Positions 1 through 40,349 of a DNA stretch of 40,349 bases are shown here, one piece after another. The notes under the pieces were generated by a model, which was given only the letters and a program-made list of their open reading frames with translations, was not told the DNA's origin and made no database searches. This DNA comes from Bifidobacterium breve (lineage in GTDB: Bacteria; Myxococcota_A; UBA796; SXON01): NCBI GenBank assembly GCA_943328795.2, contig CALQBK020000022.1:1-40349 (forward strand), given 5' to 3'. The translations under genes and the position numbers were made by a program. Position 1 is the first letter of the stretch; each line of letters starts with the position of its first letter.

Positions 1-546
1 CACCAGCAGCGCGACGACTGCGCCAGCCGACCGACTGCCGAGCACGCCGAGGGCGATCGGGATCGCCAGCGCGCTCCGCCGTTGCAGCGCGACGCCGAGC
101 GGGGGCAGGAGCGCGTAGGCCAGCGTGAGGTGGTGTGAGAACGGGCCGTGCGCCTCCCGGAACAGGCCCTCGACCGCGCCCCACCCGCCGACGAGCCCGG
201 CGACGACGAGCCCGGGCCGGGTGTCGGGGCGGGTCGCCTGCGCGAGCAGCACCGGGAGCGTGAGCAGCGGAACGACCGGCCAGGCGTGCCCGAGGCCCTC
301 GTGGAGGTTCCCGGAGATCGGCACCAGGACGAGCCACAGCGCGATGTACGCCCAGGTCGCGCCGCCGCCGACCGGCCGGAGGCGCGCGCCGCGGAGCCAG
401 GCCGCGGCGGCCACCACGGCCCCGAGGCCCACGGAGACCTCCGACGCGAAGGTCCCGAGGGCCGCGGCAGGCAGCGCAACAGCGAGGGCGACCGCGGCTG
501 CGCGGTTGACCGCACGCTCGGTCCGGCCGCCCGGGGCTTCGTTCAC
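1..546 (-). CDS. O-antigen ligase/Wzy-like polytopic membrane protein, partial (continues past the left edge)
   Basis: Open frame from GTG at 546 to the window edge; hydrophobic translation VNEAPGGRTERAVNRAAAVALAVALPAAALGTFASEVSVGLGAVVAAA...HEGLGHAWPVVPLLTLPVL...AHGPFSHHLTLAYALLPPLGVALQ; GTGA overlap with the stop of the preceding gene (543-545). Not in the ORF track because it is open at the edge. Confidence 0.6.
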   Translation of the reverse strand, partial: MNEAPGGRTERAVNRAAAVALAVALPAAALGTFASEVSVGLGAVVAAAAWLRGARLRPVGGGATWAYIALWLVLVPISGNLHEGLGHAWPVVPLLTLPVLLAQATRPDTRPGLVVAGLVGGWGAVEGLFREAHGPFSHHLTLAYALLPPLGVALQRRSALAIPIALGVLGSRSAGAVVALLV

Positions 547-1094
547 GTCGTGGTCTCGGCCAGCTCCCCGGGCATCCAGATCGCGGACTGCTCGCTCACG
601 TAGATGGGGACCCGGTCGCCGCTGGGCGCCTCTTGCCAGAACTCGAACGCGTACTCGGTGAACACGCGCCCGCGGAGCCGGCGCACGCGGTTGACCTTGA
701 GCTCCGCCCACATCGCGGGGCCGATCCGGCCGAGCCCCGGGAAGCGGGCCGACTTGATGTGGGTCCCGTACCCGACGTGGTCACGCAGGCCGAGCCCGTA
801 GACGGCGTGCAAGCTCCCCAGCGTCCCGGTGAGCTGCACCATCACTGCGCCCGGGACGTGTTTGGGGTGGCCGCGCCGCACGACCTGGGCGTCCACGAAC
901 GGGCCGAGGCGCGTGGTGTCCGTGCGCACGCGCACGCAGTCCGCGTCGAGTTGTTCCACTGCGTCGGCGAACCAGGCGTCCGGGGCGTACAGGCAGTGCT
1001 CAGCAAAGTCGGTCGGCAGGGTCATGGGCGCGCGGGTATCCAGGCCGCGGGCGACGGCAGCGAGAAAAGTTTCGCGGGCGGCCGCCCGTGACAA
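543..1094 (-). CDS. Hotdog-fold/thioesterase-like or DUF-type protein
   Basis: 183-aa ORF with sensible composition; segment ...MVQLTGTLGSLHAVYGLGLRDHVGYGTHIKSARFPGLGRIGPAMWAELKVNRVRRLRGRVFTEYAFEFWQ resembles hotdog thioesterase-type proteins. An ATG at 1022 is an alternative start (MTLPTDFAEHCL). Confidence 0.5.
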   Translation of the reverse strand: MSRAAARETFLAAVARGLDTRAPMTLPTDFAEHCLYAPDAWFADAVEQLDADCVRVRTDTTRLGPFVDAQVVRRGHPKHVPGAVMVQLTGTLGSLHAVYGLGLRDHVGYGTHIKSARFPGLGRIGPAMWAELKVNRVRRLRGRVFTEYAFEFWQEAPSGDRVPIYVSEQSAIWMPGELAETTT

Positions 1095-1126
1095 GCCTGT
1101 GAAACCACGGGGGTAGAACCGTCGGG

Positions 1127-2110
1127 ATGGCGCACCCCTCCACCCTCCACGCAGGCCCGCCCCCGGCCGGGGACTCGGTCCCAGGCGCGCGCGAGCTCGC
1201 GGCCGAGCTCCACAACCTGCTCGACCGAATCGAGCCCGCCGGCTGGTCGGAGGACCGTGCGCGCGAGCTGCGCGCCCGCGTCTCGTCGATCCAGGGTCAC
1301 CTGGCCGCGCTGCTGGAGTGTGCCCCCGCCGCGGGCTGCGCGCCGGCGCTCGCGGCGCTGGACAGCCGCATCGGCGAGGCCCTCCCGCGGGACGACACGT
1401 CGTCGTTCGCGGCGTCCGCGTGGGTCCGCTTCTCGCACGAGGTGCACCCGGCCTACGAAGCGCTCCTCCGCGCCGTGGCGCCCGACGCCGCGGGCGGGCG
1501 CTCGCTGCGCCCCACCAACTACGCGCGCAACGTGTTCCACATGATCGGCGCCACCAGCGTGCTCTTCTTGCTGAGCATCATGCCCGGCCGCCCGTGGATC
1601 ATCGGCGCGGCGCTGTCCATCACCATCCCCGCCTGGATCGTCGAGTACCTGCGGCGCTCGCGGCCGCGGTTCAACGACTGGATGATGTGGGTCTTCGGCC
1701 CCGTCGCGCACGCGCACGAGCGCTTCCGGGCGAACTCCGCGAGCTGGTACGCGACGGCGATGACCATCTTGGCGTTCACGGCGCCGACCCCCGCCGCGAT
1801 GATGGGCGTCGCGGTGCTCGGCTTCGGTGACCCGTTCGCGGCCATCGTCGGCCGCCGGCTCGGGCGCACCCCGATCCGCGATGGGCGCACGCTCGAGGGA
1901 TCGCTCGCGTTCGTCGCGTTTGGCTGGGCGGCGGGCGTAGCCGCGCTCGCCGCGTTCGCGCCGGGGGTCGAGGATCGCGTGGTGGTGGCCCTCGTCGCGG
2001 CCGTGTTCGGCGCCCTGGCCGAGCTCTTCAGCTACGGCCTGGACGACAACCTCACGATCCCACTCGGCGCCGCGCTGGGGGCGTCGATCGTCATGGGGAT
2101 CGGCGCGTAG
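1127..2110 (+). CDS. CTP-dependent polyprenol/diacylglycerol kinase-like membrane protein (dolichol kinase/phytol kinase family)
   Basis: NYARNVFHMIGA...GFGDPFAAIVGRRLGRTPIRDGRTLEGSLAFVAFG is characteristic of the SEC59/DGK1/VTE5-type kinase family; multiple TM segments. Confidence 0.7.
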   Translation: MAHPSTLHAGPPPAGDSVPGARELAAELHNLLDRIEPAGWSEDRARELRARVSSIQGHLAALLECAPAAGCAPALAALDSRIGEALPRDDTSSFAASAWVRFSHEVHPAYEALLRAVAPDAAGGRSLRPTNYARNVFHMIGATSVLFLLSIMPGRPWIIGAALSITIPAWIVEYLRRSRPRFNDWMMWVFGPVAHAHERFRANSASWYATAMTILAFTAPTPAAMMGVAVLGFGDPFAAIVGRRLGRTPIRDGRTLEGSLAFVAFGWAAGVAALAAFAPGVEDRVVVALVAAVFGALAELFSYGLDDNLTIPLGAALGASIVMGIGA

Positions 2111-2152
2111 GCCGGGGCGCAGCAGCCGGCTCGCGGGGATAGAGACCGTGCC

Positions 2153-3160
2153 GTGAACATCTTCCTCGTCCCGTACACGTGGCACCGCCACCTCGCGCTG
2201 GGTTGGGTCTGCGCGGCCGCCGCGCTGGTGGCCTGGTGGGTGGTGTTGTTCGTGGCGACGGTCTCGCCGTTCTGGAACATCGACTGGGACGGCCCGGTGT
2301 TCCTCGGGTGCGTCGGGGGGGCGATCTCGGGGGCGTCCGTGTTGGCGGAGCAGACGCTGTTCCGGAAGGCGGTCTGGCGCCGGTTGCTGCTGCCGGTGCT
2401 GGCCGCTGCGCTCTCGTTCGGGGTCATCCTCGGCGGGTTCTGGATGTGGACGCGCGTCATCGGCCCGTTGCTGTTCTCGGCGGACGGGCAGCTCGACCTG
2501 GCGGACAGCTCGCTCGTCGCGCTTCGCTACCGCCTGCCGGCGTGGATGGGCGCAGGCGTCGGCGTCGCGTTCGGGCCCACGGTGCTCCGGCGAGGCCGGG
2601 GGATCCTCACGCACATGTCCGGCGGCGCGGCGTCGGGGCTCATCGCCGGCTGCACCTGGTACCTGTTCGGGTACACGAAGTCCGCGCTCGGGTACTCCGA
2701 CTTGTACGTGGCCAGCGCGTTCGGCGCGATGGCGATGGGGCTCTCGTTCGGCTGGCTCGCGTGGGGCATCCCCGACTCGTTGTACGCCGGCTGGCTGCGG
2801 ATCGTCACCGACAACCGGCACGCCCGCCGCATCCCGATCGACGGGCTCGACGGCCGGGGCCGCGAGCGCTTCGTCGGCCACTTCCCGGTGGGGCTCGACT
2901 TGTTCCTGCCGGCGGAGGACGGCGTGCTCGAGCTGCACGTGTCCGTGATGGTGAACGCAAAGCAGCAGTACCGGGCGCGCGGGCTCACGCTCGCGCCGAC
3001 GACCGTCCGGCGGTTCCTCGAGCGGGTCGACTTGCGCTACGACCCGAAGCGCCCCGCGCCGCTCGAGACCGAGCTGTCGAGCGGCGATCGCATCTTGTGC
3101 GGGCCCGCCGACAACCCCTCCGTGCTCGAGTTCCTGATGCTGCCGAAGGAGGAGCGGTGA
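2153..3160 (+). CDS. Polytopic membrane protein with C-terminal FHA-like domain
   Basis: Hydrophobic N-terminal two-thirds; C-terminal FVGHFPVGLDLFLPAEDGVLELHVSVMVN...LSSGDRILCGPADNPSVLEFLMLP fits an FHA-like pattern. Confidence 0.5.
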   Translation: MNIFLVPYTWHRHLALGWVCAAAALVAWWVVLFVATVSPFWNIDWDGPVFLGCVGGAISGASVLAEQTLFRKAVWRRLLLPVLAAALSFGVILGGFWMWTRVIGPLLFSADGQLDLADSSLVALRYRLPAWMGAGVGVAFGPTVLRRGRGILTHMSGGAASGLIAGCTWYLFGYTKSALGYSDLYVASAFGAMAMGLSFGWLAWGIPDSLYAGWLRIVTDNRHARRIPIDGLDGRGRERFVGHFPVGLDLFLPAEDGVLELHVSVMVNAKQQYRARGLTLAPTTVRRFLERVDLRYDPKRPAPLETELSSGDRILCGPADNPSVLEFLMLPKEER

Positions 3161-4593
3161 CGCGCCTGCTCCTGGCTCTGCTTCTCCTGGCCGGCTGTGC
3201 CGAGTCGCCGCTGGTCGCGCTCCCGGCCACCACCACGCGCGTGGCGGCCCCCGTCAGCGCGAACGAGGGCCAGCAAGAGCTCGTGATGCACATCTTCGCG
3301 GACCGGGACGAGTGCATGGGCGCCGTGGACGCGAAGGACGTGGACCTCTGCATGCCCTACGTCGACCGCTCGACCGGCCAGGTTCGGGTCGCGTTCCAGA
3401 TGCGGGTGGACGGGGAGAAGTGGGCGATCCCGCTGCCGGAGGACGGCATCGACATCTTCCACAAGAAGCACGAGGTGAAGGCCGGCGGGATGAAGGAGTT
3501 CCAGGTCGTCCCGCACGACCCGCAGCGCAGCCCGCAGCTGTTCGTGCTCCTGATCGACGGCTCCGGCTCGATGGCCATCGTCGACGACGCGACGGGCAAG
3601 AGCCGGATGGAGAAGCTCAAGGCGGCGCTGCTGGACCCGGACGTCGTCGAGTCGTTCTTCCCGTCCGAGACCTCCACGGCGGTCGTCCCGCTCGTGTTCG
3701 CGGGCGCGGGGCCGCCGACCCCGCTCGGTGGGAAGTGGGTCGTGCAGAACAAGAAGGAGTACCGCCAGCTCGTGCGGGACGTGCTCCAGGTCGGCGCCGG
3801 GTACACGTACCTGTACAACGCGGTGGACTACGGCACGTCGACGCTGTTGGAGCAGGCGGAGATCAAGGCGGCGATTGAAAACAAGAAGATGCAGCCGACG
3901 CTGATCGTGCTGACCGACGGGTTCAACAACGAGCGCCCGGACGACACCTGCGGCGCCAACGCCCCCCGGCTCGAGGCCTTGCTGAAGCGCCTCGACGGGG
4001 TGCGGCGCGGCGAGACCGTGAACATCACCTCCCGGCCGGTCGTGTACACCGTCGGCCTCGGCGTGAAGGCCTGGCGCAACCTGCTGCTGCCCGAGGGCAC
4101 CGACGTGCGGCCGAAGGACCTGTGCCGGGCGACCGCGGACCAGCTCATCAACGGCGGCGTCGAGAACCGCGGCGTGGACAACGCGGCGCTCGGCTGGATC
4201 GCCCGGACCGGCGGGGGCTTGAGCTACACGAAGCGCGACCCCGCCGGCCTCGCCGAGGCGTTCAAGGCCGCCGCGGCGCTGCGCTATGCGTGGTTCGAGG
4301 TCCGCTACAAGGTCGATCCCTACTACCTGCGGCGCACGTTCGAGACGAAGGTCCGCCTCACGTCGCTGTTCCGCACCGAGGCCGCGATCCAGTTCTACCC
4401 GTCGGGCTGGTTGGATGCGCCCCCCGGCGCGCTGGACCCCGATGGGTGGGCTCGTCCCCCGAGCTTCTTGTCCTCGCTCGGCCTCGTGATGCCCGCGCTC
4501 GCGCTGTTCGCCACGCTCGGGTACCTGCCGAGCGCCTGGTTCAACATGAAGCGCACGCTGTTCGGCCGGATGGTGCGCCGCAAGCGCAAGTAG
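3157..4593 (+). CDS. von Willebrand factor A domain lipoprotein
   Basis: GTG start at 3157 overlapping the previous stop; lipobox-like VTRLLLALLLLAGC; MIDAS-like LFVLLIDGSGSM; C-terminal TM segment SSLGLVMPALALFATLGYLPSAW. Confidence 0.75.
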   Translation: MTRLLLALLLLAGCAESPLVALPATTTRVAAPVSANEGQQELVMHIFADRDECMGAVDAKDVDLCMPYVDRSTGQVRVAFQMRVDGEKWAIPLPEDGIDIFHKKHEVKAGGMKEFQVVPHDPQRSPQLFVLLIDGSGSMAIVDDATGKSRMEKLKAALLDPDVVESFFPSETSTAVVPLVFAGAGPPTPLGGKWVVQNKKEYRQLVRDVLQVGAGYTYLYNAVDYGTSTLLEQAEIKAAIENKKMQPTLIVLTDGFNNERPDDTCGANAPRLEALLKRLDGVRRGETVNITSRPVVYTVGLGVKAWRNLLLPEGTDVRPKDLCRATADQLINGGVENRGVDNAALGWIARTGGGLSYTKRDPAGLAEAFKAAAALRYAWFEVRYKVDPYYLRRTFETKVRLTSLFRTEAAIQFYPSGWLDAPPGALDPDGWARPPSFLSSLGLVMPALALFATLGYLPSAWFNMKRTLFGRMVRRKRK

Positions 4594-4610
4594 CCGAACC
4601 CGCGACCCGG

Positions 4611-5771
4611 CTAGCCCACGAGCCGCGGCCGTGCTGCGCGCACGGCCTCGAGATCGCGGAACAGCGCGAGCTCGGCGTCGGCGACGTCCTCGAGCATCGG
4701 CTGGAGCGCGGACCAGTCGCCCGCGTCTTCCCCGCTCTTCCCGCGCTTCCCCCGGGCGAGCCGGCTCGCGTGCAGGGCGAACACGCGCCACTTGTCGCCC
4801 GCCGCTGTCGTCGGGGCCGACATCGCCGCGAGCTCGGGCCAGCTGAGCTGGGTCCCTGCCTGCTGCAGGTACGCCGCGTAGATGAAGCGGAAGCCGGCGC
4901 CGCCGGTGCCGATCTCCTCTTGCATGCGCACGACCCCGGCCAGCCACTCGCGGGCCTTGTCGTTGCCGAGGCGCGTCGGCCACGCCGCGATCTCGCGCCC
5001 CAGGTGCCGGATCCCGCGCACGCCGAGCCAAGGCAGCACCGCCGGGAACTTCAGCATGTGGTGGCAGACCTCCTTCACGCTCTTGTCGACCGCGGCGCGG
5101 AGGTCGGCCTGGGCGACCGCGGGGTCCACCGCCTGCGCGCGGAAGCCGGTCGGGTAGTAGAGCAGGCCGCGGGGCAACAGCGCGTGGGTCCCGGAGAACC
5201 GCGCCCGGCGCAGCGCGTCGACCGGGCACTCGAACAGGCACTCCATCACCGGGTCGCTGACGATGTACACGGCGTCCGGCCCCGACCCGCGGCGCTCCAG
5301 GACGAGCAGGTTGTGCCCGTTGAAGTGCACGCGCATCGGCCGCGGGATGTAGGGCAACCAGTAGATGTTCACCTGGAGCCCGACGCGCTTGCCCTCGGCC
5401 AGCAGCGCGTCCAGGCGCGCCATGCCCTTCTCCGGGGAGCGGAACGTCTCCCGCGCGTACGTGACGCCCAGCCGGGAGCAAGCGTTCTTGAAAATGCGCC
5501 CGGGGAACGAGCGGAACGTCGTGAGCGGGTGGCCCATCACGCGCACGAAGGAGAAGTGCGAGAAGAAGAGCCCGCTGCCGATCCCGAACACCATCGGCTC
5601 GGTGATGGCGAAGCCGGCGTTCTGGAACATCGAGGCGGTCACGCCGCTCTCGCAGTGGCCCGCGTGCAGGTGCCGGAAGCCGCTCACGGCGTCGATGGAC
5701 AGCGCGGTGCCGACTTGCACGGGGCCGGAGCCGCTCGCCCCGGGGGAGAGCGCCGTGGGCTCGCTGCTCAC
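4611..5771 (-). CDS. BtrH N-terminal domain / DUF4872-like protein (acyltransferase-like)
   Basis: HLHAGHCESGVTASMFQNAGFAITEPMVFGIGSGLFFSHF matches the BtrH_N signature as remembered; it lies at the end of a DAR-type gene cluster. Start taken as the ATG of MSSEPTALSPG (TGATG overlap region near 5768-5771). Confidence 0.75.
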   Translation of the reverse strand: MSSEPTALSPGASGSGPVQVGTALSIDAVSGFRHLHAGHCESGVTASMFQNAGFAITEPMVFGIGSGLFFSHFSFVRVMGHPLTTFRSFPGRIFKNACSRLGVTYARETFRSPEKGMARLDALLAEGKRVGLQVNIYWLPYIPRPMRVHFNGHNLLVLERRGSGPDAVYIVSDPVMECLFECPVDALRRARFSGTHALLPRGLLYYPTGFRAQAVDPAVAQADLRAAVDKSVKEVCHHMLKFPAVLPWLGVRGIRHLGREIAAWPTRLGNDKAREWLAGVVRMQEEIGTGGAGFRFIYAAYLQQAGTQLSWPELAAMSAPTTAAGDKWRVFALHASRLARGKRGKSGEDAGDWSALQPMLEDVADAELALFRDLEAVRAARPRLVG

Positions 5772-6181
5772 GGGGTGTCCGGCGCGTCGGGGACCAGGCG
5801 CAGCTTCGCGACGGGGATGTTGAGCGCGTCGGCGTACGGCGCGAGTGCTTCGTCCGAGAGGCCAGCGAACACGGCGGGCTTGAGGTGGCGGCGCACCTGC
5901 CAGCCCCACTTGTTGGTCTCGTTCGCGAGCTGCCCCGCGTCCATCTGCACCACGGCCATGTGGTACCCGAGCGGGCTCGTGCGACCGGCGCGGGCGTCCT
6001 CCCAGGCGCGCGTGATCTGCGCGACCGTGATCGCGGTCGAGACTTGCGTCACGGTGGTCTCGACCTCCCACCCGATCGTGGGCACGCCGACGTACTGCCC
6101 GTCCGCGCCGACCGCGTAGTTCAGCTTCTCGTGGCCGGCCAGGCAAGCGCCGGGGTCCTGGGGCACGTCCTGGATCTTCAT
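5768..6181 (-). CDS. Conserved-looking small protein of unknown function in the DAR-type cluster
   Basis: 137 aa from ATG at 6181: MKIQDVPQDPGACLAGHEKLNYAVGADGQYVGVPTIGWEVETTVTQ...; tightly packed between darB-like and btrH-like genes. Confidence 0.7.
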   Translation of the reverse strand: MKIQDVPQDPGACLAGHEKLNYAVGADGQYVGVPTIGWEVETTVTQVSTAITVAQITRAWEDARAGRTSPLGYHMAVVQMDAGQLANETNKWGWQVRRHLKPAVFAGLSDEALAPYADALNIPVAKLRLVPDAPDTP

Positions 6182-6182
6182 C

Positions 6183-7331
6183 CTAGACGGCCCGCAGGAG
6201 CGCCCAGCCGCAGGAGAAGCGGCCGCTCTCGGGGACGAGGAGCACGACGCCGTCGCCCTTTTGCAAGCGCCCGCTCGCGAGGAAGTCGTCGAGCATGATG
6301 AGGCTCGACGCGCACCCCGTGTTGCCGCGCTGAACCAAGTTCGAGCACCAGCGCTCGTACGGGATCTCAAAACCCGCCTGGACGAGCGCGTCGTGGGTCT
6401 TGTCCCGGAAGAACTCGGATGAGTAGTGCGGCAAGAACCAGGTGGCGTCGTCCGCCGTGAACCGGTGCTTCTTGCGCACCACGTCCAGGGCGCGCGCGCA
6501 GGTGTTCACGATGTGCTTGCCGAGGAGCTTCACGTCCTGGTGGATGTTGAGCACGCCGCCCCGGATGCCGGCCTCCATCGACTCGCCGTCCCGCCACCCG
6601 ACCAGGCCGCCGGACGGCGTCGGGTCTCCCCCCATGTACATGCAGACGGGCAGCTCGTTCGCGAAGGACACGAGCTCCACGAACTCGACCTTGAGCGAGA
6701 GGCCAGTCTCCCGCGGGCGGTCTTGCACGACGCACGCGCCGGCGCCGTCCGACAGCATCCACCGCAGGAATTCCTGGTTGAACCCGAGGTACGGGTCCTC
6801 CTCCTCCGCCAGCGTGCGCGCGGCCAGCTCGGCCCGGAACGCGCCGCTGCGCAGCACCATCGAGGTCCGCTCGGCGCCGGACACCACGGCGTTCCGCGCG
6901 CCCCCCGCCTTCACCGCGAGCGTCGCGTACTTCAACGCCGAGATCCCGGCCGAGCACACGCCGTGCAAGCTCGCGATCTCGCAGGGCGCCGCGCCAAGCT
7001 CCCCGTGCACCATCGACGCGTGGCCGGGCATCAGGTGCTCGGGGATGCTCGTCGCGCACGCGAGCAGGTCGATGTCGTCGAGCCCGAGCCCCCGCGCGCC
7101 CATTGCGGCGCGGATGGCCTCCGCCGCCAGCCCGGCGGTGGTGTGCGTAGGCAAGCCGGTGGCCGGGTCGATCGCGTAGTGGCGGTGCAGGATCCCGTTG
7201 TTCTTCAGGATCCGGCTCTTGAGCCGGGACGGGTCGTTTCCGACGCGCCCGAGCACCTGCTCGATCGCGTCATTGCCGATCGCCGGACCTGGCAGGACGG
7301 AGCTCGTTGCGGTGATGAAGGCGTCGGGCAT
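6183..7331 (-). CDS. darB: StlD/DarB-family beta-ketoacyl synthase III
   Basis: 382 aa; active-site Cys in LHGVCSAGISALKYA, His in LPHYSSEFF, Asn in QRGNTGCASSLIML; ILKNNGILHRHYAI typical of the DarB/StlD family. Confidence 0.85.
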   Translation of the reverse strand: MPDAFITATSSVLPGPAIGNDAIEQVLGRVGNDPSRLKSRILKNNGILHRHYAIDPATGLPTHTTAGLAAEAIRAAMGARGLGLDDIDLLACATSIPEHLMPGHASMVHGELGAAPCEIASLHGVCSAGISALKYATLAVKAGGARNAVVSGAERTSMVLRSGAFRAELAARTLAEEEDPYLGFNQEFLRWMLSDGAGACVVQDRPRETGLSLKVEFVELVSFANELPVCMYMGGDPTPSGGLVGWRDGESMEAGIRGGVLNIHQDVKLLGKHIVNTCARALDVVRKKHRFTADDATWFLPHYSSEFFRDKTHDALVQAGFEIPYERWCSNLVQRGNTGCASSLIMLDDFLASGRLQKGDGVVLLVPESGRFSCGWALLRAV

Positions 7332-7372
7332 CGGGGTGTGAGGCAGGAGGAACGTGGAGGCGGAGCGCGCGA

Positions 7373-8278
7373 TCAGGCCACGGGGAGCCGGGCGAGACGA
7401 TCGAGCCAGGGGTCCACCCAGCGACGGAACAGCACCTCGACTATCACGAAGGGCACGAAGAGCCCGATCACCGAGCTCAAGATGAAGCACAGGAGCGCGA
7501 CCGCCGAGAGGTCGCGCGCGAGGGTGCCGGGCCGCGTGACGGCGCCGATGATCGTCGCGAAGACGGGGAAGAGCCGCCCTACGACCTGCTCGCCGGCGGC
7601 GTGGGGGTAGCTGACGGTGGCGGTCACTTGGTCCGCGAGCAAGGCGGCGGGGGCCGCGCCCCGGGGCTCGGCGCCGAGGCGCTCTGCCGCGACGCGGCCG
7701 AGCTCGGCAAGGCGCGTGAACGTCTCGGACCCGAGGCCGGCGGCCGGGAGCGCCTTGATAGCGTCGCGCTTCCCGGTCAACATCCACGCGAGGGTCGTGA
7801 AATAGCTCGCGAAGACGGACCCGCTGTGGGTAGCGACGACGCGGTCGGTCACCATCCCGCCTTGCGCCTGGACCAGCTTCACGAGGCGCCGCCAGCCTGT
7901 CACCCACATGTTGCGGCACGAGATGAGCGTCAGCACGCGCTGTCCGACGAACAGCCCGCGGTCCGGTCCGGTCAGCAGCGCGGCGAACGGCTGCGACGGG
8001 GACAGGAACCACACCTGCGCGGCGAGCACTACGAGGTCCCAGTCCCCCGGCGGGAGCGCCAGCCGCTGGATCGGCGCCGGGCGCCCCAGGACGGTCTCGG
8101 GGAACTCGCCGAAGAAGGTGTTGACCTTCCACGGGAACGGGAACGGCGTGACGGGCTCGAGCGCGACGTAGTGCACCTCGTGCCCGGCGTCGGCGAACGG
8201 CTTGGCGAAGCTCTCCGCGACGGTCTTGAGCTGGCCGCTCTGCGACCACCAGATCACGAGGACGCGTCGTGGGGTCAT
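7373..8278 (-). CDS. darA: DarA-like dialkylresorcinol condensing enzyme (flavodoxin-like N-terminus, C-terminal TM)
   Basis: VLVIWWSQSGQLKTVAESFAKPFADAGHEVHYVALEP (flavodoxin-like loop) and adjacency to darB; C-terminal hydrophobic helices. Confidence 0.75.
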   Translation of the reverse strand: MTPRRVLVIWWSQSGQLKTVAESFAKPFADAGHEVHYVALEPVTPFPFPWKVNTFFGEFPETVLGRPAPIQRLALPPGDWDLVVLAAQVWFLSPSQPFAALLTGPDRGLFVGQRVLTLISCRNMWVTGWRRLVKLVQAQGGMVTDRVVATHSGSVFASYFTTLAWMLTGKRDAIKALPAAGLGSETFTRLAELGRVAAERLGAEPRGAAPAALLADQVTATVSYPHAAGEQVVGRLFPVFATIIGAVTRPGTLARDLSAVALLCFILSSVIGLFVPFVIVEVLFRRWVDPWLDRLARLPVA

Positions 8279-10200
8279 GGCGAGGGCTCCAGCAGGGAGA
8301 TGGCGGTGGCGAGCAGGGTGTCGGGCGTGACGCCGAGGGGCGTCTTGGTGCAGGCGGCGGTGCCGAGCGAGAGGACGGTGGCGCCTGCGTGGCTGGCGTC
8401 CGCGACGGACACGCTGGATAGCCGGCCGCCGGCGAAGGTGTAGGTGGCCGAGCGGACGAGGTTGCCCGACGGCCCGTAGAAACGCGCGCCCGAGAGGAGC
8501 CCGGTGGCCGCGACGTCGAACTCGGCGCGGGCGAACGCGAGGCCCGAGCCGGGCGTCGCGGTGGCCGTGATGACGCCCGGCTGGCCCGGTGCAGGGGTGG
8601 TCGCGACGGTCCAGCCCGAGGCGAGCCGGGGGTCGATCACGTCCGCGATCGAGAGCTGGCCAAGCAGGCGCTGCGCTAGGCCGACGCGCATCGGCTTGCC
8701 CATCGTCTCGGTCTGGAACCAGGTCGCGCCGCCCGTCTCCAGCACCGCCTGGCGGTGGCCGACGAGCAGCGTGGTGCTGACCGCGAGCGTGTCCGCCCCC
8801 TGGGTGACCACCCGCCAGCCGATGCTCGACTGGGTGTCCTTCACCGCGACGTCGACGGTGCAGCGCTGGTCAGCTGGGGGCGGCGGGCCGAACGCGCTGG
8901 TGAGCGCTCCGGACTCGGCGGCGCGCGCCGGCGACGGCCCGGCCGCGATCGCGAGCAGCACGGCGAGGCCGACCAGGCCGCGCGAGAGCTCGCCGCGGGT
9001 CGCGCGCCACGCGGGGATGGCCGACGCGGTGACAGCGGCCACGAACGTCGCGCTGAGCACCACCACGAACCCGAGCGCGTCGAGCTGGATCCGCGCCGGG
9101 TAGCCCTGGCTGAACCCGGGCGGCGGGGGCATCGGGATCCCGCCCAGCATCGTGACCAGCTGCGAGAACAGCAGCGCGCCGACCCCGCCGAGCGCGCAGC
9201 CGAGCGCCCCGTAGAGCGCGCCCTCCGCCAAGAAGATGCTCGCGACTTGCCGCCGGGTGAGCCCGACGACCCGCAACATGGCGATCTCCGCGCGCCGCTC
9301 GGCGACGACGGCGGCGAGGGCGTGGGACAACGAGAGCACGGTCACGATCACCATCAACGCCTGGAACACGCCAAAGATGCGATCGTAGAGCGCCTTCACC
9401 GCGATGTAGTAGTCGGCGCGCTGGTACCAGGGGCGCGCGTCCAGGCCCGCGAACGCCGGCTCGGCCAGCACCCGGCGCGTCGCGGCCAGCACGGCGTCGG
9501 TGTCCGCCGTGTCGGTGAGCGCGAGCACGAGCAGGTCCGCGGTGGTGCCGTCGGCCAGCGAGAGCGCGGTGTCAAGCGGGAGCACGGCGTACGCGCGGTC
9601 CAGGTCCTGGGCGCCGGTCATCGTGGTGCCGAGCACCTGGAGGTCCATCGCGTTGGTGAGCCCCTGGTCGGTCGTCACCATCGCGGTGACGGTGCTGCCG
9701 GGCTGCACGCCGAGTCGGGCTGCGAGCGGGGCGCCGAGCAAGAGCCCGAGGGGCTTTGCGGGGTCCAACAGCGTGCCGGCGACCGAGTGGGCGAGCGGCG
9801 CGATCTTCGACTCCGCCGCGGGCTCGGTGCCCTGCCCCATGAAGATCCCGGAGCGCCCGTCGACGATGAGCATGCCGACTACGTTTCGGCGTACGGCGCT
9901 CGCCAACAGGCGGTCGTGGATCTCGGGATTGGCGGCGAGCGCGTCGCGCAGGGCGTCGAGCTTCGCGCGCTCGGTGCGGTGCTGCTCGGGGGCGGGGGCG
10001 TCGAACCACGCGGCGTCCGCGACCTGCACGTGCCCGTTGCCGCCGCGGGCGAACGCCTCGGACAGCCCCCAGTACGTGTCGTGGGTGAAGCCGTAGAAGG
10101 TGAGCCCGCCGACCACCGCGTTCGCGAGGCCGAGCGCGGTGAGCAGCGTGCGCTTCGGGCTCCGCGCGAGGCTCTTCCAGGCGAGGCGCAGCGCGTTCAT
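8275..10200 (-). CDS. FtsX/LolE-like ABC permease fused to a LolA-like outer-membrane lipoprotein-sorting domain
   Basis: ATG at 10200 (MNALRLAWKSLARSPKRTLLTALGLANAVVGG); permease part ends ...AIPAWRATRGELSRG and runs in frame into a signal-peptide-like segment LVGLAVLLAIAAGPSPARA followed by a domain with MGKPMRVGLAQRLLGQLSIADVIDP, LolA-like. Confidence 0.75.
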   Translation of the reverse strand: MNALRLAWKSLARSPKRTLLTALGLANAVVGGLTFYGFTHDTYWGLSEAFARGGNGHVQVADAAWFDAPAPEQHRTERAKLDALRDALAANPEIHDRLLASAVRRNVVGMLIVDGRSGIFMGQGTEPAAESKIAPLAHSVAGTLLDPAKPLGLLLGAPLAARLGVQPGSTVTAMVTTDQGLTNAMDLQVLGTTMTGAQDLDRAYAVLPLDTALSLADGTTADLLVLALTDTADTDAVLAATRRVLAEPAFAGLDARPWYQRADYYIAVKALYDRIFGVFQALMVIVTVLSLSHALAAVVAERRAEIAMLRVVGLTRRQVASIFLAEGALYGALGCALGGVGALLFSQLVTMLGGIPMPPPPGFSQGYPARIQLDALGFVVVLSATFVAAVTASAIPAWRATRGELSRGLVGLAVLLAIAAGPSPARAAESGALTSAFGPPPPADQRCTVDVAVKDTQSSIGWRVVTQGADTLAVSTTLLVGHRQAVLETGGATWFQTETMGKPMRVGLAQRLLGQLSIADVIDPRLASGWTVATTPAPGQPGVITATATPGSGLAFARAEFDVAATGLLSGARFYGPSGNLVRSATYTFAGGRLSSVSVADASHAGATVLSLGTAACTKTPLGVTPDTLLATAISLLEPSP

Positions 10201-10267
10201 CCCGCCACCCCGCGCGCCAAGAATGTAACGAAGCTCAGAGACTGAGATTCGTTGCATCGCGGGGGGT

Positions 10268-10957
10268 TCACGCGATCCTCCCACCCGAGAGGCGCAGGAG
10301 GTGGTCTGCGCGCGCGGCGACGTTGGGGTCGTGCGTCGCGACGAGCAGCGCGGCGCCGGACGCGCGGGCCTCGGCGAACAGCACGTCGAGCACCTGCTCG
10401 CCGGTCACGCTGTCGAGCGCGGCGGTGGGCTCGTCGGCGAACACGACGGCCGGCCGGTTCACGAGCGCGCGGGCGATCGCGACGCGCTGGCGCTCGCCGC
10501 CGGACAACGTGCGCACGTCGCGGTCCGCCCGCGCCGAGAGCCCGACGCGCGCGAGCAGGTCGAGGGCCCGGGCCCGCGCGTCCGCCCGGCGCACCCCGGC
10601 GTACTCGGCCGGCAGCATGACGTTCTCGAGCGGGGTGAGCGACACCACCATCGGGTAGGTCTGGTGCACGAACCCGAGCCGCCGGAGCCGAAAGTTGCTC
10701 CGCGCGTCATCCCCCAGCCCGGAGCCGTCCGCGGCCGAGAGGCAGGTGGCGTCGAGCCAGACGGACCCGGACGACGGGGGGTCGAGCAGCGCCGCGACGT
10801 GGAGCAGCGTGGACTTGCCCGAGCCGGACGGGCCCATGATCGCGGTCGCTTCCCCCGCCGCGAACGTGGCGTCCACGTGCGCGAGCGCGGGCACCTGCAC
10901 GGCGTCGAGCAGCCAGGTCCGGGAGATGGCGCGGAGGGAGAAGATCCGGCGCGGGTA
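10268..10957 (-). CDS. LolD/MacB-type ABC transporter ATP-binding protein
   Basis: Walker A GPSGSGKST, signature [15 protein letters not shown], Walker B VVFADEPTAALDS. The listed GTG start (10900) truncates the first strand; the frame is open to 10957 without an ATG, so the true 5' end is uncertain. Confidence 0.85.
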   Translation of the reverse strand, partial: YPRRIFSLRAISRTWLLDAVQVPALAHVDATFAAGEATAIMGPSGSGKSTLLHVAALLDPPSSGSVWLDATCLSAADGSGLGDDARSNFRLRRLGFVHQTYPMVVSLTPLENVMLPAEYAGVRRADARARALDLLARVGLSARADRDVRTLSGGERQRVAIARALVNRPAVVFADEPTAALDSVTGEQVLDVLFAEARASGAALLVATHDPNVAARADHLLRLSGGRIA

Positions 10958-10992
10958 TCATGGAGCGGCTGGGTCGCGCCTGCTCCCGGGCG

Positions 10993-11850
10993 CTACCCGC
11001 TGCGGCGGATCGTCACCCGCGCGGCCGTGCCCTGCGCCGTGCGGTGGACGTGGGAGAACGCCGGGGTGCTCACCCGCTCGGTGCCGTCGAGCACCTCGAC
11101 GACCCGCAGCGCCGCGGCCGTGGACATCAGCCGGGTCTCGGCTGGCGCGACGTTCGGCCCGCGCAGCCCGGCGAGCCGCCACCCGGGCAGCACGGTCGCG
11201 TCGCTCGGCGCGCCGGCCACCAGCGTGTCGACGTCCGCGGCGCCGATCCACACCTCTTCGATAAGCGTCGACCGCCCAGGGCAACGCGCCACCTCGCCGA
11301 GCAGCAGCCAGCCGGACCCCATCGCGCACCGGCCCTCGAGCCCGACGGCGTCGAGCCGGGCGAGGTGCTCGGCCTCCCGCGCGGGGTCCAGCACGTCGAT
11401 CCCGCCGACGAGCGCGAGGTTCACGAGCCCGTCCTGCAGCGCCAGCACGGCCTCCAGCAGCGCGGCCTCGAACGAGAGCTCCTCCTGGGAGACCGTGACG
11501 TTCGCGCCGTCGAGGCTGCACGACCGCGCGACGTAGAACGCAGCGGCGTTGCCGACAGACCCCGCGAACGCCATCGGGCTGCACCACGGGCGCTCGGCGT
11601 GCAGGATCCCCTCGCCGAGCGGCACGGCGGCCTCGGTGTTGCCGAGCCCCGTGCCCATGAACACGCCGACGTTCGCGTGCTTGAGCGCGAGCGGGTCCGC
11701 CGCGGCCAGGCACGACTGTGCGCCGACCTGCGCGAGCTTCACGTAGTTCCCGATGCGCCGGAAGCCCTTGCCGAACGTCGCGAGGTGGCGGGCCTCGACG
11801 TCGTCGCTCGTCTTGGCCCACGCGAGGATCGAGACGGAGGGGCTACGCAT
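10993..11850 (-). CDS. Ketosynthase-like chain-length-factor protein lacking the catalytic Cys
   Basis: ATG at 11850 (MRSPSVSILAWAKTSDDVEARHLATFGKGFRRIGNYVKLA) overlapping the KS stop; thiolase-fold segments (NVGVFMGTGLGNTEAA) but VSQEELSFEAAL where VSTACAS is expected. Confidence 0.75.
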   Translation of the reverse strand: MRSPSVSILAWAKTSDDVEARHLATFGKGFRRIGNYVKLAQVGAQSCLAAADPLALKHANVGVFMGTGLGNTEAAVPLGEGILHAERPWCSPMAFAGSVGNAAAFYVARSCSLDGANVTVSQEELSFEAALLEAVLALQDGLVNLALVGGIDVLDPAREAEHLARLDAVGLEGRCAMGSGWLLLGEVARCPGRSTLIEEVWIGAADVDTLVAGAPSDATVLPGWRLAGLRGPNVAPAETRLMSTAAALRVVEVLDGTERVSTPAFSHVHRTAQGTAARVTIRRSG

Positions 11851-12985
11851 CGCGCACCGCGAAGGCGACGCACGAGCCGCCGAAGCCGAAGGAGTTGAAC
11901 ACGTGCACGCCGCGGGGCGCGACCCGCACGGCCGTCGCGGGGATGACGCCGATGTCGGGGTCCGGCTCGCCAAACCCCGTCGACGCAGGCAAGAACCCCG
12001 CGTCCAGGCAGCCGAGCCAGAGCGCGGCCTCGATCGCCCCGGCCGCGCCGAGCGTGTGCCCGATCGCGCCCTTCAACGACGCGAACGGCGGGCGGCCGCC
12101 CGTGAACGCCCGGGCGATGCCTCGGCCCTCCGCCAGGTCGTTGTCCACCGTGCCGGTGCCGTGCGCCTTCACGCTCACCACCTGCTCGGGGTTGACCTTC
12201 GAGTGGGCGAGCGCCCCGCGGATGACGGCCTCGACGGTGGAGCCGTCCGTGGCCGAGCCGGTCAGGTTCGACACGTCGATGCGGTTGGCGCTGCCGAGCA
12301 GGTGGAACGCGCCCGCCGCGCCGCGGTCGATCACGAGCACGCCGCAGCCCTCGCCGAGCTGCAAGCCGGCGCGCCGCACGTCGAACGGCCGGCAGGGGTT
12401 CGGGTCGCACAACAGCAGGCTGCGAAAGCCGTAGACCGTCATGTTCGCGAGCAGGTCGAAGCCGACGACCACCGCGCGGTCGCACGTGCCGCCCCGCAGG
12501 TGGCTCGCCGCGGCGGCGACCGCGGCCGCGCTCGACGTGCAGGCCATCGAGAACGTCGCGACGGGCCCGGTCGCCCCGACTTGGAGCGCGACGGCCTCGG
12601 CGACCTCGCCGACCCCGCGCCGCCCGAACCAGGGCGACGCGGCGGGGTTGGTCAGCCGCTCGTGGTACAGCGCGATGTCCGCGTCGACGAAGAAGCCGCC
12701 GGTGGTCCCGACGAACACGCCCGTCACCCCGTCGCTCGGCCCAGCCTTGCGCACGGCCTCCTCGACCGCGAGCGTCACCATCGTGCGCGCGCGCTCGTCG
12801 AGCGGGCAGTCGAGCGGCGCCTCGCCCGCGTAGGGTCGGCCCCCGTTCACGTCGACCAGGTGGGCGGACCGCGTGGTCGGCCCGAGGCCGCGGCGCCCTT
12901 CTCGGAGCGCGCGAACGGCGTCCGCGGTGGTGAGCCCGAGGGCCGAGACCGCGCCCCAGCCGGTGATCGCGAGCGGCGCGGTCAT
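11843..12985 (-). CDS. FabF-type beta-ketoacyl-ACP synthase II
   Basis: Active-site FSMACTSSAAAV, HGTGTVDND and KGAIGHTLGAAGAIEA motifs; FNSFGFGGSCVAF at the C-terminus. Confidence 0.9.
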   Translation of the reverse strand: MTAPLAITGWGAVSALGLTTADAVRALREGRRGLGPTTRSAHLVDVNGGRPYAGEAPLDCPLDERARTMVTLAVEEAVRKAGPSDGVTGVFVGTTGGFFVDADIALYHERLTNPAASPWFGRRGVGEVAEAVALQVGATGPVATFSMACTSSAAAVAAAASHLRGGTCDRAVVVGFDLLANMTVYGFRSLLLCDPNPCRPFDVRRAGLQLGEGCGVLVIDRGAAGAFHLLGSANRIDVSNLTGSATDGSTVEAVIRGALAHSKVNPEQVVSVKAHGTGTVDNDLAEGRGIARAFTGGRPPFASLKGAIGHTLGAAGAIEAALWLGCLDAGFLPASTGFGEPDPDIGVIPATAVRVAPRGVHVFNSFGFGGSCVAFAVRDA

Positions 12986-14664
12986 CCGGCGTCGGGCCCC
13001 GGGGCGGGCCGCCGCTGGAGCACGGGCAGCACGGTGTCCAAGATGGTGACCGGGCGCTCGCCGAGCGCCGCCAGCACGGGGCTCTCGATGCCCGGCACGT
13101 CACGCTGCGCCTCGCCGAAGATCTCGGAAGCGAGCTGGTCCAAGCTCGCGAGGCCCGTCCCGAGGCGCGCCAGGAACTGGTCCCGGTCCAGCGGGTCCTT
13201 CAGGCCGCGGTTGAGCTCCCGCATGAAGGGCATCCCCGCCATGTTCACGAACACCGGCGCCACCTTGATCCCCGCCTTGTGCCACTCGCGGAACAGCTGC
13301 TGCACGGCCAGGTTGATGTCCCCGGCCCGGTCGAGCTCCGCCTTGCGCTCGGAGAACAGCATCATGTCCGTGAGCCGGCCGTGGAAGAAGAACGCCGCGG
13401 GCATCACCCAGTAGTACGCGAAGTCCCAGATGATCTTGAGCGTCATCACCTTCGCGTTGCCGTTCATGTGCATCTGGCCCTCGTAGAGGGTCAGGTGGCT
13501 GTCGTAGAAGTTGAAGAAGATGCGGTTGTACACGTTCGCCCGGGCCCCGATGCGCTCGCCCGCGAGGTCGCGGACCACGAGGTCGGTGATCAGCGTGTTG
13601 CTGATGCCGATGTAGTCGCTGCCCGGCGAGTAGAACGGGTCCAAGAACGCGCCGGCTTCCCCGGTGAGCGCCCAGCGGTTGTTGTCGTAGAGCTGCGTGC
13701 AGCTGTAGCTGAAGTCCTTGAGCGCCAAGAAGTCCTGGAGCTGGGCGCCGTCGGCGATCACCTGGTCCAGGTAGGCCGCGGCCTGGGGCTCGAACTTCCG
13801 GATCCAGGCCATCGACTTTTCGTACGAGGCGATGGTGCCGAACGGGTGCAGATCGGCGTCCACGACGATGCCGACGCTGTGGCTGCCGGACGCGAGGGGG
13901 ATGAACCAGAGCCAGTAGCCGGCGCCGCAGAAGTGCACGGTCGAGAGCCACCGCTGGCGCTTCCCGCCGATGCGGTTGGTCCACCCAGGGTCGTCCGAGA
14001 AGTCGTCGACCTTGAGCCGCTTGTCGTAGCGCCACCACGTCGCGTTCGCGTCGTGCCCGTTCTTCTTCTGGAGCCCGAGCTTACGCTTGAGCAGGCTCGA
14101 CCGGCCGGAGGCGTCCACCACCCACCGCGCGTCGACCCTCACGGTGTCGCCCTCGGCCGCGCCGGGGGGGCTGAACGTGACGCTGTGCGTGCCCGCGCGC
14201 TCGGCGAGCGTGACCTCGCGGACCACCGCGCCGTGCACGAAGTGCGCGCCGGCGGCGAGCGCCTCGACGCCAAGGTGGTTCTCGAACCGCCCGCGGTCGA
14301 TCTGGAAGCTCTCGGTCTCGAAGAACGTGTTCCCGCCGAGCTCGGTGCGGGTGGTGATGTCCATCGGGTCGTCGGCGTCGAAGAAGTACCGCAAGCCGAG
14401 CTTCGGGAGCTGGTCCTTGCGAAAGTGCTCGAGTTGGCCGAGCACGCGCGTGAAGTAGTGGGCGCCGATCTCGACCGACGACTCGCCGACCTTGTGGGCG
14501 GCCTCGTCCACCGGGTGCGCCTTCTTCTCGATCACGAGGATCCGCGTCTCGGGCCGTTGCTGGAGGAGCTGCAGCGCGAGCGTGAGGCCGGCGAGCCCGC
14601 CGCCGAGCACGACGACATCGTAGGCGGGGAGGAGGTCCGCGCGCGCGGTGATCGCGGGCGTCAC
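12982..14664 (-). CDS. FAD-dependent oxidoreductase of the flavin-dependent halogenase-like superfamily
   Basis: GTG at 14664; GGGLAGL Rossmann motif, KVGESSVE, GYWLWFIP (WxWxIP) and GEAGAFLDPFYSPGSDYI. Confidence 0.8.
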   Translation of the reverse strand: MTPAITARADLLPAYDVVVLGGGLAGLTLALQLLQQRPETRILVIEKKAHPVDEAAHKVGESSVEIGAHYFTRVLGQLEHFRKDQLPKLGLRYFFDADDPMDITTRTELGGNTFFETESFQIDRGRFENHLGVEALAAGAHFVHGAVVREVTLAERAGTHSVTFSPPGAAEGDTVRVDARWVVDASGRSSLLKRKLGLQKKNGHDANATWWRYDKRLKVDDFSDDPGWTNRIGGKRQRWLSTVHFCGAGYWLWFIPLASGSHSVGIVVDADLHPFGTIASYEKSMAWIRKFEPQAAAYLDQVIADGAQLQDFLALKDFSYSCTQLYDNNRWALTGEAGAFLDPFYSPGSDYIGISNTLITDLVVRDLAGERIGARANVYNRIFFNFYDSHLTLYEGQMHMNGNAKVMTLKIIWDFAYYWVMPAAFFFHGRLTDMMLFSERKAELDRAGDINLAVQQLFREWHKAGIKVAPVFVNMAGMPFMRELNRGLKDPLDRDQFLARLGTGLASLDQLASEIFGEAQRDVPGIESPVLAALGERPVTILDTVLPVLQRRPAPGPDAG

Positions 14665-14963
14665 TCGCCGATCTCCCAGCCTTTCTCCTTCGCGATGTGC
14701 GCTGCCAGCGACGAGACCGACCGGAACGCAGCCTTGGCGGCGGACAGGTCCTCGATGCGGACACCGTACTCCTTGTCGATCGCGGCGCTGATCTCGATCG
14801 CGTCGAGGCTGCCGAGGTCGAACTTGCCCCCGCCGCGGATCAGGCGCTCCTCGTCGTCGATGTCGCCAGGCTCGATGTCCTGGAGGTCGCACACGTCGAC
14901 GATGATCTGCTTGAGCCGGCTCTTGAGCTCGGCCAGGGAAGGGGCTGGGGAGGCGGGTGGCAT
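14661..14963 (-). CDS. Acyl carrier protein
   Basis: 100 aa; KSRLKQIIVDVCDLQDIEPGDIDDEERLI...DLGSLDAIEISAAIDKEYGVRIED with the phosphopantetheine Ser in GSLDAIE. Confidence 0.9.
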   Translation of the reverse strand: MPPASPAPSLAELKSRLKQIIVDVCDLQDIEPGDIDDEERLIRGGGKFDLGSLDAIEISAAIDKEYGVRIEDLSAAKAAFRSVSSLAAHIAKEKGWEIGE

Positions 14964-14974
14964 GGCGGACGGGC

Positions 14975-15742
14975 TTAATGCGATCCGGCGTCCCGCGTCC
15001 CGGCGATTCTCTGCTGGACGACGCGCGCTACGAACAGGGGGTTGCCGACCAGGAACCGCTTCCAGAGCCGGCGGGGGTCCACCAACAGCCGCGCCAGCCA
15101 CTCCTGGTTGGTGTACAGGAGCTCCGGGCCCCGGCTCACCTCGCCGGACACGAAGTCGGCTGTCGCGCCGACGCACCACGTGACCGGCGCGTCGATCCGC
15201 GCCCGGTTCGCCGCGACCCAGCGCTCCTGGATGGGCGTGCCCATGCCGACGAGGACCACGTCGGGCCGCGCCGCGTTGAGCCGGGCGAGCAGGTCGTCGT
15301 GCCCGGGGCCCTGGCTCGGGTGGTACCCGTGGTCGGTGAACACGAACTGGACGCCGGGGTGCTGGGCCTCGAGCGCGCGCGCCGCGCGGTCGGTCACCCC
15401 GGGCTTCCCGGCGATCCACGCGAGCCGCCAGCCCCGGCCCGCCGCGTGCACCGCGAGGTCGTGGATCCAGTCCGCGCCGGTCATCCGCCCGGGCAACGCG
15501 CGCCCGAGGATCCGCGCGCCGAGCACGACGCCGCTGCCGTCCGCGAAGCACACGTCCGAGGCGTTCAAGAAGCCCCGCAGCGCGGGGTCGCTCGCCGCGG
15601 TGTTCAACACGTGCACGTTCACGTAGGAGACCGTCGCCTGGCCCCGGGCGTCCACGAGCCCGCTGACGCGCTCGAGCAGGGTGTCGAGCGTCAGGGCGTC
15701 GACGCCGACCCCGAGGAGCTGCACGGGCCGCTGCGCGCTCAC
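14975..15742 (-). CDS. WecG/TagA/CpsF-family glycosyltransferase
   Basis: VSYVNVHVLNTAASDPALRGFLNASDVCFADGSGVVLGARILG...RMTGADWIHDL...VLVGMGTPIQERWVAANR...VGATADFVSGEVSRGPELLYTNQEWLARLLVDPRRLWKRF. Confidence 0.88.
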   Translation of the reverse strand: MSAQRPVQLLGVGVDALTLDTLLERVSGLVDARGQATVSYVNVHVLNTAASDPALRGFLNASDVCFADGSGVVLGARILGRALPGRMTGADWIHDLAVHAAGRGWRLAWIAGKPGVTDRAARALEAQHPGVQFVFTDHGYHPSQGPGHDDLLARLNAARPDVVLVGMGTPIQERWVAANRARIDAPVTWCVGATADFVSGEVSRGPELLYTNQEWLARLLVDPRRLWKRFLVGNPLFVARVVQQRIAGTRDAGSH

Positions 15743-16143
15743 GCACCCTCCGCCGGTGGGTCGAACAGCGCGGCCGTCAGGCGCGCCCGGCACACCAGCG
15801 CGCCGCGGTGGTGGACCTCGCCGCGCGCCTCGGTGATCTTGAGCCGGCGCTCGACCACCTCGACGGTGAATGTGAGCGTACACGGCGGGGACGCCGCGGC
15901 CGGGAACTCCGCGGCGGGGACGCCGAGCAGCACGGCAGCGCCGGTCTCCCCGTGCAGGCTGCCGAGGCACGCCATCGCCTGCGCGAGCCCCTCGACGAGC
16001 TGCATCCGCGGGACGGTGGCGGGCCAGCCCGACGCGTCGAAGTCTCCCTCGGCGGTCAGCGTCCCGCCGTCGAAGGCGACGAGCCGGTCGAGCAGGAGCT
16101 GGGGTCGGCGGTGCGGGATCAGCGAGTCGGGGGACGGCAGCAC
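15739..16143 (-). CDS. FabZ/ApeP-like 3-hydroxyacyl-ACP dehydratase (hotdog fold)
   Basis: 134 aa; LIPHRRPQLLLDRLVAFDGGTLTAEGDF...QLVEGLAQAMACLGSLHGE. Confidence 0.8.
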   Translation of the reverse strand: MLPSPDSLIPHRRPQLLLDRLVAFDGGTLTAEGDFDASGWPATVPRMQLVEGLAQAMACLGSLHGETGAAVLLGVPAAEFPAAASPPCTLTFTVEVVERRLKITEARGEVHHRGALVCRARLTAALFDPPAEGA

Positions 16144-16152
16144 GGGCGGGGT

Positions 16153-17475
16153 TTAACCCAGGCCGTGGCGCTCGCGGCCGGCGTCCGTGGCCGCCGCGAC
16201 GTCGCCGATCGCGGGCAACCCGAGGTCCCACTCGCCAGCGCAGAAGCGTCGGAGCTGCGCGTAGACGTCGGGGTGGACCTGGATCTCGTGGTGGCGCACC
16301 CCGCCGAAGCGCGCGGTCTGGACCGGGAAGCGGCCCGTCGCGGGGCCCTCGGCGCTGGGGACCTGGACGAGGAGGTCGCCGAACGCGCGGGCCAACGGGT
16401 GGTCCGGGTCGCGGGTGAGCGAGCCGGCGATGAACGCCCACGCGACGTGACGCGGGACGGGGATGTGCAGCGCGTCGCCGTTGTCGAGGGAGATGGGCTC
16501 GGTGACGCGGGCGTGGCCGAGGTCCTGGATGCCGCTGCTGCGCGCGCGGAGGATCGCCGCCGGGATGCGGGTGCCGGGGAGGTCGACGGCGCCGAGCGCG
16601 TCTGCCACCGCGACGCCGAGGCGCTCGAGCGGGGCGCCCTGGTGCGGGGTCCCGAGGCACGCGACGCGGGTGAGCTTGGCGAGCCAGCTGCCGCCCTCGG
16701 CCTGGGCGACGTGCACGGCGCTGCGGCACACGAGGCCGCCCATGCTGTGGCCCACCAGCACGAGCTCGTCGATGCCGCCGGGCCAGGTCGTGACGAGGCG
16801 GTCGAGGGCCGCCGCGAGGTCGCGGCCGTTGTCGGCGACGGGGCGGCCGGTGTTGTAGCGAACGAACACGGGGGTGAACCCGAGGTCGCGCTCGAGCAGC
16901 GTGCCGAAGTTGGCGGCGGGGTCGCCGAGGAACCGGCCGGACTCGAGGCACCAGGACCACTCGGTGGTGGCGAGCCCGTGCACCCACACGGCAACGCCGC
17001 GCGTGCCGGGCAGGTTGGCGATGCGCTCGGGGGTGAGCTCGTGGTCCCGGTGGCGCAGCGAGAGCCCGAGCCCGAGCCCGTTCTTGCGGCGGTGCAGGTG
17101 GTCGCCGACGACCCCGTTGACCGCGCCCACGAGCGCGTCCCCGACCCACCCCGCGGTGCCCATCGCGTCGGACCGCATCGACACCGGGCTGTCCGGCTCC
17201 GAAGCGCTCGGCGTGCCGAGCCCCGCGTCCAGCAGGACGTCGCTCGCGGCCTCCACGAGGCGGTTCACCCCCTTCACGGTGCCCAGGACGCCGTCCGTCG
17301 CCAGCTTCCGCACCGTGTTCGCCGCGCGCGCCTGGGGCCCGAGCCCGGTCAGCGACGCCACGCGCACGGTGGTCCGCCCGGTGGAGTCGTGGCCTTCACC
17401 GACGAGGTCCGTCGTCGCGCTCACCGCGTCGTGCACCAGGGCCTTGAGCCCTCGCCAAGCCGAGTAGGTCCGCAT
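16153..17475 (-). CDS. Alpha/beta hydrolase (lipase/PGAP1-like)
   Basis: ATG at 17475 (MRTYSAWRGLKALVHD); nucleophile elbow LVLVGHSMGGLVCRSA; LGTPHQGAPLE. Confidence 0.85.
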   Translation of the reverse strand: MRTYSAWRGLKALVHDAVSATTDLVGEGHDSTGRTTVRVASLTGLGPQARAANTVRKLATDGVLGTVKGVNRLVEAASDVLLDAGLGTPSASEPDSPVSMRSDAMGTAGWVGDALVGAVNGVVGDHLHRRKNGLGLGLSLRHRDHELTPERIANLPGTRGVAVWVHGLATTEWSWCLESGRFLGDPAANFGTLLERDLGFTPVFVRYNTGRPVADNGRDLAAALDRLVTTWPGGIDELVLVGHSMGGLVCRSAVHVAQAEGGSWLAKLTRVACLGTPHQGAPLERLGVAVADALGAVDLPGTRIPAAILRARSSGIQDLGHARVTEPISLDNGDALHIPVPRHVAWAFIAGSLTRDPDHPLARAFGDLLVQVPSAEGPATGRFPVQTARFGGVRHHEIQVHPDVYAQLRRFCAGEWDLGLPAIGDVAAATDAGRERHGLG

Positions 17476-17489
17476 TGATCCTCCGAAGT

Positions 17490-18743
17490 TCAATCCGAGC
17501 GCAAGGCTTCGACAGGGTCGAGCTGGGACGCGCGCCAGGCCGGGTAGATCCCGAACGTCAGCCCGATGACCGACGAGAACAGGAGCCCGAGCCCGACGGA
17601 CCAGCCCTCCACCTGGAACGGCCACGGCGCCACCCACTTGGTGAGCGCCCAGGAGCTGATCGCCAGCAGCACGAGCGCGCCGAGCAGGCCGATCGCCGCG
17701 CCGACGAGGGTGATCATCACCGTCTCCGAGATGAACTGCTGCAGGATGTCGCCCCGCGTGGCGCCGACAGCGCGGCGCAGGCCGATCTCGCGCGTGCGCT
17801 CGACGACCGTCACCAGCATGATGTTCATGATGTTGATCCCGCCGACGATCATCGAGAACACCGTCGTCAAGTACAGCAGCGCCTGGATCGTGTTCATGAT
17901 CAGGGCCTCGGTGCCCGAGTCGTCGCTGACCCCCTCGAACCGGTAGCTCTTCACGCTGCGGTCGCGCATCAGGATCGCGTCGAGCACCCCGCGCGTCGCC
18001 AGCACGTAGTCCTTCAACAGCCCGTTGAGCTGCACCGGCGGGGCGACCTTGACGACGATGTTCGTCGGCCGCCGGGACGGGTCGAAGTTGAGCTGGTACG
18101 TCCGCTCTGGGAACAAGAGCCGCTGGTTCCAGCTCCACGGCCCGCCCGGCCCCATGTCCGCCTTCTCTGCGAGGACCCCGACGACCACGTACGGGCGCCC
18201 CTCGACCCGGACGACGTCCCCGGGCGCGGCCGTGCCGTCGAGCGCCTTCGCGCCGACCACGATCACCCGCCGGGCGTCGGCGAAGTCGCTCTCCGAGAAC
18301 GCCCGGCCCTTCGCGATGCCGAGGTTGTAGACGGCGAGCGTCTCGGCGCCGATGCCGATGGTGAACGGCGTGTAGTCCTTCTCCTTCCAGCGGGCCTTGC
18401 GGTCCTGCATCCCGTACGTCGCCGTCACGCTCGACCCCTCCGGCAGCATCGTCGAGCGCGCGATCGCCTCCTGGTCGGTGTGCCGCAAGCGCTCGGCGTC
18501 CGGGTGGTTCTGCAGCGAGTCCCAGTCGTTCTGCACCGTGATCACGTCGTCGCCGGTGGCCTCGGCGCTCGACGCTTGGAGCGTCGCTTGGCCGACCTCG
18601 AGCAAGCTCGCCATCACCACGAGGCTGCCGACGCCGACGACGATGCCCGAGACGGTGAGCATGAAGCGCACCTTCTGCGTGCGAAACAGGTCGAGCGTCG
18701 CAGAGAGCGACGTGGCGACTGAGGCGAACAGGGTGCTCACCAT
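17490..18743 (-). CDS. MacB-like FtsX-family ABC permease
   Basis: ATG at 18743 (MVSTLFASVATSLSATLDLFRTQKVRFMLTVSGIVVGVGSLV); VGGINIMNIMLVTVVERTREIGLRRAVGATRGDILQQF; PAWRASQLDPVEALRSD. Confidence 0.9.
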   Translation of the reverse strand: MVSTLFASVATSLSATLDLFRTQKVRFMLTVSGIVVGVGSLVVMASLLEVGQATLQASSAEATGDDVITVQNDWDSLQNHPDAERLRHTDQEAIARSTMLPEGSSVTATYGMQDRKARWKEKDYTPFTIGIGAETLAVYNLGIAKGRAFSESDFADARRVIVVGAKALDGTAAPGDVVRVEGRPYVVVGVLAEKADMGPGGPWSWNQRLLFPERTYQLNFDPSRRPTNIVVKVAPPVQLNGLLKDYVLATRGVLDAILMRDRSVKSYRFEGVSDDSGTEALIMNTIQALLYLTTVFSMIVGGINIMNIMLVTVVERTREIGLRRAVGATRGDILQQFISETVMITLVGAAIGLLGALVLLAISSWALTKWVAPWPFQVEGWSVGLGLLFSSVIGLTFGIYPAWRASQLDPVEALRSD

Positions 18744-19978
18744 CAGCGCCTCAGGCACTCCACGACGTCGAGCCGGGCGGCGCGCCAGGCGGGCACGGCG
18801 CCGAACAAGAGCCCGATGCCGCTCGTGACCCCGAGCGAGAGGCCGACGCCCATGACGCTGTACATGCCTTGCCAGCTCGGCAGCGAGCTGCGGATCAGCG
18901 TGTTGGTGCCGAGCGTGACGAGGAGCCCGAGGACCACGCCCGCGATGCCCCCCGTCAGGGACAACGTCGACGCCTCGATCAGGAACTGCCAGAGGATGTC
19001 GGTGCGCGAGGCGCCGAGCGCCTTTCGGATCCCGATCTCCCGCACGCGCTCCGTCACCGAGACGAGCATGATGTTCATCACGCCGATGCCGCCGGCGAAC
19101 AGCGAGATGCTCGCGATCAACGCCACGATCATGTCCAGCACGTTGAAGAACGTGTAGAACTGCTTCAAGAACCCGGAGAAGTCCAGCGACTGGAAGTCCT
19201 CCACCCCGCGGTGGTTGTTCAACAGCGCGGCGTTGGCCATCGCGACGGTCGTGGCGTTGTACTTGGCGTCCTCGGTCAGCCCGACGAAGAACCGCGCTTG
19301 CTCGGGCCGCCCGTCCCGCTTCTCGGCCGTGAGGAGCGGCACGAACACGCTCGTCTCCCACGAGAACCCAAAGTGGATCCCCATCATCTCGCGCACCTCC
19401 AGGACCCCGGCGACGATGTAGGGCTTCTTGCCGACGAAGATCGTCTGGCCGACGGCCTCGTCGAGGCTCTTGCCGGGGAACAGGGTCGTCGCGAGCGGCG
19501 CGGTGATCACCGCGACGCGGTGCCGCTGCACCCCGTCCTCCTCGGTCAGCGGCCGCCCCTGGGCCACCTTCCAGTTCAGGATCTCGAGCACACCGACGCC
19601 GACGCCGACGATGTCCGCAGTCGAACGGTTGTCCGCGGTCGCCCACACGGCCTCGGAGCCGTAGGTCGCCTCGCTCGCGACGTCCTTCAAGTAGGGCACC
19701 TCCTTCAACGACGCGAGGTCGATGTCCGTGAACCCGCGGTCGTACACCGCGCGGTCGCGCGCCGACGCCGTCTCCCCCTCGGAAGGGATCCACAGCACCA
19801 TCTGCATCCCGCCGATCTGCTCGATCTCGGCGGAGAGCGTCTTCTGGCCGGACTGGGCGAGCGACAACATCACGACGATGGAGAACGCGCCGATGGTCAC
19901 CGAGAGCATCGTCAAGATCGTCCGGAACGCGTTGCCACGCAGGGTGCGGAGCGCGAGGAGGGCGGTCTCGAGGATCAC
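18743..19978 (-). CDS. MacB-like FtsX-family ABC permease (second, tandem)
   Basis: GGIGVMNIMLVSVTERVREIGIRKALGASRTDILWQFLIEA; PAWRAARLDVVECLRR. Confidence 0.9.
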   Translation of the reverse strand: MILETALLALRTLRGNAFRTILTMLSVTIGAFSIVVMLSLAQSGQKTLSAEIEQIGGMQMVLWIPSEGETASARDRAVYDRGFTDIDLASLKEVPYLKDVASEATYGSEAVWATADNRSTADIVGVGVGVLEILNWKVAQGRPLTEEDGVQRHRVAVITAPLATTLFPGKSLDEAVGQTIFVGKKPYIVAGVLEVREMMGIHFGFSWETSVFVPLLTAEKRDGRPEQARFFVGLTEDAKYNATTVAMANAALLNNHRGVEDFQSLDFSGFLKQFYTFFNVLDMIVALIASISLFAGGIGVMNIMLVSVTERVREIGIRKALGASRTDILWQFLIEASTLSLTGGIAGVVLGLLVTLGTNTLIRSSLPSWQGMYSVMGVGLSLGVTSGIGLLFGAVPAWRAARLDVVECLRR

Positions 19979-20000
19979 GTGCGGTTGGCCTCTGCGCGCA

Positions 20001-21122
20001 TCAGTCGATCTTCGCGCTCATGTCCTTGATGTCGGCCTGGGCGTAGAACTCGTCGCCCTCCTTGGCCCCCGTCAACACCTCGACCTCGCGGTCGCTGCGG
20101 TGCCCGATCGTGATCTCGGTCTTCTCCTTCACCTTGCCCTCTTTGCCGTCCGCCGCCGGGTGCACCAAGTACACGTAGGACTTCCCCTCCTCCTCGAACA
20201 CCATCTCCGCGGGCAGCTTCACGACCTGGGGCCAGGTGCCGATCTGGATCCGGACCTCGGCGGTCATGCCCGGCTTGATCTCGACCTTCGCCGTGGACGG
20301 GTCGACCTCCACCTTCACGGTGAAGACGTCGATGCCGCGGGTGAGGTCCGTGTGGCCGGCGGCCGCGATCTGCGTGACCTTCCCCGGCACCTCTTCGCCC
20401 GGGTACGCGTCGAGCAGGATCCGCGCGGGCTGGTCGAGGTGGACCTTCGCCACGTCGACCTGGTTCAGGTCGATCTCGAGCAGGAGCTTGTCCATCTGCG
20501 CGATGGTGAGCTGCGCCTCGCCGTTCACCGTCGCCGTGACGCCCGCGGTGACGACCTCGCCCGGCTCCACGTTGCGCACGATCACGACGCCGTCGATCGG
20601 TGCCGTGATCTTCGTGTAGTTGAGCTGGTCCTGCGCCGACTGCAGCTGCACCTTCTGCCCGTCGATGTTCACCTTCGCGAGCTCGACCTGGCGGCGCGCG
20701 ACGTCGTACTCGGCGGCGGAGATGCCACGGGTCGCGAGGGCCTGCTCCTTGCGCTGGCGGTCCACCTCCGCGTTCTCGGCCTCGAGCTGCGCCTGCTTGA
20801 GCGCCACGCGGGCGAGCGCGACGTTCCGGCCGTACTCGGTGTCCAGGATCTCGTAGAGCAAGTCGCCCTTCTTGACGACTTGGCCCTCCTGCACCTGCAC
20901 GGCGAGCACCTCGCCGGACACCTTCGACTTGATGTCGACGTCGAACCGGGGCGTGATCTTGCCGGCCTCGCTCACCTCGTCCACGAGGTCGCCCTTCGTG
21001 ACCGGGCGGACGAGGTTGTCGTCGAGCTTCTCGTCGCCGCCGCCGGTGAGCCCGGAGCACGCGAGGAGGGGGCGGGCGAACGCGAGCGCGATTGCGGCGC
21101 GCTCGAGCCGGGAGAGGGTCAT
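20001..21122 (-). CDS. HlyD/MacA-like periplasmic adaptor (possible lipoprotein)
   Basis: ATG at 21122; lipobox-like PLLACSG; ITPRFDVDIKSKVSGEVLAVQVQEGQVVKKGDLLYEI...LNYTKITAPIDGVV...GMTAEVRI. Confidence 0.88.
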   Translation of the reverse strand: MTLSRLERAAIALAFARPLLACSGLTGGGDEKLDDNLVRPVTKGDLVDEVSEAGKITPRFDVDIKSKVSGEVLAVQVQEGQVVKKGDLLYEILDTEYGRNVALARVALKQAQLEAENAEVDRQRKEQALATRGISAAEYDVARRQVELAKVNIDGQKVQLQSAQDQLNYTKITAPIDGVVIVRNVEPGEVVTAGVTATVNGEAQLTIAQMDKLLLEIDLNQVDVAKVHLDQPARILLDAYPGEEVPGKVTQIAAAGHTDLTRGIDVFTVKVEVDPSTAKVEIKPGMTAEVRIQIGTWPQVVKLPAEMVFEEEGKSYVYLVHPAADGKEGKVKEKTEITIGHRSDREVEVLTGAKEGDEFYAQADIKDMSAKID

Positions 21123-22417
21123 GGGGTCCCCGAGGGTGTGAGGGCTTCGCCGGAGAGCCAGCGCAGGTCGTACTCTGCGGTCGCGAGCTGCACGCGCAGG
21201 CTCGCGCCCTGGGTGCGCGCTTGACGGAAGCTCGCCTGGGCGTTGAAGAGGTCCAAGATCGTGGCAGAGCCTTGGCCGTAGAGCCCCTGCACGATCTGCA
21301 GGTTGTCCCGTGCTAGCGCCACTTGTGCGTCGACGAGCGGCGCGCGCTCCCGCAGCTGCCGCACGTTCGACGCCGCGCGTCGGAGCTCGGCGGCGAGGCT
21401 GTCGCGCGTGCTCTCGGTGCTCGCGTCCACCTGCTGGGCTTGCAGCTTGGCGACGGCGACGGCGTCCCGCGTCTGGAACAGGTCGAAGATGTCCCACGAC
21501 AACGAGAGGCCGACGCTCGCGTCGAGCGAGGGCCCGAGGTCGTCGGGGTCGAACGTCGTGGAGCCGGTCACCCCCGACGCGCTCCCGGAGCCGCCGGCGG
21601 TGGCCGTGACCGACAGGGTCGGCAGCGCCCCCGCGCGCGCGCTGGTCACGGCGTCGGCGGCTTGTCGCGCCTCCTGCGCCTTCCGGGCGAGCTCGGGGCG
21701 GTCGGGCACGGTGTCGGGGATGGAGACCGCGGCGTCGCTCGGGGCCGGCGGCGGGTCGGCCAAGACCAGCGCGTCGTCGCCGTAGTGCAACAGGCGGAGC
21801 AGCTCCTGCTGCGCGTCGTAGAGCGCGGCCTTCTCCTCGACGAGCGTCTCCTGCTGGGCGTACAGGTCGACCTTCGAGCGGTTGACGTCGATGCCGGCAG
21901 CGAGCCCGGCGTCCGCCTTCGCGACGATGATGTCGAGCGCCTGCTGGGTGAGGTCGAGCCCCTCCTGCGCGGCCTCGATCTGCAGCTCGTAGCCCTTGAT
22001 GTTCCAGTACGCGGTGTACGCCGAGCGCTGCAGTGAGCGCGCAGTGATCAGCCGGTCCAGCGACGCCATCTCGGCCCCGGCGTCGGCGGCGTCGACCGAG
22101 GCTCGGACGGCGCCGCCCGCGTAGAGCGGCACGGCGAGGTTCGCGTGCGTGTCCCAGCTCGCGTCGGTCCCCGCGTAGGCGTCTTGCTTCCAGGGCTTCG
22201 CGACCCCGGCGTCCCCGCCGCCTGTCGCGACCACCGTCGCGCTGAAACGGTCGAGCCGGGCGCGGCGCGCTTCAATCGCGGCGATGTCGCGCGCGAGGTC
22301 CGCGCTCTGCAGGTCGGGGTTGCGCTCGACGACGAGGCGCAGCGTGTCCGCTAGCGTGAGGGTGCGCGTCTCGCCCGCGAACGCGGTCCCGGCGAGCAGG
22401 AAGAGCAAGGCGATCAC
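21119..22417 (-). CDS. TolC-like outer membrane efflux protein
   Basis: GTG at 22417 ([44 protein letters not shown]); alternating coiled-coil pattern typical of OEP family. Confidence 0.87.
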
Positions 22418-23157
22418 GAGACCTCCGCGTGTTCGGCGGCCCGTCGACCCGCGAGGACCTCGGCGGGCGGCCCGTCGGCCACGATCTGCCCGTCGCGCAC
22501 CCACACCATGCGCTGCGCACGCGCCGCGACGGCGGCCTCGTGGGTGACCAGCGCGATAGTCAGCCCGGTCGCGTGCAGCGTGTCGAGCAGCGCGAGGATC
22601 TGCTTCGTGGTCTCGCTGTCGAGCGCGCCCGTCGGCTCGTCCGCGAGCAAGAGCCGCGGCCGGGTGACCAGCGCGCGGGCGATGGCGACGCGCTGCTGTT
22701 GCCCGCCCGAGAGCTGGGCCGGGCGGTGGGTCGTCCGCTCGGAGAGGCCGACCTGGGCCAGGGCCTCCAGCGCGCGCGCCCGGCGCTCCTTGGTCGGCAC
22801 CCGGCTGTACACCAACGGCACCTCCACGTTCTCCACCGCGTTGAGCCGCGGGAGCAGGTTGAAGCTCTGGAACACGAACCCGATCTTGCGGTTCCGCAGG
22901 CTCGAGAGCTTGGCGTCTGTCATCGCGGAGACCAGCTCCCCGTCGAGCCAGTACTCGCCGCGCGTCGGGCGGTCGAGCGCGCCGAGGATGTTCATCAGCG
23001 TCGACTTCCCCGACCCGGACGTGCCCATGATCGCGCAGGACTCGCCGTCGACGACCTGCAGCGACAGGTCGTTCAACGCGTAGAGCTCCTGTTCTCCAGA
23101 CGTGTAGATCTTGAACAGGTGCTCGGCGGAGATGAGCGGGCGGGCGGGCTCGGGCAT
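22414..23157 (-). CDS. MacB/LolD-type ABC transporter ATP-binding protein
   Basis: ATG at 23157; [38 protein letters not shown]. Confidence 0.92.
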
Positions 23158-23220
23158 GGCGACGCGTGCGTATCCCGGGCGCTTTCGCACACCGGGGTCT
23201 GCGGGTCCCGAGTTGTCTGG

Positions 23221-24422
23221 CTACTCCGTCGGCGCAAGCACCCGGCGCACCTCTTCAAAGCTCGTCTCGCCGGCGAGCGCGCGCGCGATGCCGGCCTGCC
23301 AAAGCCAGACGACGCCCATGTCGTCGCACGCTTGCTTGATGGCGGTCTCGCCGCCGCCGGCCCGGAGCACCGCGCGGACCGCCGCGTTGAGCTGCAGCAC
23401 CTCGTACACGGCCACGCGGCCGCGGTAGCCGGTCTCGCCGCACTGCCGACAGCCGACGGCCACTCGGTGGTGCGCGGTCGTCACTTGCTCGGGCGAGAGG
23501 TCGAACTCCACGACCAGGTCCCCGTCGAGCGTCGCCGGCTTCGCGCAGTGGGAGCACAGCCGGCGGAGCAGGCGCTGGGCCATCACCAGCTGCAGCGAGC
23601 TCGCGAGCAGGTACGTCTCAAGGCCCATGTCCACGAGCCGGGCGAACGTCTCGACGATGCCGTTCGTGTGCAGCGTTGACAAGACCATGTGGCCGGTCAG
23701 CGACGCCCGCATCGCGATCGACGAGACCTCGGCGTCGCGCATCTCCCCGACGAACACGACGTCCGGGTCCTGCCGGAGCACCGAGCGCAACGCGGCAGGG
23801 AACGTGAGCCCGGCCTTCTCCTGGATCTGCACGTGGTTCGCGCCGGGGATCGCGGACTCGACGGGGTCCTCGAGGGTGACGATGTTGATGTCGGGGTCGT
23901 TGATGTCGTTGATCGCGGTTCGAGCCCCTCCGTCGGGGCGCCCGGGCCGCCCGGCTGCAACGCCGCGCGGTCCAAGTTCGTGTCTGCGCCGATCTGGTCC
24001 ATGAGCATCGCCGAGGCGTAGCGGGTGCTGATGAACCGCCGAAACGTGGTCTCCGTGACCAGCCGCGGCTCGACCCGCGCGAGCCGCGTGCGCTGCAGCA
24101 GCTCGTCAATGACCGCGATGTTGCTCGGATCCGTCATGCCGACGACGAGCGTCTTGTTCTTCACCGACAGCGGGATCACCTCGTGGCGCCGGATGACGGA
24201 CTCGGGGACGAGGCGCAGCACCTCGGGCGCCGGGTTGATCGACTCTACGTCGCACGTCTCGAGCCCGAGCTGCTGGCCGAGGCTCGACTCCAGGTGCTTC
24301 TCGGTGATGAAGCCAAGGGTGATGAGGATCGACCCGAGGCGCCCGCCGTGCGTCTTCTGGTGCGCCAGCGCGTGGGTGAGCTGGTCGGCGGTGAGGAGCC
24401 CTGCCTCGATCATCAGGTCCAT
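23221..24422 (-). pseudogene. GspE/PilB/MshE-type secretion/pilus ATPase, internally deleted (no Walker A) and frameshifted
   Basis: N-terminal T2SSE_N-like MDLMIEAGLLTADQLTHALAHQKTHGGRLGSILITLGFITEKHLESSLGQQLGLETCDVESINPAPEVLRLVPESVIRRHEVIPLSVKNKTLVVGMTDPSN in one frame (24422 to about 23935), C-terminal AINDINDPDINIVTLEDPVESAIPGANHVQIQEKAGLTFPAALRSVLRQDPDVVFVGEMRDAE...CSHC...CRQCGETGYRGRVAVYEVL in another; the GPTGSGKT region is absent. Confidence 0.8.
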
Positions 24423-24559
24423 GTGCGCCCCTCCGCCTAGGACTGCCCGCGATGTCGACCGAACACCACGCCTCCGCCCCGCCCCAACGCCGCAAGCGCC
24501 GCCTCGGTACCAGGTGCGGCGGCGCCGATGCGGCCGCTCGGCACACCTCGGCCCGCCCG

Positions 24560-25549
24560 TCACGGCACCAGCTGGTGGCTCACGAGGAACTGGGTGACGC
24601 CCTGCGCGATCTTCGCGTTGCCGGCTGCGTTTGCGTGCCCGCGGTCCTGCGGGAAGTACAGCGTCTCGCGCGCCGTGTACTCCTCGAATTCGGGCTGCGG
24701 GTCGTAGACCGGCACGTCGAGGCTCGTGGCCGCGGCATGGAGGATGCGCCGGTGCGAGCCGGTGTAGCCCTCGCGCTCGAGCGGGTAGCCGAACAGCATG
24801 AACTTCGCGCCGACGGCGTCCGCGTTCGCCTTGAAGGCCCGGATGTTGTCCACGTACTCCTCGCGCGAGACGCGGTAGACGCCGCCGTCGCCGGGCTGGT
24901 CCTTCGCCTCGGTCTTGTAGGCCGCGACCAGGTCCTTGAGCACCGTGTAGAGGTGCAGCTGGTAGAGCAGGTGCTCCTTCAAGAAGTCCTGGTTCGCCTG
25001 CAGCAGCGCTTGCGAGCTGTCGGAGTACCCGACCGAGCGGCTGTCTTGGACGATGTAGCCAAAAATCACCAGGTCCGGCTTGTAGGCCGCGAGCGTCTTG
25101 TTCCAGAGCCACAGCCCCTGGAAGCTCGAATAGCCCGGCTGGCCCCCGTTGATGACCTCGACCTTGTGCCCGTCTGCCGCCAGCATCTGCTCGAGCTGGT
25201 ACGGATAGGACTCCTCGTCGTTGACGCCCCAGCCAAAGGTGGTCGAGCAACCGAGCGTCATCACCCGGAACGCCCCCACGGGCTTCTCCTGCGGGTGGAG
25301 CGGTGCGCGCAGCCCGTTCGCGTCCGTCGAGACCCGGAACGTGCCGCCGGTCTCCTTGTGGCTCAGCCCCTCCAGGTGCTGGTTCGCAGGCTGCACCCAG
25401 TAGATCTGGGAGTGGGTGAACTCTTTCGAGGTGTCCTTCTTCGGGAGCCCAGCCATCCGCAGCGCCACCTCGCTACCGCCGGCAAACAGCAAGAGCGTGA
25501 AGCCGACGAAGGCGAGCCTCCGGACGACGGAGCGGCCGCCCTGGGCCAT
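24560..25549 (-). CDS. SGNH/GDSL-like hydrolase, membrane-anchored or secreted
   Basis: N-terminal TM; GCSTTFGWGVNDEESYPYQLEQ nucleophile block; C-terminal PQDRGHANAAGNAKIA (DxxH-like). Confidence 0.75.
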   Translation of the reverse strand: MAQGGRSVVRRLAFVGFTLLLFAGGSEVALRMAGLPKKDTSKEFTHSQIYWVQPANQHLEGLSHKETGGTFRVSTDANGLRAPLHPQEKPVGAFRVMTLGCSTTFGWGVNDEESYPYQLEQMLAADGHKVEVINGGQPGYSSFQGLWLWNKTLAAYKPDLVIFGYIVQDSRSVGYSDSSQALLQANQDFLKEHLLYQLHLYTVLKDLVAAYKTEAKDQPGDGGVYRVSREEYVDNIRAFKANADAVGAKFMLFGYPLEREGYTGSHRRILHAAATSLDVPVYDPQPEFEEYTARETLYFPQDRGHANAAGNAKIAQGVTQFLVSHQLVP

Positions 25550-26386
25550 CTACTGCAAGCCGCCGGCGGGCTCGATGGTCACGGCCGCGTGGTCGTCGAT
25601 GCGGCCGTTCGAGTACCACTTGTTGTCGTACCAGGTGGTGTCGTTGATGGTGTACATCAGCACGCCCGGCTCGGGGGCCTGGAACGTGAGCTCCGCCCCG
25701 ATCGGGAACAGGAGCTCCACGCCGGACTCGCCGGTGAACTTGCCGACCAGCTTGCCGACCGTGCAGCCCTCGATGTTGCACGGCCAGTCGTTACCGATGG
25801 CCGCCTCCTTCGAGCCCTCGATGGTCATCCACTCGCCCTTGTCGCTCACCCGGTACCGGTCGCTGGTGGTGCCGAAGACGTGGGCGACGTCGCCCTTGCA
25901 CATGGAGACCGGCCGCTGCCAGCCGGTGCCGATGTCCAGGTAGTCGAACGTGGTGTACGCGAGGGGCTTGTTGCACTCCCCTACGTTCAGGGCGCCGTTC
26001 AGGCTGCCCATCCAGCTCGCCCAGGCGCCGGTGTCGCCCGACACCATCGCGGCCTTGCAGAGCTCGAGGTTCTTGGTCGCCACCGCCTCGATCTTCACGG
26101 GGAGGCCGAGGAGCGTGGTCTCCACGTCGTCCACGACGTTGGAGTCGAAGTTCACCCCGTCGTCCCGCCCGCCGGTCCACTGGGTCTTCATCGCCGCGAG
26201 GGCGTCGGCGCGGCCGGCGCGACGGTCCCCTTCGCCCAGGGCCGCCCAGTCCTTCGGGTAGTAGCAATCGCCCTTCCAACCTTCCTCGTGGTGCCAGCCG
26301 ACGATCGCGGCCGGGGGCGCCTTCGGCGCCTTCTTGGCGTGGGCGAGACCCGAGGTGAGAGTGGCGACGACGAGGGCGCTGAGCAT
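25550..26386 (-). CDS. Secreted protein with possible LecA/PA-IL-like C-terminal domain
   Basis: ATG at 26386 with upstream GGAG; signal peptide MLSALVVATLTSGLAHA; C-terminal CTVGKLVGKFTGESGVELLFPIGAELTFQAPEPGVLMYTINDTTWYDNKWYSNGRIDDHAAVTIEP. Confidence 0.6.
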   Translation of the reverse strand: MLSALVVATLTSGLAHAKKAPKAPPAAIVGWHHEEGWKGDCYYPKDWAALGEGDRRAGRADALAAMKTQWTGGRDDGVNFDSNVVDDVETTLLGLPVKIEAVATKNLELCKAAMVSGDTGAWASWMGSLNGALNVGECNKPLAYTTFDYLDIGTGWQRPVSMCKGDVAHVFGTTSDRYRVSDKGEWMTIEGSKEAAIGNDWPCNIEGCTVGKLVGKFTGESGVELLFPIGAELTFQAPEPGVLMYTINDTTWYDNKWYSNGRIDDHAAVTIEPAGGLQ

Positions 26387-26439
26387 GTTGGACTCCAAAA
26401 TCCGTGCGATAGTAACCGCGGGGGTCGGGTTTTATTCGG

Positions 26440-27450
26440 TCAGCGGCCCTGCGTGCCGCAATCGACCATGGTGACGTCGTACGCGATCGTCGTCGACGTG
26501 CCGCTCACCGCGACGTGGTAGGTCTTCCCGGCCGCGCTCCGCCAGCCTTCAGGCGTGAACGTGATCGCGTAGTTACTCCCGTAGTAGGCCTCGAGTTGCG
26601 TGATGGTCACTGGCTTGTCGACGCCACCTTCCGTCACGGTCACCGACGCGCGTGCGAGGTCGATGGTGTCGGACTGCAGGCTCCAGCCGACCGCGTCCAC
26701 GCTCTCGTTCCCGCTGCCGATCGCGTCGATCGGGAACGACCCCGGCGCGGGCCACGCGGTCCACGGGGTGCTGTCGGTGCCGGACCCGTAGAGCACCCAC
26801 ATGCACGAGAACGCGTCGGTCGACCCGACCCCGATCGGGCCGAGCCCGTTGGACAGGATCCAGCGGCGGTGCCCGAGCGTGGTCTCGTTCCCGAAGTCCT
26901 CCATGTACAAGTCGACGGCGTAGACCGCGGGGGCCGTCGCGATGTTGGACTGCCCGGCGGCCGAGGCGCCGTCGGCGTCGTAGCACTCCCAGGTCGAGTC
27001 CGGGTAGTGCGAGAGCGACCCGTGGGCGTCCTCCATCAGCGCGCACTGCTGGGAGGCCGCGTTCCTGTCGTCGTCCATGTCGACGGCGGGGAGGTCCGCG
27101 AGCCAGCGGTACAGGTTCACCTGGGTGAGCGTGTGCGCCCGCCACGACGCGGTCATGTCGCCGGCGTCGCAGGTGCGCGTGTCGCCGCTCCAGCTCCCCT
27201 CGGTCGCGCTCGCCCTGTCCGCGGTCCACCGCGCACACATCGTGGCGTCGGCGTCCGCGTCCGTGTCGGTGTCCGTGTCGGTGTCGGTGTCGGTGTCGGT
27301 GTCGCTATCGGTGTCCGCGTCGGCGTCCGCGTCCGAGTCGGCGGTGTCGTCCTTCGGCGGGCGCGGCTGGCGGTCCGCACCCGAGTCGTCGGGGCCAGAG
27401 CAGGCGACCAGGGGGGCGAGCGGGAGGCTGGCGAGGAGGAAGCGGCGCAT
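26440..27450 (-). CDS. CAP/SCP-domain lipoprotein with Asp-rich repeat linker
   Basis: Lipobox LAPLVACSG; DSDADADADTDSDTDTDTDTDTDTDTDADADA linker; VNLYRWLADLPAVDMDDDRNAASQQCALMEDAHGSLSHYP... and LGHRRWILSNGLGPIGVG typical of CAP domain proteins. Confidence 0.75.
   Translation of the reverse strand: MRRFLLASLPLAPLVACSGPDDSGADRQPRPPKDDTADSDADADADTDSDTDTDTDTDTDTDTDADADATMCARWTADRASATEGSWSGDTRTCDAGDMTASWRAHTLTQVNLYRWLADLPAVDMDDDRNAASQQCALMEDAHGSLSHYPDSTWECYDADGASAAGQSNIATAPAVYAVDLYMEDFGNETTLGHRRWILSNGLGPIGVGSTDAFSCMWVLYGSGTDSTPWTAWPAPGSFPIDAIGSGNESVDAVGWSLQSDTIDLARASVTVTEGGVDKPVTITQLEAYYGSNYAITFTPEGWRSAAGKTYHVAVSGTSTTIAYDVTMVDCGTQGR
27243..27345. repeat. Imperfect hexanucleotide tandem repeat (GTCGGT/GTCCGC units) coding for the Asp-rich linker
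   Basis: gcgtccgtgtcggtgtccgtgtcggtgtcggtgtcggtgtcggtgtcgctatcggtgtccgcgtcggcgtccgcgtcc read directly in the sequence. Confidence 0.9.
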
Positions 27451-27468
27451 GGGTGGGCGCTATCACGC

Positions 27469-28146
27469 CTAGTCGGTGAGCCCGAGCCGCTCGGCGATCG
27501 CCGCCGCTTCCAAGTCGAAGAGCGCGCCTTGGTCGCCCAGGCCCCCGGGCAAGCGGCCGAGGAGCTCCTCCCAGACGAGGCCGTGCAGGGAGAGCCACGT
27601 GGAGTAGGCGGTGGCGACCATCGGGATGGGCAAGGCGCGCGCGAGGGTGCCGAGCCGGCGGATCGCGTCGGGGTCCGAGTACGCCCGCGGGAGCCGCAGC
27701 CGGCCGGTGGCCTCGGCACGGGTCAGGAGGTCGACGAAGATGTGCAGGCTCTTCAGCGCGGCCGCGGCGACGACCTCGATCGGCGCGCGGTGACCGGGGA
27801 AGATCGCGCCGTGGATGAGGATGTACTCCTGCGGCCGGTCGATCGCCCAGCGGCGGTAAGCGCGCGCCAGCGTGATGAAGCGCAGGTCGAGCGCGCCCGG
27901 GGCGTCCTTGCCGGCGTGCTCGAGCGCGAGCCCCAGCTCTTCGTACGCGTCCGCCACGAGGCTGGTGACGAGCGCGTCGCGCCCGTCGAAGTAGCGGTAG
28001 AGCGCCGGGGTCGTCACGCCGATCGCCCGGGCGATCGCGCCGAGCGACAGCGCCGCGGCGCCGTGGTCGCGGATGTGGTCGCGCGCGGCGGACTTGATGG
28101 CGACGACCATCTCGGCGTGGCGGGTGTCGACTCGGGGAACTGGCAT
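27469..28146 (-). CDS. TetR/AcrR-family transcriptional regulator
   Basis: ATG at 28146; IRDHGAAALSLGAIARAIGVTTPALYRYFDGRDALVTSLVADAYEELG. Confidence 0.88.
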   Translation of the reverse strand: MPVPRVDTRHAEMVVAIKSAARDHIRDHGAAALSLGAIARAIGVTTPALYRYFDGRDALVTSLVADAYEELGLALEHAGKDAPGALDLRFITLARAYRRWAIDRPQEYILIHGAIFPGHRAPIEVVAAAALKSLHIFVDLLTRAEATGRLRLPRAYSDPDAIRRLGTLARALPIPMVATAYSTWLSLHGLVWEELLGRLPGGLGDQGALFDLEAAAIAERLGLTD

Positions 28147-28181
28147 TCGGAGGCGTATCCAGCGCGGCGCCTGGGCGTAAG

Positions 28182-28748
28182 TCAACAGGGCGGGCGGAAA
28201 CGGGCATCTTGCCACGCGCGCCAGTCGCCTGGGGTGTTCAGGTTGAGCAAGCAGTCGCGGTCGTCGATCTCGACGAGCGGTGCACTGGCGAGGCGCACGT
28301 CCAGCCGCTCCCCGGGCAGCAGCGGTGACGCGAGGCGCGCCGGGTGCCCCGGGACGCCCTCGAACGCGACCGTCGCGTCGCCCCCCACGGCGAGCAGCGC
28401 CGCGATCGTCGACGCGCGCGCCGGCGGGACGTCCACCGGCGTGACGATCGCGGGCCCAGCGCTGTGTGCGAGCCGGAGCGAGTCCGCCAGCGTGGTGCTC
28501 GCCCACGCGGTGTTCACGACGAACCGCACCCGCCCCCCGGTCCCCACCCCCCCGCCGAGGGCGGCGCGGTACGCCGCTTCGTGGCTCCCGAGCACGATCG
28601 TCACGCACAGCCCAGCGTCGAGGAAGCCGCGCGCGTGGCACCCGGCCAGCGGCACCCCGTCCACCAAGAGCAGCCCCTTCGGCTCGCCCATCCGCGTGCT
28701 GCCGCCGGCGGCGAGGACGATGGCCTGGCAGGAGAGGTCGGGAGGCAT
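28182..28748 (-). CDS. MobA/MocA-like nucleotidyltransferase (NTP_transf_3)
   Basis: AIVLAAGGSTRMGEPKGLLLVDGVPL...VTPVDVPPARASTIAALL. Confidence 0.8.
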   Translation of the reverse strand: MPPDLSCQAIVLAAGGSTRMGEPKGLLLVDGVPLAGCHARGFLDAGLCVTIVLGSHEAAYRAALGGGVGTGGRVRFVVNTAWASTTLADSLRLAHSAGPAIVTPVDVPPARASTIAALLAVGGDATVAFEGVPGHPARLASPLLPGERLDVRLASAPLVEIDDRDCLLNLNTPGDWRAWQDARFRPPC

Positions 28749-28818
28749 GTGTCCAGAAAGGGGCTTAGGATCGCGAGGACCCGCGTATCCCGCCCCCGCC
28801 CGTCCCCGAGACCCGCCG

Positions 28819-29508
28819 ATGATCAAAACGAAAGGCTGGTACATCCGCCAGAATCCGATTCTCTCGTCGCTGCCGGAGCGCGAGATGGAGCTGCTCGACC
28901 AAGTGTCGGACGCCCACGAGCTCCGGCGCCGGGCGCCGGTCTGGGCCCCCGGCGCGCACGCTGGCCACATCTACTTGGTCCGCACCGGGATCGTGAAGAT
29001 CTACAAGGTGAACGACGAGGGGCGGGAGCTCACGCTCCACTTCCTCACGAAAGATCACCTGTTCGGCGAGCTGTCCATCGTGTCCGCCGCGCCGCACGAC
29101 ACCGCCGCGGAGGCCTACGAGGACACCTCGTTGCTCTCGATCCCAAAGGACGAGTTCATGCGCATCATGATGCGCAACGCCGGGCTCGCCGTGGAGATGA
29201 TGCGCCTCGTCGGGGACCGTCGCCGCCAGCTCGAGAACCGGGTGGAGAGCCTGTTGTTCCGCAGCGCGCACGCGCGGCTCGCGGCGCTGTTCCTGGAGCT
29301 CTCCGGCCCGTTCGGCGTACGCGACAGCCGCGGTGTGATCATCAACTTGAAGCTCACGCACAAGGAGATCGCGAGCCTCATCGGCGCGACGCGGGAGACC
29401 GTGAGCTTCGCGATCCTCGACATGCGCCGGGATGGCCTCATCCTCACCGAGGGCAAGCGCGTGATCGTCATCGACGAGGTGGGCTTGAAGCGGTTGAAGG
29501 AAGCGTAG
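28819..29508 (+). CDS. Crp/Fnr-family transcriptional regulator
   Basis: Cyclic-nucleotide-binding-like domain GIVKIYKVNDEGRELTLHFLTKDHLFGELSIVS and HTH LTHKEIASLIGATRETVSFAILDMRRDGLI. Confidence 0.9.
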   Translation: MIKTKGWYIRQNPILSSLPEREMELLDQVSDAHELRRRAPVWAPGAHAGHIYLVRTGIVKIYKVNDEGRELTLHFLTKDHLFGELSIVSAAPHDTAAEAYEDTSLLSIPKDEFMRIMMRNAGLAVEMMRLVGDRRRQLENRVESLLFRSAHARLAALFLELSGPFGVRDSRGVIINLKLTHKEIASLIGATRETVSFAILDMRRDGLILTEGKRVIVIDEVGLKRLKEA

Positions 29509-32169
29509 ATGGACCTCGACATACTCGGTCGACTGGTCTGGGAGAGGCGCCGGCCCGCCCGGGGGATGGACCCCGGCCACGCGGCGGTGATGCAGTTGCC
29601 GGAGGTCTGCGACGGCTTGCCGGCGATCACGGCGGTCGAGTCCGGCGGGGCCGTGTACTCGGCGTGCGGGCCGTCGATCGAGGGGCCGCTGCGTCGCGCG
29701 TTCGAGCGAGCGCTGCGGGAGGCGGAGGCGCCCGCGGGGGCGGGGTCGGCTGACGGGGACGAGCTCTCGACGGTGTTGACAGAGCTGATCGCGGAGGGAC
29801 TGGCCGTGTCCCCGGGGGCGGGGATCGTGCCGCTGCTCGAGGTGGTGCGGCAATTGACCGCGCTGCTGTCGGCGCCGCCGCCGGAGCTGGCGGTTCGCGT
29901 GGCCGCGGTGCGGGCGATGCCCCCGGGCGACCAGGGCGCGTTCCTGGCGCGCCTCGCGGCCCGGATGCAGGTGCGGATCTCCGCGGCGCTCGCGCGGCTG
30001 GGCACGACGGGCGTGCGGATCCCAGCCCTCGCGCAGGCGGTCACGGGCTCGCGCTTCGCGATGCTGTTCGAGCGTGGGGCGCTCGACATCGAGGCCAGCC
30101 TGCCGCTGCTGGCGGCCGTCCACGAGCAAGGCATCCCGCCGGAGACCGTGGCCGCGGGTGCTGTCGCGCTGCGGACCGCGATCGCCGGGGTCGTCGAGCG
30201 TCGAAACGCCGGGCGCGGGAGCCCGGACGACCTCGGGTTCGTGTTGCGCCACATCCCGCCGGACCTCGCCGAGCGCGGGGTCGGGGAGGTCGCGCGGACC
30301 CTGTTGCTCGACCCCGACGCCCTCGCGTGGGTGCTCCCGCAGCTCGGCCGCTTCACCGACGCAAAGGCCCTCGTCCGAGCGGGGGTGACCCAACCCCTCG
30401 CGCGCGATCTCGTGAAGCCGGAGCACGGGTTGGCGCTCGCGTCGGCGCTCGGCGAGGTGCTGCGGGAGCTCCGCCGGTGGGACGTGATCTCCGCGCTGGC
30501 CGCGGCGATCGCGCCGGTAGGGGACGCGGACGGGCGGGCCGATCGGGCGTTGGTCGTGCCCCACGCGCCGGTCCACGCGGTCGTCGTGGCGGTCGGGCTG
30601 GGCCGGCTCCGGCAGCGCGGCGCAGCGGAAGGCGGGCGGCACGTCGAGCGGATCTGGTTGGAGGCGCTTCACTCCGCCCCGGGGGCCATCCACGCTGACC
30701 TGGGCCACTGCGCGCTCGTGGTGTTCCTGGACGCCCTGTCGGCGTTTCGGTTCGCGCTCCGGTTGGGCTCCCGCTTTGGCTCGTCTCCGCCCGCGGTGGG
30801 CGTCGGCGTCGGCGAGATCACGGGAGGGACGGACGGCGAGGTCGTGCGGCTGGGCGGGCCCGCGGTCGAGGCCGCGCTGCAGTGGCTCTCCCTGGGCCCG
30901 TTGCCGCCCCGCTCCGGGTGGGACGGCATCCAGGCGCTCGGGCTCGCCGGCGGCCGGCTCTGCGGGAGCGGTGTTGGGGTGGACGCCGCTGCCGCCGACG
31001 CGATCGAGGGAGCCCGGCACGTCGCCGGCCTCGTCGGCCCCCGCGACGCCGCACCCGGCGGGGACGCGCGGATGCCGAGGAGCTTGGACACGTTCCGCGT
31101 GTTCGAATTCGACGACGAGGTCGTCGCGATGGTGCGCGTGAGCGGGGTCAGCGGCGGCTTCGAGGCCGTGCGCTTCTCGTTGCCCGACTGGGTCGCGTTG
31201 CTCGACCGGGACTCGGCCGCGGCGCTGCCCTCCCAGGCGCCGATCACGGCCGTGCAACGGCAGCCGGCGTTCCGGGCGCCCGCGTCCGAGCGCATCGAGA
31301 TGCCCGACCCGCAGCCCCCGGGGCTTTCGATCGCGACGCAGCTCGGGTCGCCGATCACGGTCATCGAGCCCGCGCCCCCGCCGGTGGCGTTCGACCCGTT
31401 CGCCTCTCCCGCGCTCGCCCCGGCGCCCAGCGGCGCGCTCCCCGCGTTCGACGACCCCTTTGCCGCGAACGCCGGCGCCAGCCGCCCGCTGGTCTTCGAC
31501 GTCGGTGACGACGACTTCGCCCCCCGGCTGGGGCACCCTGTCCCGGAGCCGCTCCCGGCGCCCGTTGCGAAGCACCCCGGCGACGAGGCTGACCTCGAGG
31601 CCGACTTGGCAGCGAGCTCCGACGAAGGAGCGGGCGACTTCACCAGTTTCTTCCTCCCTGGCGTCGGCAACTCGGGGCCAGTCGTCACGCCTGGGCCCGA
31701 GATCGACGTCGAGGACGACCCGAGCGTCCTGACCGCGGACGTGGCGTTCACGCCCCCGTCGCCCGTCCAGCCTGCGAGGCCCAACTCGATCCCGCCGGGG
31801 GCGACGCGCCCGAAGGGCATCAAGGCCGGCGGGGGAGGTGCAGAGGGCGAAGGCGAGCTCCAGCCCCGCGTGCGCCGCGCACCGCGGGTCGAGTCCGAGA
31901 TGGACTTCAACTTCTTGCTCAAGGGCTACTGCGCGTTCGTCGAGGGCAACCAGCTCGTGTTCGGCCGCCCGTACGGCGCGCGGGTCGTCGACCGCCACGC
32001 CTATGCCCACCACGGGGACCCGGACGAGGCGTACCGGGCGTTCCTGCAGGACAAGATCGCGGAGGGGTTCGCCCCGCGCACCGAGCTCGTCGGAGACCTG
32101 CCGCGGGGGGTGACGCTCGCGCCGATCGAGCTGGACCGGCTCGCGCGGGTCGGGCGCCTGCTGTCGTAG
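29509..32169 (+). CDS. Large protein of unknown function, possible degenerate nucleotide-cyclase-like domain
   Basis: 886 aa directly abutting the Crp stop (TAG-ATG); segment ADLGHCALVVFLDALSAFRFALRLGSRFGSSPPAVGVGVGEITGGTDGEVVRLGGPAVEAALQWLSLG. Confidence 0.65.
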   Translation: MDLDILGRLVWERRRPARGMDPGHAAVMQLPEVCDGLPAITAVESGGAVYSACGPSIEGPLRRAFERALREAEAPAGAGSADGDELSTVLTELIAEGLAVSPGAGIVPLLEVVRQLTALLSAPPPELAVRVAAVRAMPPGDQGAFLARLAARMQVRISAALARLGTTGVRIPALAQAVTGSRFAMLFERGALDIEASLPLLAAVHEQGIPPETVAAGAVALRTAIAGVVERRNAGRGSPDDLGFVLRHIPPDLAERGVGEVARTLLLDPDALAWVLPQLGRFTDAKALVRAGVTQPLARDLVKPEHGLALASALGEVLRELRRWDVISALAAAIAPVGDADGRADRALVVPHAPVHAVVVAVGLGRLRQRGAAEGGRHVERIWLEALHSAPGAIHADLGHCALVVFLDALSAFRFALRLGSRFGSSPPAVGVGVGEITGGTDGEVVRLGGPAVEAALQWLSLGPLPPRSGWDGIQALGLAGGRLCGSGVGVDAAAADAIEGARHVAGLVGPRDAAPGGDARMPRSLDTFRVFEFDDEVVAMVRVSGVSGGFEAVRFSLPDWVALLDRDSAAALPSQAPITAVQRQPAFRAPASERIEMPDPQPPGLSIATQLGSPITVIEPAPPPVAFDPFASPALAPAPSGALPAFDDPFAANAGASRPLVFDVGDDDFAPRLGHPVPEPLPAPVAKHPGDEADLEADLAASSDEGAGDFTSFFLPGVGNSGPVVTPGPEIDVEDDPSVLTADVAFTPPSPVQPARPNSIPPGATRPKGIKAGGGGAEGEGELQPRVRRAPRVESEMDFNFLLKGYCAFVEGNQLVFGRPYGARVVDRHAYAHHGDPDEAYRAFLQDKIAEGFAPRTELVGDLPRGVTLAPIELDRLARVGRLLS

Positions 32170-32225
32170 CGAGCGTCGGCATCGGCGGCCCGGCTTGGAC
32201 GCCGCTTCCCGCAGTTGTCGGAGTT

Positions 32226-32244
32226 CGCCAGGGCCGGCCTGGCG
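32226..32244. repeat. Short inverted repeat CGCCAGG-GCCGG-CCTGGCG in the intergenic region
   Basis: Perfect 7-bp arms with 5-nt loop, 57 bp after the stop of the 886-aa ORF; no T-run follows, so only a possible terminator-like hairpin. Confidence 0.4.
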
Positions 32245-32332
32245 GGTGGCGGTGCAGGGGGAGGCGGGGTAGACCGTCTCCCTCTTCCTTTCCCCTGCAG
32301 TGAGCGGCGGCGTTCTCGCCCAAGGTCTTCCG

Positions 32333-32851
32333 ATGAAACTCTACCGTGCACGTGTCTCCGCAATCGCCCACGGAGTGCTCGAGCGCCTCGTCAACGAGGG
32401 TGACATCGAGGTGGACGCCGAGAGCCGCGTCGAGGCCGAGCAGGACCTCGTGGCGATCATGGACAGCTACCTCAAGCGCGACCAGGACCTGCGCGAGAGC
32501 GTGCGGGCGGAGATGGAGCGGAAGAACGTCCCGTACGACCAGTACAACAAGACGCGCGGGGACGTTGCCTCCACCTGGGGTCACCCCACGGGCAACGAGG
32601 TCGAGAAGTACCTGTCCCGCCAGTTCATCGAGAACTTCATGCTGTCGCCGCACGTCGTCGAAGTGTTCGGCGAGGACCGCGAGATGTTCCGCAAGATCAT
32701 CGACACCATCAAGCGGTTCGACGTGGACGAGAACGCGCTGCGGGCCGAGGCCGAAGATCGGATCAAGAACGTGGCGGAGGGCTCCGTGGAGCGGCAGGAC
32801 GCGCTCAACCGCGCGCTGCGCGAGGTCCGGAAGAAGCACGGCCTGCTCTGA
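32333..32851 (+). CDS. DUF507-family protein
   Basis: 172 aa; MKLYRARVSAIAHGVLERLVNEGDIEVDAESRVEAEQDLVAIMDSYL...RAEAEDRIKNVAEGSVERQDALNRALREVRKKHGLL. Confidence 0.7.
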   Translation: MKLYRARVSAIAHGVLERLVNEGDIEVDAESRVEAEQDLVAIMDSYLKRDQDLRESVRAEMERKNVPYDQYNKTRGDVASTWGHPTGNEVEKYLSRQFIENFMLSPHVVEVFGEDREMFRKIIDTIKRFDVDENALRAEAEDRIKNVAEGSVERQDALNRALREVRKKHGLL

Positions 32852-32893
32852 GATCAGCCGGCCCGTGACGCGCTGCACGCCAGGGTCCGCCCG

Positions 32894-33973
32894 GTGAGCA
32901 TGCGCCTCGTTATCGTCGGCGGTGGCCCGGCCGGCCTGGCGGCCGCGATCGAGGCGCGGCTCGCTGGCGTTGACGCTGTCGTGGTCGAGCGTTGCGCGGG
33001 CCCCGTCGACAAGGCCTGCGGCGAGGGGCTGATGCCGGCGGGGGTCTCGCACCTCCACAGGCTCGGGGTCGAGGTCCCAGCATGGGCGACGCACCCTTTC
33101 CGGGGGGTGCGGTACATCGATGCCACCTCCGGGCGACGGGTCGTCGCCGAGGCCGGGTTCGGGTCGGGGACGGGGCTGGGGATCCGGCGCACCGGGCTCT
33201 CGGAGGCGCTCCGGGCGCGGGCCTCGGCGCTGGGCGTCGAGCTGCGCGAGCGGACCGAGGCGCTGTCGCTCCACGCGGACGACGGGGGCGTCACGCTGGA
33301 GACCAGCGCGGGCCCGGTGCGCGGCGACTACCTGGTCGGCGCGGACGGGCTGCACTCGCAGGTCCGGAAGTGGGCGGGGATCGGGGCTGTCACGGGCCCG
33401 CGGCGCCGCCTGGGGATCCGGCGGCACTACACCGTGCGTCCGTGGAGCGACTACGTCGAGGTGTGGTGGGCGGACGACGTCGAGGCGTACGTGACGCCCG
33501 TCGGCCCCGAGCGCGTGGGTGTCGCGTTCCTCTGGAGCGGCCGGCGGGGACGGGGGGACCTGGAGACCTTCCTGGGCCGGTTCCCCGAGCTCGCCGAGCG
33601 CCTCGGGCCGGCCGAGAGCACCGTGCGAGGCGCGGGGCCCTTCGACGTCCGCGTCGCGACCCAGGCGGCCGGCCGCGTGCTCTTGCTCGGGGACGCAGCT
33701 GGCTACGTCGACGCGCTCACGGGCGAGGGCCTCGCGCTCGGTTTTGAGCAGGCCCAGGCGCTCGTCGGCCTCTGCGTCTCGGGCAAGGCGAAGGAGTGGC
33801 CCGCGCGCTGGTCCGCGCTGACGCGTCGCCACCGCTGGTTCACGCGTGCGCTCCTGCAGCTGGCGGATCGCCCGTGGCTGCGCCGCGCCGTTGTCCGTGG
33901 GCTCGCCGCGAACCCCTGGGCGTTCCGCCTCGCGCTGAACCAGGGGGCCGGCCGCCTGGCCCTCCGCGGCTGA
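32894..33973 (+). CDS. FAD-dependent oxidoreductase (geranylgeranyl-reductase-like/aromatic monooxygenase-like)
   Basis: MRLVIVGGGPAGLAAAIEARLAG; YLVGADGLHSQVRKWAG; VLLLGDAAGYVDALTGEGLALGFEQA. Start may be GTG 32894 or ATG 32900. Confidence 0.85.
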   Translation: MSMRLVIVGGGPAGLAAAIEARLAGVDAVVVERCAGPVDKACGEGLMPAGVSHLHRLGVEVPAWATHPFRGVRYIDATSGRRVVAEAGFGSGTGLGIRRTGLSEALRARASALGVELRERTEALSLHADDGGVTLETSAGPVRGDYLVGADGLHSQVRKWAGIGAVTGPRRRLGIRRHYTVRPWSDYVEVWWADDVEAYVTPVGPERVGVAFLWSGRRGRGDLETFLGRFPELAERLGPAESTVRGAGPFDVRVATQAAGRVLLLGDAAGYVDALTGEGLALGFEQAQALVGLCVSGKAKEWPARWSALTRRHRWFTRALLQLADRPWLRRAVVRGLAANPWAFRLALNQGAGRLALRG

Positions 33974-34025
33974 CCCCCGGGACGGTCGTTTGGCGCTGGG
34001 ATACGACGGGGGCCCCGGAGCGCCC

Positions 34026-35081
34026 ATGACCACCCCCTCCCGCCCCCCCAACATCGCCGTCCTCCCCGGGGACGGCATCGGCTCCGAGGTCCTCGACCAG
34101 GGCCTGCGCGTGCTGCACGCTGTCGCGCCCGACGTCACCTACGAGCACTTCGACTTCGGCGCGGAGCGGTACCTCCGGGACGGCACCACCCTGCCGGACG
34201 CAGCGCTCGACCGGTTTCGCAACGAGTTCGACTGCATCTACCTGGGCGCGCTGGGCGACCCGCGAGTGCCGAGCAACGTCCACGCGAAGGACATCCTGCT
34301 CGGGTCGCGGTTCAAGCTCGACCTCTACATCAACTTCCGCCCGGTCCGCCTGCTCGACGCACGCTACTGCCCGTTGAAGGACAAGCGGCCGGAGGACGTC
34401 GACTTCGTCGTGTTCCGCGAGAACACCGAGGGGCTGTACACCGGCATCGGCGGGCAGTTCAAGCGCGGAACGGCCGACGAGATCGCGATCGAGCAGGAGA
34501 TCAACACGCGGCTCGGGGTCGAGCGGATCATCCGCGCGGCGTTCGAGTGGGCGCGCGCGAACGGCAAGACGCGGGTGTGCATGAGCGACAAGGCGAACGC
34601 CATGCGCCACGGCCACGATCTGTGGCAGCGCGTGTTCAAGCTCGTGGCGGCCGAGTACCCCGAGATCACCTCGTCGCACCTGTACGTCGACGTGCTGACC
34701 ATGCGGATGGTCCAGACCCCCGAGGACTTCGAGGTCATCGTGACCAACAACCTGTTCGGCGACATCGTGACGGACCTCGGCGCGGCGATCCAGGGCGGCA
34801 TCGGGCTCGCCGCGAGCGGGAACTTGCACCCGGGCCGGGTCGGGCTGTACGAGCCGGTGCACGGCAGCGCGCCGGACATCGCGGGCAAGGGCATCGCGAA
34901 CCCGTTCGCGGCGATATTGACAGCCGGGATGATGCTCGGCCAGCTCGGCCGTGCGCAGGATGAGCGCGCGATCGGGGACGCCGTCGGGCGCTGCCTCGTC
35001 GCCGGGCGCGTCACGAAGGAGCTCGGGGGCACGCTCACCACCGCGGACGCGGGCACCGCCGTGTTGGACGCGATGCGGTGA
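34026..35081 (+). CDS. Isocitrate/isopropylmalate dehydrogenase family protein
   Basis: IAVLPGDGIGSEVLDQGLRVL; VVFRENTEGLYTGIGG; VTNNLFGDIVTDLGAAIQGGIGLAASGNLHPG...EPVHGSAPDIAGKGIANPFAAILTAGMML. Confidence 0.92.
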   Translation: MTTPSRPPNIAVLPGDGIGSEVLDQGLRVLHAVAPDVTYEHFDFGAERYLRDGTTLPDAALDRFRNEFDCIYLGALGDPRVPSNVHAKDILLGSRFKLDLYINFRPVRLLDARYCPLKDKRPEDVDFVVFRENTEGLYTGIGGQFKRGTADEIAIEQEINTRLGVERIIRAAFEWARANGKTRVCMSDKANAMRHGHDLWQRVFKLVAAEYPEITSSHLYVDVLTMRMVQTPEDFEVIVTNNLFGDIVTDLGAAIQGGIGLAASGNLHPGRVGLYEPVHGSAPDIAGKGIANPFAAILTAGMMLGQLGRAQDERAIGDAVGRCLVAGRVTKELGGTLTTADAGTAVLDAMR

Positions 35082-35491
35082 CTACGCCACTCTACTGCCT
35101 CACCGGGTTCGCGACCTGGACGATCCTCCTGGTGCTGGTGGGCATCGGTCCGTACCGCGTCAGCAACGTGCTGTTGGGCCGGGCGAAGCCGGGGTCGTTC
35201 CCGGCTGCGGTCCCGCACGGGCCCGACTGGTACCAGCGCTTGATGCGGGCGCACGGCAATTGCGTCGAGAACTTGCCCGTCTTCGCGACGCTGGTGCTGG
35301 TCGGGCACCTCGCGGACCTGCGCACCGGGACGTTCGCTGTCCTCTGCCAGGTGGTGCTCGGCGCGCGGCTCTGCCAGAGCGTCGCGCACATCTCGAGCGG
35401 GCGTCACCGGGTGATCAACGTCCGGTTCGGGTTCTTCCTCACCCAGGTCCTGTGCTTCGTCGCGATGGCGGGGTTGATCCTGCGGAGCTGA
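35078..35491 (+). CDS. MAPEG-family membrane protein
   Basis: 137 aa; RLMRAHGNCVENLPVFATLVLVGHLADL...VLGARLCQSVAHISSG; GTGA overlap with the upstream stop. Confidence 0.75.
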   Translation: MTTPLYCLTGFATWTILLVLVGIGPYRVSNVLLGRAKPGSFPAAVPHGPDWYQRLMRAHGNCVENLPVFATLVLVGHLADLRTGTFAVLCQVVLGARLCQSVAHISSGRHRVINVRFGFFLTQVLCFVAMAGLILRS

Positions 35492-35494
35492 TCG

Positions 35495-37588
35495 TCAGCC
35501 GGGCGGCGGGTCCTTGCGACCGGCGGAGACGGCGGTGATCAGCTCCCGCAGCCGCCCGAGCGTCACCGGCTTCGTGATGTAGCCGTCCATCCCCGCTTCG
35601 AGCGCCTCCTCCATCGACTCCCGCGAGGCTGCCCCCGAGAGCCCGTAGAGGGGGAGCCGTTGGCCGTGGCGGGCCCGCAGCTGGCGCGCCAGCTCGAACC
35701 CGTCCATGTCGGGCATGTGGACGTCCATCAGCACCATCGAGAAGGGGCGTGCGGCGGCGCGCTCGAGCGCGGCGGGGGCGCTGCTTACAGGTTCTACGTC
35801 GCAGCCGATGTGGGTGAGCATCGCGACGATCACCTCGGAGACGGGTTGGTCGTCGTCGACTACGAGGATGGTCCCGGGGAACGCCCGAGGCGTGGTCACG
35901 GCAGGCGCAGGCGCCTCCACCCGCGCGGCGCGGGGGAACGGGAGGTCCACTTGGAACGTGCTCCCAAAGCCGAGCGTCGACGTGACCTGGATGGACCCGC
36001 CGAGGGCCTCGACCAAGCGGGCGGCGATCGAGAGGCCGAGGCCGGTCCCGCCGAAGCGCCGGGTGGTGGACGAGTCCGCCTGCACGAACGGGCGGAACAG
36101 CAGCGGGAGGACGTCGGCGGCGATCCCGATCCCGGTGTCCTTGACCGAGAACCGGAGGCCGGTCGTCGAGCGCGCGACGGCGATGCGCACGGAGCCCGAC
36201 GGCGTGAACTTGATCGCGTTCGAAACGAGGTTCAGCAGCACCTGGCGGGTCCGCCCCGCGTCGCCTTTGCCGGTGTCCGGGACGTCCGGGGCGACGCTCA
36301 CCTCCAACAGCAGCCCCTTCGCCTTGGCACGCAGGCGGACGATCTGGACGACCTGGTCGACGACGCTCCGGGGCGCGTACTCCTGGTGCTCGATCTCGAG
36401 CCGGCCGGCCTCGATCGATGCGATGTCCAGCACGTCGTTGACGATACCGAGCAGGATCCGGGCGCTGGCGTCGGCCGTGCGCAGCAGGTGGGCCTGCTCG
36501 GCGTCGATCGAGCTCTCGAGCAGGAGCTCGATCGCGCCGAGCGTGGCTGCCAGCGGCGCGCGGATCTCGTGGCTGATGACGGCGACGAACTCGGACTTGG
36601 CGCGCGAGGCATCCTCGGCGGCCGCGGCCGCGCGCCTGAGCGCCTCGTTCTCGCGCTTGGTCGCCTCCGCGAGCCGGCTGGCCTCTGCGAGGTCCATCCG
36701 CGCGCGCAGGTCGGCGACGTGCCGGGCGACCTCGTCGGCGCGCAGCGCCTCGCGCTGCCGCGCGAGCTCGCGCCCGAGCGCGTAGGCACGTTCCCAGTCG
36801 CCCCGCGCGGCGGCGAGCTGCGCCGACAGGTCGAGCAAGTCCGCCGTGTGCTTGCGGAGGCCGAGCTTGGTCGCCAGCGTGCCGCCGAGCTCGATCTCCG
36901 ACTCCGCGCGCGCGTGGTCGCCCCGCCCGAGCGCAAGTCGAGCGAGCGAGACCCGCGAGCCCACGACGCCCCGGTCCAAGCCGGCGCGCTCACGCACCTC
37001 GAGCGCCGCACACGCTTGCCTCCACGCGTCGTCCTTCGCCCCCAGCGCCTCGTGAGAGTCGGCGAGGTTAGCGAGGATGTTGGCGGTGAACGCAGCGTCG
37101 CCGGTGGTCGTCACCAGCTCCAACGCGCGGGTGTAGAGCGCGATCGCGGCCGTCGCGTCGCCGTCGTCGTCCGCCACGAGCCCCAGGCTGTTCAGCACGT
37201 TCCCGTGGGCCCGGGCGTCGCCGGTGGCGCTGAAGAACGCGAGCGCGGCCTCGAAGTCGGCGCGAGCGCGCGGCAGGTCGCCGATGCGCCAGTGCACGAG
37301 CCCGAGGTTGTTGCGGGTCCGGGCGACGCCAGCGGCGTCCGCCGCCGCCTCGTAGCGCAGGAGCGCAGCCCCGAAGCGGTCGGCGGCCTGTCGGTACGCG
37401 GCGCGCTCCAGGTGGACGATGCCCTCTAGGTTGTCCGCGTCCGCGAGCCCCAGCGCGTCCGCGAGCGCCGCGAACTGACGGCGGGCCTCCGCGACGTCCA
37501 AGAGGGTCTGCTCGTAGTGCCCCTGCCGGCAAGCCTCCCGCGCCTTCGCTACGAGAGCGGCTGCGAGGGCTGCGTCCGGCGGCTCCAT
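35495..37588 (-). CDS. Hybrid sensor histidine kinase/response regulator with N-terminal TPR repeats
   Basis: ATG at 37588; TPR-like repeats (NNLGLVHWRIGDLPRARADFEAALAFF); H box FVAVISHEIRAPLAATLG; NLVSNAIKFTPSG; GGTGLGLSIAARLVEALGG; REC domain ILVVDDDQPVSEVIV...VLMDVHMPDMDGFELARQL. Confidence 0.92.
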   Translation of the reverse strand: MEPPDAALAAALVAKAREACRQGHYEQTLLDVAEARRQFAALADALGLADADNLEGIVHLERAAYRQAADRFGAALLRYEAAADAAGVARTRNNLGLVHWRIGDLPRARADFEAALAFFSATGDARAHGNVLNSLGLVADDDGDATAAIALYTRALELVTTTGDAAFTANILANLADSHEALGAKDDAWRQACAALEVRERAGLDRGVVGSRVSLARLALGRGDHARAESEIELGGTLATKLGLRKHTADLLDLSAQLAAARGDWERAYALGRELARQREALRADEVARHVADLRARMDLAEASRLAEATKRENEALRRAAAAAEDASRAKSEFVAVISHEIRAPLAATLGAIELLLESSIDAEQAHLLRTADASARILLGIVNDVLDIASIEAGRLEIEHQEYAPRSVVDQVVQIVRLRAKAKGLLLEVSVAPDVPDTGKGDAGRTRQVLLNLVSNAIKFTPSGSVRIAVARSTTGLRFSVKDTGIGIAADVLPLLFRPFVQADSSTTRRFGGTGLGLSIAARLVEALGGSIQVTSTLGFGSTFQVDLPFPRAARVEAPAPAVTTPRAFPGTILVVDDDQPVSEVIVAMLTHIGCDVEPVSSAPAALERAAARPFSMVLMDVHMPDMDGFELARQLRARHGQRLPLYGLSGAASRESMEEALEAGMDGYITKPVTLGRLRELITAVSAGRKDPPPG

Positions 37589-37658
37589 TTCGTTCACCGT
37601 GTCCAGTGTAACGGGACGCCGCCCCGGGGGTGGCGATGCGGGCCGGACCGTTTCCTGG

Positions 37659-37664
37659 TATGCT
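37659..37664 (+). promoter_or_regulatory. Possible extended -10 element (TGGTATGCT) upstream of the pilC-like gene
   Basis: TG-N-TATGCT in the 130-bp divergent intergenic region; no convincing -35. Confidence 0.3.
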
Positions 37665-37706
37665 CGACGGGTACGCCCCTTCCCCCGCGGGACGGGGAGC
37701 GTCCGC

Positions 37707-37712
37707 AAGGAG
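37707..37712 (+). promoter_or_regulatory. Shine-Dalgarno AAGGAG of the pilC-like gene
   Basis: AAGGAG six nucleotides before ATG at 37719. Confidence 0.7.
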
Positions 37713-37718
37713 CGTGTC

Positions 37719-38933
37719 ATGGCAGTGTTCAAGTACGAAGGTCGAACGGCGAGCGGCGAAACCCGCAACGGCACCATCGAAGCCAAGGACCAGGCCGCGG
37801 CTCGAGCGAGCTTGCGCGAGCAGCGCATCACCGCGCAGACCTTGACCGAGTCGAAGGGCATGAGCGCCCCGTTGAAGCTGCCGGCGTTCTTCGCTCCGTC
37901 CATCACCACCCGCGACCTCGTGATCTTCACGCGGCAGTTCGCGACGATGATCGACTCGGGGCTACCGCTGGTGCAGTGCTTGGACATCCAGTCGTCGCAG
38001 GCCGAGAACCCGACGCTGCGCAACCAGCTCAAGGTGATCAAGGACAAGGTGGAGTCCGGGTCGACGTTCGCGGAGGCGCTGAAGACCTTCCCAAAGACGT
38101 TCGACGACCTGTTCGTCAACCTCGTCGCCGCAGGCGAAGTCGGCGGCATGCTCGACACGATCATGAACCGCTTGGCGCAGTACCTAGAGAAGAGCCAGAA
38201 GCTCGTCCGCCAGGTGAAGGGCGCGATGACGTACCCGATCATCGTCATCTGCGTGGCCGTGGTTGTCGTGACCATCCTGTTGCTCAAGGTCGTCCCCACG
38301 TTCGAGGACATGTTCTCGGACTTCGGTGCGTCTTTGCCAGCCCCGACGCTCATCGTGCTCGGGCTGTCGAAGTGGCTGCAGGCGAACTTCTTGTACGCCG
38401 TCGCCGGCATCGCGGCAGTGATCTACGGCGTCCAGCGGTGGTACCAGACCGCTAGCGGTCGCCTGATCATGGATCGCGGGCTCTTGATGCTGCCGGTGTT
38501 CGGCGACCTGCTCAAGAAGGTCGCGGTCGCGCGCTTCTGTCGGACCTTGTCCACGATGTTGTCCTCGGGCGTCCCCATCATCGAGGCGCTCGGCATCTGT
38601 GGCCGCACGGCGGGCAACAAGATCGTCGAGAACGCGATCACCTCGGTCACGGTCAGCATCTCCGAAGGTCGCACCATCGCCGAGCCGCTCGCCGAGTCGA
38701 AGGTGTTCCCGCAGATGGTGTGCCAGATGATCAGCGTCGGCGAGGCCACGGGCGCGCTCGACACGATGCTCGGCAAGATCGCGGACTTCTACGACGAGGA
38801 GGTCGACGTGAGCGTCGAGGCCCTGACGTCGATGATGGAGCCGTTGATCATGGCGGGCATGGGCGTCATCGTCGGCGGCCTGGTCATCGCGATGTACATG
38901 CCGATCTTCGAGATGGCCTCGCACATCAACTAA
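37719..38933 (+). CDS. pilC: Type IV pilus/type II secretion inner-membrane protein PilC/GspF
   Basis: MAVFKYEGRTASGETRNGTIEAKDQAAARASLREQRI...FTRQFATMIDSGLPLVQCLDI...VAAGEVGGMLDTIMNRLAQYLEK...SVGEATGALDTMLGKIADFYDEEVD. Confidence 0.92.
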   Translation: MAVFKYEGRTASGETRNGTIEAKDQAAARASLREQRITAQTLTESKGMSAPLKLPAFFAPSITTRDLVIFTRQFATMIDSGLPLVQCLDIQSSQAENPTLRNQLKVIKDKVESGSTFAEALKTFPKTFDDLFVNLVAAGEVGGMLDTIMNRLAQYLEKSQKLVRQVKGAMTYPIIVICVAVVVVTILLLKVVPTFEDMFSDFGASLPAPTLIVLGLSKWLQANFLYAVAGIAAVIYGVQRWYQTASGRLIMDRGLLMLPVFGDLLKKVAVARFCRTLSTMLSSGVPIIEALGICGRTAGNKIVENAITSVTVSISEGRTIAEPLAESKVFPQMVCQMISVGEATGALDTMLGKIADFYDEEVDVSVEALTSMMEPLIMAGMGVIVGGLVIAMYMPIFEMASHIN

Positions 38934-38939
38934 GCGTAC

Positions 38940-40349
38940 GTGCGCCTCCCGCGGGTCGAGCTGCAGCAGCTCGCGCTGTACACGCTGCAGCGCGCGATGG
39001 TCGGCGTTCTTTTGTTGGCGGGTACGGCGCTCGCGGTCCGCGGCGGGCATGGATCGAGGGACGTACCGGTAAGCCCGTGGGTCTGGGTGCTCTCGCTGCT
39101 CACCGTCGCCGCCGCGGCGTGGTGGGCCCGCAACCAGCCGGGCTCGCGCCCCCGTGCCCAGGTCGTGCTCCAGCTGGTCATCGACAGCGTGCTCACGTCC
39201 GTGGTCTGCATCGTCACCGGGGGGGTGCACGCCCCGTTCGTGTTCCTGTACGTCCCGTCGATCGCGGCCGGGGCGTTCCAGCAGCAGCGGGCGGGCGCGT
39301 TGGTGGGCGCGTCGCTCGCGAGCGCGGGCGTGATCGCGGTCGCCGCGCTCACGCCCCCGACCCCCGAGGAGTCGCCGGACAGCCTGTACACGCAGACGAT
39401 GTTCTTGATCTTCGCGTTCTTCCTGGTCGCCACGCTGACCGGTCAGCTCGCGGAGCTGGCGGAGCGCACGGGGCTGGCGTTGCTGGCCGAGCGCCGGAGC
39501 TCCGCGATGTTGGCGAGCGAACACGAGATGGTGCTCGACCGCGTGCGCGCGGCGGTGCTGACCCTGGACCACCTCGAGCGCATCGTCACGATGAACCCCG
39601 CCGCCCTGAGGCTGCTCGGGGACGTCGCGGGGTTCGCCATCACCGACGTGCTCCGGGGGTCGCTGGCTGTCGGCACCTGGGAAGAGGCCCGCGACGCTGG
39701 CCGGCGCTGGCTTTGCTGCGCGGATCCCTTGCCGGACGGCGGGCGCGTGGTCGTCATCGAGGACGTGACCGAGATCCAACGCATGCGGGAGGTCAGCGCG
39801 CGGGACGAGCGCCTCGTGGGCGTGGGTCGGCTAGCGGCGAGCATGGCGCACGAGATCCGCAACCCGCTCGCGAGCCTGACGGGGAGCCTGCAGCTGGTGG
39901 CCGAGGACCGGCCGGACCGGCTCCTCGACATCGCGCTACGCGAGGCGCAGCGGCTCAACCGCCTGGTGGAGGAGTTCCTCTCCGTCTCTCGAAACCAGCC
40001 GGTGGACCCGAAGCTGACCGACCTGGAGGTCCTGGTCGAGGAGGTGATCGGGACCTTCGCGCGCGACGCGCGGTTCCGAGAGACGGTGCGGGTGACCTTC
40101 GAGGGGGGGCCGGCCAAGGCGGAGGTCGATCCCGATCGGCTCCGGCAGGTGCTCTGGAACTTGGTCGTGAACGGCGCCCAGGCGATGCCGCGCGGCGGGG
40201 ACATCCGGGTCTCGCTCGAGGAGCGTGCCGAGTACGAGCAGGGCCCGGAAGGGGTGGAGCTCCGGGTGATCGACCAGGGCCCGGGCATCGCCGAGGCCGA
40301 CCGTGGGCGGATCTTCGACCCCTTCTTCACGACGCGCTCGGGCGGGAGC
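38940..40349 (+). CDS. pilS: PilS-like membrane sensor histidine kinase, partial (continues past the right edge)
   Basis: GTG at 38940, open to the edge; several TM segments, LVGVGRLAASMAHEIRNPLASLTGSLQLV, NLVVNGAQAMPRGG, VIDQGPGIAEADRGRIFDPFFTTRSGG; directly after pilC. Confidence 0.8.
   Translation, partial: MRLPRVELQQLALYTLQRAMVGVLLLAGTALAVRGGHGSRDVPVSPWVWVLSLLTVAAAAWWARNQPGSRPRAQVVLQLVIDSVLTSVVCIVTGGVHAPFVFLYVPSIAAGAFQQQRAGALVGASLASAGVIAVAALTPPTPEESPDSLYTQTMFLIFAFFLVATLTGQLAELAERTGLALLAERRSSAMLASEHEMVLDRVRAAVLTLDHLERIVTMNPAALRLLGDVAGFAITDVLRGSLAVGTWEEARDAGRRWLCCADPLPDGGRVVVIEDVTEIQRMREVSARDERLVGVGRLAASMAHEIRNPLASLTGSLQLVAEDRPDRLLDIALREAQRLNRLVEEFLSVSRNQPVDPKLTDLEVLVEEVIGTFARDARFRETVRVTFEGGPAKAEVDPDRLRQVLWNLVVNGAQAMPRGGDIRVSLEERAEYEQGPEGVELRVIDQGPGIAEADRGRIFDPFFTTRSGGS

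Follow-up and report, generated by a model that had tools for sequence, protein, structure and literature searches.

Introduction

The systems closest to the locus described here, E. coli LolCDE–LolA and the homodimeric LolF, consist of a type-VII ABC pump, with a LolC-like permease and a LolD-like ATPase, and a carrier of the LolA fold. A separate-gene analogue is the Borrelia cluster BBJ26–BBJ27–BBJ28, which encodes an ATPase, a proposed homodimeric LolE-like permease, and a LolA-like protein bearing its own signal peptide (PMC13078400). LolA-like carriers have also been proposed to be dedicated to the export of pigment lipids to the outer membrane, namely ApeM/ApeL/ApeN for aryl polyenes and LolA2/LolB2 for flexirubins (PMC8253772, PMC11885536). 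The flexirubin and aryl-polyene clusters contain these dedicated LolA/LolB-like proteins as separate genes (PMC11885536, PMC3992019, PMC8253772), the aryl-polyene transporter being of the RND type, and LolA accompanies an exporter of another type in the published flexirubin and xanthomonadin clusters (PMC3992019, PMC3949708). The dar cluster of Azoarcus has a separate ABC permease and ATPase and no gene annotated as LolA (PMC3949708).

Searches of the open-access literature yielded no account of a permease–LolA fusion. Here we analyze such a fusion, encoded in a 40,349-nucleotide stretch of DNA (hereafter, the window), which shares the above components with LolCDE–LolA and LolF but differs from them in having the carrier and the permease in one gene and in scoring well below the cut-offs of the LolC/E and LolD models. 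In contrast to LolCDE, the locus has one permease per ATPase, and its cargo is probably not restricted to lipoproteins.

Domain structure of the fusion protein

The fusion gene runs on the minus strand from an ATG at position 10200 to a TGA at 8275–8277 (10200 to 8275) and encodes 641 residues; an alternative GTG start at 10284 would yield 669 residues, with the ATG being favoured by the homologues. The permease half (residues 1–408; 8977..10200, minus strand) is FtsX/LolC-like, matching PF02687 with an E-value of 2.2e-17 (63.6 bits, above the cut-off of 25.5), and its nearest solved relatives are LolC (E-value, 3e-15), LolF (9e-12), and LolE (1.7e-6), in line with the FtsX/LolE-like character proposed previously for this half. 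Its score against TIGR02212 (lolCE), 89.2 bits, lies far below the cut-off of 362, and the permease is thus LolC-like, but not LolC by that test. At the position of the LolA-binding Hook loop, the aligned loop of the window permease is shorter than that of LolC; the motif TTDxGLTNAxDL found there is kept in all six fusions known to us (see below), and a similar loop occurs in the separate permease of the same genome.

The remainder of the chain (residues 428–641; 8278..8919, minus strand) constitutes a LolA-like, presumptively periplasmic domain. A profile built from five homologous domains gave a single match against all PDB sequences, 3BUU (E-value, 1e-10), which is NE2245, a protein of the LolA superfamily. 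For the window domain, no Pfam model scored above its cut-off and PF17131 (LolA_like) gave no match; the latter model was found in two of the five homologues (best E-value, 0.001), below its curated cut-off. The AlphaFold model of the full chain, a check suggested earlier, was built from only two input sequences and showed a mean pLDDT of 38, whereas the model of the LolA-like domain alone, with a mean pLDDT of 56, resembles structures of the LolA/LolB type. The top Foldseek match of this domain model was again 3BUU (E-value, 1.4e-6), followed by Porphyromonas gingivalis LolA3, a DUF1329 protein, another lipoprotein-sorting domain, LolB, and then many LolA entries, with RseB and MucB being low in the list. 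Judged from these profile and model comparisons, the C-terminal half belongs to the LolA superfamily, as the sequence-only reading had it. Two cysteine residues of the domain, Cys447 (codon at 8860..8862, minus strand) and Cys617 (codon at 8350..8352, minus strand), are invariant in the alignments and are the sole cysteines of the whole chain in the homologues from genomes G009 (N-terminus incomplete) and G011; Cys617 is a possible disulfide partner of Cys447, and such a bond would fit the oxidizing periplasm.

Conservation of the fusion

A whole-genome search identified the same two-domain protein in five more genomes of the order, with 51–80% identity to the window protein: G004 (80%; also present as the public MAG contig CAIQVJ010000112.1), G001 (64%), G009 (59%), G011 (62% in the permease half and 49% in the LolA-like half), and G031 (51%), which belongs to a different family. 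Strong matches to the LolA-like half were found in six of the 63 genomes searched in the order, no further one was found among 379 genomes drawn from the phylum, and plasmid records contained no match to the permease at an E-value of 1e-10. The reading frame contains no stop, frameshift, or ambiguity between the two halves, and the junction is in frame in all six genomes, the length differences being whole codons. The permease–LolA gene fusion is therefore real and conserved, and the in-frame fusion in a single 641-residue frame, the absence of an overlooked stop or indel, and the existence of other proteins with this architecture, all raised by the sequence-only reading, are confirmed.

The closest pairs, to which the dN/dS analysis was restricted because the NG86 method is unreliable for distant pairs owing to their high divergence, gave values of 0.14 (permease), 0.37 (junction), 0.24 (linker), and 0.39 (LolA part) for the window and G004, and 0.15, 0.53, 0.41, and 0.35, respectively, for G009 and G011. 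Frame breaks were observed elsewhere in two of the genes: one in G001 lies later, inside the LolA-like domain and near the contig end (L003, G001:C41, about 290–315), and a single one in G009 (G009:C73) lies near the N-terminus. Both are away from the junction and probably represent draft-assembly errors rather than decay.

Genomic context and putative cargo

Directly upstream of the fusion is the gene for a LolD/MacB-like ABC ATPase (10268..10900, minus strand; PF00005, E-value, 2.8e-29), which scores 185.6 bits against the LolD model TIGR02211, below the cut-off of 307.75, and adjoins the fusion in all six genomes. The N-terminus of the ATPase that is backed by homology (YPRRIFSLRAISRTWLLDA) reaches past the first ATG/GTG/TTG to an in-frame stop (window 10900–10957, minus strand), and the true start is probably a little upstream of 10900. 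The end of the ATPase gene at 10268 is 67 bases upstream of the fusion ATG, and at the other side the ATG (8276–8278) of a DarA-like gene (7373..8278, minus strand; read from sequence) overlaps the stop codon of the fusion. The overlap and the short gap place the fusion inside a tight operon-like run on one strand.

In G004 and G054, the gene immediately upstream of DarB is a homologue of the DarA-like gene. In the window, the run continues on the minus strand with a DarB/StlD-family ketosynthase (6183..7343; NF005293, 473 bits, cut-off, 450), which falls below the cut-off of the DarB exception model NF053539 (408 vs 550), and a DarH-like acyltransferase of the BtrH type (4611..5684; NF053550, 363 bits, cut-off, 300). 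With the DarB and DarH models above their cut-offs beside the transporter, the locus resembles a dialkylresorcinol (dar) cluster in this respect. Beyond the ATPase are, also on the minus strand, a second ketosynthase-like protein of the cluster (10993..11973; PF00109, E-value, 2.2e-8), a ketosynthase (11843..12985; PF00109, 1.4e-25; PF02801, 1.5e-20), an FAD-dependent oxidoreductase/halogenase-like protein (12982..14676; PF04820, 4.7e-10), a small protein read from its sequence as an acyl carrier protein (14661..14999) with homologues in the corresponding position in G004, G001, and G031, and, beside the cluster, a WecG/TagA/CpsF-family glycosyltransferase (14975..15745; PF03808, 4e-46). A MacAB-TolC-like set occupies positions 17490–23190 (minus strand), comprising an HlyD-type adaptor, an OEP outer-membrane protein, an ABC ATPase, and at least one MacB-type permease (18743–19978), with a second FtsX-like ORF downstream.

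Biosynthetic genes accompany the transporter in four of the six genomes, i.e., the window, G004, G001 (where the contig ends), and G031 (without DarA/DarB). In G009 (L024:8220-10869) and G011 (L026:9088-11762), only the ATPase and the fusion are present, in a similar shared gene neighbourhood, and genome-wide searches of both found no DarB, no DarH, and no close ketosynthase relative. In the stretches read around DarB loci elsewhere in the phylum, nothing closely related to the ATPase, the permease, or the LolA domain was seen. The earlier view of the fusion as part of a pigment-type cluster thus does not hold for two of the six genomes, and the transporter is a module of two genes that stands by itself, with a cargo that may vary. 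From the flanking ketosynthases, ACP-like protein, oxidoreductase, glycosyltransferase, and DarA/B/H-like genes, the cargo in the four genomes with biosynthetic genes is likely the product of the neighbouring cluster, a lipid of the dialkylresorcinol or aryl-polyene type.

Separate counterparts and a parallel fusion

That permease and LolA genes are normally separate and adjacent, as stated earlier, proved to be the rule in the order: of 36 pairs of an FtsX-type permease and a separate PF17131 gene that were compared, 35 had their members no more than 700 bp apart. The setting is a general cassette, and not the flexirubin-type clusters to which the statement had referred. At all 15 junctions read, including that of the second locus in the window genome, the LolA-like gene begins 2–93 nucleotides after the permease stop and encodes its own signal peptide, and the last residues of the permease follow the pattern PAxRAxxIxPxxAMRxRR-stop, with minor variation. 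The fusion aligns with this arrangement, except that the usual EAMRxRR end of the permease is missing and a signal peptide stands in its place; the simplest reading of the alignment is that the signal peptide of the downstream gene has been retained. The cassette in the same genome (contig C114, L023:293-5284) consists of a possible outer-membrane protein, a LolD-like ATPase, two FtsX permeases, and a separate LolA_like gene. It resembles the fusion in having a permease followed by a signal-peptide-bearing LolA-like protein, but differs in its separate genes, its two permeases, and its location outside a pigment-type cluster. The permease and LolA_like pair of this type recurs across the order.

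Among PF17131 loci of the phylum with large open frames (15 in total), 13 were rejected, since the frame was open by chance next to an ordinary separate gene; the remaining two were true fusions, in which an MMPL/RND transporter is joined in frame to a complete PF17131 domain: L045:563-3715 (G349; 1051 residues) and L046:367-3570 (G302; 1068 residues). Their junction is a signal-peptide-like helix, ranking first in the stretch tested by the score described below. They are an independent parallel to the window fusion, with which they share an inner-membrane transporter joined in frame via such a helix, although the transporter is of the RND/MMPL type instead of an ABC permease and the LolA_like domain is canonical. 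A DarB homologue of G349 is located on another contig.

Junction helix and predicted cleavage site

The junction reads PAWRATRGELSRG-LVGLAVLLAIAAGPSPARA-AESG, in which the end of the permease runs directly into a signal-peptide-like segment. This segment (residues 409–427, LVGLAVLLAIAAGPSPARA; 8920..8976, minus strand) would be a fifth hydrophobic helix, or internal signal peptide, and is present in all six homologues. Its hydrophobic core is short (11–15 residues; best 11-mer mean, 2.4–3.1), and in five of the six fusions it is closed by an AxA-like motif. The topology proposed earlier, in which the cytosolic end of the permease is followed by a helix that places the LolA-like part in the periplasm, is workable.

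For evaluation of the predicted cut after residue 427 (ARA|AE, residues 427/428, window 8920|8919), we used a position-specific score trained on the signal peptides of 22 separate LolA-like proteins, with cleavage sites assigned by eye; an earlier version with automatically assigned sites was dropped, as it had set the training sites too early. The ARA|AE site scored 15.3 and ranked first among about 620 positions in the window protein, compared with −3.5 to 21.2 in leave-one-out scoring of the training set; one separate permease, taken as a control, reached −0.8 at most. The signal-peptidase site pointed out at ARA-AE is thus also the best-scoring such site in the protein. The junction ranked first in four of the six fusions (window, G004, G001, and G009), second in G031, and fourth in G011. 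Since the training sites were set by eye, the score is to be taken as support and not as proof; moreover, alanine-rich linkers readily yield AxA motifs. The linkers are longer in G009 and G011. In G031, the AxA site is followed almost at once by the first helix of the LolA domain (DPLTEAASL), so that a functional tether would have hardly any space.

Discussion

The fusion joins two parts that normally work together and, from the anatomy of its junction, is most likely processed into pump and carrier. In the mechanism we propose, residues 1–408 would form a four-helix type-VII ABC permease, probably homodimeric like LolF, with the product of the adjoining upstream gene as its ATPase. The next 19 residues, the putative signal peptide of a once-separate downstream LolA-like gene, would act as a fifth membrane-entering helix leading the chain into the periplasm, where signal peptidase I would cut, most likely after Ala427, so that each permease chain yields one free LolA-like carrier. 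The pump would then lift its lipid-linked cargo from the inner membrane and pass it to the freed carrier for delivery to the outer membrane. We lean toward this reading of a permease–carrier polyprotein parted by signal peptidase I as the more probable one. A precedent for the arrangement is the cytochrome b/c1 precursor FbcH of Bradyrhizobium, in which a single chain carries a membrane protein and a periplasmic protein that are parted at an internal signal peptide; FbcH belongs to a respiratory complex and its cleavage was shown experimentally, whereas that of the fusion is predicted.

Cutting and tethering had both been left open by the sequence-only reading. If the chain stays intact, the extra helix would serve as a signal anchor, a role also available to a signal-peptide-like helix, and the tethered LolA-like domain as a built-in acceptor that passes cargo to another soluble carrier or an outer-membrane receptor. 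The single chain conserved across homologues, the hydrophobicity of the junction helix, and the longer linkers of G009 and G011 are consistent with this, and the separate LolA-like gene of the same genome could supply the soluble shuttle. The short core with its AxA-like end, the near absence of a linker in G031, which would confine the domain to the membrane, and the score favouring a cut in four of the six fusions argue against it, and we regard an intact chain as unlikely, cleavage being favoured by the junction anatomy. It is improbable to a much greater degree that two products are translated, the long chain and a separate LolA-like protein from an internal start at the junction: G004 has TTG-ATG after AGGGGG there and G001 an ATG at the same place, but an ATG is lacking in the other four (window, G009, G011, and G031), which have only GTG/TTG, not in every case at the same position and with no evident ribosome site, and no internal start codon is common to all six fusions.

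Somewhat less improbable than such an internal start, yet still rather doubtful, is that the LolA-fold domain has a job other than that of a carrier, for example as an RseB-like sensor or an enzyme accessory. The domain misses the curated PF17131 cut-off, and RseB and MucB do appear, low, in the Foldseek list; on the other side, the profile finds only 3BUU, and the place after a LolC-like permease matches the genomic position of a carrier. As to the fusion itself, an assembly or sequencing artefact that removed a stop between two genes might be suspected from the fragmented state of all genomes compared and from the frame breaks elsewhere in the G001 and G009 genes. We reject this explanation, whose probability is close to nil, because independent homologues with 51–80% identity carry the same in-frame junction in six genomes with whole-codon length differences, and dN/dS is below 1 across the junction in the close pairs.

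Returning to the processed polyprotein, we give about even chances to the broader proposition that the pump and the shuttle of a lipid exporter are made as one polyprotein and then separated by signal peptidase, which would set carrier and pump at a ratio of one to one, and that MMPL-type transporters of the phylum have come to this arrangement independently. With the permease–LolA fusion, the carrier that belongs to an ABC lipid exporter can be assigned with no need for genetics, and a ready-made pair becomes available for structural work on the hand-over of cargo, which is known mainly from E. coli LolCDE–LolA. If cut by signal peptidase, the fusion would join the few bacterial examples of polyprotein processing. 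It also adds to the evidence for LolA-like proteins serving dedicated exporters of non-lipoprotein lipids, such as pigments.
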